From NCBI RefSeq assembly GCF_003668995.1, contig NZ_CP033068.1, forward strand, positions 4,154,001 through 4,218,000: a stretch of 64,000 nt of DNA. Reading direction: 5' to 3'. Of this stretch, positions 1 through 64,000 are shown piece by piece. Made by a program: the position numbers and the translations under genes. The stretch comes from Flavobacterium sp. 140616W15 (GTDB lineage Bacteria > Bacteroidota > Bacteroidia > Flavobacteriales > Flavobacteriaceae). The notes beneath the pieces were generated by a model, which saw only the letters and a list, made by a program, of their open reading frames with translations, was not told the DNA's origin and searched no databases. The stretch's first letter is position 1. Every line of letters starts with the position of its first letter.

Positions 1-123
1 AACAGGTTTTTTTAAAAATAAAACAGTGTCGTTTTTATTCCATTCTGCTTCTTCCAGAAAAACAGTATCGAATGTTTTTTGGGCTGAAAGACAACCTGTA
101 CCATTTATATATACTTTTTTCAT
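1..123 (-). CDS. Beta-ketoacyl synthase, N-terminal fragment cut by window edge
   Basis: Only the first 41 codons lie in the window. They begin MKKVYINGTGCLSAQKTF, the opening beta strand and glycine turn seen at the start of ketosynthases of aryl-polyene and flexirubin clusters. The active-site part is outside the window. It follows the next ketosynthase on the same strand after 79 bp, so it is probably a further gene of the pigment operon. The family call rests on this short N-terminus and on context. Confidence 0.7.
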   Translation of the reverse strand, partial: MKKVYINGTGCLSAQKTFDTVFLEEAEWNKNDTVLFLKKPV

Positions 124-202
124 ACGAAGATTGTATTTGTTTTTTTTAGCAATATGGAATCGCCATTCTTTATTTTAAATGTTATTTGGAATCTTGGCGA
201 TT

Positions 203-1405
203 TCATCTGTTTTTAGAAAATATAAGAGTGGAACAATTACCGCCAAATCCAAATGAATTTGATAATACATGTTCGATATTTTTATGCTTTAAAGTTGTTT
301 GTGGCGTTAGATTAAATTCCTGCATTGGAGTTTCAAAATTTAAACTTGGGAAAACCAGATTGTTCTGAATCGCAAGTACACTATAAACAGCTTCGATTGC
401 TGCTGCTGCTGCCAGCGTATGTCCTGTAAAAGGTTTGGTCGAACTAAAATCGGGAACAGGTATTTCGTTGTAAATTCTAAGAATAGCTCTTCCTTCAGAT
501 AAATCATTATTGGGAGTTGCTGTTCCATGAACATTTATATAATCTATTTCGCTTGGATTTAAAGCTGCAACATCGAATGCTTTTTTCATAGCAAGATAAG
601 CACCATCACCATTTTCGGAAGAGGCTGTTTGATGAAAGGCATCATTGGCATTACCATAACCCGAAACACGAGCGAGTACTTTTTTATTTTCTTTTTTTAT
701 AATTTCATCAGATTCTAAAACTAAGAAAGCAGCAGCTTCCCCTAGATTCAATCCTTTACGTTCATTATCAAAAGGTTTATTATATCCATCAGATAATATC
801 ATTAACGTTTTGAAACCATTGATTGTAAATTTTGCCAAAGCATCTGTCCCTCCAACAATTACACGGTCTAGTTTTCCTGTTTTTATTAATCGTGCTCCAA
901 GCATAATTGCATTTGCAGCCGAAGAACAAGCGGTACTTATTGTAGTAATCATACCTTTTAATCCAATTTCATCAGCAATTTTATGAGTTGAATCTCCACA
1001 ATTATGACTAATAATATGTTTCCTTAGTTCGGGATTTTCAAAATAGTCATAATAATATTTTTCGGTCATATCCATTCCACCAACAGTAGTTGCCGAAATT
1101 AATCCCGTTTTATATTCATTAATTGATGTGATTCCTGCATTTGCAACCGCTTCTTTGGCTGCAATAGTACCAAGTAGAGCTGTTCTTGAAAAGTTATTTT
1201 CTTTACTGAGTTGTAATTGTGCGATTAACTCAGCATTGGTTTTTTTTATTTCACCAACCTTAATACTATTAGCATGAACTGTCGAAATGTTCTCGATAGT
1301 TGTAATAGCAGCTTTGTTATTTATTAATGAAATATAATTTTCTTCAACCGAATTTCCGATTGAAGAGATTATTCCCATTCCAGTTATAGCAACTCCTTTG
1401 TTCAT
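203..1405 (-). CDS. Beta-ketoacyl-ACP synthase (flexirubin cluster)
   Basis: A 400-residue KAS I/II-type condensing enzyme. It should join malonyl-ACP to a growing acyl-ACP during polyene chain extension in the cytoplasm. The thiolase-fold start is MNKGVAITGMGIISS. The nucleophile is Cys160 (STACSSAANA), and the two decarboxylation histidines are His293 (NVHGTATP) and His329 (PFTGHTLAA), so the catalytic triad is complete. A C-terminal SFGFGGN glycine loop is present. It lies 191 bp downstream of an acyl carrier protein gene on the same strand. Which of the several ketosynthases in this cluster elongates and which sets chain length cannot be told from the sequence. Confidence 0.9.
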   Translation of the reverse strand: MNKGVAITGMGIISSIGNSVEENYISLINNKAAITTIENISTVHANSIKVGEIKKTNAELIAQLQLSKENNFSRTALLGTIAAKEAVANAGITSINEYKTGLISATTVGGMDMTEKYYYDYFENPELRKHIISHNCGDSTHKIADEIGLKGMITTISTACSSAANAIMLGARLIKTGKLDRVIVGGTDALAKFTINGFKTLMILSDGYNKPFDNERKGLNLGEAAAFLVLESDEIIKKENKKVLARVSGYGNANDAFHQTASSENGDGAYLAMKKAFDVAALNPSEIDYINVHGTATPNNDLSEGRAILRIYNEIPVPDFSSTKPFTGHTLAAAAAIEAVYSVLAIQNNLVFPSLNFETPMQEFNLTPQTTLKHKNIEHVLSNSFGFGGNCSTLIFSKNR

Positions 1406-1596
1406 TGGATTTTTAGGCTACTTAGATTTTCAGACTTGCTTAGACTACTTAGATTTTCTAGATAAAAGTCATGAAAAACAAGAGAATAGTCTAAAAATCA
1501 AACAATTTATTATTTTAAACTTTGACAAAGCTTCTTGAAACTATTTTAATTTTTTAGACTTTAGACAATACTTTTATCTAAGTCGTCTAAGAAAGT
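1406..1596. repeat. Intergenic TCTAAG-rich repeat flanking an AT-rich core
   Basis: This 191-bp gap inside the pigment operon has no gene. Its left edge carries CTTAGATTTTC and CTTAGACT words and ends TAGATAAAAG (1459-1468). Its right edge carries the complement CTTTTATCTA (1570-1579) followed by AAGTCGTCTAAG. The same word family, also inverted, fills the purN-rnhA gap, so this looks like a dispersed repeat rather than a gene remnant. Confidence 0.5.
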
Positions 1597-1854
1597 CTAC
1601 TTAGTTCTGTTTGCTTCAATATATGTCGCCATTGATTCGATTGATTGAAAAATTACTTTTCCTTCTTTCGGGTCAATTAATTTAATTCCGTAATCTTTAT
1701 CTAGAATAACGATTAATTCTAAAGCATCAATAGAATCTAAACCCAAACCATCTCCAAACAAAGGGTCATTGTCATTAATGTCACCAAGTGTAATATCTTC
1801 AAGGTTTAATACAGTAATGATTTTATTTTTTAATTCTAATTTTAATGCGTCCAT
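1597..1854 (-). CDS. Acyl carrier protein (flexirubin cluster)
   Basis: An 85-residue acidic carrier protein. The phosphopantetheine attachment site is Ser41 in GLGLDSIDALEL. The length and four-helix pattern are normal for an ACP. It should hold the aryl-polyene intermediates for the neighbouring ketosynthases, ketoreductase and dehydratase. Its start codon lies two bases after the stop of the ketosynthase-like gene upstream, so the two are probably translationally coupled. It is one of two ACPs in the cluster and is distinct from the housekeeping acpP at 21.3 kb. Confidence 0.92.
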   Translation of the reverse strand: MDALKLELKNKIITVLNLEDITLGDINDNDPLFGDGLGLDSIDALELIVILDKDYGIKLIDPKEGKVIFQSIESMATYIEANRTK

Positions 1855-1856
1855 TG

Positions 1857-2501
1857 TTATTTATTATATAATGTTTCTATCGTTTCGTTTTGATATTTTT
1901 GGTTCTCTTCTTTACCAATTACGCAAAGAAAGGCTTTATATTCTTCATTAAAAAATTCAACCCATCCACAAAGAACCCTTTCTGCTTTATTAGTCTGCAA
2001 AAGCGTATTGGCATAATTGGTCATAAATTCTGAATTGAAGGCGTCAAATATAAAGAAAGAATTCTCGCTTTTTAGTTGATGACGAATACTAATTTCGCCC
2101 AGACAAATGTTTGGTAACGTATAAACAAAAACTGCAGGACTTGGATAATAGTTTTCCTTATCGGATATGGATTCCTGATATTTTACATCGGTATCTAAAC
2201 TAGATGATTTATTAGCTAAGACTAAAGCAGTATTGTTTTCTGTTTGCTTTGTGAGTTCAGTATCGCTCAGGTTCAATTCTGTTTCTGATTTCAAAAGTAA
2301 TTCGGCACCTAAAAAGGCAAGTTTACTTAAAGAATCCATCTTGAAAAACTTAGGATAATTAATGTCAAAATTGCGATACGCTTGTTTTGAAAAGTCAGCA
2401 AAAATCGTAGGTTCTATTTTGAATATAGAAGTTCCATTCAAAACAATTTCGTTGTTTTCAATCGTAGAATAATCGTATATGTATGTTTTGTTTTGAGTCA
2501 T
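1857..2501 (-). CDS. Ketosynthase-like protein without active site (flexirubin cluster)
   Basis: A 214-residue protein. The start is taken as the ATG at 2501 (MTQNKTYIYDYST); an upstream GTG at 2540 would add 13 residues that look like intergenic repeat. It resembles the N-terminal half of a ketosynthase. A segment reading ALVLANKSSSLDTD followed by LPNICLGEISIR corresponds to the stretch before the active-site cysteine, but the position where TACSS should follow reads FFIFDAF, and no catalytic histidine motifs follow. It may be a structural or chain-length partner for an active ketosynthase. That role is inferred from position and fold, not shown. Confidence 0.7.
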   Translation of the reverse strand: MTQNKTYIYDYSTIENNEIVLNGTSIFKIEPTIFADFSKQAYRNFDINYPKFFKMDSLSKLAFLGAELLLKSETELNLSDTELTKQTENNTALVLANKSSSLDTDVKYQESISDKENYYPSPAVFVYTLPNICLGEISIRHQLKSENSFFIFDAFNSEFMTNYANTLLQTNKAERVLCGWVEFFNEEYKAFLCVIGKEENQKYQNETIETLYNK

Positions 2502-2617
2502 TTGTTTTTGTTTAACAACACTAATTTCACGGATTAACACAGATTAAAGGTTTATTTTTAATTCTACAAATCTTAAAGAATTAATCTGTGAAAATTTGTG
2601 GAATCCGTGTTTATCTG
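2502..2617. repeat. Short inverted intergenic repeat (AATCTGTG / CGGATTAACACAGATT)
   Basis: The gap between two ketosynthase genes contains CACGGATTAACACAGATT (2528-2545), and further on AATCTGTGAAAATTTGTGG and ATCCGTGTTTATCTGTT (2583-2617). These are inverted versions of the same words. Similar words occur between other genes of this window, so this looks like a dispersed flavobacterial intergenic repeat that can form a hairpin in the mRNA. Confidence 0.5.
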
Positions 2618-3757
2618 TTACTTCACTTTTTCAAAAACCACAGCCGTATTACAACCTCCAAAACCTGAAGCTGTTTTTAGGAACGTTTCGATATTTTTAT
2701 CCTCGTTTTTCTGAATAACATTTATCGATTGACTTACGCCCAATTCATCAAAGCCTAATGAAACGAAAAGCTTATTTTGAAGTACAGATTCAATCGCAAT
2801 GACGGTTTCTAATAAGCCTGATGCGCCTAAGGTATGACCATAAAAACCTTTCAGACTATTTACAGGAACTGTTCCCATTTCTAATCGGTTGAAAGCAATA
2901 GCTTCCATTTCGTCATTAAAAGAAGTTGCGGTTCCGTGTGCCGAAATATAATCAATATTCTTAGGTATTATTTGTGCTTCATTCAAGGCATTTTGTATGC
3001 TTCGGTACAAACCTTCGCCTGTTCTAGAAGGACCCGAAATATGATTGGCATCGTTTATAGAACTATCTCCTGCGACTTTTATTTTTGCGGTTGCCGGATT
3101 TGCAGAGATTAAAACTGCAGCAGCAGCTTCGCCAAGACTTACACCAGTTCTGTTTAAAGAATATGGTTTGCATGGTAAACTACTCATTGCTTGAAAAGCA
3201 TTAAAGCCAGACAAAACAAATTCTGAGACTTCATCGCCAGCAACGATAAAAATATTGTCGTAAAGCTCGCTTTGTAGTATTCTTTTGGCAACTGAAATGG
3301 CCAAAATCCCAGATACGCAAGCATTCGAAACTACGATTGGTTGGGTTTTAAATCCAAAATAATCGGCTATTGTTTGAGCCAAAGTATGTAAATACGCATT
3401 CTGAAAACTTTCAGGTGAATCTTTTTTTAATGCAGTAACATTTCCTTTTGTAGTCGAAAGTATAAAGGCTGTCTTTGAATCTAAATCTATTTTAGAATTC
3501 TTGATTATTGGTTCTAATGCCAATAGCATCATTTTCTCTAATCTCGAATAGTTGGTTTTTGGACTAACTTTTGCGAAAGCGGTATTCAGTTCGTCATCAT
3601 TTATAATAGAAGCATAAAAAGGAATCAGCATTAATGAGAGATTTTCATGCAATTGAATACCCGATTGACCATGAACTATAGCATCAATGTTCGAGGGAAC
3701 ATCAAATCCTAATGGTGTGATACAATTGGTTTGCGTGATGTATGCTGCTCTTGTCAT
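2618..3757 (-). CDS. Beta-ketoacyl synthase (flexirubin cluster)
   Basis: A 379-residue condensing enzyme. It has a complete triad: Cys147 (SNACVSGILA), His274 (SAHGTATSFND) and His308 (FYGHTLGASG). The C-terminus carries the usual ASGFGGCN loop. It is shorter than FabF (about 415 residues) and its N-terminus (MTRAAYITQTNCITPLG) is divergent, as expected for a specialised aryl-polyene ketosynthase. It should act on ACP-bound polyene intermediates. It sits 34 bp downstream of the thioesterase gene, in the same operon. Confidence 0.88.
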   Translation of the reverse strand: MTRAAYITQTNCITPLGFDVPSNIDAIVHGQSGIQLHENLSLMLIPFYASIINDDELNTAFAKVSPKTNYSRLEKMMLLALEPIIKNSKIDLDSKTAFILSTTKGNVTALKKDSPESFQNAYLHTLAQTIADYFGFKTQPIVVSNACVSGILAISVAKRILQSELYDNIFIVAGDEVSEFVLSGFNAFQAMSSLPCKPYSLNRTGVSLGEAAAAVLISANPATAKIKVAGDSSINDANHISGPSRTGEGLYRSIQNALNEAQIIPKNIDYISAHGTATSFNDEMEAIAFNRLEMGTVPVNSLKGFYGHTLGASGLLETVIAIESVLQNKLFVSLGFDELGVSQSINVIQKNEDKNIETFLKTASGFGGCNTAVVFEKVK

Positions 3758-3791
3758 TTTATGTTTTTTATTCTTGCCAGTTTTTAAGTTC

Positions 3792-4241
3792 TTACTTCAA
3801 CAATCCTACTTTTCGTTTCCATTCTTCATAAAATGGAGGATTGGTAAGCATTAAGTTCCCTTCTTTATTTAAAAATACCTGAACGGTTTCGCCTGTGCAA
3901 ACAATTTCATTATTAGAATTAAAAATTTTAAATCTAAAAATTATTTTAGCTGCGGGTGTATCTACGATGCTTGTTTCTACTCGAATAACATCGCCATAGC
4001 GTAAAGATAATTTATGTTCACAAATTGATTTTACAATAGGTGTTGTATATCCACTCTTAGCAATATCAGTGTATGTAATCCCGTGTTTACGTCCGAAAGC
4101 CTCACGACCATCTTCAAAATAGGTTATGTAATAACCATGCCAAACAATCCCTAAGGCATCAGTTTCATTAAAGCGAATTCTGACTTCTTCGGTAACTGTT
4201 AATGCAATAGCTTCGTTATATTGTTCTTTTTTTCTTATCAT
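3792..4241 (-). CDS. YbgC/4HBT-type acyl thioesterase (flexirubin cluster)
   Basis: A 149-residue single hotdog-domain protein. The 4-hydroxybenzoyl-CoA thioesterase signature is clear at residues 24-45: FNETDALGIVWHGYYITYFE, with the catalytic aspartate at residue 28 followed by the WHGYY turn. Such enzymes hydrolyse acyl-CoA or acyl-ACP thioesters. Aryl-polyene clusters usually contain one, thought to release or edit chains. It lies in the pigment operon between a small membrane protein and a ketosynthase. The substrate is inferred from context only. Confidence 0.88.
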   Translation of the reverse strand: MIRKKEQYNEAIALTVTEEVRIRFNETDALGIVWHGYYITYFEDGREAFGRKHGITYTDIAKSGYTTPIVKSICEHKLSLRYGDVIRVETSIVDTPAAKIIFRFKIFNSNNEIVCTGETVQVFLNKEGNLMLTNPPFYEEWKRKVGLLK

Positions 4242-4404
4242 ACGCTAAGGGAATAGACTTCGTAAAATCCAATCGTTTATTTTTGCAAATATAGCAGGTT
4301 TAAAAGGCTTTTTTACATTCCTAAGTATAACTAGAAAGAATAAGAGGTCTATTTAGTTAGATTCTTTACGTAATTGTAAAACTTTTTTCTTATGACTTTT
4401 TCAG

Positions 4405-4710
4405 TTAATAGCTTAAATTAAAAGCATAAAACATTAAGAAAGAGAAAGCAGCTGTTACTAAAAAAAGAGCTAGGTTTACTTTTTTTATAATGGAAAAATA
4501 TATCATTTCAAGAATAAATGCTATAACAAATGACATAGCTATTAAAACAAATCTAATTAATAAGCTAAAATCTCCTAGATCTCCATTGTGACGGGAATAA
4601 CCAGGAGTGTTAGCATAAAAATAATTCCAAATTAAAAGCATCCCTACAATTGCTAGGAAAAAAAATCCAATTCGAATTAATAGATAAAAAAATATATTTT
4701 TTAAAGACAT
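4405..4710 (-). CDS. Small three-helix membrane protein, unknown function
   Basis: A 101-residue hydrophobic protein. Three transmembrane helices are evident, at about residues 8-30, 48-70 and 77-97, with a short polar loop (NTPGYSRHNGDLGD) after the first. I do not recognise a family. It sits between the dehydratase and thioesterase genes of the pigment cluster, on the same strand, with larger gaps on each side (66 and 163 bp). A link to pigment transport or membrane placement would be speculation. Confidence 0.7.
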   Translation of the reverse strand: MSLKNIFFYLLIRIGFFFLAIVGMLLIWNYFYANTPGYSRHNGDLGDFSLLIRFVLIAMSFVIAFILEMIYFSIIKKVNLALFLVTAAFSFLMFYAFNLSY

Positions 4711-4776
4711 TATTATTTAAATTGACCGTTTTTACTAAAGTAATAATAATTCTATTAAAGCATCGATATGAATAAC

Positions 4777-5205
4777 TTATTTGGCCAAAACGGTTTTCAT
4801 CTGACCATTGGCAATTTCTTCGTTATTTAATGTAGTAACAATATCTACTAGAGTTATCCCTGCAAATTCTTGTATAATAGTTATCGACGATTGAATTTCA
4901 TCGTTACTATTTGGTAATTTTTTTATATTAATTTGTTTGATGGAGCCAATGTAGCCTATAGGTGCTTTTTCTTGTTTTAAGAAAAAAACATATCCAGTAT
5001 GCAATGCCACAGATTGAGCCATATGTTCTATTAATCCAGCTTCTAAAAAAACTCCATTTTCTAAAAAAATATTTTCATCTCTAATTTTTAAACCTGCGAC
5101 TAAAGAAGTTTCATTGAATGAAAACATCTTATCTACCATTACAAAAGGAAATTTTTGCGGTAATAAACTTTCTACTGCTTCTTTATCTAGAATAGGTTTT
5201 GTCAT
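4777..5205 (-). CDS. FabZ-like 3-hydroxyacyl-ACP dehydratase (flexirubin cluster)
   Basis: A 142-residue hotdog-fold protein that aligns by eye with FabZ: LLPQKFPFVMVDKM near residues 14-27 and EAGLIEHMAQS near 55-65. In FabZ the first motif reads LPHRYPFLLVD and its histidine is catalytic. Here that position is Gln17, while the acidic residue in the second motif (Glu60) is kept, followed by His61. It should dehydrate 3-hydroxyacyl-ACP to give the conjugated double bonds of the polyene, but the swapped residue means either a shifted mechanism or a partner subunit. It lies in the operon between the acyltransferase and the small membrane protein. Confidence 0.82.
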   Translation of the reverse strand: MTKPILDKEAVESLLPQKFPFVMVDKMFSFNETSLVAGLKIRDENIFLENGVFLEAGLIEHMAQSVALHTGYVFFLKQEKAPIGYIGSIKQINIKKLPNSNDEIQSSITIIQEFAGITLVDIVTTLNNEEIANGQMKTVLAK

Positions 5206-5271
5206 GATTTAGGAAACTAATTTTTCGATTTTATTTGTTCGTTTGTATAAGTCCAATTTAAAGAAGTTGAT

Positions 5272-6159
5272 TCATCTTTTATTTTTTAATTGATTCCAAA
5301 AATCAAAATAATTAAACCATTGAAGCGGGTATTTTTGAAGGATGGATTCAACGTTTTCTATATAGGCATTTAATAATCCTTTTTCATCACGATATTTTAC
5401 AGTCGCTTCACGTGCATATAAATGATAGTGCAGATTTGGTTCTTTCATTGCATAAACAAAAACAACAGGTACTTTTAATCGAGAAGCTATTAAAAATGGT
5501 CCTGCAGGAAAATCGGCTTCTTTGCCTAATAATATACCAGATAAAGATTTAGATCCTTCAAGGTAGCGATCACCTGTAAAACAGATGAGTTCGTTTCGAT
5601 CAAGGGCAGCGTTGATCTCAAAAATATGAGATAAGTCGTCTTTTATAATTATATGGTTGACAGTGGGTTTTTCGGTAACGCTTTCTAAATATTTTTTTAT
5701 ATCTGAACGCTCCAAGTCGGTAGTAATCAAATTGATTCGGAAATTAATGTCTATTTCTTCGAAGAAATGTTCCGCAATTTCAAAATTCCCAATATGAGCA
5801 CTAATTAAGATACCGCCTTTTTTTTCGGCAATCAGTTTTTTTAACGATTCGATACCATCAAATTCATAGGTAAACTTTTCTCTCATTCCTGCAGAAATGG
5901 AGACTTTATCAATTATGGTTTGACCAAAAACATAGTAGCTTTTGAAAACCATTCTTTTAGATTTAAAATAAGAATAGCCTAGTCTTTGGTTAAAATAGTA
6001 AAAGATGGCACGATTGCTTTTTTTGAGGAAAAGAAAATAATAAGAAGCAACAAAGTATAAAAGGAAATAGGCAGATTTAACACCCGCTTTTTGTATTAAA
6101 AAAACGAATATTCTATAGCCTAAAACTGTTCCTTTTGATTTGCCATCCCATTCACTCAT
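5272..6159 (-). CDS. LpxL/HtrB-family acyltransferase (flexirubin cluster)
   Basis: A 295-residue lysophospholipid or lipid A-type acyltransferase. An N-terminal hydrophobic segment (about residues 28-46) anchors it to the inner membrane. The catalytic H-x4-E motif is HIGNFE, with His122 and Glu127. A later FTGDRYLEGSKS-type segment matches the substrate-binding block of HtrB proteins. In aryl-polyene clusters such enzymes are thought to attach the polyene acyl chain to a lipid or alcohol acceptor. Its ATG overlaps the TAA of the upstream ACP gene by one base, indicating coupled translation with its likely carrier. Confidence 0.85.
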   Translation of the reverse strand: MSEWDGKSKGTVLGYRIFVFLIQKAGVKSAYFLLYFVASYYFLFLKKSNRAIFYYFNQRLGYSYFKSKRMVFKSYYVFGQTIIDKVSISAGMREKFTYEFDGIESLKKLIAEKKGGILISAHIGNFEIAEHFFEEIDINFRINLITTDLERSDIKKYLESVTEKPTVNHIIIKDDLSHIFEINAALDRNELICFTGDRYLEGSKSLSGILLGKEADFPAGPFLIASRLKVPVVFVYAMKEPNLHYHLYAREATVKYRDEKGLLNAYIENVESILQKYPLQWFNYFDFWNQLKNKR

Positions 6160-6413
6160 TAAGCAGTTTTAGCTTTTAGTTTGGTTTCGATAAGGTCATA
6201 AAAGTTTTGAAAAGTAGCAATACCAACAAAATCAACTTCAACTAATTTTACGCCAAAATTTGACTCTACAGATACTACTAAATCTACATAGTCTAAACTA
6301 TCTAGTCCTAAAGTATCTTTTAAATTAGCATTTGGTTCAATATCATCATTATCAACTTCAAATTCATCAACCAAAAAAACATTAATTTTTTCTATTATCT
6401 CTTGCTTATTCAT
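6159..6413 (-). CDS. Acyl carrier protein (flexirubin cluster)
   Basis: An 84-residue ACP. The phosphopantetheine site is Ser39 in LGLDSLDYVDLV. It overlaps the upstream ketosynthase gene by 8 bases and the downstream acyltransferase gene by one base. This three-gene overlap suggests that ketosynthase, carrier and acyltransferase are made in fixed ratio and work on the same chain. It differs clearly from the other cluster ACP at 1.6-1.85 kb. Confidence 0.93.
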   Translation of the reverse strand: MNKQEIIEKINVFLVDEFEVDNDDIEPNANLKDTLGLDSLDYVDLVVSVESNFGVKLVEVDFVGIATFQNFYDLIETKLKAKTA

Positions 6414-7641
6414 TATTTAATTTAAACTTTTTAACTACCAGTGCAGAATTGGTTCCTCCAAATCCGAAGGAATTGGACAAAAATATATCAATTTTTTTAT
6501 TTAAGGTAGTTTTGACTAAATTTAATTTAGTGGCTGCTTCGTCAGGAGTTTCTAAATTGATGTTTGGAGCTATAAAGTCATTTTGCATCATTAGGATAGA
6601 GTAGATAACTTCACTAGCGCCTGCCATCCAGCATTCATGCCCTGTCATTGATTTTGTAGAACTTACATAGGGGTTGCTTTTTCCAAAGATTTCGAAGATA
6701 GCTTTAGCTTCATTTTCATCTCCAACAGGAGTAGAAGTGGCATGTGCATTTATGTAGTCAATATCTGAGGCATTTAATTTTGCGTCATCGAGTGCTCTTT
6801 GCATTGCTATAGATGGTCCTTCGACATTTGGAGTCGAAATATGACCTCCATTTGATGAAAATCCATAACCGCCAACTTCAGCAATTATAGTCGCTCCACG
6901 TTTTATGGCCGATTCATAACTTTCTAGAATTAGAGTTGCGCCTCCACCACTAGGAACTAAACCATCTCGACCAGAATCAAAAGGTCTTGAAGCTTTGGTA
7001 GGGTCAACATCTCCAGTAGAAAATACACCTAAGCCATCAAAACTGCTCATGGCATATTTGTTGATTTCTTGTGCACCACCACAAATTATGATATCCTGAA
7101 ATCCGCTTTTTATTAAAAAATAAGCAAGACCTATAGCGTGTGAACCACTTGCGCAAGCGGCACTTATAGTTAAATTAATTCCTCTTAACTTAAATATTGT
7201 CGAAAGGTTCATTGTAACAGTTGAATTCATGGACTTAAAAATTGCTCCTGAACCAATTAGGGCAGTGTCCTTTTTTTCTCTAACAATGTCGGTTGCATCA
7301 ATAACGGCTTTTGAAACGCTATCATTACCATACATAATACCAACTTCGTTATCGTCGAAAAAAGAATCGTCAATTCCAGCATTTTTTAATGCTTCAATAG
7401 TAGCCATATAAGCATATTCGGTTTCTTCACCAATACTCATACGTTGTCTTCGGGTCAATAAATTTTTTAAATCTGGTCTCGGAACCATACCAGTTAATGC
7501 CGATTGAAAACCAAATTCTTTTCTTTCTGCATCAAATTGTATCCCTGATTTTCCATTATACAGGGATTCTTTTACTTCATTTAATGAAGTTCCGATACAT
7601 GAGTAAATTCCCATTCCTGTAATTACAACTCTCCTATTCAT
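6406..7641 (-). CDS. FabF-like beta-ketoacyl-ACP synthase (flexirubin cluster)
   Basis: A 411-residue KAS II-type enzyme with all catalytic residues: Cys163 (ISAACASGSHA), His300 (NAHATSTPVGDE) and His335 (SMTGHECWMAG). Its length and motifs are those of a full elongating ketosynthase, and it is the member most like FabF in this cluster. It ends inside the ACP gene (8-base overlap) and starts 20 bp after the ketoreductase stop. It probably performs the main chain-elongation condensation of the polyene. The W-x-A sequence after His335 differs from housekeeping FabF (LLGAAG). Confidence 0.92.
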   Translation of the reverse strand: MNRRVVITGMGIYSCIGTSLNEVKESLYNGKSGIQFDAERKEFGFQSALTGMVPRPDLKNLLTRRQRMSIGEETEYAYMATIEALKNAGIDDSFFDDNEVGIMYGNDSVSKAVIDATDIVREKKDTALIGSGAIFKSMNSTVTMNLSTIFKLRGINLTISAACASGSHAIGLAYFLIKSGFQDIIICGGAQEINKYAMSSFDGLGVFSTGDVDPTKASRPFDSGRDGLVPSGGGATLILESYESAIKRGATIIAEVGGYGFSSNGGHISTPNVEGPSIAMQRALDDAKLNASDIDYINAHATSTPVGDENEAKAIFEIFGKSNPYVSSTKSMTGHECWMAGASEVIYSILMMQNDFIAPNINLETPDEAATKLNLVKTTLNKKIDIFLSNSFGFGGTNSALVVKKFKLNNE

Positions 7642-7661
7642 CTTCTTTTTATAGTGATTTT

Positions 7662-8393
7662 TTAAGAATATATACCACCGTTTATGTTTATAACTTCACC
7701 AGTTATATAACTTGATTTATTCGAAATCAAAAAGCTTACCAAATTTGCAACTTCTTCAGCTTCTCCAAAACGATTAACAGGAATCAATTTCAATAATTCT
7801 TTTTCGTCCAGCTGGCTTGTCATGTCAGTTCTTATAAATCCTGGTGCTACTGCATTTACGGTAATGTTTCTTTTGGCAACTTCTTGTGCCAATGCTTTAG
7901 TAGCAGCTACAATTGCGCCTTTTGCAGCAGAATAATTGGTTTGTCCCGGAGTGCCTTTTACTCCTGAAACTGAAACCATATTTACAATACGTCCGTATTT
8001 ATTACGGAGCATTTTTTGAATAAAAAATTGTGTGACATTAAAAAAACCACCTACACTTGTGTTCATAACACCATTCCAGTCTTCATGTGACATCCACATA
8101 AACAAGCCGTCTTTTGTAATTCCGGCATTGTTTACAATTGCCTCAACAATTGCTTCAGGATTTGCATCCTGCCATTTGGTTAAAACACGTTGTACTTCTT
8201 CAAAATTTGAAACATCAAATTGTATAATCTCGGCAGTTGCGCCTAATTTTAAGACTTCTTCAAGTGTTTGTTCAGCGGCAATTTTATTTGAATGATAATT
8301 AATCAGAATGTGGTACTCTGTATCTACAGCTAATTTTTTACAAATAGCACTCCCAATTCCTCGTGAACCACCAGTTACTAATGCGCATTTCAT
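7662..8393 (-). CDS. fabG: 3-oxoacyl-ACP reductase, SDR family (flexirubin cluster)
   Basis: A 243-residue short-chain dehydrogenase. The NADPH-binding glycine motif TGGSRGIG is at residues 7-14 and NNAG at 88-91. The catalytic set is Ser141, Tyr154 and Lys158 (TNYSAAKGA). The C-terminus ends ITGEVININGG, typical of FabG. It reduces the 3-keto group after each condensation in polyene synthesis. Its place directly upstream of the FabF-like ketosynthase and ACP marks it as a pathway-specific copy rather than the housekeeping fabG. Confidence 0.93.
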   Translation of the reverse strand: MKCALVTGGSRGIGSAICKKLAVDTEYHILINYHSNKIAAEQTLEEVLKLGATAEIIQFDVSNFEEVQRVLTKWQDANPEAIVEAIVNNAGITKDGLFMWMSHEDWNGVMNTSVGGFFNVTQFFIQKMLRNKYGRIVNMVSVSGVKGTPGQTNYSAAKGAIVAATKALAQEVAKRNITVNAVAPGFIRTDMTSQLDEKELLKLIPVNRFGEAEEVANLVSFLISNKSSYITGEVININGGIYS

Positions 8394-8429
8394 AAATATG
8401 TAAATTTTATTTTTTTATAGGTCAATATA

Positions 8430-9665
8430 TTATCGCTTTTTTTTATTTACTGACTTTGTTGTCGGTTTTGTTATTGGTTTTGCAGTTGGTTTAGTTTCTG
8501 TTTTCTGCTTATCAGTAGCGATTTCGCTTGTCGTATTTTTTTCTTTTGTCTGCGAAAACAATTCGGCGTTCTCGAACCATTGATTGCCTAATACAGTTCC
8601 GTCAGGTTTTAGAAATCCCCATTTGCCTTCATTTTTCACTCTAGCTAAGCCATTTATGAATCCTTTGTCTTGTTGAGTAAATAAAGCAACGATGAATGCG
8701 TTTGCAGTTATACCGTATTGAGTTGGGATTACTAATTTCCCTGTTTCATTAATAAACCCCCAGTTCTTTTCTTTCACAGGGGCTAATCCGTTTGTACTAA
8801 AAACTTCTGCATCGCTATACGTTGGCGGAATAATAAATTCTGCTTTAGGGTTAATGTAGCCCCATTTAAATCCGATACAAACTGGAGCTAAATTTTTAGA
8901 AAAAGCTTTAGCCTTATCGTATATAGGAAGAATTGCCCAGTTCCCTTTTAAGTCAATGAATCCAACTTTTCCATCTTTTCTGGCATATGTTAAATCTTGA
9001 GTTTCAAAATCCCAAATTCTATCAGCGCCTTCTACAGGAATAAATTTTCCAGCAGTTACTAATCCTAAAACTTTGTCTTTTTTGGCCCAGGCTGTGTTTC
9101 TGTAATAATTACCTATTTCTGAATATGCAGGTTCTATGATTTCTTTTCCATCAGTATTTATGATTCCCCAATTTTTATTGTTTTGAACTCTTGCAAAACC
9201 GTTTTCAAATGGTTTGATAACATCATATTTTGGTTCTAAAACAATTGCCATTTTCGAATTGATTAATCCGATCTTGTTTCCTTGCTTTATAAAAGCGACA
9301 CCATCTCCAAAATCATATAACTTGTCTGTAGGAGGTGCGATTTGAACTTCTCCTTTGGTATTGATGTAAACCCATTTTTTATCTTTATATACAATAGATA
9401 TACCACTATTGAAATCTTTTACATTATCAAAAGTTGCAGGGATTGCCCAAGCCCCTTTAGTATCAATAAATCCCCACTTTCCATTTTCTTCTACAGCAGC
9501 TAAACCATCAAAAAAGCTTTTAGCATTTTTATATTGAGGTTCAATACGGAAGGTTCCTTCTTTGGTAAGATATCCATATTTTCCGTTTTTTTTAATTAAT
9601 GCCAGTTCTTGACTATTAACAAATTGAATACTGCATAGTAATAAAAAAATAAGTGTTTTTTTCAT
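8430..9665 (-). CDS. Exported WG-repeat protein
   Basis: A 411-residue protein. The start is the ATG at 9665; a TTG 15 bases upstream is less likely. It opens with a signal peptide (MKKTLIFLLLCSIQF, cut after VNSQ) and then consists of about ten WG repeats, each of the form GKWGFIDTKGxxxIPPxY. It ends with a Lys/Thr/Pro-rich tail (KPTAKPITKPTTKS). WG repeats form beta-propeller-like or solenoid surfaces and have no known catalytic role. It is embedded in the pigment operon, 36 bp before fabG. A role in envelope attachment or transport of the pigment is possible but unsupported. Confidence 0.85.
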   Translation of the reverse strand: MKKTLIFLLLCSIQFVNSQELALIKKNGKYGYLTKEGTFRIEPQYKNAKSFFDGLAAVEENGKWGFIDTKGAWAIPATFDNVKDFNSGISIVYKDKKWVYINTKGEVQIAPPTDKLYDFGDGVAFIKQGNKIGLINSKMAIVLEPKYDVIKPFENGFARVQNNKNWGIINTDGKEIIEPAYSEIGNYYRNTAWAKKDKVLGLVTAGKFIPVEGADRIWDFETQDLTYARKDGKVGFIDLKGNWAILPIYDKAKAFSKNLAPVCIGFKWGYINPKAEFIIPPTYSDAEVFSTNGLAPVKEKNWGFINETGKLVIPTQYGITANAFIVALFTQQDKGFINGLARVKNEGKWGFLKPDGTVLGNQWFENAELFSQTKEKNTTSEIATDKQKTETKPTAKPITKPTTKSVNKKKR

Positions 9666-9703
9666 GATGTTAAGATTCAAGATTAATAATATGAAATAAA
9701 ATA

Positions 9704-11224
9704 TTAATTATTTATGAGGTAGTCTTTTACTTTTTGAACAAAAGGATACATAACCTGATCTTCTTTAAATTTAGGAATAATTGCTCTAATATCGTCATAT
9801 ATTTTTTTAGAAGCAGACGAAATTTGATCTTTTTGTTCTAAGTAATCAATTGCTTGAACAATGGTAATCAGTTCAATTGCTAAAACTTCAAAAGAGTTTT
9901 CGATCACTTTGGCAGTAATTACGGCAGCATTTGTTCCCATGCTTACAATATCTTGATTGTCGTTATTGTTTGGGATACTGTGTACATACATTGGGTTAGA
10001 CAACATTTGGCTTTCAGCTGTCGTTGAGGTTGCTGTAAACTGAACTCCCTGCATTCCAAAATTAAATCCTAAAGTTCCAAGATTAACAAATGGAGGAAGG
10101 ATTTCATTAATTTTTGAATTTAATAAATAATTCAATTGGCGTTCAGCAAGCATAGTAAGCTTAGTTACTACAATTTTTAGTTTGTCCATTTCTAGTGAAA
10201 TATAATCACCATGAAAATTACCGCCATGATATACATGCTTATTTTTTACATCTATAATGGGATTGTCATTTGCCGAGTTAAATTCGTCTTCTAGAATTGA
10301 ACTTACATTGTTGATGGTCTCCAAGATTGGACCTAGAATTTGCGGTACACATCTTAAAGAGTAATATTCCTGTACTTTTTCTTTAAATATTTCTTGGGTG
10401 TTTTCACCTGTATATAAATGATCTTCTCTTTTGCGAATTAAAGTGCTGTCTGAGAGATTTTGTCTCATTCTTGCAGCTACTTCTCGTTGTCCTTTGTGAC
10501 GTTTTGTTTGATTTAATTCTTCTGAAAAATGATCATCATAAGCTTGTACAAGTTCATTTATTGTGCAGGAGAATTTCAAAGACCAATCTAGTAATTTGTT
10601 GGCATGATGTACATTTACAACCCCTATTCCAGTCATTACTGAGGTTCCGTTTATAAGAGCAAGACCTTCTCTTATTTCTACTTGAATTGGCGATAGATTT
10701 TCAATTTCGAAAACCTCTTTTGTAGTTTTTCTTTCGCCTTTGTAAAAAACTTCTCCTTCACCAATTAGGGTTAGCGCCAAATGAGATAGTTGAACTAAAT
10801 CGCCACTTGCTCCAACTCCTCCATGTTCAAAAATTAACGGAGTAATATCTCTATTTATAAATTCTTTCATTAAATGAATTACCGACGGATGTACGCCAGA
10901 ATTCCCTAAAGAAAGTGTATTTAATCGTGCTAGAATTGCTGCTTTTACAAAAAGAGGATTTAAAGGTTTGCCAGTTCCTGAAGAGTGGCTTCTTATTAGA
11001 TTATATTGTAGTTGAATTTGGTCCTCGTCTTTGATACGATATTGTGCCATTGGTCCAAAACCAGTATTTACGCCATAAATAATTTTATTTTTCGAGAACT
11101 CTTTCAAGAAGTCAAAGCTTTCATTTACGCGGTCTAAGACAATTTTACTGATGTCAATTTTAGCATTACTAAAGATTATAGATTCAAATTCTTTTAAACT
11201 TAAATATTCGCCAATTGTATTCAT
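9704..11224 (-). CDS. tal: Tyrosine ammonia-lyase (aromatic amino acid lyase, flexirubin starter unit)
   Basis: A 506-residue MIO-type lyase. The Ala139-Ser140-Gly141 triad that cyclises to the MIO cofactor sits in HGGVGASGDLVQLSH. Tyr50 (IIYGVNTGFG) is the conserved catalytic tyrosine of the lid. By memory it has the same length as, and is highly similar throughout to, the characterised F. johnsoniae tyrosine ammonia-lyase, including NNNDNQDIVSMG. It converts L-tyrosine to 4-coumarate, the aryl starter of flexirubin. The selectivity pair is Ser79-His80, which is the histidine-lyase pattern, but the F. johnsoniae enzyme has the same pair and uses tyrosine. It is the first gene of the minus-strand operon. 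Confidence 0.9.
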   Translation of the reverse strand: MNTIGEYLSLKEFESIIFSNAKIDISKIVLDRVNESFDFLKEFSKNKIIYGVNTGFGPMAQYRIKDEDQIQLQYNLIRSHSSGTGKPLNPLFVKAAILARLNTLSLGNSGVHPSVIHLMKEFINRDITPLIFEHGGVGASGDLVQLSHLALTLIGEGEVFYKGERKTTKEVFEIENLSPIQVEIREGLALINGTSVMTGIGVVNVHHANKLLDWSLKFSCTINELVQAYDDHFSEELNQTKRHKGQREVAARMRQNLSDSTLIRKREDHLYTGENTQEIFKEKVQEYYSLRCVPQILGPILETINNVSSILEDEFNSANDNPIIDVKNKHVYHGGNFHGDYISLEMDKLKIVVTKLTMLAERQLNYLLNSKINEILPPFVNLGTLGFNFGMQGVQFTATSTTAESQMLSNPMYVHSIPNNNDNQDIVSMGTNAAVITAKVIENSFEVLAIELITIVQAIDYLEQKDQISSASKKIYDDIRAIIPKFKEDQVMYPFVQKVKDYLINN

Positions 11225-11291
11225 TTAACCCTTTTTGATTATGCTAAATTAATTTTATTTATTAAAATAAATGTAGTTATTTTGATGATGG

Positions 11292-11318
11292 CAAATGTAA
11301 GTTAATAATTAATAGCAA
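11292..11318 (-). promoter_or_regulatory. Candidate promoter of the flexirubin operon
   Basis: Reading the minus strand, a -7 element TACATTTG (11292-11299) fits the flavobacterial consensus TAnnTTTG. A TTG stands 16 bases upstream of it, slightly short of the usual 17-21. The transcript would begin about 60 bases before the ammonia-lyase ATG. This is the only good match in the divergent gap, and could drive the whole cluster. Confidence 0.5.
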
Positions 11319-11325
11319 TTCGAAT

Positions 11326-12579
11326 ATGTTAAAGGAGTTTGTTGATGTTTTAGTAATAGGTGCGGGGCCATCTGGATGTGTATCGGCTGCTTATTTGCAT
11401 AAAAATAATTGCAAAATAAAGGTCGTTGAAAAGACAAAATTTCCTAGAATTGTTGTTGGTGAGAGTTTGATACCAAGAGTTATGGACCACTTTGCTGAGG
11501 CTGAATTATTCGATAGTCTAAATGCTATGAATTTTGAGAAGAAGCTAGGTGCACGATTTATTAGAGGAAATGAAATTTGTGTTTTTGATTTTTCTGATAA
11601 ATTTTCTGAAGGCTGGGATTGGACCTGGCAAGTGCCCAGAGCTGATTTTGACAATACAATGGCTCAGGAATTAATACGAAAAGGAATTGATCTAGAATTT
11701 GAGTCAGAAGTGATTGAAGTTTCTTTTGAAGGAAGTAATTCAAAAACAATTGTAAAGGATAAGGATGGAAATTTAAAAGAGATTCATGCCAAATTTATTA
11801 TAGATTCGAGTGGTTATGGTAGAGTTTTACCTAGACTTTTAGATTTAGACAAGCCATCAGCATTAGATCCGCATTCTTCTATTTTTACACATGTAAAAGA
11901 TAGTAACAGACCAGAAGGAGAAGAAGGGACATTAATTTCATTTGATGTTCTTGAAACCGAAGTTTGGTTATGGGTAATTCCTTTTTCTAACGGAAACACA
12001 AGTTTAGGAGTTGTTGGGCCTACAGATTTTATTAATTCACTTTCTGAAAATAAAAATAATAGTGAAGCTTTAAAAAATGCGATTCAACTTTCGGATTATT
12101 ATATTAAAAGATTTGGAGGAACCGAGTTTTTGTTTGAACCTATAAAGTTAGAAAATTATTCACGTTCAGTAAAGAAAATGTATGGAGACGGATTTGCATT
12201 AACTGGGAATAGTACTGAATTTTTGGATCCAGTATTTTCATCGGGAGTTGCTTTTGCAACAGAATCGGGTATGCTTGCTGCAAAACTGTATTTGAAACAA
12301 TCGCAAGGTATTGTTGTAGATTGGGAAACAGAATTTACCGATTATATGAAGCGTGGAATTAATGTTTTTACAACTTATGTAAAAGAATGGTATACGGGAA
12401 ATTTACAAACTTTATTTTTTCATCAACCAGAGAATCCAGATGTGAAACGAAAAATTTGTGCCGTTCTTGCTGGATATGTTTGGGATGAAGAAAATCCATT
12501 TGTTAAAAAACATGATAATGTAATTAAAAACATGGCTTACCTTTTAAATATGGGAATGCAAGAAATAAGAAAACCCTAG
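11326..12579 (+). CDS. FAD-dependent oxidoreductase of the tryptophan-halogenase-like group
   Basis: A 417-residue flavoprotein. The FAD-binding GAGPSG is at residues 12-17, followed by GESLIPR at 45-51. A second FAD contact block reads GNSTEFLDPVFSSGVAFA (about 294-311). It contains WLWVIP at residues 214-219, which fits the W-x-W-x-I-P motif of flavin-dependent halogenases. A lysine pair (Lys72/Lys73, FEKKLGARF) lies where those enzymes carry the catalytic lysine. It is transcribed divergently from the ammonia-lyase. It probably modifies the aryl head of the pigment by hydroxylation or chlorination; which one cannot be decided here. Confidence 0.8.
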   Translation: MLKEFVDVLVIGAGPSGCVSAAYLHKNNCKIKVVEKTKFPRIVVGESLIPRVMDHFAEAELFDSLNAMNFEKKLGARFIRGNEICVFDFSDKFSEGWDWTWQVPRADFDNTMAQELIRKGIDLEFESEVIEVSFEGSNSKTIVKDKDGNLKEIHAKFIIDSSGYGRVLPRLLDLDKPSALDPHSSIFTHVKDSNRPEGEEGTLISFDVLETEVWLWVIPFSNGNTSLGVVGPTDFINSLSENKNNSEALKNAIQLSDYYIKRFGGTEFLFEPIKLENYSRSVKKMYGDGFALTGNSTEFLDPVFSSGVAFATESGMLAAKLYLKQSQGIVVDWETEFTDYMKRGINVFTTYVKEWYTGNLQTLFFHQPENPDVKRKICAVLAGYVWDEENPFVKKHDNVIKNMAYLLNMGMQEIRKP

Positions 12580-12600
12580 TTTATACTAGGGTTTTCTATT
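12570..12600. terminator. Bidirectional terminator overlapping a stop codon
   Basis: AAAACCCTAG and CTAGGGTTTT form a perfect 10-bp stem around a 6-base loop. The TAG stop of the flavoprotein gene is the last part of the left arm. A and T runs on the two sides let it serve both converging genes. Confidence 0.85.
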
Positions 12601-12645
12601 TGAATTTTATTTGATGCTTTTATCTATTGAGTACTACTTTAATTC

Positions 12646-14331
12646 TTACCAGAACTTAACATATAAAGAGGCAATTATCAATAAAGTTATTACAATCAAT
12701 ACGGTGGTTTGTGGTTTTAATTTAAACATTGTGGTGTCTAATTCAAAAGCCTTCGGATTTACTTTTGGACCTGCAAAACTTACAAGAATCATAGCCAGTG
12801 TAGTAAAGAAGAAAGACAATCCCATGCAAATATGGAACGGAATTTCATATGCTCCTTTCCCGTTTGGATAAGCAGTGTATAATAAAGTATCATTCCCAAA
12901 AATCATTGGGGCATATTCATTAAATAAAACAGACAATACGAATCCTAAAATCACACCTACAATAGCTGCAGTTCCAGTAGTTCTTTTCCAGAACATACCA
13001 AGAATAAACATAGCAAAAACTCCGGGGCTTATAAAGCCAGTATATTTTTGGATGTATGTAAATCCACCAACACCACCAATTCCTAGAATATCATTCCAAG
13101 TAAATAAAACAGCCAGAAGCATTGCGGCAAAAACAGCAATTCGACCAATATTTACTTGTTGTTTTTCACCAGCTTCTTTTTGGATGTATTTTTTATGAAT
13201 GTCTAGTGTGTAAATAGTAGAGATACTATTTACTTTACCCGCTAATGAGGCTACGATTGCTGCAGTTAAGGCAGCGACCGAAAGTCCTTTTAATCCAGTT
13301 GGTAAAAAAGTTAATACAGCAGAGTAAGCGCCATCTTTTCCTCCAACAAGTTGAGGTAAATGACCATTTTGATATAAAACATAAGCTGCAATACCTGGTA
13401 GCATAACAATCACAGGCATTAATAACTTTAAGAAACCAGCAAATAAAATACCAGTGCGTGCAGTTTGTAAGTCGGCACCAAGTGCTCTTTGAGTAATGTA
13501 TTGGTTGCATCCCCAATAATTAAGATTGATAATCCAGATACCAGCAACGTAAGATAATAAACCAGGAAAAGTTAAGTATTTATCTATTTCTAGTTGAGAT
13601 GAAGTTGCGGTTGGTTTTGGGATAATCATTTTAAAATGCTCCGGAGCTTCTTGCATCAAAACTTTAAAACCTGCAATTGCATTTTGTCCCACACCAAAAT
13701 AATGCCCTACAGTCGTTAAAGCGATATAAGAAGTTACTAATCCACCTATGATTAATACGGCTACTTGAATAACATCGGTATAAGCAACAACTTTCATTCC
13801 TCCCAACGAAATGATTAAAGCAAAAAGAGCCAATCCCACCATAATAACATGAAGATATTCACCTCCAGCCAATCCATTAATTGCAACAGCTCCTAAGTAT
13901 AAAATAGAAGTTAGGTTTACAAAAACATACAAGAACAGCCAAAAAACGGCCATAATCAAAGCTGTTGATTCATTATAACGTGTCTTTAAAAATTGAGGCA
14001 TAGTGTATATCTTGTTTTTAAGATAAACAGGAATAAACCATACGGCAACAATTATTAAAGTTATAGCGGCAACCCATTCATAAGCGGCAACAGCAATTCC
14101 TAAAAAGAAACCTTCACCACTCATCCCGATAAATTGTTCTGCCGAAATATTAGAAGCGATTAATGAAGCGCCAATTGCCCACCAAGTTAAATTACCTTCA
14201 GCAAGAAAATAAGCTTTGGCATCTCTTTCATCCTTTTTGCGTTTTCGATATATAGTGTAACCATATGTTGATACTACAACAAAGTAGATGATAAAAACGA
14301 TATAATCGGCAATGGCAAGGTTTTGGTTCAT
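12646..14331 (-). CDS. Sodium/sugar symporter, SSS family (vSGLT-like)
   Basis: A 561-residue integral membrane protein with about 14 hydrophobic helices. The block AYFLAEGNLTWWAIGASLIA followed by NISAEQFIGMSGEG is the hallmark of the Vibrio SGLT group, and YEWVAAITLI continues it. These carriers import galactose or glucose with sodium across the inner membrane. The next gene on the strand upstream is galM, and a GntR-type regulator is divergent, so this is a small sugar-uptake unit with galactose or a similar hexose as the likely substrate. It converges with the flavoprotein gene on a shared terminator. Confidence 0.88.
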   Translation of the reverse strand: MNQNLAIADYIVFIIYFVVVSTYGYTIYRKRKKDERDAKAYFLAEGNLTWWAIGASLIASNISAEQFIGMSGEGFFLGIAVAAYEWVAAITLIIVAVWFIPVYLKNKIYTMPQFLKTRYNESTALIMAVFWLFLYVFVNLTSILYLGAVAINGLAGGEYLHVIMVGLALFALIISLGGMKVVAYTDVIQVAVLIIGGLVTSYIALTTVGHYFGVGQNAIAGFKVLMQEAPEHFKMIIPKPTATSSQLEIDKYLTFPGLLSYVAGIWIINLNYWGCNQYITQRALGADLQTARTGILFAGFLKLLMPVIVMLPGIAAYVLYQNGHLPQLVGGKDGAYSAVLTFLPTGLKGLSVAALTAAIVASLAGKVNSISTIYTLDIHKKYIQKEAGEKQQVNIGRIAVFAAMLLAVLFTWNDILGIGGVGGFTYIQKYTGFISPGVFAMFILGMFWKRTTGTAAIVGVILGFVLSVLFNEYAPMIFGNDTLLYTAYPNGKGAYEIPFHICMGLSFFFTTLAMILVSFAGPKVNPKAFELDTTMFKLKPQTTVLIVITLLIIASLYVKFW

Positions 14332-14393
14332 GGGTAATAGTATTTTGGAAGGTAATTGATATAGTTATATTTCGTGGTTATTGTAATTTGGTT

Positions 14394-15446
14394 TTAGATA
14401 GATTGAAATTTGTAAATCGTTTTATGGTAGTATTTGTCTTCTTTTCTAAGTACTGAATTGGGGAATTTATTCTGATTTGGGGCATCAGGAAAATTTTGAG
14501 CTTCAAAACAAATGCCACTTAAAGAGTGGTAAATAGCGTCTTCTTTTCCTCTGATTTTATTCGAACAGTTACCACCTACAAATACATGAACACTTGGTTG
14601 ATTGGTATATACCGTCATGCGCAATCCGTTTGTCGGACTATAAAGAGCAGCAGCGATATCATTTTTGGTTTCTATAACAAACGAATCATCAATGGTAGAG
14701 GGACAGTTTGAAGGAGTTCTAAAATCAAACGGATGGCCTAAAAGATCTAATACATTTCCTGTTGGGATGTTTTCCGATGTTGTTTCTAATATCTTGTCTG
14801 AATTTACAATTATTTCTTGATCAGTTACACTCGAATCATGCCCATTAAGATTAAAATAACTATGATTTGTTAAATTTATAATTGTATCTGCTGTTGTGGT
14901 AGCATTATATTCTAGCTGTAACTCGTTGTCTTCAGATAACGTATATGTTAAACTTACAGACAAATCTCCAGGGTAATTTTCTTCATTGGCTGGGCTTAAA
15001 AGAGACATTGTTATTGATGGATTTTCGCCATCAGTAACATTTTTGATCTCCCATTTTTTCTCAGAAAAACCAACAATTCCACCATGAATAGAATGATTAT
15101 TATTGTTCTTGTTTAAAAGATATGTTTTGTCGTTTAAGGTAAAAATTCCGTTATTTATTCTGCCAGCATAACGGCCTATTGTAGCGCCAAAATAAGGGGA
15201 GTCCGTGAGCGAATATGATTTTAAATATTTTTCTAAATTATCAAAACCCAAGACTACATCTATAAGGTCTCCATTTTCAAGAGGGATCATCAAAGATGTA
15301 ACAGTCGCGCCATAGTCGATAATAGTGGCTTGCATACCGTTTCTATTGGTCAATTTATAAGAATGAATAGCATTGTTGTCCGGCAAAATACCAAAGAATT
15401 CTTTTGTGTTTAGGTCTGTATAATGTGATTTGTGTTTTATTTTCAT
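14394..15446 (-). CDS. galM: Aldose 1-epimerase (mutarotase)
   Basis: A 350-residue protein starting MKIKHKSHYTDLNTKEF. A longer reading from the ATG at 15500 is possible, but a -7 promoter element at 15471-15478 would place the transcript start inside that extension. The galM signatures are present: IHGGIVGF near residue 120, NLTNHSYFNLNG with the catalytic histidine near 195, and FEAQNFPDAPN with the catalytic glutamate near 315. It interconverts alpha and beta anomers of galactose or other aldoses. It lies 62 bp upstream of the symporter gene and the two are probably co-transcribed. Confidence 0.9.
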   Translation of the reverse strand: MKIKHKSHYTDLNTKEFFGILPDNNAIHSYKLTNRNGMQATIIDYGATVTSLMIPLENGDLIDVVLGFDNLEKYLKSYSLTDSPYFGATIGRYAGRINNGIFTLNDKTYLLNKNNNNHSIHGGIVGFSEKKWEIKNVTDGENPSITMSLLSPANEENYPGDLSVSLTYTLSEDNELQLEYNATTTADTIINLTNHSYFNLNGHDSSVTDQEIIVNSDKILETTSENIPTGNVLDLLGHPFDFRTPSNCPSTIDDSFVIETKNDIAAALYSPTNGLRMTVYTNQPSVHVFVGGNCSNKIRGKEDAIYHSLSGICFEAQNFPDAPNQNKFPNSVLRKEDKYYHKTIYKFQSI

Positions 15447-15470
15447 TATTTTTTTGTGAAAAATGAAATT

Positions 15471-15516
15471 CAAAAATATGTATATATTGACATGATTCAT
15501 ACCAGCACCTACCAGT
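15471..15516 (-). promoter_or_regulatory. galM-symporter promoter with candidate operator
   Basis: On the minus strand TATTTTTG (15471-15478) matches the -7 consensus, but there is no TTG at -33. Just upstream lies the direct repeat ACCAGCACCTACCAG (15501-15515): two ACCAG words 10 bp apart, one helical turn. This is a plausible site for the divergently encoded GntR-type regulator, perhaps as an activator replacing the weak -33 element. Confidence 0.45.
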
Positions 15517-15547
15517 TTTTTGTATATTGCATAAAAACCGAACTCTT

Positions 15548-16525
15548 ATGAATATAATTTCTATCCAAAATAATCTAGGTATTCCAAAATACAAACAAAT
15601 TATAGCTTCGATTGAGAATAGTATAAACAAGAAAAATCTAAAAAAAGGAGATAGGTTGCCATCGGTAAATAAAGTATGTTTGGCCTATACTTTATCAAGA
15701 GATACTGTCTTGCAGGCTTATGATGAACTAAAAAAGAGAGGTATTATTTATGCCATACCAGGAAAGGGATATTATATTAAAAGTGTTGAAATCACGATTA
15801 AAGAGAGAATTTTTCTTCTTTTTGATGAACTCAATAATTTTAAAGAAGACATTTACATTTCCTTCTTGAGGAGCATAGGCGAAGAGGTACAAGTCGATAT
15901 CTTTTTTTATTATTTTAATACAAAGGTTTTTAAGAAATTGATAAATGACAATAATGGAGCGTACACAAAATATATAATCATGCCAACCGATTTAGCTGAT
16001 GCCGCTTCATGCATAAATACCCTACCAGTAAATGAAGTTTATATTTTGGATCAGACTAATGAAGCTTTAAAAGCATATCCATCTGTTTGTCAAAATTTTC
16101 CAAAAGATATTTACGATGCGTTAGTAAAAGGAAAACCTAAATTAGATAAATACAAAAAGCTTATTATGATTTTCCCTGGTTTTAGAGAGCCACTTGGAAT
16201 GAAAGTAGGTTTCTTGAATTTTTGTAATGATTTTTCATTTGAAAATGAAGTGATCACTGAGTTTAGAGAAAGGGAGGTTAAGGTAGGAGAGGTATATATA
16301 ATTCCAAACGATAGAGATCTAGTTCGGGTTATAGAAAAATCTAAACGTCAAGATTTAAAGCTGGGTGTTGATTTTGGAATTATCTCCTATAACGAAACTC
16401 CATTAAAAAAAGTAGTAGAAAATGGAATAACGACTATTTCAACAAATTTTGAGGAAATGGGGAAAATAATGGCAAAGATGGTTTTATCAGGAAAAAACAA
16501 AACATCGAGAACAAATCCTCTTTGA
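15548..16525 (+). CDS. GntR-family transcriptional regulator with LacI-type sensor domain
   Basis: A 325-residue regulator starting MNIISIQNNLGIPKYKQI; a TTG seven codons upstream is less likely. Residues 10-75 form a GntR winged helix: KKGDRLPSVNKVCLAY, then SRDTVLQAYDELKKRG and IPGKGYYI. The rest resembles a periplasmic-binding-protein-like sugar sensor, with a C-terminal FGIISYNETPLKK and GITTISTNFEEMG as in LacI-type effector domains. This combination is that of AraR-like regulators in Bacteroidetes. It is divergent from galM and the symporter and probably controls them in response to the imported sugar. Confidence 0.83.
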   Translation: MNIISIQNNLGIPKYKQIIASIENSINKKNLKKGDRLPSVNKVCLAYTLSRDTVLQAYDELKKRGIIYAIPGKGYYIKSVEITIKERIFLLFDELNNFKEDIYISFLRSIGEEVQVDIFFYYFNTKVFKKLINDNNGAYTKYIIMPTDLADAASCINTLPVNEVYILDQTNEALKAYPSVCQNFPKDIYDALVKGKPKLDKYKKLIMIFPGFREPLGMKVGFLNFCNDFSFENEVITEFREREVKVGEVYIIPNDRDLVRVIEKSKRQDLKLGVDFGIISYNETPLKKVVENGITTISTNFEEMGKIMAKMVLSGKNKTSRTNPL

Positions 16526-16585
16526 TCATGCGTAATTCATTGTAATTAGTAGTTTTGTTATTGTAGTTTTTAATTTAAAGATAGT

Positions 16586-17044
16586 ATGGGATTTAAGCAT
16601 TTATTCAAAGCAGAGGTTAAATGGGGGCCTAATGAAAATGAGGAGAAACGAAATCCTAAGGATCATGAGATTATAATTGAAGGCAAACCTGTTTTAAGCG
16701 TTTCTGCCGCAAAAGCTTTTAAAGGTAATCCAAAGTTATATAATCCAGAAGATATGCTATTGAGCAGCTTGGTTTCGTGTCATATGATGTCTTACTTCTA
16801 TGTTTGTAGTCAAAATGAGGTTGAGGTACTTGCTTATTCAGATAAAGCAGAGGCGACACTAGAAGTCGATTTTGATGGAAGCGGACGTTTTACCGAAGTT
16901 CGATTGAATCCAAAAGTTACGATTGCAAATCCTGATAAAATTGAACTTGCATTAGAGTTACATAAAAAAGCAAACCAATTATGTTTTATAGCCAATTCAT
17001 GCAATTTTCCAATTTTGCATAATGCAACTTGCGAAGTGGTTTAA
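16586..17044 (+). CDS. OsmC family protein
   Basis: A 152-residue OsmC/Ohr-like protein. The two conserved cysteines of the peroxidatic pair are probably Cys65 (LVSCHMMSYF) and Cys133 (NQLCFIANS); a further Cys139 follows. Family members reduce organic hydroperoxides in the cytoplasm. The C-terminal CFIANS differs from the CPVS seen in classical Ohr, so the substrate may differ. It stands alone 60 bp after the regulator gene and ends at a bidirectional terminator shared with pyk. Confidence 0.85.
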   Translation: MGFKHLFKAEVKWGPNENEEKRNPKDHEIIIEGKPVLSVSAAKAFKGNPKLYNPEDMLLSSLVSCHMMSYFYVCSQNEVEVLAYSDKAEATLEVDFDGSGRFTEVRLNPKVTIANPDKIELALELHKKANQLCFIANSCNFPILHNATCEVV

Positions 17045-17057
17045 ATTTATAAAATAA

Positions 17058-17095
17058 AAATCCGTCGAGTATTAAGAATACAAGACGGATTTAAT
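17058..17095. terminator. Bidirectional terminator between osmC-like gene and pyk
   Basis: AAATCCGTC (17058-17066) pairs with GACGGATTT (17084-17092). The loop contains a second small stem, GTATT/AATAC. A and T runs flank both sides, and the two genes converge here. Confidence 0.8.
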
Positions 17096-17114
17096 ATTTT
17101 GAATAGGAAGTAGT

Positions 17115-18545
17115 TTAGTCTATTTCAGAAACTCTCACGGTGTTAACCATTCCTTTGTCTTTAATAGGCATTGCTGCTAAGTTGATTAAGTAATCTCCTT
17201 TTACAACATATCCTTTATCTTTTACGATTTGATTAACATCAGTCACAGTATCATCTGTACTTACATCTTTGTCATAGTAATAAGATTTAACTCCCCATAA
17301 AAGACTTAATTGAGTTAAGATTCTTTTGTTAGAAGTAAATACTAGAATATGAGCAGATGGTCTCCAAGCCGAAATTTGGAAAGCAGTATATCCACTGTTT
17401 GTAAGTGTACAAATTGCTTTTGCTTTTATGACGTTAGCCATAATAGCTGCTTGCTGACAAATTGTTTTAGTAATAAAACGATTTGTTTTAATTTGTGGAG
17501 TATTTTGTGGAACATGAATTAGCGGAGAGTCTTCAACAGCTTCGATAATTTGTGTCATTTTTTGGATAACCTGAACAGGGTAATTTCCTGCAGCAGTTTC
17601 GCCAGAAAGCATTACAGCATCAGCACCATCCATAACAGAGTTAGCAACGTCATTTACTTCAGCACGAGTAGGTGTTAAGCTAGTGATCATTGTTTCCATC
17701 ATTTGTGTTGCCACAATTACAGGAATACGAGCTGTTTTTGCTCTACGGATTAATTCTTTTTGAACTAAAGGTACTTCGTGAGCAGGAAGTTCAACTCCTA
17801 AATCTCCACGAGCAACCATTAAAGCGTCGCAATAAGCAACAATTTTATCCATGTTCTCTAATGCTTCAGGCATTTCGATTTTAGCAACGATTGGAATTTT
17901 AACATCCGAGTGTTTTGCAATCAACTCTTGTAAGTCTTGTAAATCACGTGGTGTTTTTACAAATGAAAGAGCGATCCAATCTACTTTTTGTTCAATAGCA
18001 AAAATTGCATCAGCGATATCTTTCTCAGTCAATGCAGGTAAAGATATTTTTGTATTAGGAAGATTAACTCCTTTTTTAGATTTTAGTTCACCACCTTGAA
18101 TAACTACAGCAGTAACCTCAGATTTTTTATCTGTTGTAAGGATTTCAAAGATAAGTTTTCCGTCGTCAAGTAAAATACGCTCTCCAGGATTTACATCATT
18201 TGGAAAGTTTTGGTACTTCATGAAAACTTTTTTGGCAGTACCAATAATGTCTTCAGCAGTAGTAAAAGTGATTACATCACCATCGTTTACTACAACACCT
18301 TCTTCCATTACTCCTACTCGAAGTTTAGGACCTTGTAAATCTCCAAGGATAGCTGTGGTATAGCCAAACTCTTCGTTAAGTCCTCTAATGATATTGATTT
18401 TCTCTTTTACACCTTCGTAATCTGCATGCGAAAAATTAACTCTAAATACGTTCACACCTGCTTCGATCATGTCTTTTATGATCTCTCTAGTACCACATGC
18501 AGGGCCAAGTGTGGCTACAATTTTGGTTTTTTTGTTTGTAAGCAT
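17115..18545 (-). CDS. pyk: Pyruvate kinase
   Basis: A 476-residue glycolytic enzyme that transfers phosphate from phosphoenolpyruvate to ADP. The N-terminus TKIVATLGPAC, then Arg35 and Asn37 (FRVNFSH), forms the nucleotide and phosphate site. Lys222 and Glu224 (VAKIEMPEALENM) are the catalytic lysine and a metal ligand, followed by MVARGDLGVELP. The C-terminal domain of about 120 residues is normal length. It starts 5 bp after the true stop of the IPExxxVDY gene and is probably in one operon with it. Confidence 0.97.
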   Translation of the reverse strand: MLTNKKTKIVATLGPACGTREIIKDMIEAGVNVFRVNFSHADYEGVKEKINIIRGLNEEFGYTTAILGDLQGPKLRVGVMEEGVVVNDGDVITFTTAEDIIGTAKKVFMKYQNFPNDVNPGERILLDDGKLIFEILTTDKKSEVTAVVIQGGELKSKKGVNLPNTKISLPALTEKDIADAIFAIEQKVDWIALSFVKTPRDLQDLQELIAKHSDVKIPIVAKIEMPEALENMDKIVAYCDALMVARGDLGVELPAHEVPLVQKELIRRAKTARIPVIVATQMMETMITSLTPTRAEVNDVANSVMDGADAVMLSGETAAGNYPVQVIQKMTQIIEAVEDSPLIHVPQNTPQIKTNRFITKTICQQAAIMANVIKAKAICTLTNSGYTAFQISAWRPSAHILVFTSNKRILTQLSLLWGVKSYYYDKDVSTDDTVTDVNQIVKDKGYVVKGDYLINLAAMPIKDKGMVNTVRVSEID

Positions 18546-18550
18546 TTCTA

Positions 18551-18697
18551 TTAAAAAATTAAATTGTTTTTTGACTTTATTTTATTTGTATCAACTATAT
18601 AAACCGTTGAGATAGTATCAATGGCATTTAATATTTGTTGTATTTTTAATATATCGAAAGCTTCCTCACTCTTTTCAATTTTTAAAAAATAATCAAC
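18551..18697 (-). pseudogene. Displaced C-terminal part of the IPExxxVDY gene (frameshift)
   Basis: Reading the minus strand one base out of phase from the upstream ORF gives 48 residues from VDYFLKIEKSEEAF to IKSKNNLIF and then a TAA at 18551-18553. VDY is precisely what the family name IPExxxVDY predicts after PEFKK. The shift lies in a run of five A residues (minus strand), where six would restore one frame of 162 residues. The reading frame is then 5 bp from pyk. It may be a real mutation, a sequencing error or slippage. Confidence 0.8.
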
Positions 18698-19038
18698 TTT
18701 TTAAACTCAGGTAGTAAATATACTTTTGTGGCTACTTCCATCGAAGTGTCTGAAAATAAATCCTGATTGTCATTTGGTGAATTTTGAATGACTTCGTTTT
18801 TATTCTGAATCAAATCCCAGTAAAGTTCTTTTTCTTCGTCATAGTAATCAAATCGTGAAAAATGAGTCTCACCTTCTTTCACATTAATTTGAATTTCATT
18901 TTTACTTTTACTCAAAAGAACTGGGAAATTTTGATTGATAAAATAAGCCAATCTATAATCTTCCATAGAAGTATGTATGGCAATCAAATTATAATCAATT
19001 TCATCAAATTCGCCTAATTCTAATTTATGAATAGCCAT
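18682..19038 (-). CDS. IPExxxVDY family protein, truncated by frameshift
   Basis: The in-frame part is 118 residues. It starts MAIHKLELGEFDEIDYNLIA and ends VYLLPEFKKLIIF at a stop produced by a one-base shift. The family is a conserved Bacteroidetes protein of unknown function, usually found between rnc and pyk, as here. The remaining 48 residues are encoded in the next frame down to 18551. As read, the protein would lack its conserved C-terminal domain. The gene is therefore either inactivated or misread at the A run near 18698-18702. Confidence 0.82.
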   Translation of the reverse strand: MAIHKLELGEFDEIDYNLIAIHTSMEDYRLAYFINQNFPVLLSKSKNEIQINVKEGETHFSRFDYYDEEKELYWDLIQNKNEVIQNSPNDNQDLFSDTSMEVATKVYLLPEFKKLIIF

Positions 19039-19152
19039 TTCCTGAAAAAATAAGTTGTAAATATACTATTTCTATTGCTGGTTCAATAGTTAAGTTTGGT
19101 ATGTTTTTGTTAATTTATAAACGAAAACGATATAGTTTTAAGAAAATCAGGT

Positions 19153-19893
19153 TTATTTTTTGTCCATTTTTTCTTGAAAAGCAAAATAAGCACGTTGCGA
19201 TGCCTTTTCTTCTGCCTTCTTTTTGGAAGTGGCTCGCGCTCTTGCGACTACTTTATCATCAATGCTTAATTTAACACCAAATAGGCGTTCGCCACCAATG
19301 CCATTATCTTCAAAAATATCGTAATGAAATATCTTTTTTTCTTTCTGGCACCATTCGATAACCAAGCTTTTGTAACTTATTACCTTACCTTCAAGTCGAG
19401 TAATGTCAACATAAGGACTAATTACGCTATTTTGAATGAACTTTTCACAATACGCATAGCCTCTGTCTAAGTAAATAGCTCCGATAAGTGATTCGAAGAT
19501 ATTACCATGAATGTTTTCTCCAAAATGTTGCAGTGGTACTTTACTTTCGATAAACTGAACAAGGTTTAAATCTTTCCCAAGGTCATTTAAATGCTCTCTA
19601 CTTACGATTTTAGAACGCATTTTGGTTAAGTAACCTTCGTCTCCAGCAGGAGCTTTATTGAATAAATGTGCAGCAATAACAGCACTTAACATTGCGTCTC
19701 CTAGAAATTCTAGACGTTCATAGTTAATGGGATGTCCATTTTCATCCAGTCTATTAGAAGAACGATGTGTAAAGGCTTTCTTATAAAACTGAATCGAAAT
19801 AGGCGGAAACCCAAGTATTTTTTGAATAGAATCAAAAAAAATCCCGTCTTCTTGAGAACGGGATTTTGAAAATATTTTTTTGAAAATACTCAT
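19153..19893 (-). CDS. rnc: Ribonuclease III
   Basis: A 246-residue endonuclease for double-stranded RNA. The start is the ATG at 19893, 7 bp after the fabF stop; a TTG at 19908 would overlap fabF. The signature ERLEFLGDA is at residues 59-67 and holds catalytic Glu and Asp. A second acidic block reads NIFESLIGAIYLDRGY. A double-stranded RNA-binding domain occupies about residues 160-240 (SKKKAEEKASQRAYFAF). It matures rRNA and other transcripts. The order acpP-fabF-rnc is the usual one in this and many other bacteria. Confidence 0.96.
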   Translation of the reverse strand: MSIFKKIFSKSRSQEDGIFFDSIQKILGFPPISIQFYKKAFTHRSSNRLDENGHPINYERLEFLGDAMLSAVIAAHLFNKAPAGDEGYLTKMRSKIVSREHLNDLGKDLNLVQFIESKVPLQHFGENIHGNIFESLIGAIYLDRGYAYCEKFIQNSVISPYVDITRLEGKVISYKSLVIEWCQKEKKIFHYDIFEDNGIGGERLFGVKLSIDDKVVARARATSKKKAEEKASQRAYFAFQEKMDKK

Positions 19894-19900
19894 ACGAAAA

Positions 19901-21154
19901 CTAGTCAACTAATTTTTTGAATAAAACACAAGCATTGTGACCTCCAAAACCGAAAGTATTGCTCATTGCAACATTTACTTCTCTTTGTTGAGGTTTGTTT
20001 AGTGTTAAATTTAATGAAGGATCTATTCTCTCGTCAACAACTGTATGGTTGATTGTTGGAGGTATAATACTGTGTTTCATCGCTAGGATAGAAGCAATTG
20101 CTTCGATAGCTCCAGCAGCACCCAGTAAGTGTCCAGTCATAGATTTAGTAGAGTTGATATTGATGTTTTTAGCGTGATCACCAAAAACAGCACTAATCGC
20201 TTTTAACTCGGCAACATCTCCAAGTGGAGTAGATGTACCGTGTGTATTAATATGATCAACATCTTCAGGTTTCATACCAGCATCACGTAATGTATTGTTC
20301 ATTACGGCAATAACTCCAAGTCCTTCCGGATGTGGTGCAGTTAAGTGGTATGCATCAGATGACATTCCGCCTCCGCCAATTTCGCAATAAATTTTTGCTC
20401 CACGTGCTTTTGCATGTTCGTAATCTTCAAGTACCAATGCTCCAGCTCCTTCACCTAAAACAAAACCATCACGAGTAGCGTCAAAAGGTCTTGATGCAGA
20501 CTCAGGGCTTTCGTTTCTAGTTGATAAAGCGTGCATAGAGTTAAAACCTCCCATTCCTGCAATTGTAATAGCAGCTTCAGATCCACCAGAGATGATAACA
20601 TCGCACATTCCTAAACGGATGTAGTTGAAAGCATCAATAAGTGCATTGGCAGAAGATGCGCAAGCAGAAACAGTTGTATAATTTGGTCCCATATAGCCAT
20701 TTCTCATAGAAATGTGTGCGGGAGCAATATCAGCAATCATTTTAGGAATAAAAAACGGATTGAATTTTGGTGTTCCGTCTCCTTTAGAGTAGTACATTAC
20801 CTCTTCTTGAAAAGTTTCTAAACCACCAATTCCAGCTCCCCAGATAACACCAACTCTTTGTTTGTCGATATTGTCATCTGTAAGTCCAGCATCTTTTATA
20901 GCTTCGTCACTTGCAGCAACTGCATATTGTGCAAATTTATCAAGTCTGCGTGATTCTTTACGATCCATAAAATCTTCGATGTTGAAGTTCTTTACTTCAC
21001 ATGCAAATTTCGTTTTATGTTTCTCTGTATCGTAATACGTTATTGGGGCAGCACCGCTAACTCCATTAATAAGCGCGTTCCAATACTCCTGAATGTTATT
21101 TCCAATAGGGGTAAGTGCACCTAATCCTGTTACAACAACTCGCCTTAATACCAT
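19901..21154 (-). CDS. fabF: 3-oxoacyl-ACP synthase II (housekeeping)
   Basis: A 417-residue KAS II. Its triad is Cys165 (SACASSANA), His305 (NTHGTSTPLGD) and His342 (SMTGHLLGAAGA). It elongates acyl-ACP in membrane fatty acid synthesis. Unlike the ketosynthases of the pigment cluster it keeps the canonical LLGAAG after the second histidine and sits between acpP and rnc, so it is the housekeeping copy. A 193-bp leader with two hairpins separates it from acpP. Confidence 0.97.
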   Translation of the reverse strand: MVLRRVVVTGLGALTPIGNNIQEYWNALINGVSGAAPITYYDTEKHKTKFACEVKNFNIEDFMDRKESRRLDKFAQYAVAASDEAIKDAGLTDDNIDKQRVGVIWGAGIGGLETFQEEVMYYSKGDGTPKFNPFFIPKMIADIAPAHISMRNGYMGPNYTTVSACASSANALIDAFNYIRLGMCDVIISGGSEAAITIAGMGGFNSMHALSTRNESPESASRPFDATRDGFVLGEGAGALVLEDYEHAKARGAKIYCEIGGGGMSSDAYHLTAPHPEGLGVIAVMNNTLRDAGMKPEDVDHINTHGTSTPLGDVAELKAISAVFGDHAKNININSTKSMTGHLLGAAGAIEAIASILAMKHSIIPPTINHTVVDERIDPSLNLTLNKPQQREVNVAMSNTFGFGGHNACVLFKKLVD

Positions 21155-21188
21155 AAATAATGTGTTTTATTAGCTTTAAACAAATAAA

Positions 21189-21233
21189 ACCCATGCTTTC
21201 TTGATTGTATTATATTACAAAAGAACCATGGGT
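21189..21233 (-). promoter_or_regulatory. Hairpin in the fabF leader
   Basis: ACCCATG (21189-21195) pairs with CATGGGT (21227-21233), with further partial pairing inside (TTTCTT against AAAGAA, TGTA against TACA). There is no T run after it in the fabF direction, so it looks like a leader structure of fabF rather than a terminator. Its function is unknown. Confidence 0.45.
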
Positions 21234-21303
21234 ATTACAATATAAATATATTTTTTTGATTGAAAATCAACCCAAAATTTAAATTTTTAATAAAAAATAA
21301 TAA

Positions 21304-21339
21304 CACCCGACTTTTTATAGTTTATAAAAAAATCGGGTG
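21304..21339 (-). terminator. Hairpin downstream of acpP
   Basis: CACCCGA (21304-21310) pairs with TCGGGTG (21333-21339). On the minus strand it is followed by a short AT-rich tract. It lies 8 bp after the acpP stop and probably limits read-through into fabF, making acpP more abundant. Confidence 0.6.
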
Positions 21340-21347
21340 GGAATTTA

Positions 21348-21584
21348 TTATTTTTTAGCTTCCTCGATATAAGAAATAGCTTGACCAACAGTAGCAATGT
21401 TTTCTGCTTGATCGTCTGGAATTTGAATATCAAATTCTTTTTCGAATTCCATAATAAGCTCAACAGTGTCTAATGAGTCAGCTCCTAAATCATTAGTGAA
21501 GCTTGCTTCTGTTACAACTTCGTTTTCGTCAACACCTAATTTGTCTACGATAATCGCTTTTACTCTTGATGCAATGTCTGACAT
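21348..21584 (-). CDS. acpP: Acyl carrier protein (housekeeping)
   Basis: A 78-residue acidic protein with the phosphopantetheine serine at residue 37 ([13 protein letters not shown]). The sequence is close to canonical AcpP ([20 protein letters not shown]). It carries acyl chains for fatty acid and phospholipid synthesis. A -7 promoter element TATTTTTG lies at 21615-21622 on the minus strand, about 30 bases before its ATG. Confidence 0.97.
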
Positions 21585-21759
21585 AATCTTTAATTTTAGA
21601 ATTTAATTTGTTGGCAAAAATAAAAAACTTTATTTTAAAACCACGATTTAGTTAATAAATGTAACACTAATTTATAAAATTTATTTCAACAAAGGGGTTC
21701 GAATGTTATTTATTTTGGTTTTTTATTCCGTTTTTTGCAAAAAATAAATTAATTCGACT

Positions 21760-22326
21760 ATGAAAAAAATAATCGTTTTTGCCTCAGGTTCAGGGAGTAA
21801 TGCTGAAAATATAATAAAATATTTTGCCGAAACACAAATTGCAAATGTAGTTTCTGTGTTTACTAATAACGCCAATGCGAAAGTAATTGAAAGAGCAAAA
21901 AACTATCAAGTAAAGGTCGAAATTTTCACTAAAACGGAATTAATTGAAGGTAATGTATTACGAAAAATAAAATTAATCGACCCAGATTTGATTATTTTGG
22001 CTGGTTTCTTACTTCAATTTCCAAAACACATCATCGAAGTGTATCCTAATAAAATAATTAACATACATCCAGCATTATTACCTAATTATGGAGGGAAAGG
22101 AATGTATGGAATGCACATTCACAGGGCAATAGTCGAAAATAAAGAGAAAGAGACAGGAATAAGCATTCATTATGTAAATGAAAATTATGATGAAGGTGCA
22201 ATTATTTTCCAGGAAAAAGTAGCGCTATTGCCTACAGATACAGCGGAAGACGTGGCAGCTAAAATTCATGAATTAGAGCAGAAGCATTTTCCAGAAGTTA
22301 TTGATAGATTAATTAGACTCGCTTAG
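21760..22326 (+). CDS. purN: Phosphoribosylglycinamide formyltransferase
   Basis: A 188-residue enzyme that uses 10-formyl-tetrahydrofolate to formylate GAR in de novo purine synthesis. ASGSGSNAENII near the N-terminus binds the phosphate. The catalytic block is INIHPALLPNYGGKG with the conserved Asn and His, and GISIHYVNENYDEGAII carries the conserved aspartate. It is divergent from acpP. A 25-bp inverted repeat begins at its stop codon. Confidence 0.95.
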   Translation: MKKIIVFASGSGSNAENIIKYFAETQIANVVSVFTNNANAKVIERAKNYQVKVEIFTKTELIEGNVLRKIKLIDPDLIILAGFLLQFPKHIIEVYPNKIINIHPALLPNYGGKGMYGMHIHRAIVENKEKETGISIHYVNENYDEGAIIFQEKVALLPTDTAEDVAAKIHELEQKHFPEVIDRLIRLA

Positions 22327-22502
22327 ACTTCTTAGATTCTTAGACTTTAATTGGGGTCATAAATTTTATTCTGGATTTAAAAAAGAATTGATGTTTTTTA
22401 TGAATTTTGAAGTTATCATAAAAGAGACTAATTGTTTAATAATCCAATTAATCGAACAATTTAAAAAAATCTAAGCGAGTCTAAGAATCTAAGAAGTCTA
22501 AG
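22322..22502. repeat. TCTAAG-rich inverted repeat, 25-bp perfect arms
   Basis: The left arm at 22322-22346 (CTTAGACTTCTTAGATTCTT plus AGACT) is the exact complement of 22478-22502, with 131 bp between. More copies of AGTCTAA and GCGAGTCTAA continue to 22565, up to the rnhA start. The arrangement matches the gap at 1406-1596 and resembles a small dispersed element. No coding sequence was found in it. Confidence 0.7.
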
Positions 22503-22565
22503 AGCGAAGCAAGTCTAAGCTCTAAGTAGTCTAATAAAGCGAGTCTAATATCTAAGAAGTCTAAA

Positions 22566-23048
22566 ATGAATCAACACGAAGTACATATATATACAGATGG
22601 TGCGGCTAAGGGAAATCCTGGCAATGGCGGGTATGGAGTGGTTATGGAATTGGTTGGAACGCCACATAAAAAAGAATATTATGAGGGATTTCGACTAACA
22701 ACAAATAATAGAATGGAACTTTTGGCTGTAATAGTAGGTCTTGAAAAACTTAAAAAGCCAAATATGAAAGTACTTGTTATTTCGGATTCGAAATATGTAG
22801 TAGATTCTGTTTTGAAAAAATGGGTTTTTGGATGGGAAAAGAAAAAATTTGTTGGGAGAAAAAATCCCGATTTATGGAAACGTTTTCTGATTGTTTATCG
22901 AAAACACCAAGTAGATTTTAAGTGGATAAAAGGACACAACAATCATCCTCAAAATGAGCGATGTGATCAATTGGCCGTAATGGCTTCGATGCAAAAACAA
23001 CTGTCAATTGATGCCTATTATGAAGATATAGGTTCAAAAGAAGCATAA
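22566..23048 (+). CDS. rnhA: Ribonuclease HI
   Basis: A 160-residue enzyme that cuts RNA in RNA-DNA hybrids. The catalytic carboxylates are Asp11 (IYTDGAAKGNPGNGG), Glu51 (NNRMELLAVI) and Asp74 (VISDSKYV), with the fourth acidic residue in NERCDQLA. KWIKGHNNHPQNE is the usual histidine loop. It is a normal-length, intact copy. It begins directly after a TCTAAG repeat and ends at a strong terminator. Confidence 0.95.
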   Translation: MNQHEVHIYTDGAAKGNPGNGGYGVVMELVGTPHKKEYYEGFRLTTNNRMELLAVIVGLEKLKKPNMKVLVISDSKYVVDSVLKKWVFGWEKKKFVGRKNPDLWKRFLIVYRKHQVDFKWIKGHNNHPQNERCDQLAVMASMQKQLSIDAYYEDIGSKEA

Positions 23049-23052
23049 AAAT

Positions 23053-23090
23053 AATAACGTGTCTGAGATATATTTCTTAGACACGTTATT
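23053..23090 (+). terminator. Terminator after rnhA
   Basis: AATAACGTGTCT and AGACACGTTATT form a perfect 12-bp stem around a 14-base loop with extra pairing (AGA/TCT). It also suits the converging gene on the minus strand. Confidence 0.85.
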
Positions 23091-23109
23091 TATAGAAATC
23101 AAGAGAGAT

Positions 23110-23457
23110 TTAATTATTGTTTAAATCTTTAGATTTATTAAATCCGATAAGTAGCCCAATTCCTGCCATCGTAAAAATAGTAGCAGGATATACAGCGCCA
23201 TCCTGAAGAGAGGTGTAAGTTGTAATAAGCAAGGCGATAAAAATTCCAATTCCACTTCCTATTAGTAAAAAAGCTAAATTTAAAACAAGTACTTTCCATA
23301 TAGGAGTAGTATTGCTTTTGCTATTTGAAAAAATACTAGCATCTATACCTTTTTCTATAAGAGCTAAACGTTCTCTGTTTCTGGTAGAAAAAATAAGATA
23401 GGCAATTCCAAAGATCATTAGGAAAAGACTAATTGGTATTAACATTTGTGGACCCAT
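23110..23457 (-). CDS. Small membrane protein (DUF6249-like)
   Basis: A 115-residue protein with three hydrophobic helices, near residues 5-22, 53-75 and 88-106. Between the first two lies a basic cytoplasmic stretch with RNRERLALIEKGIDASIF, a pattern of small Bacteroidetes membrane proteins annotated as DUF6249. Function is unknown. It is divergent from an ECF sigma factor gene whose partner is also a small membrane protein, a common arrangement that suggests joint regulation. Confidence 0.75.
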   Translation of the reverse strand: MGPQMLIPISLFLMIFGIAYLIFSTRNRERLALIEKGIDASIFSNSKSNTTPIWKVLVLNLAFLLIGSGIGIFIALLITTYTSLQDGAVYPATIFTMAGIGLLIGFNKSKDLNNN

Positions 23458-23584
23458 AATTTTTTAAATTTAATTGATTGATATTCCATATGACGAAAGA
23501 TGTTTAACTGAGGTTACAGATTTTACCAAAATATTTTTTTAATTTAGTTGTAACCTTAATGTGATTATAGTCGTCATATAGGAC

Positions 23585-24172
23585 ATGGATAAAGTAAATG
23601 ATCAGTATTATATCAATCAGGTTCTTCTAGGAGAGGTCAATATGTTTGCTGTATTGGTTGATCGTTATAAAGATATGATTTTTACTTTGGCCGTAAAGAT
23701 GGTGAAAAACAGAGAAGTTGCTGAAGAAGTTTCTCAGGATACTTTCATCAAAATTTTTAATTCTTTGGGTAAGTTTAAAGGAGATTCTAAGTTCTCTACC
23801 TGGATTTATAAAATTGCATACAATACATGTTTGGATTATTTAAAGAAGAATAAAAAAGAAGAACACAATGTAGTTATTGATGAGCTTAAAGGGTGTGTGG
23901 TTAAAACAACAACAAATGCTTTAAGTATTTTAGAAGATCAGGAAAGAAAGCAGGATATTCAGAATTGTTTAAATTTATTACCGAGTGAAGAAAGTTTCTT
24001 GTTGACACTTTTTTATTTTGAAGACCAAAATTTAAATGAAATAGGCAAGATTATGGATATTAGTGCTAATAATGTTAAGATAAAATTATTTCGAAGCAGA
24101 AAAAAATTAGCAGTTATCTTAAAAGAACAATTAGAACCTGAAATATTAGATTATTATGAAAGAGAGCGATAA
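23585..24172 (+). CDS. ECF-type RNA polymerase sigma factor
   Basis: A 195-residue sigma-70 family factor. Region 2 (about residues 18-85) reads DMIFTLAVKMVKNREVAEEV and then SKFSTWIYKIAYNTCLDYL. Region 4 (about 125-180) carries the DNA-binding helix NEIGKIMDISANNVKIKLF. There is no region 1 or 3, as in ECF factors. It overlaps the next gene by 17 bases. That gene encodes a one- or two-helix membrane protein, probably its regulator. Confidence 0.92.
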   Translation: MDKVNDQYYINQVLLGEVNMFAVLVDRYKDMIFTLAVKMVKNREVAEEVSQDTFIKIFNSLGKFKGDSKFSTWIYKIAYNTCLDYLKKNKKEEHNVVIDELKGCVVKTTTNALSILEDQERKQDIQNCLNLLPSEESFLLTLFYFEDQNLNEIGKIMDISANNVKIKLFRSRKKLAVILKEQLEPEILDYYERER

Positions 24173-24557
24173 ATATTACGAAAATCTAGTTGACAAAGTA
24201 ATGGCAGAAGGTACTATGCAAAAGCCTTCTGCAGATTTTACCTCTAGAGTCATGTCGCAAGTTTTGGTTTTACAGAAAACGAAAAGAATTGTATATAAAC
24301 CATTAATATCAAAATCGGTTTGGGCAGTTATTTTTGGGAGTTTAGTTGTATTTATTGGATATGTAGTTTTTGCACCTGATAAAGCTGTGGGTAGTGATTT
24401 AAGTATAAGTACTTTGTGTTATTCTAAAATAGATAATTTAATTCCAGTGCTTCAGTTTTCAAAAAACACTTCTTATGCGGTTTTGATTGTTGTTGTAATG
24501 GTTTTAGTTCAGATTTCATTATTGAAGAATTATTATGATAAAAAATATAGATTCTAA
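24156..24557 (+). CDS. Membrane partner of the ECF sigma factor (possible anti-sigma)
   Basis: A 133-residue protein with an N-terminal cytoplasmic part (DKYYENLVDKVMAEG, then KPSADFTSRVMSQVL) and two hydrophobic helices near residues 50-70 and 105-123. It overlaps the sigma factor gene by 17 bases and is translationally coupled to it. Position and topology suit an anti-sigma or membrane-sensor role. No known anti-sigma zinc motif is present, so this is inference. Confidence 0.75.
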   Translation: MKESDKYYENLVDKVMAEGTMQKPSADFTSRVMSQVLVLQKTKRIVYKPLISKSVWAVIFGSLVVFIGYVVFAPDKAVGSDLSISTLCYSKIDNLIPVLQFSKNTSYAVLIVVVMVLVQISLLKNYYDKKYRF

Positions 24558-24705
24558 GTTGTTTTTCTTGAAAATTATCGATTGATTTATTCTTGATATT
24601 GTAAGAAATTAACAGTTGTTTTTTATTTGTAAATGATTGATTTTTAAGTAATTTGATTTTTTTATTTGGTTTTTATTTTTATGAAAATTTTGGTACAACG
24701 AACCG

Positions 24706-24736
24706 TTGCAACTCTGAAACTTATAAAGTATCTTTG
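24706..24736 (+). promoter_or_regulatory. Promoter of the PfkB-family kinase gene
   Basis: TTG (24706-24708), a 20-base spacer and TATCTTTG (24729-24736) form a textbook flavobacterial promoter. The transcript would start about 18 bases before the ATG at 24760. Confidence 0.75.
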
Positions 24737-24759
24737 CACCTTAATTCGAAATTCATAAA

Positions 24760-25683
24760 ATGAATAAATTACTGATTGTCGGAACGGTTGCTTTCGATGC
24801 GATTGAAACCCCTTTTGGGAAAACAGATAAAATATTAGGTGGTGCAGCGACATATATTGGTTTGTCGGCATCGTTTTTCAACCTACAATCGGCTATTGTT
24901 TCTGTAGTTGGAGATGATTTTCCTCAAGAACATTTAGATTTGTTAAAGTCAAGAAATATTGATATTTCTGGATTAGAAATTGTAGAAGGTGGAAAAACTT
25001 TCTTTTGGAGTGGACTTTATCATAACGACCTTAATTCAAGAGATACGCTAGCAACAGAACTTAATGTATTGGCAGATTTTCAACCTAAAGTTCCACAAAA
25101 CTTCAAGGATTCTGATGTTGTAATGCTAGGAAACTTGCATCCTTTGGTACAAAGTAGTGTTTTGGATCAAATGGAGTCAAAACCAAAATTAGTAGTTTTG
25201 GATACAATGAACTTTTGGATGGATTGTGCTTTGCCAGAATTACTAGATGTTATAAAACGTGTTGATGTAATTACAATCAATGATGAAGAAGCGAGACAAC
25301 TTTCGGGAGAATATTCATTAGTTAAAGCAGCAGCAAAGATTCATACACTTGGGCCAAAATATGTGGTAATCAAGAAAGGAGAACATGGAGCATTGTTATT
25401 TCATGATAAAGAGGTGTTTTTTGCACCAGCATTGCCTTTAGAAGATGTCTTTGATCCAACAGGAGCAGGAGATACTTTTGCAGGAGGATTTGCAGGATTT
25501 ATTACACAGAGTGAAAATATTTCATACACTAATATGAAGAACGCTGTGATTTATGGATCGAATTTAGCTTCTTTTTGTGTAGAGAAATTCGGAACAGAAA
25601 GAATGGTAGCATTAGATAAAAACGAAGTAGTGGCTAGATTGAAACAATTTAAATCACTAACTCAGTTTGATATAGAACTATAA
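24760..25683 (+). CDS. PfkB-family sugar kinase
   Basis: A 307-residue ribokinase-fold enzyme. The N-terminal GGAATYIGLSAS (about residues 27-38) binds the substrate. The C-terminal PfkB signature DPTGAGDTFAGGF is at 232-244, with catalytic Asp238. Family members phosphorylate sugars or nucleosides with ATP; the exact substrate cannot be read off. It lies directly upstream of a purF homologue, separated by a terminator, which hints at a nucleoside or ribose link without proving it. Confidence 0.87.
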   Translation: MNKLLIVGTVAFDAIETPFGKTDKILGGAATYIGLSASFFNLQSAIVSVVGDDFPQEHLDLLKSRNIDISGLEIVEGGKTFFWSGLYHNDLNSRDTLATELNVLADFQPKVPQNFKDSDVVMLGNLHPLVQSSVLDQMESKPKLVVLDTMNFWMDCALPELLDVIKRVDVITINDEEARQLSGEYSLVKAAAKIHTLGPKYVVIKKGEHGALLFHDKEVFFAPALPLEDVFDPTGAGDTFAGGFAGFITQSENISYTNMKNAVIYGSNLASFCVEKFGTERMVALDKNEVVARLKQFKSLTQFDIEL

Positions 25684-25689
25684 AGAATT

Positions 25690-25715
25690 AAGCCTCGTTC
25701 ACGGGGCTTTTTTAA
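25690..25715 (+). terminator. Terminator after the PfkB kinase gene
   Basis: AAGCCTCG and CGGGGCTT form an 8-bp stem with a TTCA loop, followed by TTTTTAATTTT. Confidence 0.85.
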
Positions 25716-25768
25716 TTTTGTTATTACAAAATAGTACAAACTACAACAACAACACAAACACAAATACA

Positions 25769-27667
25769 ATGAGCGACGCTTTAAAACACGAATGTGGTAT
25801 AGCTTTGGTTAGACTTCTTAAACCGCTTGAATTTTACAAAGAAAAATACGGAACAGCTTTTTATGGGATAGAGAAAATGTATCTTATGATGGAAAAGCAA
25901 CATAACCGTGGACAAGATGGTGCTGGTTTTGCAAGCATCAAATTAGATGTTGAGCCAGGACAACGATATATAAGTAGAGTTCGTTCAAATCACTCACAAC
26001 CTATACGTGACGTTTTTGCTCAAATAAACGACCGTATCAATGAAGAAATGGCTGCACATCCTGAATATGCTGGAAACGTTGCACTTCAAAAAGAAAATAT
26101 TCCATATATAGGAGAGCTGTTTTTAGGACATGTTCGTTATGGAACTTTTGGAAAAAATAGCATAGAAAGTGTACATCCTTTTTTACGTCAGAGTAACTGG
26201 ATGCATCGTAATCTTATATTGGCAGGTAATTTTAACATGACTAATGTTAAAGAGCTTTTCGAAAATTTGGTTGAACTTGGGCAGCATCCTAAAGAAATGG
26301 CGGATACAGTTACCGTTATGGAAAAAATTGGTCACTTTCTTGATAAAGAAGTAATGGCATTATATCAGGATTGTAAAGAAGAAGGATACTCAAAAAGAGA
26401 TGCTTCGCCTGTTATTGCAGATCGATTAGATATTGGAAAAATATTAATGCGTTCAGCTAAAAACTTAGATGGAGGATACGCAATGGCTGGATTATTAGGT
26501 CATGGTGATGCATTTGTTTTTAGAGATCCAGCTGGGATTCGTCCAGCTTATTTTTATCAAGATGATGAGGTTGTAGTTGTAGCATCAGAGAGACCAGTTA
26601 TTCAAACTGTTTTTAATGTACCATTTGATAGCGTTCAGGAAATTGAGCCAGGAAATGCGTTAATCATTAAAAAAAGTGGAAAAGTTTCGATGGAAGAAAT
26701 TTTAACACCTACAGTTAAAAAAGCATGTTCATTTGAAAGAATTTATTTTTCAAGAGGAAGTGATGCCGAAATATATCAAGAACGTAAAAATTTAGGTAGA
26801 TTAATTTTGCCTGCAGTTTTAAATTCAATTGATAGCGATACAGACAACACCGTTTTTTCTTACATCCCTAATACGGCCGAAACTTCTTTTTATGGTTTAG
26901 TTGAAGCTGCTCAGGATTTCTTGAATCAGAGAAAAAATAATTATATAATAGCAAATAGAAATACGCTTACTGCAGATACATTGCAAGAACTGCTTGCTGT
27001 AAAAATACGTACAGAGAAAGTAGCTATTAAAGATGCTAAATTAAGAACCTTTATTACAGAGGATAGTAGTCGTGATGGCTTAGTTGCTCACGTATACGAT
27101 GTAACATATGGGGTTATAAAACCAACAGATAACTTAGTTATTATTGATGATAGTATTGTTCGTGGAACTACGCTTAAGATGAGCATCATAAAAATGATGG
27201 ATCGTTTAAATCCAAAACGAATTGTAATTGTATCATCAGCTCCGCAAATTCGTTTTCCAGATTGTTATGGAATCGATATGGCAAAGTTGGAAGGATTGGT
27301 TGCTTTTAGAGCTGCTTTAGAATTGTTAAAAGAACGTAATTTATATCATATAGTAGACGAGGTTTATGCTAAGTGTAAAGCGCAGGAGAATTATTTAGAC
27401 ACAGATGTTGTAAATTATGTTACTGCAATTTATGCGCCATTTGAACCACAAGAAGTTTCGGATAAGATCGCAGAAATGTTAAGTTCGCCAGAGATTAAAG
27501 CTGAAGTAAAAATCATATTCCAAACAGTAGAAGATTTGCATATTGCATGTCCTAAGAACCTTGGGGATTGGTACTTTACAGGTGATTATCCGACTCCAGG
27601 AGGGAATAGAGTAGTGAATCGAGCTTTTATGAATTTCTACGAAGGAAAAGACGCTAGAGCGTATTAA
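25769..27667 (+). CDS. purF: Amidophosphoribosyltransferase-like enzyme (PurF homologue)
   Basis: A 632-residue protein starting MSDALKHECGIALVRL; a TTG 51 bases upstream lies in the terminator tail. The N-terminal glutamine amidotransferase domain needs a free cysteine: Cys9 follows a short propeptide-like stretch, and NRGQDGAGFAS is typical of class II amidotransferases. The phosphoribosyltransferase domain carries the PRPP loop VIIDDSIVRGTT near residues 456-467. The enzyme makes phosphoribosylamine, the first step of purine synthesis. It is about 130 residues longer than classical PurF, with extra sequence between and after the domains, as in other Bacteroidetes. Confidence 0.9.
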   Translation: MSDALKHECGIALVRLLKPLEFYKEKYGTAFYGIEKMYLMMEKQHNRGQDGAGFASIKLDVEPGQRYISRVRSNHSQPIRDVFAQINDRINEEMAAHPEYAGNVALQKENIPYIGELFLGHVRYGTFGKNSIESVHPFLRQSNWMHRNLILAGNFNMTNVKELFENLVELGQHPKEMADTVTVMEKIGHFLDKEVMALYQDCKEEGYSKRDASPVIADRLDIGKILMRSAKNLDGGYAMAGLLGHGDAFVFRDPAGIRPAYFYQDDEVVVVASERPVIQTVFNVPFDSVQEIEPGNALIIKKSGKVSMEEILTPTVKKACSFERIYFSRGSDAEIYQERKNLGRLILPAVLNSIDSDTDNTVFSYIPNTAETSFYGLVEAAQDFLNQRKNNYIIANRNTLTADTLQELLAVKIRTEKVAIKDAKLRTFITEDSSRDGLVAHVYDVTYGVIKPTDNLVIIDDSIVRGTTLKMSIIKMMDRLNPKRIVIVSSAPQIRFPDCYGIDMAKLEGLVAFRAALELLKERNLYHIVDEVYAKCKAQENYLDTDVVNYVTAIYAPFEPQEVSDKIAEMLSSPEIKAEVKIIFQTVEDLHIACPKNLGDWYFTGDYPTPGGNRVVNRAFMNFYEGKDARAY

Positions 27668-27727
27668 AGCATAATGAAAGGTTAAAACGTGCATTTCATC
27701 GGTTTTTTTTACCGTTTATCTTAATTG

Positions 27728-27759
27728 TTTGGAGAAAATGCACTGCTAACATACTTTTG
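27728..27759 (+). promoter_or_regulatory. Promoter of small RNA copy 1
   Basis: TTTG (27728-27731), a 20-base spacer and TACTTTTG (27752-27759) match the flavobacterial consensus. The conserved RNA core starts 4 bases later. An inverted repeat GTGCATTT/AAATGCAC (27689-27696 and 27736-27743) overlaps it and may close the end of purF transcription. Confidence 0.75.
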
Positions 27760-27763
27760 AAGT

Positions 27764-27834
27764 ACCATAACATTAGTAGGTTAAGTTTATGGTAGATTTG
27801 GGGCAAAAAGGGTGGAAGTAATTCCACCTTTTTT
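27764..27834 (+). ncRNA. Candidate small RNA, tandem copy 1
   Basis: About 70 nt and non-coding. The first stem is ACCATAA/TTATGGT around a 16-base loop. It is followed by the unpaired linker AGATTTGGGGCAAAAA and a terminator with the stem GGTGGAA/TTCCACC (27811-27828) and a T run. A 46-nt core starting at ACCATAACATTAGTAGG is identical in the second copy 199 bp downstream. Promoter, core and terminator are all present, so it looks like an independent transcript. It may belong to a known flavobacterial RNA family; I cannot name one. Confidence 0.7.
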
Positions 27835-27926
27835 ATTGGAATAAAGTCAAGTACAAGCGCCAGATAACGGCTTCCTGGATATGAAATAATACTTATAAAC
27901 GTTTTTTTTGTAGTTCAACAGAATTA

Positions 27927-27958
27927 TTTGCTAGAGCTATAATGTCAACATACATTTG
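27927..27958 (+). promoter_or_regulatory. Promoter of small RNA copy 2
   Basis: TTTG (27927-27930), a 20-base spacer and TACATTTG (27951-27958). Spacing and elements are the same as in copy 1, although the spacer sequence has diverged, which is the pattern expected of a selected promoter. Confidence 0.75.
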
Positions 27959-27962
27959 AAGA

Positions 27963-28033
27963 ACCATAACATTAGTAGGTTAAGTTTATGGTAGATTTGG
28001 GGCAAAAAAGGTGAAAGAGATTTCACCTTTTTT
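27963..28033 (+). ncRNA. Candidate small RNA, tandem copy 2
   Basis: Same layout as copy 1: identical core with the ACCATAA/TTATGGT stem and GGGGCAAAAA linker, then a terminator with the stem GGTGAAA/TTTCACC (28010-28027) and a T run. Against copy 1 one G-C pair of the terminator stem has become A-T on both arms. That is compensatory change, while the loop differs freely (GAGA against GTAA). Confidence 0.7.
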
Positions 28034-28044
28034 ATTTTCTTTTT

Positions 28045-28160
28045 TTCTAGAGAATAGAGCAAAGATTATAGAAGAAAGATTGTTGAGAAAAGAGGGTAGA
28101 ACAGAGAATATAGAATAAAGATTATAGAATAAAAGACTCTGGATAAAGACATAAAAATAT
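28045..28160. repeat. Purine-rich AAAGATTATAGAA repeats
   Basis: This stretch between the small RNAs and the sodA terminator has no gene. It contains AAAGATTATAGAA twice, together with related words AGAATAGAG, AGAATATAGAATAAAG and GAATAAAAGACTC. A complementary stretch (TCTTTATTCTTTACTC) follows the sodA terminator. It looks like low-complexity intergenic repeat. Confidence 0.5.
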
Positions 28161-28172
28161 AAAAACAAAAAA

Positions 28173-28208
28173 AAAAGACGAATAACCGTTATAGGCTATT
28201 CGTCTTTT
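28173..28208 (-). terminator. Terminator of sodA
   Basis: AAAAGACGAATA (28173-28184) and TATTCGTCTTTT (28197-28208) form a 12-bp stem around a 12-base loop. On the minus strand it is followed by a long T run. Confidence 0.85.
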
Positions 28209-28235
28209 CTCTTTATTCTTTACTCTATTCTCTTC

Positions 28236-28844
28236 TTACTTGTCTAAAGCGAATCTTCTTGCAACTTCAGTCCAGTTAATTACACTGAAAAAAGCTTCAA
28301 TATAATCAGGTCTTCTGTTTTGGTAGTTTAAGTAGTAAGCATGTTCCCAAACATCCATTCCTAAGATTGGAGTTCCTTCGCAACCTACTTCAGGCATTAA
28401 TGGATTGTCTTGGTTTGGTGTTCCGCAAACATCTAACTTTCCTCCTTTAACTACGCATAACCAAGCCCATCCTGAACCAAATTGAGTAGCGCCAGCTTTT
28501 GCAAATTTAGCTTTGAATTCTTCAAAAGTTCCAAAAGAAGCCTCGATAGCTGCTAATAGATCTCCTGTAGGTAATCCACCACCGTTTGGTGACATTACTG
28601 TCCAGAATAAGTTGTGGTTGTAATATCCACCGCCATTGTTACGAACTGCAGCGTTTTTTTTATCTAAATTGATTAGGATGTTTTCTATTGTTTTACCTTC
28701 TAAATCTGTACTAGCAATTGCTGCATTAAGATTAGTAGTGTATGCATTATGATGTTTTGTGTGGTGGATTTCCATTGTACGAGCATCAATATGTGGTTCT
28801 AATGCGTCATACGCATAAGGTAATTGTGGTAATTCGAAAGCCAT
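28236..28844 (-). CDS. sodA: Superoxide dismutase (Mn/Fe family, Mn-like residues)
   Basis: A 202-residue enzyme that converts superoxide to hydrogen peroxide and oxygen. The metal ligands are His27 (EIHHTKHH), His77 (YYNHNLFW), Asp164 and His168 (DVWEHAYYL). The outer-sphere glutamine is Gln145 in NQDNPLM, with glycine in the GGGYYNH position. This is the manganese-type arrangement, though flavobacterial enzymes may use either metal. No signal peptide is present, so it is cytoplasmic. It has its own terminator. Confidence 0.95.
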
Positions 28845-28985
28845 AATATTATTGTTTTATGATTTATAATTAAAATTAAATTCAAATTTATACATTTAAC
28901 TTTGGAATAGAAAATACTATTTGACTATAATCAAATTAAATTAATTGATGATTTGATTTTGTAGTACTTATATTTTCAGGAATTT

Positions 28986-29624
28986 TTACTTCCCATTGTA
29001 AGTAGTCATTGTATTTTCGAGTCCAGCAGTTCCGAAAGATTTTATGATTTCAGAAGCTACTTCTAAACGTTCAGGAAGTTTTGCTTTTTCGGTTTCATCC
29101 CATTCGCCTAACACGTAATCTACCTGTTGTCCTTTTTTAAACTCATCGCTGATTCCAAATCTAAAACGAGTATATTGTTGTGTGTTTAGAACTAAATTGA
29201 TGTTTTTAAGTCCATTATGACCTCCATCGCTTCCTTTGGGTTTGATGCGGATTGTTCCGAATGAAAGGTTAAGGTCGTCGGTAATTACCATGATGTTTTC
29301 TAACGGAATATTTTCTTTGTCCATCCAATATTTTACCGCTTTACCGCTTAGGTTCATATAGGTATTTGGCTTCAAAAGAAAAAATGTTCTTCCTTTAAAT
29401 TTGTATTCGGCAAGTGCGCCGAGTTTTACAGTTTCAAAAGATAAGTTTTCTTTTCGTGCTAAAAAGTCGAGTATTTTAAAGCCTATATTATGTCGAGTGT
29501 TAACGTATTCTGCTCCAATATTACCTAATCCTACGATTAAAAATTTCTTCATATAATCTGTTTGCTCTTCTGATTCCTCTTCTGTTTTTGTTGATGAAAA
29601 CAGGTTTGTTATCCATTTTATCAT
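28986..29624 (-). CDS. pth: Peptidyl-tRNA hydrolase
   Basis: A 212-residue reading that starts MIKWITNLFSSTKTEE. The conserved enzyme begins at MKKFLIVGLGN (ATG at 29552, 188 residues, the usual length). Catalytic His45 is in NTRHNIGF, and later motifs are TYMNLSGKAV and DDLNLSFGTIRI. It recycles tRNA from prematurely released peptidyl-tRNA. A strong promoter (29630-29660) places the transcript start at about 29624, so the long form would be leaderless and the short form would have a 72-base leader. The start is therefore uncertain. Confidence 0.93.
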   Translation of the reverse strand: MIKWITNLFSSTKTEEESEEQTDYMKKFLIVGLGNIGAEYVNTRHNIGFKILDFLARKENLSFETVKLGALAEYKFKGRTFFLLKPNTYMNLSGKAVKYWMDKENIPLENIMVITDDLNLSFGTIRIKPKGSDGGHNGLKNINLVLNTQQYTRFRFGISDEFKKGQQVDYVLGEWDETEKAKLPERLEVASEIIKSFGTAGLENTMTTYNGK

Positions 29625-29629
29625 AAATA

Positions 29630-29660
29630 CAAAAGTACACTTAATTAGACAATCGGGCAA
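29630..29660 (-). promoter_or_regulatory. Promoter of pth
   Basis: On the minus strand TTG (29658-29660), a 20-base spacer and TACTTTTG (29630-29637) match the flavobacterial consensus exactly. The first transcribed base should fall at or next to the A of the ATG at 29624. Confidence 0.7.
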
Positions 29661-29985
29661 TTGGAAATTAGAAAATATACCAATTAGAGAATGAGATAAT
29701 TTGACAATTATGTGGATTGGGCTTTTTGGGTTATTGGATTTTCTGGAAAATAGGTATAAGTATAATTTTGTTTTCCTGATAAAGTAAGAATCTCTATAAG
29801 TAACCAGATAGTAAGAGAAAAAGGAGGATTTTTTGATTGAGTTTTGAAAAATGAAAACATAGAGTATATGCTCTATATGAAAAACCCCGTATAGTTTTTA
29901 CTCAGGACCTCAGAACCGTAAAAAAAATAAGCAAAAAAAAACACCAGTTTTGCAACTGATGTTTTTTGTAATTGTTTGAAAAAAA
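29661..29985. other. Intergenic region without genes between pth and rplY
   Basis: About 325 bp, AT-rich, with no coding sequence that I can support. It holds a small hairpin ATAGAG/CTCTAT near 29865 and, at its right end (29940-29963), the imperfect rplY terminator stem AACACCAGTT/AACTGATGTT with a T run on the minus strand. Confidence 0.6.
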
Positions 29986-30600
29986 TTATTTTTTCTTTCC
30001 TTTTGCAGGAGTAGCTTTTGCAGCTTTTGCAGCTTCTTGAGCAGCTTTCATAGCAGCACGAGAGATTCTTACTTGAGCAACAACTGTGTTGTCTGGGTGC
30101 ATAATTTTGTATTCTGGTGCACCAACTTTAGTAACGTATAATTTGTTACCCATTTCAAGTGGAGTGATATCAGCTTCAACAAAATCTGGAAGATTTTTAG
30201 GTAAAGCTTTAACTTTTAATTTACGAGTGTTTAAACGTAAAACACCACCAGCAAGAACACCTTTAGATGTACCAGTTACTTTTACTGGAACTTCCATAGT
30301 GATTTCTTTATCATCAAATAATTGAAAGAAATCAATGTGTAAAATTTTGTCTGATACTGGGTGTACTTGAATGTCTTGCAAAATTGCATTGAAAGACTTT
30401 CCTTTTCCAAGCTCAATCACAACTGTGTGTGCGTTTGGAGTGTAAACCAAGTTTTTGAACGCTGCAGCGTCTGCTGAGAAGTGTACTGCTTGATTTCCTC
30501 CGTATAACACGCAAGGAACCGCTCCAGCATTACGTAAGGCTTTAGTTGACACTTTTCCTACGCTTTCTCTTTCTGATCCTTTAATTGTAATCGACTTCAT
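29986..30600 (-). CDS. rplY: 50S ribosomal protein L25/general stress protein Ctc
   Basis: A 204-residue L25 of the long, two-domain type. The N-terminal 5S rRNA-binding domain starts [20 protein letters not shown], and the TL5/Ctc C-terminal domain (about residues 95-185) includes [16 protein letters not shown]. The tail is Ala/Lys-rich ([15 protein letters not shown]). It binds 5S rRNA in the large subunit. It lies downstream of prs on the same strand, the usual order in many bacteria. Confidence 0.95.
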
Positions 30601-30711
30601 TGTAAAAATTATATAGTTATTAAAAATATACTTGTTTTTAGCTTAAGCACTTGGCTTTAGGCTTTTTTTAATATGAACAAGACTTGTGGTTTAAAACCTT
30701 AAGCTTAATGT

Positions 30712-31653
30712 TTACATAATAAATTTTCCACTAATGGAATTGTTGTGGTGCACCATGTGCATTACTTCAGCAAAAAGAGGTGCACAACTCAACACTCTAA
30801 TTTTCTTTGATTCTTTTTTTAACGGAATTGAATCGGTTACGATCAATTCACTTAATTTAGAATTCTCTATTTTCTCATAGGCATCGCCAGATAGAATAGC
30901 ATGTGTACAAATAGCTCTAACACTTAATGCTCCTTTTTCGATCATTAAATCAGCTGCTTTTGCTAATGTACCACCGGTATCGATCATATCGTCTACCAAT
31001 ATTACGTTTCTGCCTTTTACTTCACCAATTAATTCCATGGTGTCGATAACATTGGCAACTTTTCTTTGTTTGTAACAAATCACTACATCCGATTCTAAAA
31101 ATTTAGAGTACGCATAAGCTCTTTTTGAACCTCCCATATCTGGAGAAGCGATTGTTAAATTTTCTAAACCTAAACTTTCTACATATGGCAGAAAGATTGT
31201 AGAGGCAAAAAGATGATCTACTGGTTTTTCAAAGAATCCTTGAATTTGATCTGCATGCAAATCCATTGTCATAATTCTTGTTGCTCCTGCAGCATCTAAT
31301 AGATTGGCAACTAATTTAGCTCCAATCGGGACTCTTGGTTTATCTTTTCGATCTTGTCTAGCCCAACCAAAATAAGGTACTACAGCTGTAATATGTCTGG
31401 CCGATGCACGCTTAGCAGCATCGATCATAAGTAACAATTCCATCAAGTTATCTGCTGTTGGAAATGTTGAACAAACAATAAATACACGTAGCCCTCTGAT
31501 AGACTCTTCATACGATGGCTGAAATTCGCCATCACTATAAGTTGACATTGTAACCTTACCTAACGGTATTCCGTATTGCGCTGCAATTTTTTCAGCAAGG
31601 TAAACACTTTTTGAACACGCAAAAATTTTAGCTTCTGGTTCTTGGTGCGACAT
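30712..31653 (-). CDS. prs: Ribose-phosphate pyrophosphokinase
   Basis: A 313-residue enzyme that makes PRPP from ribose 5-phosphate and ATP. The start is the ATG of MSHQEPEAKIFACSKS; a TTG 54 bases upstream is unlikely. RQDRKDKPRVPIGAKL is the ATP-binding block, and VILVDDMIDTGGTLAKA the PRPP loop. It supplies purine, pyrimidine, histidine and NAD synthesis. It is followed by rplY and is divergent from tRNA-Leu. Confidence 0.96.
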   Translation of the reverse strand: MSHQEPEAKIFACSKSVYLAEKIAAQYGIPLGKVTMSTYSDGEFQPSYEESIRGLRVFIVCSTFPTADNLMELLLMIDAAKRASARHITAVVPYFGWARQDRKDKPRVPIGAKLVANLLDAAGATRIMTMDLHADQIQGFFEKPVDHLFASTIFLPYVESLGLENLTIASPDMGGSKRAYAYSKFLESDVVICYKQRKVANVIDTMELIGEVKGRNVILVDDMIDTGGTLAKAADLMIEKGALSVRAICTHAILSGDAYEKIENSKLSELIVTDSIPLKKESKKIRVLSCAPLFAEVMHMVHHNNSISGKFIM

Positions 31654-31892
31654 TATAATTTGTTGTTTTGTAGTTAGTTGTGTGTGCGTCGTTTTAACGA
31701 GCTGCAAATTTATGAAATTTATTGAACACTGAAAGGAAAATTTTAAGTATTTTTATTAGAAAATGTAAAATTATTTTATAAATTTGCACCGTGTTAAAGG
31801 AACAAGGGTTTGTTATAACGATAAAAACTTTTTCTATTGCGTTAAAATAATCAATTTTATTTTATAAAAAAGATTGTTTTTTCGTCTGCTAA

Positions 31893-31972
31893 GCCCGGAT
31901 GGCGGAATTGGTAGACGCGCTGGTCTCAAACACCTGTGGGAAACCGTGCCGGTTCGACTCCGGCTCCGGGTA
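31893..31972 (+). tRNA. tRNA-Leu (CAA anticodon)
   Basis: Cloverleaf of about 80 nt. The acceptor stem is GCCCGGA with TCCGGGT. The D arm reads GCGGAATTGGTAGACGC and the T arm GCCGGTTCGACTCCGGC. The anticodon loop CTCAAAC gives CAA, reading the UUG codon. A long variable arm (GTGGGAAACCGT) marks it as class II. CCA is not encoded. A -7 element TAAATTTG lies about 105 bp upstream (31779-31786). Confidence 0.93.
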
Positions 31973-31975
31973 CTT

Positions 31976-32005
31976 AAAACCTCTTCGAAAGAAGAGGTTT
32001 TTTTA
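31976..32005 (+). terminator. Terminator after tRNA-Leu
   Basis: AAAACCTCTTC and GAAGAGGTTTT form an 11-bp stem with a GAAA loop, followed by more T residues. Confidence 0.9.
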
Positions 32006-32169
32006 GTTTTAAACTGTTTCTATCAAAAACAAGATCCTCTTTTTTTTTGTAATTACCTTTTTTTAATGAATTCAATAAATTGATGTATTCATTGAAATAT
32101 AGGATGTAATTATTTTATGCCTGTTGTTATTTAACGAGTTTTAATTGAATATGTTTTTTCAAAATGCTG

Positions 32170-32202
32170 TTTGTTAGACCGATTAAAAACTTTCTAACTT
32201 TG
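32170..32202 (+). promoter_or_regulatory. Promoter of the SRPBCC protein gene
   Basis: TTTG (32170-32173), a 21-base spacer and TAACTTTG (32195-32202) fit the flavobacterial consensus, 29 bases before the ATG. Confidence 0.65.
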
Positions 32203-32230
32203 TATTTGAAAAATATAATCAGTCAAGAAA

Positions 32231-32659
32231 ATGGAAAAAATCGAACACATTAATTATATTAAAGCACCTATTACAGCAGTTTATAAAGCATTAACAACAC
32301 AAGGAGGTCTTAGTGCTATTTGGACAGAAGAATTGATTGTTAAGCCAGAATTGGGTTTTATCAATGAGTTTAACTTTGGGGATAATGACAACACGAAAAT
32401 GAAAGTTATAGAATTGGTTCAAAATCAAAGAGTATTATGGGAATGCTTAGATTCAGGCCCAGAATGGGTAGGAACTAAGATTTCATTTGACTTAACAGAA
32501 AAAAATGGAATAACATCAATTGTTCTTAAACATTTTGATTGGCGCGAACTGACTGAATTTTACCAGTGGTGTAATTATAATTGGGCTATGTTTTTATTAA
32601 GTCTAAAAAGCTATTGCGAAGATGGTGAAGGGACTCCTTATCAAAAACGGAAGTTTTAG
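32231..32659 (+). CDS. SRPBCC/AHSA1-like domain protein
   Basis: A 142-residue START-like fold. It begins IEHINYIKAPITAVYKALTTQ, the usual first strand and helix of AHSA1-type proteins, and ends with a long helix containing WCNYNWAMFLLSLKSYCE. Such small domains bind hydrophobic ligands in a central cavity, and many have no known partner. It has its own promoter and stands alone between tRNA-Leu and a converging gene. Confidence 0.82.
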   Translation: MEKIEHINYIKAPITAVYKALTTQGGLSAIWTEELIVKPELGFINEFNFGDNDNTKMKVIELVQNQRVLWECLDSGPEWVGTKISFDLTEKNGITSIVLKHFDWRELTEFYQWCNYNWAMFLLSLKSYCEDGEGTPYQKRKF

Positions 32660-32681
32660 GATTCATAATAAAAAGACTTTT

Positions 32682-33737
32682 TTATTTCAGTTTTGTTAAT
32701 GCTTTGGAATTCCTCAATAGAAAAACATACTGAAAATAATCTGTTGTAAAAGTGCCTTTTTGAGGAACAATATTCTTTCCAAAAACTCTCGATTTTATAC
32801 TAACTAAGTGTTGAGATTTTAGAAAAGGTGAGTTCTTTAAGTTTAACTTAAAAAGAGTAATTGAATTAGGTTTACTTAATTCTTTTAAGTCATTGATTCC
32901 TTTAACAAGTTGCAATGGACCATCTGCATTAATCCAATCTACTTTTTCATTTTCTGGTGTAGGGAATTGGGAAATTTTTGGAAGATAGATTTCGCTGTCT
33001 ATAGTATAACTAACAAAACTCGTGGTTTTTATATTTGATTTTTTTAGTTCAGATGCGAATGTTTCTTTACCATTCTCCGTAATATTTTGCAATACGTGGA
33101 AATAACCAAAAAGGCCATAGAATTTTTCATTTTCAAGTTTCATTTCTTTGATAGAATTCTTAAAATTAATTACCATCGCCGAATCTCTTTCTACTTTTGA
33201 ATTATCATCAAAATTTTTGTCTATTCCAATTACTGTGATTTTTAATGAATCTGTTAGTTTTTGATTATAATCATAAATGTCGTTCCATTTGTCAAATAGT
33301 TCCTGACTTGATTGTTGCGGAATTCTTTTTTTGATTGCTAAAATAATTTCTTTTAAAGTTTGTTGATTTTTTGAACTATCTATCAAGAAGTGATTCAGTT
33401 TTTTAGCTGTTATGCTATCCATTTCTGCGATGTAATATTTAACACCTAATTTTTTATTTAGGAAAAAAAGCAACTCCTTGTCCAATTTTTGATTGTCAGC
33501 GTAGCCGTGAATTTCTCCCAAAAGGAAAACCTTTGATTTGTAAAAATCATCATCAAATAATTTGTCATTAATTGTGTTTGTAATTTCGGTATTGTTTTTT
33601 GTCAAATAGGTTACATTATTTTCATTTTTAGATTCTAAAAACAATTTATTGCTGATAAATAAGTACAAGATAAATAGCAAGCAAATACTTAAAATAGTTA
33701 TAAATGTGAACTTAATGATTTTTAAAAATTTCTTCAT
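32682..33737 (-). CDS. Membrane-anchored protein with GExH motif (Tiki/EreA/ChaN-like)
   Basis: A 351-residue protein with an N-terminal membrane anchor (about residues 9-29) and an outward-facing domain. VFLLGEIHGYADNQ near residue 71, YYIAEMD near 101 and FGYFHVLQN near 212 recall the GExH and later His/Glu positions of erythromycin-esterase-like, ChaN-like and TraB/Tiki proteins. These are metal- or heme-binding hydrolase folds. I cannot assign it to one of them with confidence. It stands alone and converges with the SRPBCC gene. Confidence 0.65.
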   Translation of the reverse strand: MKKFLKIIKFTFITILSICLLFILYLFISNKLFLESKNENNVTYLTKNNTEITNTINDKLFDDDFYKSKVFLLGEIHGYADNQKLDKELLFFLNKKLGVKYYIAEMDSITAKKLNHFLIDSSKNQQTLKEIILAIKKRIPQQSSQELFDKWNDIYDYNQKLTDSLKITVIGIDKNFDDNSKVERDSAMVINFKNSIKEMKLENEKFYGLFGYFHVLQNITENGKETFASELKKSNIKTTSFVSYTIDSEIYLPKISQFPTPENEKVDWINADGPLQLVKGINDLKELSKPNSITLFKLNLKNSPFLKSQHLVSIKSRVFGKNIVPQKGTFTTDYFQYVFLLRNSKALTKLK

Positions 33738-33972
33738 TGTATATATATTTTGTTAATTATTTTGATTCAAAAGTATTTTCAATGAAACGAATACTCAAAA
33801 ATTAATTACTGAATTGTTGTTTTTTTGTGATGAACTGTCTTTTTAATTGTGATGTTTGCCAAAATTGCAGTTAACGTGATTCTTTGATGAATTAGTTGTT
33901 GTTTGTGATAAGAAATGGGGATTGATTTGGTAATGTGTTAATACTTATCTTCTCTTTAAATTAGACAAAAAA

Positions 33973-33998
33973 AATACCTCCATGATTTTGAAGGTATT
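33973..33998 (-). terminator. Terminator of the 166-residue membrane protein gene
   Basis: AATACCT (33973-33979) pairs with AGGTATT (33992-33998), followed on the minus strand by a run of T. The 230 bp beyond it, up to 33738, hold no gene that I can see. Confidence 0.7.
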
Positions 33999-34026
33999 AA
34001 TGATATAATTTATTTGTTTAAAGAGC

Positions 34027-34527
34027 TTATTTAGTTAAAGGAGAGATCTTGTTATAGGTGTTCAAAATTTCCTCGTAACTCCAATAGATAGAAGTATTGA
34101 TGTTGTATTTTGTATCGTCTTCATCTACAAATTCTAGATAGTAAAGGGAACCTCTTCTGTATCTTTGTTGCTCCTTTATGCAAATAGCAATTTTCTTGGT
34201 GTTTAGTACCACTTCCCATTTTGTGTTATACTTATATCCTCTGAGAGTTATCGTTTTACTATTGAATTCAACGGCATTTATGAAAATAATTGCTGATTGA
34301 AATATTTTTATTATGACACATAATGAAAGTATAAGGCAGCAACATCCTATGAGGAATATGACATATATTGAGGGTATCACCTTGCCATGATTTATTACTA
34401 TTTCGTAGCTACTAAAAGTTAGAAACATTCCAGCAAGACATAACAAGCCCAAATAAATTAAGATTATAAAAATATCTAATCGATCTATAAACGGTATGTA
34501 TGTAGGTTTAGACTTTATATTATTCAT
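34027..34527 (-). CDS. Two-helix membrane protein, unknown function
   Basis: A 166-residue protein with two hydrophobic helices, about residues 17-40 and 52-80, followed by a soluble domain of about 85 residues. That domain (EFNSKTITLRGYKYNTKW onward) is rich in beta strands and resembles the membrane-proximal PH-like domains of small bacterial membrane proteins. No function can be given. It stands alone, with its own terminator. Confidence 0.7.
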   Translation of the reverse strand: MNNIKSKPTYIPFIDRLDIFIILIYLGLLCLAGMFLTFSSYEIVINHGKVIPSIYVIFLIGCCCLILSLCVIIKIFQSAIIFINAVEFNSKTITLRGYKYNTKWEVVLNTKKIAICIKEQQRYRRGSLYYLEFVDEDDTKYNINTSIYWSYEEILNTYNKISPLTK

Positions 34528-34585
34528 GTTTTATTAGTTAATGATATTTGTGTGCAAGATTAATGACGCTAGTTTTGTCATAAAA

Positions 34586-34613
34586 AAAATGCCCTCGATT
34601 AGGAGAGCATTTT
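34586..34613 (-). terminator. Terminator of the Lys-rich small protein gene
   Basis: AAAATGCCCTC pairs with GAGAGCATTTT (one mismatch) across a short loop. It lies directly after the stop at 34630 and is followed on the minus strand by a T run. Confidence 0.75.
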
Positions 34614-34629
34614 ATATATATAAATGTTG

Positions 34630-34821
34630 TTAAGCAACTTTTTTGATTAAATCAAACATAGGGCAACGGCTACAACGCTTGCTTTCACTCTTTTTGTATT
34701 TTTCACAACAAGAGGATTTACAATTTTCTGCACGTTTAAGCTTTTCAAGGATTTCTTTCTTTTTTTTCTTCTTCTTTTTATCCTTTTTCTTGTCCTTGTC
34801 TTTTACTTTATCTTTTCCCAA
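34630..34821 (-). CDS. Lys-rich small protein with paired cysteines (TTG start)
   Basis: A 63-residue protein. The first 22 residues are almost all Lys and Asp (GKDKVKDKDKKKDKKKKKKK). The rest holds five cysteines in ENCKSSCCEKYK and KRCSRCPMFDL, a possible metal-binding set. No ATG is available; the start is TTG at 34821. It is supported by a -7 element TATATTTG on the minus strand at 34847-34854, about 20 bases upstream, and a terminator just after the stop. The antisense reading is a low-complexity shadow. Function is unknown. Confidence 0.72.
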   Translation of the reverse strand: MGKDKVKDKDKKKDKKKKKKKKEILEKLKRAENCKSSCCEKYKKSESKRCSRCPMFDLIKKVA

Positions 34822-34886
34822 TTTGTATTGAATTATAAAACTGGGACAAATATAAGTTATTTTTATATATTCTAAATAAACTTTAA

Positions 34887-35405
34887 CTATTTAGGATTAA
34901 TTGCAATAGAACTAGTTACCGTTAATTGTTGAATATCTCTGTCAAATAAGTATAAACCACCTTTGTCATCACCAATTAAATTAATTTTGTCCAGGATAGA
35001 TTTAGCAGTCGCTTCTTCTTCAATTTGTTCAGCAACATACCATTGTAAGAAGTTATGAGTCGCATAATCTCTTTCAGAGAAAGTGATATGAACTAATTCG
35101 TTAATAGATTCTGAAACGAAAATTTCATGTTTGTATAGTTCTTCAAACATTTCTTTAAATGTATCGTAGCTTGTTTTTGGAGCTTTAAGATCAGTAATTG
35201 TTGTTGAACCGCCGCGTTCGTTAACATAACGAACTAGTTTTAGCATATGTGCACGTTCTTCATCAGATTGCGTGTACATAAATTCTGCAATACCTTCTAG
35301 GCCATGTGCCTCTGCCCAACAAGCCATTGATAAATAAGTTTGAGAAGATTCTGCTTCTATTCGGATTTGCTTGTTTAGCGCTGTTTCTATATTTTTTGAT
35401 AACAT
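34887..35405 (-). CDS. ftnA: Ferritin (non-heme)
   Basis: A 172-residue bacterial ferritin that stores iron in a 24-subunit shell. The ferroxidase ligands are Glu17 (IRIEAESSQTYL), Glu50 and His53 (SDEERAHMLKLVRYV), with further acidic residues in the second helix pair (WYVAEQIEEEATAKSIL). The length is normal. It oxidises Fe(II) and stores it in the cytoplasm. It is monocistronic. Confidence 0.95.
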   Translation of the reverse strand: MLSKNIETALNKQIRIEAESSQTYLSMACWAEAHGLEGIAEFMYTQSDEERAHMLKLVRYVNERGGSTTITDLKAPKTSYDTFKEMFEELYKHEIFVSESINELVHITFSERDYATHNFLQWYVAEQIEEEATAKSILDKINLIGDDKGGLYLFDRDIQQLTVTSSIAINPK

Positions 35406-35496
35406 AATCGTGAGTTTTTTGTAAAGTTAAAAAAATAATCTAAACCCATTTTTGAAACCCAAAAAGAGCCAACATTTGGATTAATTCTCAATAAAA

Positions 35497-36933
35497 TTAA
35501 GGTTTATCTGCTGGAAAAGATTTCGAAAATACCGCTTTGTTTATGATTGGATTCAGTGATTCTTCAGGAGGAAATCCATCAGTGAATTTTCGCATTACAT
35601 ACTGTTTTGTAGTACTGTCATAATAGCCTAAAATGTAAAAATCTTTAAATTTTAAGGTAGTAGCTAATATAGCTTTTTTATTCTGTTCTAAAAAGAGATT
35701 GATATTGTCAAAGGCATAAGGTTGTTGTTCGAATTTAACAAACTCATTATCTTTATTCAATGTACTTTCAAAAAAGACACTTTCGGCAGATGAGCCAAAG
35801 TCCCAAGTGTACAATTGATCGTTAACAGTATAATATCTTTTTTCAATTTTAGGAACACCACCTAAAGTAACTAATGTATTTTGACTGTTTTTAAAAACAG
35901 ATATGCCTATATCTAAATTGGAGAGACGCTGTAAAAACTTGCTTGTATTTTTTAATTCTCTTGTTCTTTGGTTTTCTCCTTGAACAAGTAGTGGAGAACT
36001 CTTAAAACGAATTGTGTCACTTTTTATGACTTTAAAACTTTTAAGCGTTTCACCAGAGTTATAATTTTTTATATCAAATACAAGTTCATCTTGACTTGCA
36101 TTAACCTGATAAATTTTGTCATTATATAAAAAGGAGTTGCCTAACTTTTTGGGGTTATTTATAACAGATTTTGTAAAGGTTTTTTCGGTAATAGCATTGT
36201 TCTCAAGATTAATATCAAATACCTGCGTCTTGATGGGATTATGATCTAAAGTTAAAATGATATGTTCATCAAACATATAAAGCTTGCTCTTTTTTGAGCT
36301 TTTGAATAAAGGATTATATTCATCCAATTCTATTTTTTCAATAGGATTATCAGTGATGACCTGATTAAAAGATATGCGCTGTGTTTTTCTGTCTTGAAAA
36401 GCATAGGTTGAAAAATCAAAAAGTTTTTCCTCAACGACTCCATTTTTAAAAACATAAACAATTAATTCAGGTGTTGCTAAATCTTTAGTAATGATATAGA
36501 ATAAATTATTTTTCTGAAAAGTTGCTATTATAAATTGACTAGAAATGGGAGAATTATAACTAAGCATCTTATAGGTTTTGCCCTCTAAATAATATTTAAC
36601 AACCAAAATGCTCTTGTAATCATCTGTAGCCCAATATAAAGTAGGGTTTCCGTCTTCGCTAAAACTGTATCCAATTATAGAGTGATTTTCTAAATTGGTA
36701 CGCGGAACAGTAAACTCATTTACTAGAAATAAGGCATTATTGTATTTTAAGATGGTAACATTAGTAGCGTTTGTTGCAAAAACAAAAACATCATGTGTTG
36801 TTGTGTTCTCAACATTCAGGATCATGTTAGACTCATCGTATTTTTTTAAATCTATAGGATATGAATTCAATACAGTTTGACCTATTACTATAGATTTATA
36901 GAAGATAAGAAAGAAGAAGAATGTTTTTTTCAT
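35497..36933 (-). CDS. Secreted protein, paralogue of the pair at 39.7-42.8 kb
   Basis: A 478-residue protein with a signal peptide (MKKTFFFFLIFYKSIVIGQ). The remainder has regularly spaced strands such as HSIIGYSFSEDGNPTLYW and IGISVFKNSQNTLVTLGGV, and a C-terminal FYILGYYDSTTKQYVMRKF. The same elements recur in the two proteins at 39669-41156 and 41319-42755, so the three are paralogues. A beta-propeller-like fold is possible. No known domain is recognised. Location is probably periplasmic or outer-membrane-associated. Confidence 0.75.
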   Translation of the reverse strand: MKKTFFFFLIFYKSIVIGQTVLNSYPIDLKKYDESNMILNVENTTTHDVFVFATNATNVTILKYNNALFLVNEFTVPRTNLENHSIIGYSFSEDGNPTLYWATDDYKSILVVKYYLEGKTYKMLSYNSPISSQFIIATFQKNNLFYIITKDLATPELIVYVFKNGVVEEKLFDFSTYAFQDRKTQRISFNQVITDNPIEKIELDEYNPLFKSSKKSKLYMFDEHIILTLDHNPIKTQVFDINLENNAITEKTFTKSVINNPKKLGNSFLYNDKIYQVNASQDELVFDIKNYNSGETLKSFKVIKSDTIRFKSSPLLVQGENQRTRELKNTSKFLQRLSNLDIGISVFKNSQNTLVTLGGVPKIEKRYYTVNDQLYTWDFGSSAESVFFESTLNKDNEFVKFEQQPYAFDNINLFLEQNKKAILATTLKFKDFYILGYYDSTTKQYVMRKFTDGFPPEESLNPIINKAVFSKSFPADKP

Positions 36934-37041
36934 GTGTTGCTAGCGATAAAATTATTCCAAAATTATCTCTTTATTTTAGGAATAAAAAATTAAAGAGTTA
37001 CCGATATACTGGGTTTATGAGCAGGATTAAAGATATAAAAA

Positions 37042-37072
37042 AAGTCCTTAAGAATGATTTTTTTAAGGACTT
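37042..37072 (-). terminator. Terminator downstream of the CAT-like gene
   Basis: AAGTCCTTAA (37042-37051) and TTAAGGACTT (37063-37072) form a 10-bp stem, followed on the minus strand by TTTTTT. It ends the HAD/CAT-like operon. Confidence 0.8.
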
Positions 37073-37115
37073 GATTTTTAGTACAATCAAAGCTATAGAT
37101 TATAGTATGCTAAGG

Positions 37116-37757
37116 CTAAATAATATCTGTGTTATTCATTAATTCTTGAAAATAATCAACAAATTGTCCTACATGCATAGCATCCATTAAGCCATGATGT
37201 ACATGCACAGACATTGACATGGTTCTTTTTCCAGTTTCAGAAATCATCATTTTCCCAAAAGAAACTTTCGGGCAACTATCAGGAAAACTATAACTTCTGG
37301 CATGAGAAAGGGAAGTAAAATTAATCCAAGGGATTGCCGAAAAATGAATCACATTATCTTCATCAAAAGTTCGGGTAAAAAGACCTGTTGTATTTTGAAT
37401 ACGTTTGATTTCTGTTAATGCAATTTGTTCGAATATTTTAAAATCTGAATCGTATTCGATTAAAGAAAAACCAAAAGTACCATCTTCACGACCAATTGTA
37501 GCCGAACCACCAATAGTATCATGTATCTGTATTTGATCGTCGGCGATTCGATATCTAAAAGGCTCAATAGTATTTATTGCAACTAATGTTTTATGTAGGT
37601 AATAAATAAAAAATGAAGAATTTAATTTCTTGGCATTTTCATAAGCATTCGTACAATCAACGTCAACAGTTACACCAAAAAAAGGTTCATCCATTTGTTT
37701 GAAAAACAGAAAGTGCTCCTTTCTGTTCCAATTTTCCAAATCCAAAAAGGTTTTCAT
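37116..37757 (-). CDS. Chloramphenicol acetyltransferase-like acyltransferase
   Basis: A 213-residue CAT-family protein. The catalytic HxxxD motif is HHGLMDAMHVG, with His188 and Asp192. Classical CAT has DGFHV here, with Gly where this protein has Ala. SFPDSCPKVSFGK matches the conserved core before it, and the length equals that of CAT trimers. Chromosomal homologues often do not confer resistance, so the acyl acceptor is uncertain. Its ATG follows directly on the TAA of the HAD phosphatase gene. Confidence 0.85.
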   Translation of the reverse strand: MKTFLDLENWNRKEHFLFFKQMDEPFFGVTVDVDCTNAYENAKKLNSSFFIYYLHKTLVAINTIEPFRYRIADDQIQIHDTIGGSATIGREDGTFGFSLIEYDSDFKIFEQIALTEIKRIQNTTGLFTRTFDEDNVIHFSAIPWINFTSLSHARSYSFPDSCPKVSFGKMMISETGKRTMSMSVHVHHGLMDAMHVGQFVDYFQELMNNTDII

Positions 37758-38465
37758 TTATATTAATTTGTTTACGACTTCGGTTATTTTTTCAAAAGCA
37801 AAGAAGTTTTCATGTTCTACTTTGTGATTGATTTTTTCATGCTCCCAAGTGGTGTGAAACGGAATATGTACAGCATATCCTCCGATTCCTAAAACAGGTA
37901 AGACATCAGATTTTAATGAATTTCCAATCATTAGGAATTCATCGGCATTGATATCCAAACGCTTTAATAGTTTTTCATAATCAATTTCTTGTTTGTCCGA
38001 CATTACCTCGATATGGTGAAAATAGTGTCCCAAACCAGAACGGTGTAATTTGCTGTGTTGGTCTTTCAAGTCTCCTTTTGTGGCAACAACAAGTTTATAT
38101 TTGCCATGAAGCGCTTGTAAGGTTTCTTCAACACCATCAAGTAAATCGATTGGTTTTTCGAGTAATTCTTTTCCGTATTCAATGATTTTACCAATAGCTT
38201 CAACCGAAATTGTATTATTCGAAATCAGCATGGCAGCCTCAATCATAGAAAGTATATATCCTTTGATTCCGTAACCATATAAAGATAGATTCTGAATTTC
38301 GGTCTTAAATAGCTCTTGTGACAATCCTTGATGTGAAAGATAATCTTCCATCAAGACACAAAATTTTTGTTCCGTTTCTTGAAAATAAGGTTCATTTACA
38401 AATAAAGTATCATCGGCATCAAATGCGATTACTTTTAGTTTTGATATTTTGTCTTTATGTAACAT
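37758..38465 (-). CDS. HAD-family hydrolase
   Basis: A 235-residue phosphatase of the haloacid dehalogenase superfamily. Motif I is FDADDTLF (Asp16 and Asp18), motif II is the Thr in VVATKGD, and motif IV reads FLMIGNSLKSDV. A helical cap of the C1 type lies between motifs I and II. The family cleaves small phosphate esters; the substrate is unknown. It is directly upstream of the CAT-like gene with no gap. Confidence 0.88.
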   Translation of the reverse strand: MLHKDKISKLKVIAFDADDTLFVNEPYFQETEQKFCVLMEDYLSHQGLSQELFKTEIQNLSLYGYGIKGYILSMIEAAMLISNNTISVEAIGKIIEYGKELLEKPIDLLDGVEETLQALHGKYKLVVATKGDLKDQHSKLHRSGLGHYFHHIEVMSDKQEIDYEKLLKRLDINADEFLMIGNSLKSDVLPVLGIGGYAVHIPFHTTWEHEKINHKVEHENFFAFEKITEVVNKLI

Positions 38466-38713
38466 TTAAATTTTGTTTAAAGTTTGAAGTTTTCTCTGTT
38501 TAATTTTTTTGCCACGAAATGATTAAAAAAAATCTGCTCAATCAATCTGCGAGAAAACTTTTCGTTAAAAATTAAAAAAGCTGTTTTTATTTGTGTTTTT
38601 GCTTTAGCGAATACACATCATCCGCATTCTATTTTTTATCATAGATTAATAAATTTAATGATTTAAAAAAGAACTACAAAATCTCTTGAATCTGCGTGAG
38701 ATTTTTTTACGCT
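38466..38713. other. Intergenic region with degenerate repeats
   Basis: About 250 bp without a gene. It contains words of a dispersed intergenic family, such as GCCACGAAATGATT, AATCTGCGAGAAAAC and TTGAATCTGCGTGAGATT. Two of these face each other, so a weak long-range hairpin is possible. Confidence 0.4.
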
Positions 38714-39634
38714 TTATTGAATTTGTTTAATCCTTGTGCGATTTCTCAATCTTAATTTTTTCAACGAAATAGTTTTATCATAAAACGTAATCCTGATTCC
38801 GAATAATAAAATAGCACCTCCAATAAGCATTTGTATTGTAATCTTTTCATCCAGAAATAACCATGCCAGAATAGACGTAAGCACTGCCTGACTTAATAAA
38901 CTTAGCGAAACTCTCGTAGCTCGCATATGTTGTGTGGCATAACTTAAGCAAAGCCAAGCACACAATTGGCATATTACAGCCTGAAGCACCAATACAAACC
39001 AACCAGTATTAGAGAATCCCGTAAAAGGCTCATCTAAAGCGTAACAAAGAATGCCTAAATAAATGCTTGAAGCCAATAGGGCAATTGTCATAAAGGACAA
39101 AACATCAACTTCTGAAAGAACATTTTTACTTACCAATAAATAAATAGAGTATAAGATTCCAGATAATACCGCAAGAAGAAAAGCTTTGTCAAAACTTAGA
39201 TTAATAAAAAACGAGAATCCAACTAATGTAATCATTCCGAACAAGGCTACAGCTGTTCCTATCCAAAAATTGGTCGCAGGTTTTGTTTTTAAAAAGAAAT
39301 AAGAACCAATACCAACCCAAAGTGGAGAAAGATTTGTTAATAAAGAAGCCTGAGTAGCACTCGATTCCTGAATGGCAATATTCCAGACAGCAACATCTGA
39401 TGCAAATAAAACACCGCAAAGCGCAGCCAGAATCACGAATTTAGTATTCGGAATTTTAAAGCTTTTTGTAATAAGTACATAAGGTAGCAACAAGCTTATG
39501 GCAAAAGCCATTCTATAGAAAGCCGAAATTAATCCAGGAGTCAAACGGAGCTTGACCAATATTGGGAAAATCGATATGCAGAGTATTCCACAGATTAAAG
39601 CTAATCTAGGTTTTGTAATTTTCATTTTTGTCAA
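38714..39634 (-). CDS. EamA-family (DMT superfamily) transporter
   Basis: A 306-residue inner-membrane protein with ten hydrophobic helices arranged as two EamA repeats of five. The usual repeat end reads NLSPLWVGIGSYFFLK in the first half and LSLLSQAVLTSILAWLFLDE in the second. Such carriers export amino acids or other small metabolites. The C-terminus is basic (KKLRLRNRTRIKQ). It stands alone between the HAD gene and the secreted paralogues. Confidence 0.9.
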   Translation of the reverse strand: MTKMKITKPRLALICGILCISIFPILVKLRLTPGLISAFYRMAFAISLLLPYVLITKSFKIPNTKFVILAALCGVLFASDVAVWNIAIQESSATQASLLTNLSPLWVGIGSYFFLKTKPATNFWIGTAVALFGMITLVGFSFFINLSFDKAFLLAVLSGILYSIYLLVSKNVLSEVDVLSFMTIALLASSIYLGILCYALDEPFTGFSNTGWFVLVLQAVICQLCAWLCLSYATQHMRATRVSLSLLSQAVLTSILAWLFLDEKITIQMLIGGAILLFGIRITFYDKTISLKKLRLRNRTRIKQIQ

Positions 39635-39668
39635 AATTGTATATTTTAAAATTAGTACTGATTCTTAA

Positions 39669-41156
39669 TCATTCACTAAAACTAAAAATTTGATATTTCT
39701 TGTTCTCTTTGTTATAGTTTCCTAAATACAAGGTGGCATTGAATTTAAAAATAATTAAATCTTTATATAAATCTCTACCAAAAATAGATATACTCTCTAT
39801 AAGTTCTTCATTCTCTTCTAAAAATAATCTGGCTTTTTCAAATGCTGAGATTCCGATTTTATTTTCTAAATGATTAAAATTTGAATCAAACAAACAGTTC
39901 GTATAAACAACATTTTTATCTTTATAAGAAATTAAATTTCCAATAGTATAACTTGATAAAAAATCAAATGACATAGGAGCGACGTTAAAACTACCTCCAA
40001 ATCCAGCACCTATTCCCATTCCTGTCGGTCCTCCTCTATGTACTATTTCTTGTGAACTTCCAATTACCGTATAATATAAACCATTTAGCTTATAACATGA
40101 TATTCCAGGATTAGAGTCGTTGATTTTTCGTATAAATTGTTTTGGTTTTTCAAGAACCTTTTTGTTATGAATACTTTTTATTTCCTGAAAAACATCTGAG
40201 TTTTTAAAAGTAATTTCTTCCTCTCGGGAGGCTATAAACTGATTAATTTTATTCCCATTTTGATCACTTATGGTCAGAAATAGAACTTCGGGATTGGTTT
40301 TGATTTGAATAATTTTATCATCTATTAAGAATGAATTCGACTTAAATATAATAGATCCGTATGCACCTCTGGCTATTGCTGGCTGTTGAATTGATTTTAA
40401 ATTTCCAGTAAAATCATTCAGATTAATTTTTAAGATATCTGTTGAGAAAGCATTATTATCTATTGTAAAAATAATTTCATCATTTTTGTACGTGTAAATT
40501 TTATATTGCTTTGTGCTCAATGCTAAAGAAGGTGGGCTGTCGGTGCTTATATTCTGAATGAAAATATCCGATGACTTTTCTGTTAATGCCGTATATAGGT
40601 TTACTTCATTTGCCAGTTTATTTTTAAATTGCAAATTTGACAAATCGATTGTTTTTGTATTTAGATTTCCATCATTATTAGAAATATAAAATTTTAAAAT
40701 GCTCGTGTTTTTTATAATAGTAATGAGATAAAAGACATTGTTTATGGTAAGTTCTTTAACTATTTTTTCCTTTTTTAATTCGAGATTAATTGAAGTTGTT
40801 TTTGTTTCTTTTTTTGCAAAATTAAAATATTGAGAACTGATTTCTTTTCTGTCTTCCGATGCCCAAAAAATAAAATAATTATCATCCGTTTTACTATAAC
40901 CAATGATATTGCCGTATTTTTTTTCTGGCCTCGAAGTAGTCAAAGAATCTATAATGCTAAATTTTTGATCAAATCTTATAGACGTAACCTTTTCTTTGTC
41001 ATTCAAAAATATAATAACTTCTTTTTCATCCTCATTAACTACTTGAAAAAAGTCTCTTTTCTTTTCTAATTTCAGATCAAATTCCTTTACAATATCTTGC
41101 GAAAAGGAGAATAAACTATTTAAAAATAAAGAGGTGAGGAGTAATTTTTTAATCAT
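39669..41156 (-). CDS. Secreted paralogous protein, downstream copy of a tandem duplication
   Basis: A 495-residue protein with the signal peptide MIKKLLLTSLFLNSLFSFSQ. Its N-terminus and much of its body match the neighbour at 41319-42755 (DRKEISSQ against DYEDVFSQ; ISCYKLNGLYYTVIG against ISCYHIGQSTLVTFG). A Gly-rich insert GPTGMGIGAGFGGSFN lies near residue 385. Function is unknown. The region upstream (41157-41250) is a near copy of that upstream of its neighbour. Confidence 0.75.
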   Translation of the reverse strand: MIKKLLLTSLFLNSLFSFSQDIVKEFDLKLEKKRDFFQVVNEDEKEVIIFLNDKEKVTSIRFDQKFSIIDSLTTSRPEKKYGNIIGYSKTDDNYFIFWASEDRKEISSQYFNFAKKETKTTSINLELKKEKIVKELTINNVFYLITIIKNTSILKFYISNNDGNLNTKTIDLSNLQFKNKLANEVNLYTALTEKSSDIFIQNISTDSPPSLALSTKQYKIYTYKNDEIIFTIDNNAFSTDILKINLNDFTGNLKSIQQPAIARGAYGSIIFKSNSFLIDDKIIQIKTNPEVLFLTISDQNGNKINQFIASREEEITFKNSDVFQEIKSIHNKKVLEKPKQFIRKINDSNPGISCYKLNGLYYTVIGSSQEIVHRGGPTGMGIGAGFGGSFNVAPMSFDFLSSYTIGNLISYKDKNVVYTNCLFDSNFNHLENKIGISAFEKARLFLEENEELIESISIFGRDLYKDLIIFKFNATLYLGNYNKENKKYQIFSFSE

Positions 41157-41318
41157 TTTTAATTTATTGAAGGGTGTTTTTTGTAGGCTAATATCTTGTT
41201 TTTTTCTTAAACATAATTAGTCAAGAACAGTTATTTTTTTTAAATTAAAACGCATGAATCAATTAAGAGATTCATGCGTTTTGTTTTTTAAATTAAATGA
41301 GAAAATTGATATAGATTT
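41157..41318 (-). promoter_or_regulatory. Duplicated promoter and terminator block (copy B)
   Basis: The sequence with GCTAATATCTTGTTTTTT and TAATTAGTCAAGAACAGTT recurs almost unchanged at 42756-42896. It ends in the hairpin AACGCATGAATC/GATTCATGCGTT (41249-41280), which terminates the upstream paralogue. The other copy has a diverged stem (AACGCATGA/TCATGCGTT). Confidence 0.6.
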
Positions 41319-42755
41319 TTAGTCAACAAATTTTCGTATAATATATTCTTTAGTCTTATTATCATAATAGCCTAAATAATAATAGTCAGTTTTAAATAAT
41401 GTTTGCGATGAGACATTATTATTATCATCAAAGAAAGTTCGAATTTTATCAAAAGCTAATGGTTGTAAATCTCCTTTTATATGATTTCCTTGGCTGTCGA
41501 ATAGACTTTCTATTTTAACTACTTTTTTGTTAGAATAGGAATTAAAGCTTTCCATCGTTGGGCTAAAAAATGCAACTCCAGCTAATGCACCAATAAGTCC
41601 AAATTGAGACATTGCGGCTTGCCCACCAGATTGTTGCGATGCAGAGACACCTCCAAAAGTTACTAAAGTACTTTGCCCTATATGATAACAAGAAATTGCA
41701 GTATTCAAATTGTTTATTTTTCGGATAAATTGAGAGCTGTTATCCAGCGTTCTTTTTCCTCCAAAAGCGCCACCTTCCTGATAAAATTCAGAATTTTTAA
41801 AGTCGATAGGATTAATTGCATTGGCTTGGTATTCCTTTATTAGATTGTCGTTTAAGTCCTTTATTGTAAAGTAAAATAACTCAGAAGAGGTTTTTACTTG
41901 ATATAGTTTATTGTCAAAAAAGAATGAGTTTGAATTTAGAAAATGGCGTTCACTAGTTGCTATTGAACGTTTTTTAATCATTTTTTCAGTAGCAACAAAA
42001 TTGATTAAATCAAGAGTAATGACTTGAGTATAATCGATATTGGCATCTAGAGTTATTATGATTTGGTTATTGTCAAAATAACATTTTCTCTTTTTCGCGG
42101 CATCGGTTAATGAAGTTGGATTTTTAACATTGATATTTTGTAATGTAAAAGGAACTTCAAAAGGAAGTAGGTTTTCTTCAAAAACACCATACAAATCTGT
42201 TTTGGTGTAGCCATATCTAAAAAAGCGAAATCCATCTAAATTGATTATTTGTTCTTTATGAGCACCATCTTTATCAAAAATATGGAGCTTAAAATTATTA
42301 CTTTTCTTTATAACGCTTAAAATATAAAAGTTTTCATTTCCACTGAATTTCTGTAAAACCTTTTCATTTTTAAAAATAAGAGAATATTGCTGTGTTACAA
42401 CCTTACGACTAGTGAAGTCATACAATTGAGAAAACACATCTTCATAATCATTTGATGACCAAAATAATCTTGTATTATCATTGCTACTATTATAGCCAAT
42501 CATGTTAGAGTACGCTCTAGTATTTGGTCTTTCGGTAGAAATACTGTCAGCAATTTGCATTTTTTCGTTAAGTCGAATGGCTTTTACCTTTTCTTTATCA
42601 CTAATAAACAATGTAACTTCATTTTTGTCATTATTTATAGTCTGAAAAACATCACGATTCTTTTTCAAGTCAACTAGTGTAGCGCTAACAATTTCCTGTG
42701 AAAAAGAGATCAAACTATTTAAGAACAAAAGGGGGAGGAGTAATTTTTTAATCAT
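41319..42755 (-). CDS. Secreted paralogous protein, upstream copy of a tandem duplication
   Basis: A 478-residue protein with the signal peptide MIKKLLLPLLFLNSLISFSQ, nearly identical to that of the downstream copy. The C-terminus DYYYLGYYDNKTKEYIIRKF matches the third paralogue at 35.5 kb (FYILGYYDSTTKQYVMRKF). A Gly/Ala-rich insert (FGLIGALAGVAFFSP) lies near residue 395 and looks membrane-interactive. No known domain or function is recognised. Confidence 0.75.
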   Translation of the reverse strand: MIKKLLLPLLFLNSLISFSQEIVSATLVDLKKNRDVFQTINNDKNEVTLFISDKEKVKAIRLNEKMQIADSISTERPNTRAYSNMIGYNSSNDNTRLFWSSNDYEDVFSQLYDFTSRKVVTQQYSLIFKNEKVLQKFSGNENFYILSVIKKSNNFKLHIFDKDGAHKEQIINLDGFRFFRYGYTKTDLYGVFEENLLPFEVPFTLQNINVKNPTSLTDAAKKRKCYFDNNQIIITLDANIDYTQVITLDLINFVATEKMIKKRSIATSERHFLNSNSFFFDNKLYQVKTSSELFYFTIKDLNDNLIKEYQANAINPIDFKNSEFYQEGGAFGGKRTLDNSSQFIRKINNLNTAISCYHIGQSTLVTFGGVSASQQSGGQAAMSQFGLIGALAGVAFFSPTMESFNSYSNKKVVKIESLFDSQGNHIKGDLQPLAFDKIRTFFDDNNNVSSQTLFKTDYYYLGYYDNKTKEYIIRKFVD

Positions 42756-42850
42756 TTTTAATTTATTGAGGGGGGGTGTTTTTTGTTGGCTAATATCTTG
42801 CTTTTTTCTTAAACATAATTAGTCAAGAACAGTTATTTTTTTAAAATTAA

Positions 42851-42882
42851 AACGCATGATTCAATAAAGAATTTCATGCGTT
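42851..42882 (-). terminator. Terminator after the 91-residue gene (copy A of the duplicated block)
   Basis: AACGCATGA (42851-42859) pairs with TCATGCGTT (42874-42882). It lies 15 bp after the stop of the 91-residue gene and is the older or younger twin of the hairpin at 41249-41280. Confidence 0.7.
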
Positions 42883-42896
42883 TTGCGTTATTGAAC

Positions 42897-43172
42897 TTAA
42901 GCATTAATAATTGTATCGCAGGCGTCTTGAATTTGTCTATCGGAAAAAGGCTCAAGCGCTTTTGCTAACATTCGACTGGTTTTTATACAACCAATCATTT
43001 TAGTTCTTAAGTCGATGTTGTCACCAATTTCAGTTTCAAGAATAGTCTCAAAGATCTCGGTTAAATACTCAGGTTGGTCTCTAAAATATCCTTCAAGCCA
43101 GAGCTCAGAAAGGAAGTTTGCCACAGATGGCATTACATCATGATGTGATGTGTTTTGATTTTCTTTAGTCAT
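42897..43172 (-). CDS. Small helical protein of unknown function behind a structured leader
   Basis: A 91-residue protein predicted to be almost entirely helical (FLSELWLEGYFRDQPEYLTE; KTSRMLAKALEPFSDRQIQD). It has two cysteines and an acidic middle part, and no signal peptide or membrane segment. I do not recognise a family. What stands out is its leader: 155 nt with a strong branched fold and alternative pairing. This suggests that its expression is controlled at the RNA level. Confidence 0.72.
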   Translation of the reverse strand: MTKENQNTSHHDVMPSVANFLSELWLEGYFRDQPEYLTEIFETILETEIGDNIDLRTKMIGCIKTSRMLAKALEPFSDRQIQDACDTIINA

Positions 43173-43328
43173 ATCGAAAATATTAAACGCACGAAACCCT
43201 CGCTTTAGGTGTGACTAAATATCCAAAGGATAGATTTAGGGCAGTTTCCTGCTCCAGCACCTTGGCGAGGGCCCGCTTATTGTTAACTTTAAATAAATTT
43301 TTATCGAAAGTCCTTTACATATTTAGTC
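43173..43328 (-). promoter_or_regulatory. Structured leader RNA, riboswitch-like, before the 91-residue gene
   Basis: On the minus strand CCCTCGC (43265-43271) pairs with GCGAGGG (43197-43203), and AGGTG (258-262) with CACCT (207-211). Inside are two hairpins: GAGCAG-GAAA-CTGCCC (43239-43254, a GNRA tetraloop) and a 10- to 12-base hairpin with a TTT loop (43215-43239). Together they form a three-way junction. The 5' end, GACTAAATATGTAAAGGA (43311-43328), is complementary at 16 of 18 positions to 43213-43230, an arm of the second hairpin. The two folds exclude each other. Confidence 0.65.
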
Positions 43329-43332
43329 GAGA

Positions 43333-43340
43333 CAAAAATA
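43333..43340 (-). promoter_or_regulatory. -7 element for the structured leader
   Basis: TATTTTTG on the minus strand matches TAnnTTTG. No clear TTG lies at -33. The transcript would begin at about 43328, exactly where the 5' pairing arm begins. Confidence 0.55.
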
Positions 43341-43431
43341 CGATTATAAATTTTGAAATCATATAAAAAAAGAAGAATTATCTTATATTTTTATGTTTCG
43401 CATCTAACATTTCACCTTTCACAAAAAAAGC

Positions 43432-45489
43432 TTAGTTTACAGTTTCTCCGTTTGGAGCATCAGCATCAGGATTAATAAAAACCAGCTTTCCTTCAGCATT
43501 TGTAGTCATCAAAATCATACCTTGACTTTCAACACCACGTAAGGCTCTAGGCGCTAGGTTTGCTAAAACCGAAACACGTTTACCAATAATTTCTTCAGGA
43601 GTAAAGCTTTCGGCAATTCCCGAAACAATCGTACGAACGTCAATTCCAGTATCAACCTTAAGAACTAAAAGTTTATTAGCCTTTGGCATTTTCTCAGCTT
43701 CAAGGATAGTTCCAACACGAATGTCCATTTTAGCAAAATCTTCAAACTGAATTAACTCCTTTTGAGGTTCAGGTTGTTTGCTTTCGGCAAGATTAGCTGT
43801 TTTTGTAGCTTCCAATTTATCTATTTGTTTTTGTATTTCTTCGTCTTCAATTTTAGCAAAAAGTAATTCGGCTTCACCAATTTGGTGACCAGCAGGAATT
43901 AATTCTGAATTCTCAGAAACGTCATTCCATTTCAGTTTGCCATCATTCTTTAATATTCGTGATAATTTAGTAGCAGTAAACGGCAAGAAAGGTTCAGATA
44001 AAACGCTCAATGCTGCAGCAATTTGTAAAGCAACATACATTTGAGTTTTTACACGCTCAGGATTATCTTTCATTACTTTCCAAGGCTCTTCATCAGCAAG
44101 ATATTTATTACCCAAACGAGCAACATTCATCAACTCACCCAAAGCTTCACGAAATCTGTAACGCTCCACAGAACTAGAAATAACAGCAGGATATGCTTTT
44201 AATTCCGTCAAAGTAGCTTCATCAATCTCAGTTAATTCATTTGGTGAAGGAATAAAACCGTCGTAATATTTATTAGTCAAAACCACAACACGATTAATAA
44301 AGTTACCAAAAACGGCAACCAATTCGTTGTTGTTTCTAGCCTGAAAATCTTTCCAGGTAAAATCATTGTCTTTCGTTTCCGGAGCATTAGCTGTTAGAGC
44401 ATAACGCAAAACATCTTGTTTCTCAGGGAAATCTTCTAAATATTCATGCAACCAAACTGCCCAGTTTTTAGAAGTCGAAAGTTTATTTCCTTCCAAATTC
44501 AAGAATTCATTAGCAGGAACATTGTCAGGTAAAATATAACTACCTTCGGCTTTAAGCATTGCAGGGAAAATGATACAGTGAAAAACAATATTGTCTTTCC
44601 CTATAAAATGAACCAGTTTCGTGTCTTCATTCTTCCAGTATGGCTCCCAATCTTTACCTTCGCGAGCAGCCCATTCCTTAGTCGATGAGATGTAACCAAT
44701 AGGAGCATCAAACCAAACATATAATTTTTTTCCTTCAGCACCTTCCACAGGAACATCAATTCCCCAATCAAGGTCACGAGTTACAGCACGAGGTTCAAGA
44801 CCACCATCAACCCAAGATTTAACCTGACCGTAAACATTCGGTTTCCAGTCATTTTTATGTCCAACCAAAATCCATTCAGTCAAGAACTCAGTATATCTAT
44901 CTAGAGGTAAGAACCAGTGTTTAGTCGATTTTAATATCGGAGTTTCACCAGTAATAGTCGATTTCGGATTAATCAAATCAGTTGCATTAAGCGTCGATCC
45001 ACATTTTTCGCATTGGTCTCCGTAAGCTTCTTCATTGCCACATTTTGGACAAGTACCAACTACAAAACGATCCGCAAGAAACTGATTCGCTTTTGCATCA
45101 TATAATTGTTCCGTTACTTCCTCGATAAAATCACCTTTATCGTACAGCTTTCTAAAAAAATCCGAAGCCGTATCGTGATGAATCTTAGCCGAAGTTCTAG
45201 AGTAATTATTAAAAGAAATTCCAAAATCGATAAAAGACTTACGGATAATCCCATCATATTTATCAATAATTTCTTGAGGGGAAACCCCTTCTTTCTTAGC
45301 CTTCATCGAGATTGCCACACCGTGTTCGTCACTTCCACATATAAAAGCCACATCTTTACCCTGCATACGTAAAAAGCGAGAGTAAATATCAGCAGGTACG
45401 TAAACGCCCGCCAAATGGCCAATATGAATAGGTCCGTTAGTATAAGGTAAAGCAGCAGTAATGGTATATCTCTTAGGATTTTGTAACAT
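43432..45489 (-). CDS. metG: Methionyl-tRNA synthetase
   Basis: A 685-residue class I synthetase that charges tRNA-Met, including the initiator. [10 protein letters not shown] is the HIGH motif, and KLSTSK the KMSKS loop. A zinc knuckle is formed by [18 protein letters not shown] near residue 150. After the helical anticodon domain, a C-terminal EMAP II/Trbp111-type tRNA-binding domain (about 575-685) reads [20 protein letters not shown], which makes the protein a likely dimer. It is a normal, full-length enzyme. Confidence 0.97.
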
Positions 45490-45981
45490 AAAATTGATTT
45501 TTATTTTTCAGATAAAGCAGCCCAAAAGCCGACTTTATACATTTTAATATGATAAATTCTGTGCAAAAATAAGCAATAGAATTGAGAGTTTTACTGTTTT
45601 TATTAGGAGCAATTTCCAGCTATCCACTTTATCTTTACTTGCCTAAAGTAGGCAAGCAAAGGATGCCGTTTCTATCTGGGCTAAAACGAGCTATATTTAA
45701 CAGTGATAGAAGTGACAATTTCGCTTAGTTAGCAGTATTTAATTTCTATAAACAGACGCTATAAAGATATTATTTAAGAAGGGTGAAATCTACAAGAATA
45801 TTTTTTGTGTATAGGAAATAAAATGATGCGTGAAATAAAAAAAAGAAACGGAAGTGCTTAGTAAATAGGATATTATGTTTTTTATTAGAGTGTCCTAAAT
45901 AGTCTAGAAATTTATAAATAGGATTTATTTAGACTCAAAAAAATAGTATTACATTTACCTTTTAGTAATAAAAAACAGACA
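45490..45981. other. Long intergenic region upstream of metG with a dispersed repeat
   Basis: About 490 bp. No gene is supported. It holds the repeat described at 45607-45696 and otherwise AT-rich sequence. Near its right end TACATTTA (45951-45958) is one base off a -7 element and could serve the DinB-like gene at 45982. Confidence 0.5.
45607..45696. repeat. Dispersed hairpin repeat of the ATTTCC...GGATGCCGTTTC type
   Basis: GGAGCAATTTCCAGCTATCC is followed by an inner hairpin CTTGCCTA/TAGGCAAG and then GGATGCCGTTTCTATC and GGGCTAAAACGAGC. From memory, elements of this layout recur between genes in flavobacterial genomes. It is more GC-rich than its surroundings. Confidence 0.6.
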
Positions 45982-47112
45982 ATGAAAAAAACAGCATTAG
46001 TACTACTATTTTTAAGTCATCTATTGACTTACGCTCAAACACAAAAGGTTATTTCTAGAGATTGGGCCTCTTTTAGTCAAACTCTGGATATACAAACGGC
46101 CACTAAGAAAAAATTTAAAGTTATTGCTTCAGTAAAAGTAGAAACAGATGAGCCATCGGCTTGGGCAGGAGTATGGGCTAGAATAGATACCAAAAACGAA
46201 GAAGATGGTTTTTTTGATAATATGAGAGACAGACCCGTTAAGGATAAAGAATGGAAATCGTATACTGTTGAAGGTACAATAGACTCAAATACAAAATCAT
46301 TAAGTTTTGGAGGGTTGTGTTTGTATAATGGAAAGTTCTATTTTGATAAGTTTGAATTGTTTTTAGAAAATGATAAAGGAGTACTAGAGCCAGTTAAGCT
46401 GCTTAATTCAAGTTTTGAAACTGTTGTAAAAAACGATGAAATTCCAAAATGGAATTTAGGTATACGCAAGGGTGAGATGATTAAAGTCAAAGAGTATAAA
46501 ATCACATCAACCAAAGAAAGTACAGATGGTAATTATGGGGTATTGCTAGAGGGGAGTGGTATAAAACCAAGACTAGAAGCAAAAATTGGTAATGTTGAAG
46601 GGGCTTCTCCGCAAATTGGTGCTATGATTTCGATGTTAGAAGATCTTAAAAGACGTGTTGAAAATACAGTAAAAAATATGAGTCAATATGAAATAGATTA
46701 CTTGCACGATGCAGAAGCAAATAGAATAGGTTCATTAATTATGCACTTAGCGGCGGCAGAAGCGTACTATCAAGTTTTTACTTTTGAAAATAGAGGATTT
46801 AATGAAGAAGAAAAGAAAAAATGGAATGCAGCATTAAATTTAGATCAAGGAGGGCGAGATGAATTTAAAGGGCATGAAGTACAATATTATTTAGATATAT
46901 ATAATGAAGTAAGAGCAAAAACTATAGCAGAGCTAAAGAAACGTGATGACGCTTGGTTTGCCGAAGTACAAAAAGAATACGATTGGACAAATCAATATTG
47001 TTGGTTTCATGTTATGGAGCATCAATCAAGCCATTTAGGACAGATCTTGTTTTTAAAGAAACGAATCCCGCCTCAAAAGCAATTAAACTTAGAGCAGAAG
47101 ATGAAAAATTAA
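45982..47112 (+). CDS. Exported DinB-like protein with N-terminal beta domain
   Basis: A 376-residue protein. It has a signal peptide (MKKTALVLLFLSHLLTYAQ), then a beta-sandwich-like domain of about 140 residues with KEWKSYTVEGTIDSNTKS and LSFGGLCLYNGKFYFDKF. From residue 205 comes a four-helix domain of the DinB type. Its metal ligands are probably the His in LIMHLAAAEAYY and the two His in FHVMEHQSSHLGQI. DinB-like domains act as metal-dependent thiol or transfer enzymes. An exported member fused to a ligand-binding domain is uncommon. Confidence 0.8.
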   Translation: MKKTALVLLFLSHLLTYAQTQKVISRDWASFSQTLDIQTATKKKFKVIASVKVETDEPSAWAGVWARIDTKNEEDGFFDNMRDRPVKDKEWKSYTVEGTIDSNTKSLSFGGLCLYNGKFYFDKFELFLENDKGVLEPVKLLNSSFETVVKNDEIPKWNLGIRKGEMIKVKEYKITSTKESTDGNYGVLLEGSGIKPRLEAKIGNVEGASPQIGAMISMLEDLKRRVENTVKNMSQYEIDYLHDAEANRIGSLIMHLAAAEAYYQVFTFENRGFNEEEKKKWNAALNLDQGGRDEFKGHEVQYYLDIYNEVRAKTIAELKKRDDAWFAEVQKEYDWTNQYCWFHVMEHQSSHLGQILFLKKRIPPQKQLNLEQKMKN

Positions 47113-47304
47113 AACGTTAAGATCGATCAAAAGCTTTCGCGAATCCCTGTGTGGCCTTTGTGCAACGCTGTGTAATGGCTTAGCACAATAATCTCATAAA
47201 GTAGAATTAGTTTAAACAGAGTGTTTGATTCATAAAAACTCTAAATCAATGATAACTGTTCGAAATTTATTTTGCAATCTTTGAGCAAAAAAGAAAAGAA
47301 CATT
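47113..47304. other. Intergenic region with CTTTGTG-type repeat
   Basis: About 190 bp without a gene. It contains GCGAATCCCTGTGTGGCC, TTTGTGCAACGCTGTG and TAATGGCTTAGCAC, related to the repeats after 5S rRNA and before serS. No clear promoter for the CDGSH gene is seen, though TTATTTTGCAATC near 47267 is close to a -7 element. Confidence 0.4.
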
Positions 47305-47532
47305 ATGAGCAAGACAAAACTAATTATTAATAAAAACGGATCTATAAAGATAGAGGGTGATTTCGAAATAATGGATTCAGAAGGTACAGTATACGGATTA
47401 CAAGGAAGAGCAGCATTAGGACTTTGTCGTTGCGGATTGTCATCAAACAAACCTTTTTGTGATGGAGCACACCGTAACAATTTCGAACACGAATCAAAAG
47501 CGTTCGATTTACCACCAATGAAAACAAACTAA
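47305..47532 (+). CDS. CDGSH-type iron-sulfur protein
   Basis: A 75-residue protein starting MSKTKLIINKNGSIKIEGDF; an upstream TTG is less likely. It has one perfect CDGSH motif: Cys41, Cys43, Cys52 and His56 in CRCGLSSNKPFCDGAH, which binds a [2Fe-2S] cluster with 3 Cys and 1 His. Bacterial members act in iron-sulfur or redox homeostasis. No membrane segment is present, so it is soluble. Two strong hairpins follow it. Confidence 0.93.
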   Translation: MSKTKLIINKNGSIKIEGDFEIMDSEGTVYGLQGRAALGLCRCGLSSNKPFCDGAHRNNFEHESKAFDLPPMKTN

Positions 47533-47557
47533 GAATTCTATTCTCAAGCAAATTACA

Positions 47558-47592
47558 AGAAGCCTTCTCATATTATGAGAAGGCTTCTTCTT
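47558..47592 (+). terminator. Terminator after the CDGSH gene
   Basis: AGAAGCCTTCTCAT and ATGAGAAGGCTTCT form a perfect 14-bp stem with an ATT loop, followed by TCTTTT. Confidence 0.9.
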
Positions 47593-47600
47593 TTATGAAC

Positions 47601-47635
47601 CTATATATAAGGAGTGTTTTTCTCCTTATATATAG
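47601..47635. repeat. Second perfect hairpin, 14-bp stem
   Basis: CTATATATAAGGAG (47601-47614) and CTCCTTATATATAG (47622-47635) pair perfectly around the loop TGTTTTT. It lies 13 bp after the CDGSH terminator. It has no T run after it and is not needed as a terminator; its role is unclear. Confidence 0.65.
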
Positions 47636-48433
47636 GAGTAAGATATGGCTGTAGTATATATAAGAGTATTTTTTCTAGAAGCTATCCCGATAGTAGCCGT
47701 GACAAGACTAGGGGAAACGAAAAAGACTTCATATTTAAATACAATGTAGTAAGCTTTGCGCCTTCTGGTCTTCGCGAGAACCCGAAATCCCAGTAAAACC
47801 GAGCGAAAACAGGAGAAGAAGAAGTTAATAAGTAGAAAAATCTTAGAAAACCGAAAAACAGCCAAACAGTAAGGTGTGAGTTATCAATGCGTTAAGAAAT
47901 AAACGTAAAATAAACGCAAAAATGCGATCGAAAAGTATTGTTTATCTATAAAAAGGTGGTAGTTTTGCACCCGCAACAAACAAGACGTTCACTGATACAC
48001 TGGCAAGCAAAACAATCGGATTTAGAAACGAAAGTTTCTAAAAAAAAAAAGATTTAAAAAAGCTTGTGAGTTTGGAAAACGAAAGTTACATTTGCACCCC
48101 GCAAACGAAGTTCATCGAACACTTTTTTAGATAAGAGTTAAGTGAGATAAAACAACGGAAGTTCCTTGAAATACTGCTAAGAAAAACGAAGAAAACGGAA
48201 ACGAAAGTTTCTAAAAAAAAACTTCAAAAAAATCTTGCCAGTTAAAAAGAAGTTCATTACTTTTGCACCCGCTTTGAGAAACAAGCGAACAAAAATAAGT
48301 AGACAAGTTCTTAGACATATTGAATTGACAGCCGTTTCGAAAGAGATTTCGAAACAAAGAATAAAGAGTAATAGAATCGCAAGATTTGAATAAGACCGAT
48401 AGAATCTGAAGTCGCAATATAATATAAAAATAT
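47636..48433 (+). promoter_or_regulatory. rRNA operon upstream region with three tandem promoters
   Basis: P1 is TTG-N19-TAGTTTTG (47938-47967). P2 is TTG-N20-TACATTTG (48064-48094). P3 is TTG-N20-TACTTTTG (48235-48265). Each -7 element continues into GCACCC, the likely transcript start. Before P2 and P3 lies GAAACGAAAGTTTC followed by a long A run (near 48026 and 48199), a 5-bp hairpin with a GAAA loop. The stretch 47636-47930 holds no gene; it contains a GCTATCCCGATAGTAGC palindrome. Confidence 0.8.
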
Positions 48434-49947
<1,514 letters not shown>

Positions 49948-50070
49948 CTAGAGCCCTATATGTTAGCAGTAATGCACGTTAGGGAAAGAAGACGAAAGAT
50001 TTTAAAGGTTCATCTCTAAAGATTATATTACTCTGCTGTTAGTTCAAATAATAAATTTAAGTAAAAACAG

Positions 50071-50144
50071 AGTCTCGTAGCTCAGCTGGTTAGAGTACTA
50101 CACTGATAATGTAGGGGTCGGCAGTTCGAGTCTGCCCGGGACTA
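50071..50144 (+). tRNA. tRNA-Ile (GAT anticodon)
   Basis: A 74-nt cloverleaf in the 16S-23S spacer. The acceptor stem is AGTCTCG with CGGGACT, the D arm GCTCAGCTGGTTAGAGT, and the T arm GGCAGTTCGAGTCTGCC. The anticodon loop CTGATAA gives GAT. CCA is not encoded. Confidence 0.96.
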
Positions 50145-50231
50145 CTATTTAAACTTAAATAAAAGGAAATTTTAGAAGTTGAGCATTTATGAGCGAATTC
50201 ATAACTCATAATTCATCATCATTTTAAAAAT

Positions 50232-50305
50232 GGGGGATTAGCTCAGCTGGCTAGAGCGCCTGCCTTGCACGCAGGAGGTCAACGGTTCGACTCCGTTATT
50301 CTCCA
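50232..50305 (+). tRNA. tRNA-Ala (TGC anticodon)
   Basis: A 74-nt cloverleaf in the 16S-23S spacer. The acceptor stem is GGGGGAT with ATTCTCC. The anticodon stem-loop CTGCCTTGCACGCAG gives TGC. The T arm is AACGGTTCGACTCCGTT. It follows tRNA-Ile, the standard spacer order. Confidence 0.96.
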
Positions 50306-50439
50306 CAGGTCAATCCCTTAATTGGGTGCGATAAAAGTTCATTGACATATTGAGATAAGAAAATAATAAAAAGTAGAAAGCGTTTTTATTAGCGATAATA
50401 AAAACAAAAAAAAACGGTCATATTAATTTATGATTGGTA

Positions 50440-53322
<2,883 letters not shown>

Positions 53323-53330
53323 ACGCTTTT

Positions 53331-53350
53331 CCCCACACTACGGTGTGGGG
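53331..53350 (+). other. Hairpin between 23S and 5S rRNA
   Basis: CCCCACAC and GTGTGGGG form a perfect 8-bp stem with a TACG tetraloop. There is no T run after it, so it is more likely an RNA-processing or stability element than a terminator. Confidence 0.6.
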
Positions 53351-53469
53351 GAGAAACTTTCTAAAAAATTATTTTTTCTTTATCTCAGTGTGTTAAGATA
53401 TTATTGTAATTATCAATTGTTAATTTTTAATTTTTATTACAAAAGTTGCCTAAAGCAACTAACGACCTT

Positions 53470-53576
53470 AAGGTGGTTATTGCGGCGGGGCTCACCTCTT
53501 CCCATCCCGAACAGAGTAGTTAAGCCCGCCTGCGCAGATGGTACTGCAGTTATGTGGGAGAGTATGTCGTCGCCTT
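53470..53576 (+). rRNA. rrf: 5S ribosomal RNA
   Basis: About 107 nt. It contains GGGGCTCACCTCTTCCCAT, CCGAACAGAGTAGTTAAGCC and GCGCAGATGGTACTGCAG, the standard loops of 5S rRNA. AAGG at the 5' end pairs with CCTT at the 3' end. It is the last gene of the operon. The end points are estimates. Confidence 0.93.
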
Positions 53577-53583
53577 TCTTTAG

Positions 53584-53620
53584 AATCCTCATCATGAATT
53601 TGATGAGGATTTTTTTTTGT
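53584..53620 (+). terminator. Terminator of the rrn operon
   Basis: AATCCTCATCA and TGATGAGGATT form an 11-bp stem with a 6-base loop, followed by nine T residues. Confidence 0.9.
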
Positions 53621-53639
53621 TTGAAACTTTTTGGTTGAC

Positions 53640-53750
53640 AAAAAAATACCGCAAAGAGCACAGTCCCGATAGCTATCGGGAGCAAAGGTTCGCAAAGCTA
53701 TTTATAAACTTTACGAACTTTTGTGTAATCCTTTTGCGCTAAAAATAGAG
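53640..53750. repeat. Dispersed repeat with the palindrome CCCGATAGCTATCGGG
   Basis: ACCGCAAAGAGCACAG leads into the perfect 16-bp palindrome at 53665-53680, then AGCAAAGGTTCGCAAAGC and TTTGTGTAATCCTTTTGCGC. The words belong to the same intergenic family as those near 47.15 and 58.8 kb. The palindrome, from memory, is common in flavobacterial genomes. Confidence 0.55.
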
Positions 53751-53756
53751 CTTATG

Positions 53757-54492
53757 TTATATTTTTTTTAATTGTGGTTTTACTTTTTTAAAAAAAGCTT
53801 TATAATCATTATTGTATTCTGGATTTGTTATTCTTGAGAAACCGCAATTATCGAAACAAATTCTCAAATAATTTATAAATGTGGTATGGTGCTCTTCATA
53901 TAAAAAATTAGAATCTATGCTTGGTTGTTGCGTAATTTGAAGCGAATAAGGTATTCCACCACTAATATTATCTTTATGTAAGTAATCAGAAGAAAGTTCG
54001 AGATGAATAAATCCATCTTCTTCGTATGATTCGTGAAAAATTTCCTGATTGTCTTCTTCAGCAATATACGAGATGAGATCTTATAATTTGAATTGGATCT
54101 GCACATTCCCAAATAAAGTCTTCATTAGTGTTATAATCCCATTCAAAATTGCAGGCACCTACAATTTTATAAAACAATTTTAAGGATGTAGGGACAAAGC
54201 CAAATGGTTTAACAATTTCATTTAGTTCAGATAATAATTGATCTGTTTGTGGAAGAGGCTTGATTAATGGGCGTTCAAAGTTAAATTGAACATCTGTTTT
54301 AAAAAGATAATTCATTTCAACTAGTTCTTTGTAAATGATATCAAGGTTAAAGGCAACTCTTTCAAAAGTTTCGGTTAATACTTTTTCAATATCAAAAATA
54401 GTATCTGGTAGAAATGCATTTTTGCCTAATTTATGAATGTCTTCATAGACTTTTTCTGTTTCTCCATTTAAGTATCTTTCATAAAGGGTCAT
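53757..54492 (-). pseudogene. Hypothetical protein gene with a one-base frameshift
   Basis: The first ORF (54058-54492, 144 residues) ends abnormally after CADPIQIIRSHLVYC. One base out of phase, the minus strand continues without a stop as DLISYIAEEDNQEIFHESYE down to KKVKPQLKKI and a TAA at 53757. One extra A near 54083 (ATAAGATC, where ATAGATC would read IIDLIS) explains the break. The repaired protein has 244 residues. The segment FVPTSLKLFYKIVGACNFEW and CADPIQI recall SUKH-type (SMI1/KNR4-like) proteins, but I am not sure of that. Confidence 0.75.
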
Positions 54493-54533
54493 AAAAATTT
54501 GTAGTTTTAATAATGTGAAAAATAAGATGAGTT

Positions 54534-55436
54534 TTATATATAAAGCTCTCCACGCATTGTTATAGCAGAAGAGCCACCAACTAAAATATCATTTTCTCTA
54601 CTCATTACTTCAATGAGCGAGGGTTGGTTTAATTTTACGCCCTGTAAGATTTGATATTCCTTGTTAGGTTGTGTATACTTCATCTTTGTTAAAAAACCTA
54701 TTAAAGGACCGGCTGCGGTTCCTGTGGCAGCATCTTCATGTATTCCGATTATGGGATTAAAAAATCGTGCCTCGACGATGTTATCTTTATTATTATCGGT
54801 GATTGTAAAACAATAAAATCCTTCAAATTGGTATTCTTTTGATATTTCAATTAATAGTTTGCTGTCAGGCGTGCAGTCATTAAGTAATTGGGCAGTTCTG
54901 ATTGGAACCATTACATGAGCAACTTCTGTTTGAACAACTGTTGGAACAAGCATATTAACTTCTAAATCTTCTATTTTCAGACCAAGTGCTATTGCAATTC
55001 TGTAAGTGGGAATTTGATGTTTTATTACAGCTTGTTTTTGATGCATTTGTACAATAGGATATTGTGTGACAGAATCAAAACTTGCGGTTAATCGTATTGG
55101 TGAATGTTTCATGATTACAAAACGATTGTCCTCATTTTGTTCATCGAATATTGGTAATTCTTTTAACAATGCACCACTAACTGCTCCTAATAAATTGTGT
55201 CCTGCTCCATCTATTTCAAAACCCATAGGTGTAAATGAACGAACATTAAGTGCTTTTTGTTTTGTAGAGTAATAAACAAAGGAGGTTTCTGAGTATCCAA
55301 ATTCCTTAGAAATATTTTGGTACACTTCTAACTCTAAATCGCCATCAGTAAAAACAACAGACAATGGGTTTCCTTTATAACTCGTATTAGAAAACACATC
55401 CAAAACATAGTATTCTAATGCTATTCTCTCTTTCAT
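54534..55436 (-). CDS. PhzF-family isomerase/epimerase-like protein
   Basis: A 300-residue protein of the diaminopimelate-epimerase fold. VLDVFSNTSYKGNPLSVVF opens the N-terminal domain, and the catalytic acid is probably Glu50 (FGYSETSFVY). The C-terminal domain holds EDAATGTAAGPLIGFL. Classical members have FCGHAT, where this one has EIDGAGHNLLGA. PhzF itself isomerises a phenazine precursor, but most homologues have unknown substrates. It is on the same strand as the broken gene downstream (41 bp). Confidence 0.88.
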   Translation of the reverse strand: MKERIALEYYVLDVFSNTSYKGNPLSVVFTDGDLELEVYQNISKEFGYSETSFVYYSTKQKALNVRSFTPMGFEIDGAGHNLLGAVSGALLKELPIFDEQNEDNRFVIMKHSPIRLTASFDSVTQYPIVQMHQKQAVIKHQIPTYRIAIALGLKIEDLEVNMLVPTVVQTEVAHVMVPIRTAQLLNDCTPDSKLLIEISKEYQFEGFYCFTITDNNKDNIVEARFFNPIIGIHEDAATGTAAGPLIGFLTKMKYTQPNKEYQILQGVKLNQPSLIEVMSRENDILVGGSSAITMRGELYI

Positions 55437-55469
55437 ATTTACCTTTTTAATGAGATTGTATCAAATAAT

Positions 55470-55961
55470 CTATTGAATTTCATATTCGTCTAATTCTTTC
55501 CGACATTCTTCTATTTCTCGTTGAATCTGTTTTTCTAATTTAGGAAATTCATTTGTAATCCAAAATTGACTTTCTTTAGTCAAATAATTTTTATTTTCAT
55601 TAAGTTTAAAATTCATTGCACTTATAATTAAAAAAATCATTTCACTAACCTTTGATGTTCCATTTGCAAAATTAGGTTCTATTAAATATTTTAAAATGTC
55701 TTTTTCGTATTCAGGTTTGTAATATAAAATATGACTGACTATTGGAAAATAGAAATAAAAAAAACTATTTGTATTAGAAGCATATTGAATTTTATTGAGT
55801 TCAGAAATTAAAATATCTGATTGTACATTGCTAGTTTCTAGAGTCAATTCTTTTAGTAATTCATATGTTTTCTTTGCACTTGGGATTGTGTTTCCCAATT
55901 TCCTGAGATATGAGAAGGTCTTTTCAAATCGTGTGATGCTATTAATTTTTTCTTTATCCAA
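55470..55961 (-). CDS. Hypothetical protein, unknown function
   Basis: A 163-residue, mostly helical protein with no signal peptide. Notable stretches are NSFFYFYFPIVSHILYYKP in the middle and a charged C-terminal helix (KLEKQIQREIEECRKELDEY). I do not recognise a family. It lies between the PhzF-like and MBL-fold genes on the same strand, with gaps of 33 and 16 bp, so the three may be one operon. Confidence 0.7.
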   Translation of the reverse strand: MDKEKINSITRFEKTFSYLRKLGNTIPSAKKTYELLKELTLETSNVQSDILISELNKIQYASNTNSFFYFYFPIVSHILYYKPEYEKDILKYLIEPNFANGTSKVSEMIFLIISAMNFKLNENKNYLTKESQFWITNEFPKLEKQIQREIEECRKELDEYEIQ

Positions 55962-55977
55962 CTATTTTTTCTGTTTA

Positions 55978-56763
55978 CTATTTATCTTGTTGACTTAATG
56001 GTTGTTTCTCGTAAAGTCTAAATTCTTCAATATCATGATATCCAAAAACTTCAATTTCTGGGTGTTCATTTATTAAAGTCCTGATTTTATCTAAGGAGTT
56101 TAATCTTAAATCATTGTCTTCGGCTCTCATTCTGGCTAATTGGTTTACGGGATGGCTACTATCATTGAGTTCTATCCTCATATAGTAGGCATCTGCAATA
56201 TAAAATATCCATTTATTGTCTTTTTTTAAAGCTACTCCACAATGCCCTAAGGTATGTCCAAAAAGTGGAATAAGGAAAATTTCTGTCTCGGTATTTGTAG
56301 CCACTTTTCTCGCTTCAAATCCGAACCAATTCAAATCTGATTTTTTATATGTCTTGATCGTTGGATTATGGGATAAAGGTGCTTTTAAATATCTTGGACT
56401 TCCTGAATTATAGTTTTCATATTCTTCAATTCCCACATGAACTGTTGCATTAGGAAAGTCAGCAAGTCCACCAATGTGATCATTATCCAGATGCGATATA
56501 ATGCAATCGGTGACTTTTTTAGGATCGAGCCCTAATTCTTCAATTTGTCTAATAGCGGTTTGATTTTCGTTAAAACGGTATCCAACCATATCAATAAGTT
56601 CTTGTCCTATTCTTTCTAATGGTTGTTGGATATCTAAAAGCCCAATTCCTGTATCTATTAAAATAAGATTATCGTTCTCCTTGATTAAAATACAATGTCC
56701 GCAAACATTATCGTTTACTGGTGAAACAATTTTTACGCAGTTTAAATGATATATTTCTTTCAT
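55978..56763 (-). CDS. Metallo-beta-lactamase-fold hydrolase
   Basis: A 261-residue MBL-fold enzyme. The metal-binding motif is SHLDNDHIGG, with His91, Asp93, Asp95 and His96. The usual second histidine of HxHxDH is replaced by Asp93. Later ligands are the His in LFGHTLGHCG, the Asp in YIADAYY and the His in GYHDIEEF. The fold suits lactonases and related esterases. It starts at an ATG followed by EIYHLNCVKI. The substrate is unknown. Confidence 0.87.
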   Translation of the reverse strand: MKEIYHLNCVKIVSPVNDNVCGHCILIKENDNLILIDTGIGLLDIQQPLERIGQELIDMVGYRFNENQTAIRQIEELGLDPKKVTDCIISHLDNDHIGGLADFPNATVHVGIEEYENYNSGSPRYLKAPLSHNPTIKTYKKSDLNWFGFEARKVATNTETEIFLIPLFGHTLGHCGVALKKDNKWIFYIADAYYMRIELNDSSHPVNQLARMRAEDNDLRLNSLDKIRTLINEHPEIEVFGYHDIEEFRLYEKQPLSQQDK

Positions 56764-57065
56764 GATTTTTCATTGTAGTATTAGTGGTGATGGATAGACA
56801 CTTAATGTTATTATTTATTATATGAAACTACTCTAGTTATGCTAAAATAGTGTTTTTTTAATTGTTTTAATATTCTCACAAATTTATGTTTCTTATGGAT
56901 GTTGGGTTGCGTGAGGGGTAGTAGCGGATAGCCCGCAGGCTGACGAAGGAAGTGCGAGGACTTGCAGTGAATAGCCCGACCTGAAGTTTACGGAAGGACA
57001 CGCCCGCAAAAATATTCGCATTCAGTTTCTTATATTTGTAAACGCAAATTAAAGAAAAGTGAATC
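56764..57065. other. Intergenic region with a GC-rich dispersed repeat and a promoter
   Basis: The stretch 56764-56895 is AT-rich and empty. From 56900 to 57010 a GC-rich block contains GCGGATAGCCCGCAGGCTGA, GAAGTGCGAGGACTTGCAG and AATAGCCCGACC, a dispersed flavobacterial repeat with direct copies of ATAGCCCG. TATATTTG at 57031-57038 is the -7 element for the small gene that follows. Confidence 0.6.
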
Positions 57066-57236
57066 ATGGGAAAAGGACCTGAAAAGAACACTAAAAACAA
57101 GGCTTTACATACCAAATTGCTAAATCGGAAAAAGTCTAAAATTCAAGAAGAGAAAAAAGAAAAAGCACTACGTTTAAAAGCATTAGTTGCAAAGATGAAC
57201 CAGAAAGGGAATAGTAACGAATCGGATGCTAAATAA
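57066..57236 (+). CDS. Small basic protein of 56 residues, unknown function
   Basis: The reading frame starts ATG at 57066 (MGKGPEKNTKNKALHTKLL) and ends TAA at 57234-57236. It is rich in Lys, with the charged helix SKIQEEKKEKALRLKALVAK. It is supported by the -7 element TATATTTG 28 bases upstream and by AAAGAAAAG before the ATG. It recalls small basic Bacteroidetes proteins that may bind nucleic acid. I cannot name the family. Confidence 0.68.
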   Translation: MGKGPEKNTKNKALHTKLLNRKKSKIQEEKKEKALRLKALVAKMNQKGNSNESDAK

Positions 57237-57401
57237 ATCCGATGGTATTTTTTTGCTAGAATAAACACTCTAGAATCTTTAAGTATTAAAGAGGAGTAAT
57301 CGCTGGAACTAATGTGTATAATTGTCAAAATAGATAATTAAATTTCTGTTTAATAGTTAAAAAAATATATTTTAGCGGTTAAATTAACTTAACCCAATCA
57401 A

Positions 57402-57883
57402 ATGAAAATTTTTAAAAAAATTACCTTTTTAGCTTTTGCTATTTTAGCTTTAACAATGTCTTTCTCCTGTAGTAATAATGATTCTTCAGACGAGGATGAG
57501 ATTGTAACCACAGAAAATTTTATTAAATTTAAATATAATGGAGCTTCTTATTCTCTTCAACCTGAATTATCAGAATCAGAAGCGATGGCTTTAATGGGCT
57601 TTCAAGGTATAGATAACACATTTAGAAGAGTTTCTTTGTGGATGCCTTTAAATGCTACTGCAGGAACCTATCCAATTGTTCATGATTTAAAAAAACTTAC
57701 TACAACTTATCAAGCAGATTTTAGTTTTTTGCCAGAAATCGATAATGCCGTAGCGACATCAGGAACTATTACTATTACTGTCATTGATAGTAAAAAATCA
57801 AAGGAACATTTAGTTTTTCTGGAACAAATAAAGGAACAGCATTTGCTGTAACTGAAGGTAGTTTTAGTTTTTATAGATTTTAA
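57402..57883 (+). pseudogene. Lipoprotein gene with a one-base frameshift (DUF6252-like)
   Basis: The ORF from 57402 has a lipoprotein signal (LALTMSFSC, lipid on Cys) and an acidic linker, then a beta-rich domain. At about 57801 the frame breaks. As read it ends EQIKEQHLL at 57851. One base out of phase it continues GTFSFSGTNKGTAFAVTEGS then FSFYRF and stops at 57881-57883, which is the expected end of such beta-sandwich lipoproteins. One missing A (CAAAGG for CAAAAGG) explains it. The repaired length is 160 residues. Confidence 0.78.
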
Positions 57884-57908
57884 ATAAAAAATAAAATAAA
57901 TAAATCTT

Positions 57909-57943
57909 AACCGTAGTGAGTGTATGCTTACTACGGTTTTTTT
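57909..57943 (+). terminator. Terminator after the lipoprotein gene
   Basis: AACCGTAGTGAG and CTTACTACGGTT form a 12-bp stem (one G-T pair) with a TGTATG loop, followed by T residues. It lies 26 bp after the stop of the repaired frame, which supports that as the true end of the gene. Confidence 0.85.
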
Positions 57944-58076
57944 ATCTCTATGTCTTGACGTGGTTTTTTGTAAAGGAACCTTAATAAATTGATGCAATTT
58001 GTGATTAAAATAAAAAGCATTTCTTTTTTCCAATTTTTACCCGAAATTTGTACCAAACTTATTAAACATAAAGGAC

Positions 58077-58616
58077 ATGGAATTTGGGAGAATAATAATT
58101 TCTGAAACGGCAATGAATAGTGAAAATCTTCAAGATGTGATTCACTCAAATATTTCGGTAATTAATTTAATGCGCGAAGAAAAAGTTGATGATGACCTGA
58201 TTCATGAAGATGCTTTAATGAGTTATTATTTAGATTATTATACTTCACAATACACAGAAGGGAATTTTGCTCAATTTGTATATAATTCAAGCTGGAATGC
58301 AGAATTAAATGAATTAATAGAAGAAGGTTTGGCACTACTTGGCGCTGAGAAACATTTGGAATTATTCCAACAACAAAGCAAGAAAGTAAAATTAATGAGT
58401 AGTGTAAAACTCAGTAAATTCTTGAAAGGTAAACTAGATGGTGTAAACCCAATAAGGGATTTGCTTAACAATGATACTTTTTATGAAATAGAGGAAAATC
58501 TCGTTACGTTGAATGCCAATTTTTTAAAATCTCACCCAGATTTAGAAGTCCTTTCGGTAGATGATATGTTTGCTACTTTGGAGGAATTTGTGGGACATGA
58601 GATTAAGAGAGCATAA
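58077..58616 (+). CDS. DMP19-like protein (DUF4375)
   Basis: A 179-residue protein. The block LDYYTSQYTEGNFAQFVYNS near residues 52-71 is the signature of the DUF4375 domain found in DMP19, a DNA-mimic protein of Neisseria. It is followed by SWNAELNELIEEGLALLGA. The protein is acidic overall, which fits mimicry, but most family members are uncharacterised. It stands alone. Confidence 0.78.
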   Translation: MEFGRIIISETAMNSENLQDVIHSNISVINLMREEKVDDDLIHEDALMSYYLDYYTSQYTEGNFAQFVYNSSWNAELNELIEEGLALLGAEKHLELFQQQSKKVKLMSSVKLSKFLKGKLDGVNPIRDLLNNDTFYEIEENLVTLNANFLKSHPDLEVLSVDDMFATLEEFVGHEIKRA

Positions 58617-58971
58617 GGAAGGTTCAGAGAGGCAAAGGCTCAAAGGTTAGGGTTTGTGTGAAATGAAGTTTGTGAGAAGTGAGAAAGAAGAAAGAGAGAT
58701 TTGAAGACAATGATGCTGTTAAGTGATCAGAATTATATTGGGCTGAACTATGTGATCCTTCGACTCGGCTCAGGACGACAAAGTATTGTTTCTCTATTTA
58801 ATTAAACTTTTGTGAGTCTTTGTGCAACTTAGTGTGATAACTTTATATAATAATTCCCTTTTAGAGGTAAGAAATTATGTTTAGTGACAAACTTTGTCCG
58901 ATTCTTAGCAAACATTTCCTTAAATTTGCTTCCTTAATATATAAAAATACAATAGTTACAAAATTTAAGCT
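58617..58971. other. Intergenic region with dispersed repeats before serS
   Basis: About 355 bp without a gene. It contains TCCTTCGACTCGGCTCAGGA (58757-58776), a dispersed flavobacterial word, and the CTTTGTG family (TTGTGAGTCTTTGTGCAAC near 58810). TAAATTTG (58921-58928) is a likely -7 element for serS, 44 bases before its ATG. Confidence 0.5.
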
Positions 58972-60243
58972 ATGTTACAAATCGCATTTATTAGAGAGAA
59001 TCAGGAAAAAGTAATTACAGCTTTGGCAAAACGAAATATCGATGCCAAAAGTGCTGTTGAAGAAGTGGTGCAACTAGACGAAAAACGTCGTGCAACTCAA
59101 GTTGAGTTGGATAACATTTTGTCTGAATCTAATAAATTATCCAAAGATATTGGCGAATTGATGAAAGCAGGTGAAAAATCTAAAGCCGCTATCTTAAAAG
59201 AGAAAACTGTTGTATTAAAAGAGAAAAGTAAAGAGTTAGCTGATAAAGCAGATGTTTTGACGCAAGATTTGACGAATAAGCTATATGCTTTACCAAATCT
59301 TCCAGCTGATATTGTTCCTGCAGGAAAAACTCCAGAAGAGAATTTAAATGTTTTCGAAGAAGGTGAAATTCCAGTGTTGCATGAAGGTGCACAACCACAT
59401 TGGGATTTGGTAAAGAAATATGATATTATCGATTTTGAGTTAGGTGTAAAAATTGCTGGAGCAGGATTTCCTGTTTATAAAGGAAAAGGCGCCAGATTAC
59501 AACGTGCTTTGATCAATTATTTTTTAGATAAAAACACTGCTGCAGGATATAATGAAGTGCAAGTACCACATTTGGTAAATGAAGCTTCAGGTTATGGAAC
59601 AGGTCAATTGCCAGACAAAGAAGGGCAAATGTATCATTCGACTATTGATGATTTATATTTAATCCCAACTGCAGAAGTTCCTGTAACGAATTTGTTTCGT
59701 GATGTTATTTTAAGCGAAAGTGAATTACCAGTTTTGCATACTGCCTATACACCTTGTTTCCGTCGTGAAGCAGGTTCTTATGGAGCACATGTACGTGGAT
59801 TAAACCGCTTGCACCAATTTGACAAAGTCGAAATTGTACGCGTTGAGCATCCAGATAATTCATATGCAGCGCTTGACGGAATGGTTGAGCATGTGAAAAA
59901 CATTCTACAGGAATTAAAATTACCATATCGAATTTTACGTTTGTGTGGAGGTGATATGGGTTTTACCGCTGCATTAACATATGATTTTGAGGTTTTTTCT
60001 ACAGCGCAAGATCGTTGGTTAGAAATTAGTTCAGTATCTAATTTTGAAACTTTTCAGGCAAATCGTTTAAAATTACGTTTTAAAGATAAAGACGGTAAGA
60101 ATCAATTGGCTCATACATTAAACGGAAGTTCATTGGCATTACCAAGAGTTCTTGCTGGAATTCTTGAAAACTACCAAACACCAGAAGGAATCGTAATTCC
60201 AGAAGTATTACGTCCATACTGTGGGTTTGATATTATAGATTAA
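58972..60243 (+). CDS. serS: Seryl-tRNA synthetase
   Basis: A 423-residue class II synthetase. The N-terminal coiled-coil arm (about residues 30-105) contacts the long variable arm of tRNA-Ser. Motif 2 reads CFRREAGSYGAHVRGL, and motif 3 reads NGSSLALPRVLAGILEN. TAEVPVTNLFRD binds serine. The length is normal and no lesion is seen. Confidence 0.97.
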   Translation: MLQIAFIRENQEKVITALAKRNIDAKSAVEEVVQLDEKRRATQVELDNILSESNKLSKDIGELMKAGEKSKAAILKEKTVVLKEKSKELADKADVLTQDLTNKLYALPNLPADIVPAGKTPEENLNVFEEGEIPVLHEGAQPHWDLVKKYDIIDFELGVKIAGAGFPVYKGKGARLQRALINYFLDKNTAAGYNEVQVPHLVNEASGYGTGQLPDKEGQMYHSTIDDLYLIPTAEVPVTNLFRDVILSESELPVLHTAYTPCFRREAGSYGAHVRGLNRLHQFDKVEIVRVEHPDNSYAALDGMVEHVKNILQELKLPYRILRLCGGDMGFTAALTYDFEVFSTAQDRWLEISSVSNFETFQANRLKLRFKDKDGKNQLAHTLNGSSLALPRVLAGILENYQTPEGIVIPEVLRPYCGFDIID

Positions 60244-60315
60244 TTAGTATTTGGTTTTCAGTCGCAGTTTTCAGAGCTGCGACTGCTTACCAAGACTACA
60301 ACTTAAAAACTGAAT

Positions 60316-62094
60316 ATGAAAAATATTTTTATCTATATCGTTTTGTTGTGGTCTACTTTTGCGTTAGCTCAAAATGAGCAATTAGCGCAGTATTATTATG
60401 ATAAAGGTGATTTTGAAAAAGCAAAAATCAGTTATCAGGAGTTGTTGGATAATAATCCTTCGAATACACAATATTTTTATAGAGCAATTGACTGTTATCA
60501 GCAATTACAGCAGTTTGATGTAGCTGATAAAATTATCCAAAACCGTTTTAATAAGTACAAACAAGGTACTATTTTAATAGAATTGGGATATAATTTTCAG
60601 TTGCAAAAAAATGATACTAAAGCCAAAACATACTACGATCAGGCTTTAGATAAAATTTTGACCAATCCTAACGAAGTGTTTGGAATAGCCAATTCTTTTG
60701 AGAAAAAAGTATTGCTGGAATATGCTCTAAAAGCATATCAGCAGGCAACTAAAATTCAACCTAGTTTTAATTTTAATTTTCAGATCGGTTTGTTGTACGG
60801 ACAAATGGGTAAGACGGATATGATGATTGAAACATTGTTGACAGAGTCTTATACCAATCAGCAGAACACACCACTTATTCAGAGTCAGTTATCAAGATTT
60901 ATGGCTGACGAAGCCGATACAACATTTAATGATGCATTGCGAAAATCCCTTATTTTAAGGACTCAAAAAGAACAAGATGTTTTTTGGAATCACTATTTGA
61001 GTTGGTTTTATGTGCAACAAAAAGAATTTGGAAAAGCTTTTATTCAGGAAAAAGCCATTTATAAGCGTGATCCTGAATCGCTTTCGAGTATTGTAAATTT
61101 GGCACAATTTGCTATTGATGATGATGATCCAGAAGCCGCTCAAGAGATTTTAGCTTTCGTTTTAGAGAACACAAAAGACTTAGATTTGCTAGTGCAGGCA
61201 AATACCTATTTGTATAAAATAAAAATCGATAAGGCTACTGAAAAAGAATATCCAGTAATTCAAACAGGGCTTCAAGGACTGTTAACAACTTATGGTATAA
61301 GTCCTTTTACTTTATCTTTACAATTAATTCAAGCTCATTTTTTAGCTTTTGATTTAAAAAAATCTGAAGAGGCTAAGTCGATTGTGAAAAAAGCACTCGA
61401 ATTGCAGCTTAATGACTATCAACGGGCACAAGCTAAAATGGAATTAGCTGATATTTTGCTTTATGAAGAAAAATTTAATCAGGCGTTATTGTATTACTCA
61501 CAAATAGAATTGGACTTGAAAAATGATGTTATGGCACACGAAGCAAGTCTAAAAGCTGCCAAAACAAGCTATTTTAAAACCGATTTTGTTTGGGCTTTAA
61601 AACAGTTTAAAGAACTTAAATCGGCTAGTACACAGTTGATTGCAAATGATGCTTTGGAGTATTTTTTATTGATAAACGATAATACTGTTGCCGATTCTAC
61701 ACAAACTGCTTTGAAACAATTTGCTAAGGCAGACTACCTTATATTTCAAAATAGAAACCAAGATGCAATAGTACAATTTCAAAATATATTAAAAACTTTT
61801 AAAGGACAAGAAATAGAAGCCGTAACTTTGCTGCGATTAGGACAAATTTACGAGGATTTAGGCGATTATAATTCGGCTATAAGTCAATATCAATTGATTA
61901 TCGATCAGCACAGTGACGGAATCTATATTGATGAAGCTTTGTTCTTTTCGGCAGAGATTTACAATAAGAAATTACAGGATTCCGAAAAGGCAAAAGCCTT
62001 ATACGAGAAAATAATTTTTAATCATCAGGACAGTATTTATTTTGTAGATGCCAGAAAGAGATATAGGGAATTAAGAGGCGATACTAATTTATAA
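60316..62094 (+). CDS. Exported TPR-repeat protein
   Basis: A 592-residue protein with a signal peptide (MKNIFIYIVLLWSTFALAQ) followed by tetratricopeptide repeats along almost all its length. Clear repeats are YDKGDFEKAKISYQELLDNN near residue 30 and YEDLGDYNSAISQYQLIIDQ near 520. Such solenoids act as scaffolds at the envelope. It lies 72 bp after serS and is probably co-transcribed. No partner can be named. Confidence 0.88.
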   Translation: MKNIFIYIVLLWSTFALAQNEQLAQYYYDKGDFEKAKISYQELLDNNPSNTQYFYRAIDCYQQLQQFDVADKIIQNRFNKYKQGTILIELGYNFQLQKNDTKAKTYYDQALDKILTNPNEVFGIANSFEKKVLLEYALKAYQQATKIQPSFNFNFQIGLLYGQMGKTDMMIETLLTESYTNQQNTPLIQSQLSRFMADEADTTFNDALRKSLILRTQKEQDVFWNHYLSWFYVQQKEFGKAFIQEKAIYKRDPESLSSIVNLAQFAIDDDDPEAAQEILAFVLENTKDLDLLVQANTYLYKIKIDKATEKEYPVIQTGLQGLLTTYGISPFTLSLQLIQAHFLAFDLKKSEEAKSIVKKALELQLNDYQRAQAKMELADILLYEEKFNQALLYYSQIELDLKNDVMAHEASLKAAKTSYFKTDFVWALKQFKELKSASTQLIANDALEYFLLINDNTVADSTQTALKQFAKADYLIFQNRNQDAIVQFQNILKTFKGQEIEAVTLLRLGQIYEDLGDYNSAISQYQLIIDQHSDGIYIDEALFFSAEIYNKKLQDSEKAKALYEKIIFNHQDSIYFVDARKRYRELRGDTNL

Positions 62095-62175
62095 AGCAGA
62101 TTATTGGATTGTGAGATTGTTGGATTTTAAAAGTCTGATAATCTAAGGGATCTAATAATCTAAAAATCAAAAAGA
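62095..62175. repeat. TCTAATAATCTAA-type intergenic repeat
   Basis: The 81-bp gap consists largely of words such as GTCTGATAATCTAAGGG, ATCTAATAATCTAAAAATC. Related words precede the pseudogene (62505-62525) and rsmA (62880-62930). It is the same family as in the purN-rnhA gap. Confidence 0.5.
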
Positions 62176-62487
62176 ATGATTATTTACAACATTACCACAA
62201 ACATACATGAAAGTGTGCATGACCAATGGTTAAATTGGATGCAACAAAAACATATTCCTGAAATTTTAGCAACAGGAAAATTTTCATCAGCACGAATTGT
62301 AAAAGTTTTAGTAGATGAAGAGATGGGAGGAATTACTTACTCTGTTCAATATGTAACCGATAGCAAGGAAACGTTAGAGAAGTATTACCTAGAAGACGAG
62401 CCAGCTTTTAGTCAGGAAGCATTGCGATTATTTGCTGATAAGATGCTTTCTTTTAGAACAGAATTAGAGTTTATCTCAGATCATTAA
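62176..62487 (+). CDS. DUF4286 family protein
   Basis: A 103-residue protein. It starts MIIYNITTNIHESVHDQWL and contains IPEILATGKFSSARIVKVL and GGITYSVQYV, the pattern of the DUF4286 family, which has a ferredoxin-like alpha-beta fold. It is conserved in Bacteroidetes, where it lies near rsmA and TPR genes as here. Function is unknown. Confidence 0.88.
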   Translation: MIIYNITTNIHESVHDQWLNWMQQKHIPEILATGKFSSARIVKVLVDEEMGGITYSVQYVTDSKETLEKYYLEDEPAFSQEALRLFADKMLSFRTELEFISDH

Positions 62488-62528
62488 TAGATTTATTTGA
62501 TTTTGAAAAGTCTAACAATCTAAAAAAA

Positions 62529-62852
62529 ATGGAAATTAGATTTCAAACAAAAGAACAGAGCAACAAACAGCAACAAGAAGATTTCTTTAAGTTGTCTAAA
62601 ACTGGAAGACTATATAGTTTTTTTGTTTGATGGAACGTGTGAGCAAGTTTCCCGTTAAGAACAAACAGGATAAAAATAAAGATAATTTTTTGATTGTTAT
62701 AAAACCAAAGGGAGACGTCAAAAATTGAGGAATTAAAATGCCTTTGGGGTGTTTCTTTAGTTAATAAAGATTATGTACCAATACTTATGGTTGGTGAAGC
62801 GGCAGTTAACTTTCTTGGTTATCAAAGACATTCAGCAACTTCGATAAATTAA
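62529..62852 (+). pseudogene. Decayed gene pair: small conserved protein and nucleotidyltransferase N-terminus
   Basis: Three frames read in turn give one continuous sense: MEIRFQTKEQSNKQQQEDFF to GRLYSFF; then LMERVSKFPVKNKQDK to IVIKPKGDV; then IEELKCLWGVSLVNKDYVPI to GEAAVNFLGYQRHSATSIN. One missing T near 62624 and one extra A near 62722 explain the breaks. VGEAAVNFLGYQRHSA matches the N-terminus of AbiEii/MNT-type nucleotidyltransferases (MVGGAAVNFHGY-RHSAD), but the catalytic part is absent. So it looks like the remains of a two-gene module, truncated as well as frameshifted. Confidence 0.6.
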
Positions 62853-62936
62853 TAAATAAGAAATTGATTATTTGATATCAGATGGTTCGATATTTCGAAA
62901 AGTCTAATAATCTAACAATCTGATGATTTAAATAAA

Positions 62937-63716
62937 ATGGAAAAAGTAAAAGCCAAAAAACATCTCGGACAACATTTCCTAAAGGATGAAAGCATTGCTA
63001 AGGCAATCGCAGATACGTTGAGTTTAAAAGGATATGACGAGGTTCTGGAAATTGGACCAGGAATGGGTGTGCTAACAAAATATTTGTTAGAAAAACCAAT
63101 CAATACCTATGTTATCGAAATCGATACTGAATCGGTAACTTATCTGGATGAGAATTATCCAAAATTAAAAGATAAAATTATTTCAAAAGATTTTTTGAAA
63201 TATGATATAAATGAAGTTTTCGAAAAGAAACAATTTGCTATAATTGGTAATTTTCCATACAATATTTCTACTCAGATTGTCTTTAAAACATTAGAATATC
63301 GTGATCAGATTCCTGAGTTTTCGGGTATGTTCCAAAAAGAGGTAGCACAACGTATTTGTGAAAAGAAAGGATCAAAAGCTTATGGTATACTTTCGGTTTT
63401 AGCACAGGCTTTTTATGACACTGAGTACTTGTTTACAGTAGATGAAAATGTATTTATTCCGCCTCCCAAAGTAAAATCGGGTGTTATGAAAATGACCCGA
63501 AAAGAAGATTACAGTTTGCCTTGTGGCGAAAAGTTATTCTTTACAGTTGTGAAAACAGCTTTTCAACAACGTAGAAAAACGTTACGTAACAGTTTGAAAA
63601 CATTAAATTTATCAGACAAGTTAAGAGAAGACACTATCTTTGATTTGCGTCCGGAACAACTAGACGTGGCAGAATTTATAGCATTAACTCAGAAAATAGA
63701 AGCCGATGGAGTTTAA
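62937..63716 (+). CDS. rsmA: 16S rRNA (adenine1518-N6/adenine1519-N6)-dimethyltransferase
   Basis: A 259-residue KsgA-type enzyme that dimethylates two adjacent adenines near the 3' end of 16S rRNA. The SAM-binding motif is [13 protein letters not shown] near residue 39. The catalytic motif IV is GNFPYNIST (NLPY in most homologues). [12 protein letters not shown] opens the protein as usual. It overlaps the following mgtE gene by 11 bases. Confidence 0.96.
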
Positions 63717-64000
63717 AATCAGCAAAGGTCTAATACAAGAATTAGAAAATCTCATTCAAAGTAAAAACGACAAGCAATTGGAAGTTTTATTGAATGATAT
63801 TCACCATGCTGATATTGCCGAAATCCTGGATGAATTGGATTTTGATAAAGCAACGTATATATTTAAAGTATTAGATAGCGAAAAAACCGCCGAGATTCTT
63901 CTAGAGTTAGAGGATGATTTGCGTGAGAATATATTAAGCAGACTATCGCCAAAAGAGATTGCCGAGGAGCTAGACGAATTAGAAACAAATGATGCTGCCG
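63706..64000 (+). CDS. mgtE: Magnesium transporter MgtE, N-terminal part cut by window edge
   Basis: The first 98 codons are visible, starting [18 protein letters not shown]. They form the N domain of MgtE, a helical superhelix with repeats such as [19 protein letters not shown] and [17 protein letters not shown]. This domain senses magnesium and gates the membrane channel that follows outside the window. The start codon lies inside rsmA, 11 bases before its end. Confidence 0.9.

Follow-up and report, generated by a model that had tools for sequence, protein, structure and literature searches.

In the gap between purF and sodA of Flavobacterium sp. 140616W15 lie what are probably two copies of a trans-acting, base-pairing small RNA (sRNA) that covers the start regions of its target mRNAs and most likely represses their translation. 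The window, i.e., the whole stretch of DNA that was analysed, is 64,000 nucleotides long. Our computations cover the anatomy of the sRNA genes, their conservation, and their complementarity to other transcripts, which includes the start codons of two unrelated mRNAs. Covariation, a synonymous-codon bias and conservation confined to the target leaders support the view that this pairing is real. The clear target in the genome itself would be the gene for a CAP-domain lipoprotein, and in other genera that for a protein of about 42 amino acids.

Anatomy of the tandem sRNA genes

An earlier note on this DNA had described a tandem pair of small RNA genes between purF and sodA, and on re-examination its units, promoters, bodies and terminators all read as it stated. 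The features are as follows.

25718..27667, + strand: purF, left neighbour (ORF; conserved synteny)
27728..27759, + strand: promoter of sRNA copy 1, with TTTG at 27728-27731, 20 nt, and TACTTTTG at 27752-27759
27764..27835, + strand: sRNA copy 1, predicted transcript of about 72 nt (folding z −4.4, homologues)
27764..27793, + strand: 5' hairpin of copy 1, ACCATAA/TTATGGT with loop CATTAGTAGGTTAAGT; predicted to form the part of the duplex from the start codon upward
27794..27809, + strand: single-stranded linker of copy 1, AGATTTGGGGCAAAAA; complements the TTTGCCCC box of target leaders
27810..27834, + strand: intrinsic terminator of copy 1 (sequence; two-sided stem changes across homologues)
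27927..27958, + strand: promoter of sRNA copy 2, with TTTG at 27927-27930, 20 nt, and TACATTTG at 27951-27958
27963..28034, + strand: sRNA copy 2, with the same 46-nt body as copy 1 and a diverged terminator
28009..28033, + strand: intrinsic terminator of copy 2 (sequence; two-sided stem changes across homologues)
28236..28844, − strand: sodA, convergent right neighbour (ORF; conserved synteny)

Of the neighbours, we take the ORF at 25718..27667 to be purF, for amidophosphoribosyltransferase, and that at 28236..28844 to be sodA, for superoxide dismutase. Read directly, both sRNA units consist of TTTG-N20-TACNTTTG, then the body, then a terminator; they lie 199 bp apart and share 81% identity over an aligned 136 nt. 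Over all 46 nt the bodies (27764-27809 and 27963-28008) agree letter for letter, with the 5' stem ACCATAA/TTATGGT in each, and the terminator stems differ, being GGTGGAA/TTCCACC in one copy and GGTGAAA/TTTCACC in the other, with a T run after each. Beside copy 2 the DNA has direct repeats of 14 bp, rich in A and T, as well as an imperfect inverted repeat (28049-28133 and 28098-28233), and a long hairpin flanked by A and T runs at 28161-28220 is probably the sodA terminator.

The flavobacterial sigma-A box TAnnTTTG has been placed at −12 to −5 (PMC9723704), which puts the predicted +1 of the two transcripts at exactly 27764 and 27963. Upstream of Flavobacterium copies, 185 distinct sequences were compared. 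At −12..−5, 177 of them match TANNTTTG with no more than one mismatch, 89 of these being exact, against a background of 1.2% of sampled window positions at the same tolerance, and 98 have a TTG within −45..−28. That promoter elements have been kept, as the earlier note held, is thus borne out by a sigma-A box in place in nearly all of these sequences.

Both copies fold better than each of 200 shuffles (z −4.4 and −4.6), into two stem-loops with the linker predicted unpaired. Across 31 aligned homologues, terminator pairing was kept through two-sided changes in 33 cells, a figure reached by none of 500 shuffles; these changes are spread over four of the ten terminator pairs, a pair number that is not above that of the shuffles (346 of 500 reach four). 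The compensatory change previously noticed between the two terminators is one instance of this broader pattern. No two-sided change was seen in the 5' hairpin among the 31 homologues, and four of its seven pairs are invariant, so that the evidence for this hairpin consists of conservation and folding. The linker is among the most conserved stretches of the alignment. Conservation thus resides in the sequence of nt 1-46 and in how the terminator folds, which would be expected if nt 1-46 served to recognise other molecules.

An Rfam search over 27400-28300 returned no family at gathering score, and this was so for the sRNA units with Flavo-1 included, the comparison that the earlier note had proposed. 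Some families, FopS among them, score about 20 bits at the units, which is below threshold and was treated as chance. Flavo-1 (RF01705) has its sole gathering-score match in the window at 45609-45686 and none at the sRNA units; that match (minus strand, 74 bits) is a separate known flavobacterial sRNA motif. A c4-2 RNA match at 43194-43272 (minus strand) lies just above its gathering score (41.7 vs 41).

Distribution and genomic setting of the sRNA

With BLAST at E 0.001, a match was found in 164 of 199 Flavobacterium genomes, of which the one in G097 is a target leader alone, making 163 the better count for the sRNA. A covariance model built from 31 diverse copies and applied with strict filters detected the sRNA in 311 of the 397 Flavobacteriaceae genomes searched, which represent 193 of 237 genera. 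In a class-wide draw the model matched 11 of 395 genomes, ten of them Flavobacteriaceae; the eleventh match (G671, locus L342, 40.8 bits, outside the family) has no GGGGCAAA core and was not retained. The sRNA family is widespread in the Flavobacteriaceae and probably ancestral there. The description of the genes as twins holds for this genome and not as a rule, since a positive genome has from one to seven matches.

The 46-nt body is almost unchanged in the other genera displayed. Both purF and sodA flank the sRNA at 100 of 117 Flavobacterium loci and at 28 of 32 loci from other genera, counts in which some misses are due to short fetched stretches, some genomes contribute more than one locus, and the 32 include the weak L342. 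The core, searched for in flavobacterial genomes as had been suggested, thus recurs in its purF-sodA setting across genera. No sRNA match was found in phage and plasmid collections at E 1e-5. A mobile repeat without a promoter, the outcome that the earlier note had said would refute it, is not supported, given the cross-genus purF-sodA gap and the lack of any phage or plasmid match at that threshold. The proposal that these are genes under selection agrees with their presence in 311 of the 397 family genomes, with the placed promoters and with the conservation of complementary target leaders described below.

Complementarity to a CAP-domain lipoprotein leader

In several genomes, weak BLAST matches to sRNA nt 11-44 lay away from the sRNA copies, and these led to a candidate target: they proved to be antisense to the leaders of one gene, encoding a CAP-domain lipoprotein (PF00188). 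Two CAP genes were found in the genome itself at E 0.01. One of them is the predicted target (G000:C1:2393651-2394133, minus strand; leader AGTTTGCCCCACAATCTACTTTAAACTTAAACTACTGATATTATG). Its leader from −55 to +3 pairs with sRNA nt 2-53 at −53.5 kcal/mol, and both here and in many Flavobacterium species nt 2-46 are predicted to pair with about −40..+3 of the CAP mRNA, start codon included. The second CAP gene of the genome has no site (−19.1).

The duplex of nt 1-46 with the CAP leader reaches −48.8 kcal/mol. By comparison, the leaders of 133 other ORFs in the genome average −18.2 (sd 3.3) and reach −29.0 at best, and the best values among 1000 shuffled leaders and 1000 shuffled sRNAs are −32.5 and −33.8, respectively. 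When the folding of both RNAs is counted the pair still scores −27.4, against a mean of −6.4 (sd 2.4, best −14.2) for 52 ORF leaders of the window. Folded alone, the CAP leader is predicted to leave its CCCC box unpaired (0.93-0.98) and to hide its AUG (unpaired 0.01-0.02).

The linker had been singled out earlier as the candidate for pairing. It does complement conserved target leaders, and in this the suggestion stands; the pairing is not limited to it, spanning nt 2-46 and with them the 5' hairpin. Complements of the linker with up to three mismatches occur at 50+56 sites in the genome (sRNA copies included), vs 44+44 for the reversed pattern. Many targets reached through the linker alone were considered and rejected, as the eight sites with one or two mismatches besides the sRNA copies offered no convincing leaders. 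A linker complement with one mismatch at G000:C1:1823996-1824011 (L095) lies about 60 nt upstream of the start of a DeoR-like regulator, perhaps by chance.

Conservation and covariation of the pairing in Flavobacterium

Among 80 named CAP loci, 72 of the 78 leaders that could be parsed (L134 and L184 are unparsed and uncounted) pair with the window's sRNA at −30 or below, and the sRNA was present in all 49 genomes of these leaders that were searched (50 asked). Taking the best copy and gene of each genome, cognate sRNA-leader pairs fall below −30 in 54 of 59 genomes. Cognate pairs average slightly lower than swapped ones (−43.34 vs −42.71), a value as low as which arose in none of 5000 permutations; the advantage is small because the sRNA hardly varies.

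At one predicted base pair, sRNA and leader change together. Position 7 of the sRNA faces mRNA position −2, and over 53 genomes this pair is A-T in 37, G-C in seven and G-T in one, the exceptions being A-A in four and A-G, A-C, T-T and mixed copies with C in one each; in the six genomes with A-A, A-G or A-C, every copy forms the non-standard pair. Over 54 distinct CAP leaders, sequence identity is 85% from the CCCC box to the AUG, vs 59% for the 73 columns before this block and 64% for the 30 columns that begin with the AUG. In four of the CAP leaders (L073, L079, L080, L082) the CCCC box occurs twice, some 50-60 nt apart.

The two genes also occur together. In 80 Flavobacterium genomes, a CAP gene at E 1e-10 was found in 35 of the 45 with an sRNA match vs none of the 35 without (Fisher 5.7e-14, with G097 counted as having a match and kinship ignored), which leaves 10 of the 45 in which no CAP gene was found at that threshold. 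Judged by reading the leaders, 22 of the 35 CAP-bearing genomes have the site and G089 is borderline (−28.2); the site is missing in ten (−14.4 to −26.9) though the sRNA is present, and two are unparsed. In this check L260, L262 and L298 were unparsed, and one of the two CAP genes of G166 was judged. The CAP genomes without a site imply that the sRNA probably has other targets in some species.

A small protein as candidate target outside Flavobacterium

A pattern search for the linker complement in 40 genomes of other genera, from which 20 sites were inspected, brought out a recurrent ORF of 41-44 aa. Five of the sites lie at this small ORF (L392-L395, L409), L391 is a related leader and L406 an sRNA copy; the remaining 13 were dropped as lying inside ORFs, having no nearby start or forming weak duplexes. 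Two observations concern single loci. L397 (G487), one of the 13, pairs at −42.3 with the generic sRNA, with no ORF of note seen behind it, and L391 (G443) has two tandem antisense-like sites with no ATG-started ORF behind, possibly a natural sponge or a decayed target.

A profile of the small protein, at E 0.01, matched in 171 of the 397 genomes of the family, which represent 115 of 237 genera; it matched none of the three Flavobacterium genomes in this draw, and at the same threshold nothing in the genome of the window. The sRNA is present in 166 of the 171 genomes with the small ORF vs 145 of the 226 others (Fisher 1.5e-17, kinship ignored), the two draws of 397 being taken as identical genomes because their handles agree. 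Of the five small-ORF genomes without the sRNA, four have a weak profile match (E 0.002-0.009) and the fifth is 76% complete.

Five seed loci aside, it was the protein and not the pairing that led to the small-ORF leaders. All parsed leaders form duplexes with the generic sRNA, of −36.2 to −52.9 in 26/26 (from 30 loci) and of −35.6 to −64.0 in 19/19 of the weaker set (from 20 loci), against a null of 52 window leaders (mean −18.2, best −27.4) that is drawn from the window's own genome and not from those genera. L418, L419, L435, L439 and L459 were unparsed and uncounted, and in some cases a rule decided the start codon. The AUG usually lies within the duplex; at some loci the best duplex is found in the first codons instead. 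Among 45 distinct leaders, 34 have an exact or near AAATCTACC box no more than 50 nt from the start, and 22 have an upstream CCC(C)AAA(T) box.

That the small ORF is coding follows from the distribution of differences over codon positions 1, 2 and 3 (751, 263 and 1531, respectively, for codons 15-42 in 139 pairs). Within it, the Leu of an Asn-Leu-Pro motif is written CTA in 38 of 40 ORFs vs 24% of Leu codons elsewhere in the ORF, so that AATCTACC seems to be held at the RNA level too, as if it were read by the sRNA. The proteins (L410-L459) begin with APNLP or ATNLPEQPT and end in LTKKVFML-like sequences, their C-terminal half is amphipathic, and no Pfam or NCBIfam family matched them at E 1. 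At the three loci inspected, the small ORF lies between genes that, judging by their sequences, encode CoA-transferase and a Dpp/Opp-type ABC ATPase.

Proposed mechanism and alternative explanations

In the mechanism that we favour, each sRNA copy would be made from its own sigma-A promoter and ended at its intrinsic terminator, and the whole part before the terminator would be the recognition element. The linker GATTTGGGGCAAA would probably land first, on the unpaired CCCC box of the target leader, and the duplex would then grow across the hairpin loop until it reached the sRNA's 5' end, covering the leader through the AUG. The 5' hairpin would open in the process, as its arms belong to the duplex. 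The start codon would thereby be closed to the ribosome, with possible degradation of the duplex; repression is assumed from the position of the duplex over the start codon. Several copies would raise the dosage, and they may act redundantly or additively, in line with what the earlier note had said of such twins.

Strong and conserved complementarity could also serve titration, with the CAP and small-ORF mRNAs acting as sponges for a family-wide sRNA that has other main targets. This would suit the leaders that carry two or three complementary boxes, L391, where no ATG-started ORF was seen behind the retained tandem sites, and the 145 of 226 genomes that keep the sRNA without a small ORF found, suggesting other targets. 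Titration needs no particular placement, however, and the sites are set against the start codon of an ORF whose codon positions (751:263:1531) mark it as coding, which is why we think it unlikely.

Activation, in which the sRNA would pair with the same leaders and open an inhibitory structure or protect the mRNA, we consider improbable as well, given that the predicted duplex covers the AUG itself and would block initiation. In its favour, the AUG of the genome's own CAP leader is predicted to be paired in the free leader, and two mRNAs predicted as targets of another flavobacterial sRNA, Rfp18, became less abundant when it was deleted (PMC9723704).

Rfp18 of Flavobacterium psychrophilum raises a question of identity, as it is a flavobacterial trans-acting sRNA that is likewise structured and conserved in the genus, with predicted pairing to metalloprotease mRNAs (PMC9723704). 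That our sRNA is Rfp18 and acts on those mRNAs is nevertheless very improbable, because Rfp18 is predicted to pair through a third stem-loop (PMC9723704) and the sRNA here has two. The F. psychrophilum sodA is THC0290_0164 (PMC5682007) and by interpolation lies near 197 kb, just after Rfp11 at 182,564; if the Rfp numbers follow the chromosome, Rfp12 or Rfp13 would fit the purF-sodA place better. The transcript may thus be among the other Rfp RNAs (PMC9723704) or the candidates of PMC5395568. Lastly, an sRNA that arose as a copied antisense of the leaders would explain the antisense-like length of the match, but complementarity as a functionless relic is scarcely credible where it has been kept over many genera while the flanks diverged, with paired changes at sRNA 7 and mRNA −2, a CTA bias in the small ORF and promoters retained.

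Repression by pairing over the start region therefore stays the reading that we prefer. By all the sequence evidence gathered here, the locus holds a conserved, multicopy sRNA gene found across the Flavobacteriaceae. The sRNA family is new and its general kind is known; its predicted pairing in trans is unusually long, and its target has apparently changed between genera. It has two conserved classes of predicted target, including a widespread small protein that no Pfam or NCBIfam family matched, and is a natural case in which to see how the targets of a conserved sRNA are retained or replaced. To our knowledge, few sRNA-target pairs are known in Bacteroidota. The system may also be a case for start-codon control in bacteria without Shine-Dalgarno sequences (PMC9723704).

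Comparison with known systems

None of the papers found in literature searches describes, by its title or the opening of its abstract, this sRNA with these targets, and the candidate lists of PMC9723704 and PMC5395568 may contain the transcript. In general kind, the locus resembles trans-acting, multicopy base-pairing sRNAs: each copy has its own promoter and terminator in the sequence, several near-identical copies exist (two here, one to seven per positive genome), and complementarity to mRNAs encoded elsewhere is conserved, save in the 10 of 35 CAP genomes where it is missing.

The FopS RNAs (RF04319) are paralogous sRNAs of Bacteroides, and thus likewise of Bacteroidota, about 65-70 nt long, in several copies and with sigma-A-type promoters, whose 5' part pairs near mRNA start codons (PMC11697453). 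They are encoded between genes, in antisense or in 3'UTRs, and act on SusC-type mRNAs (PMC11697453), whereas the sRNA here is in tandem at purF-sodA, has about 45 nt of complementarity and has other targets. Identity with FopS was rejected, the sRNA units scoring 17.9-18.4 bits against a gathering score of 56. LhrC of Listeria likewise comprises several copies of one kind of sRNA (PMC4132741); its phylum and targets are different.

A more specific idea, which we offer tentatively and regard as rather unlikely, is that the tandem purF-sodA sRNA silences the membrane-active-looking protein of about 42 aa by pairing with its leader, start codon and early codons, in the manner of a type I toxin-antitoxin system with distant genes, and that in Flavobacterium the CAP lipoprotein leader is served by the same RNA. 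In type I pairs such as IstR/TisB and OhsC/ShoB, an sRNA has long complementarity to the mRNA leader of a small protein, and in other genera the sRNA described here is likewise complementary at length to such a leader. It differs from these pairs in that its other predicted target is a 169-aa lipoprotein and that the small protein was not found in the window's own genome at E 0.01. If the idea is true, the sRNA may have outlived its first target, the peptide gene being seemingly absent from Flavobacterium (0/3 genomes).
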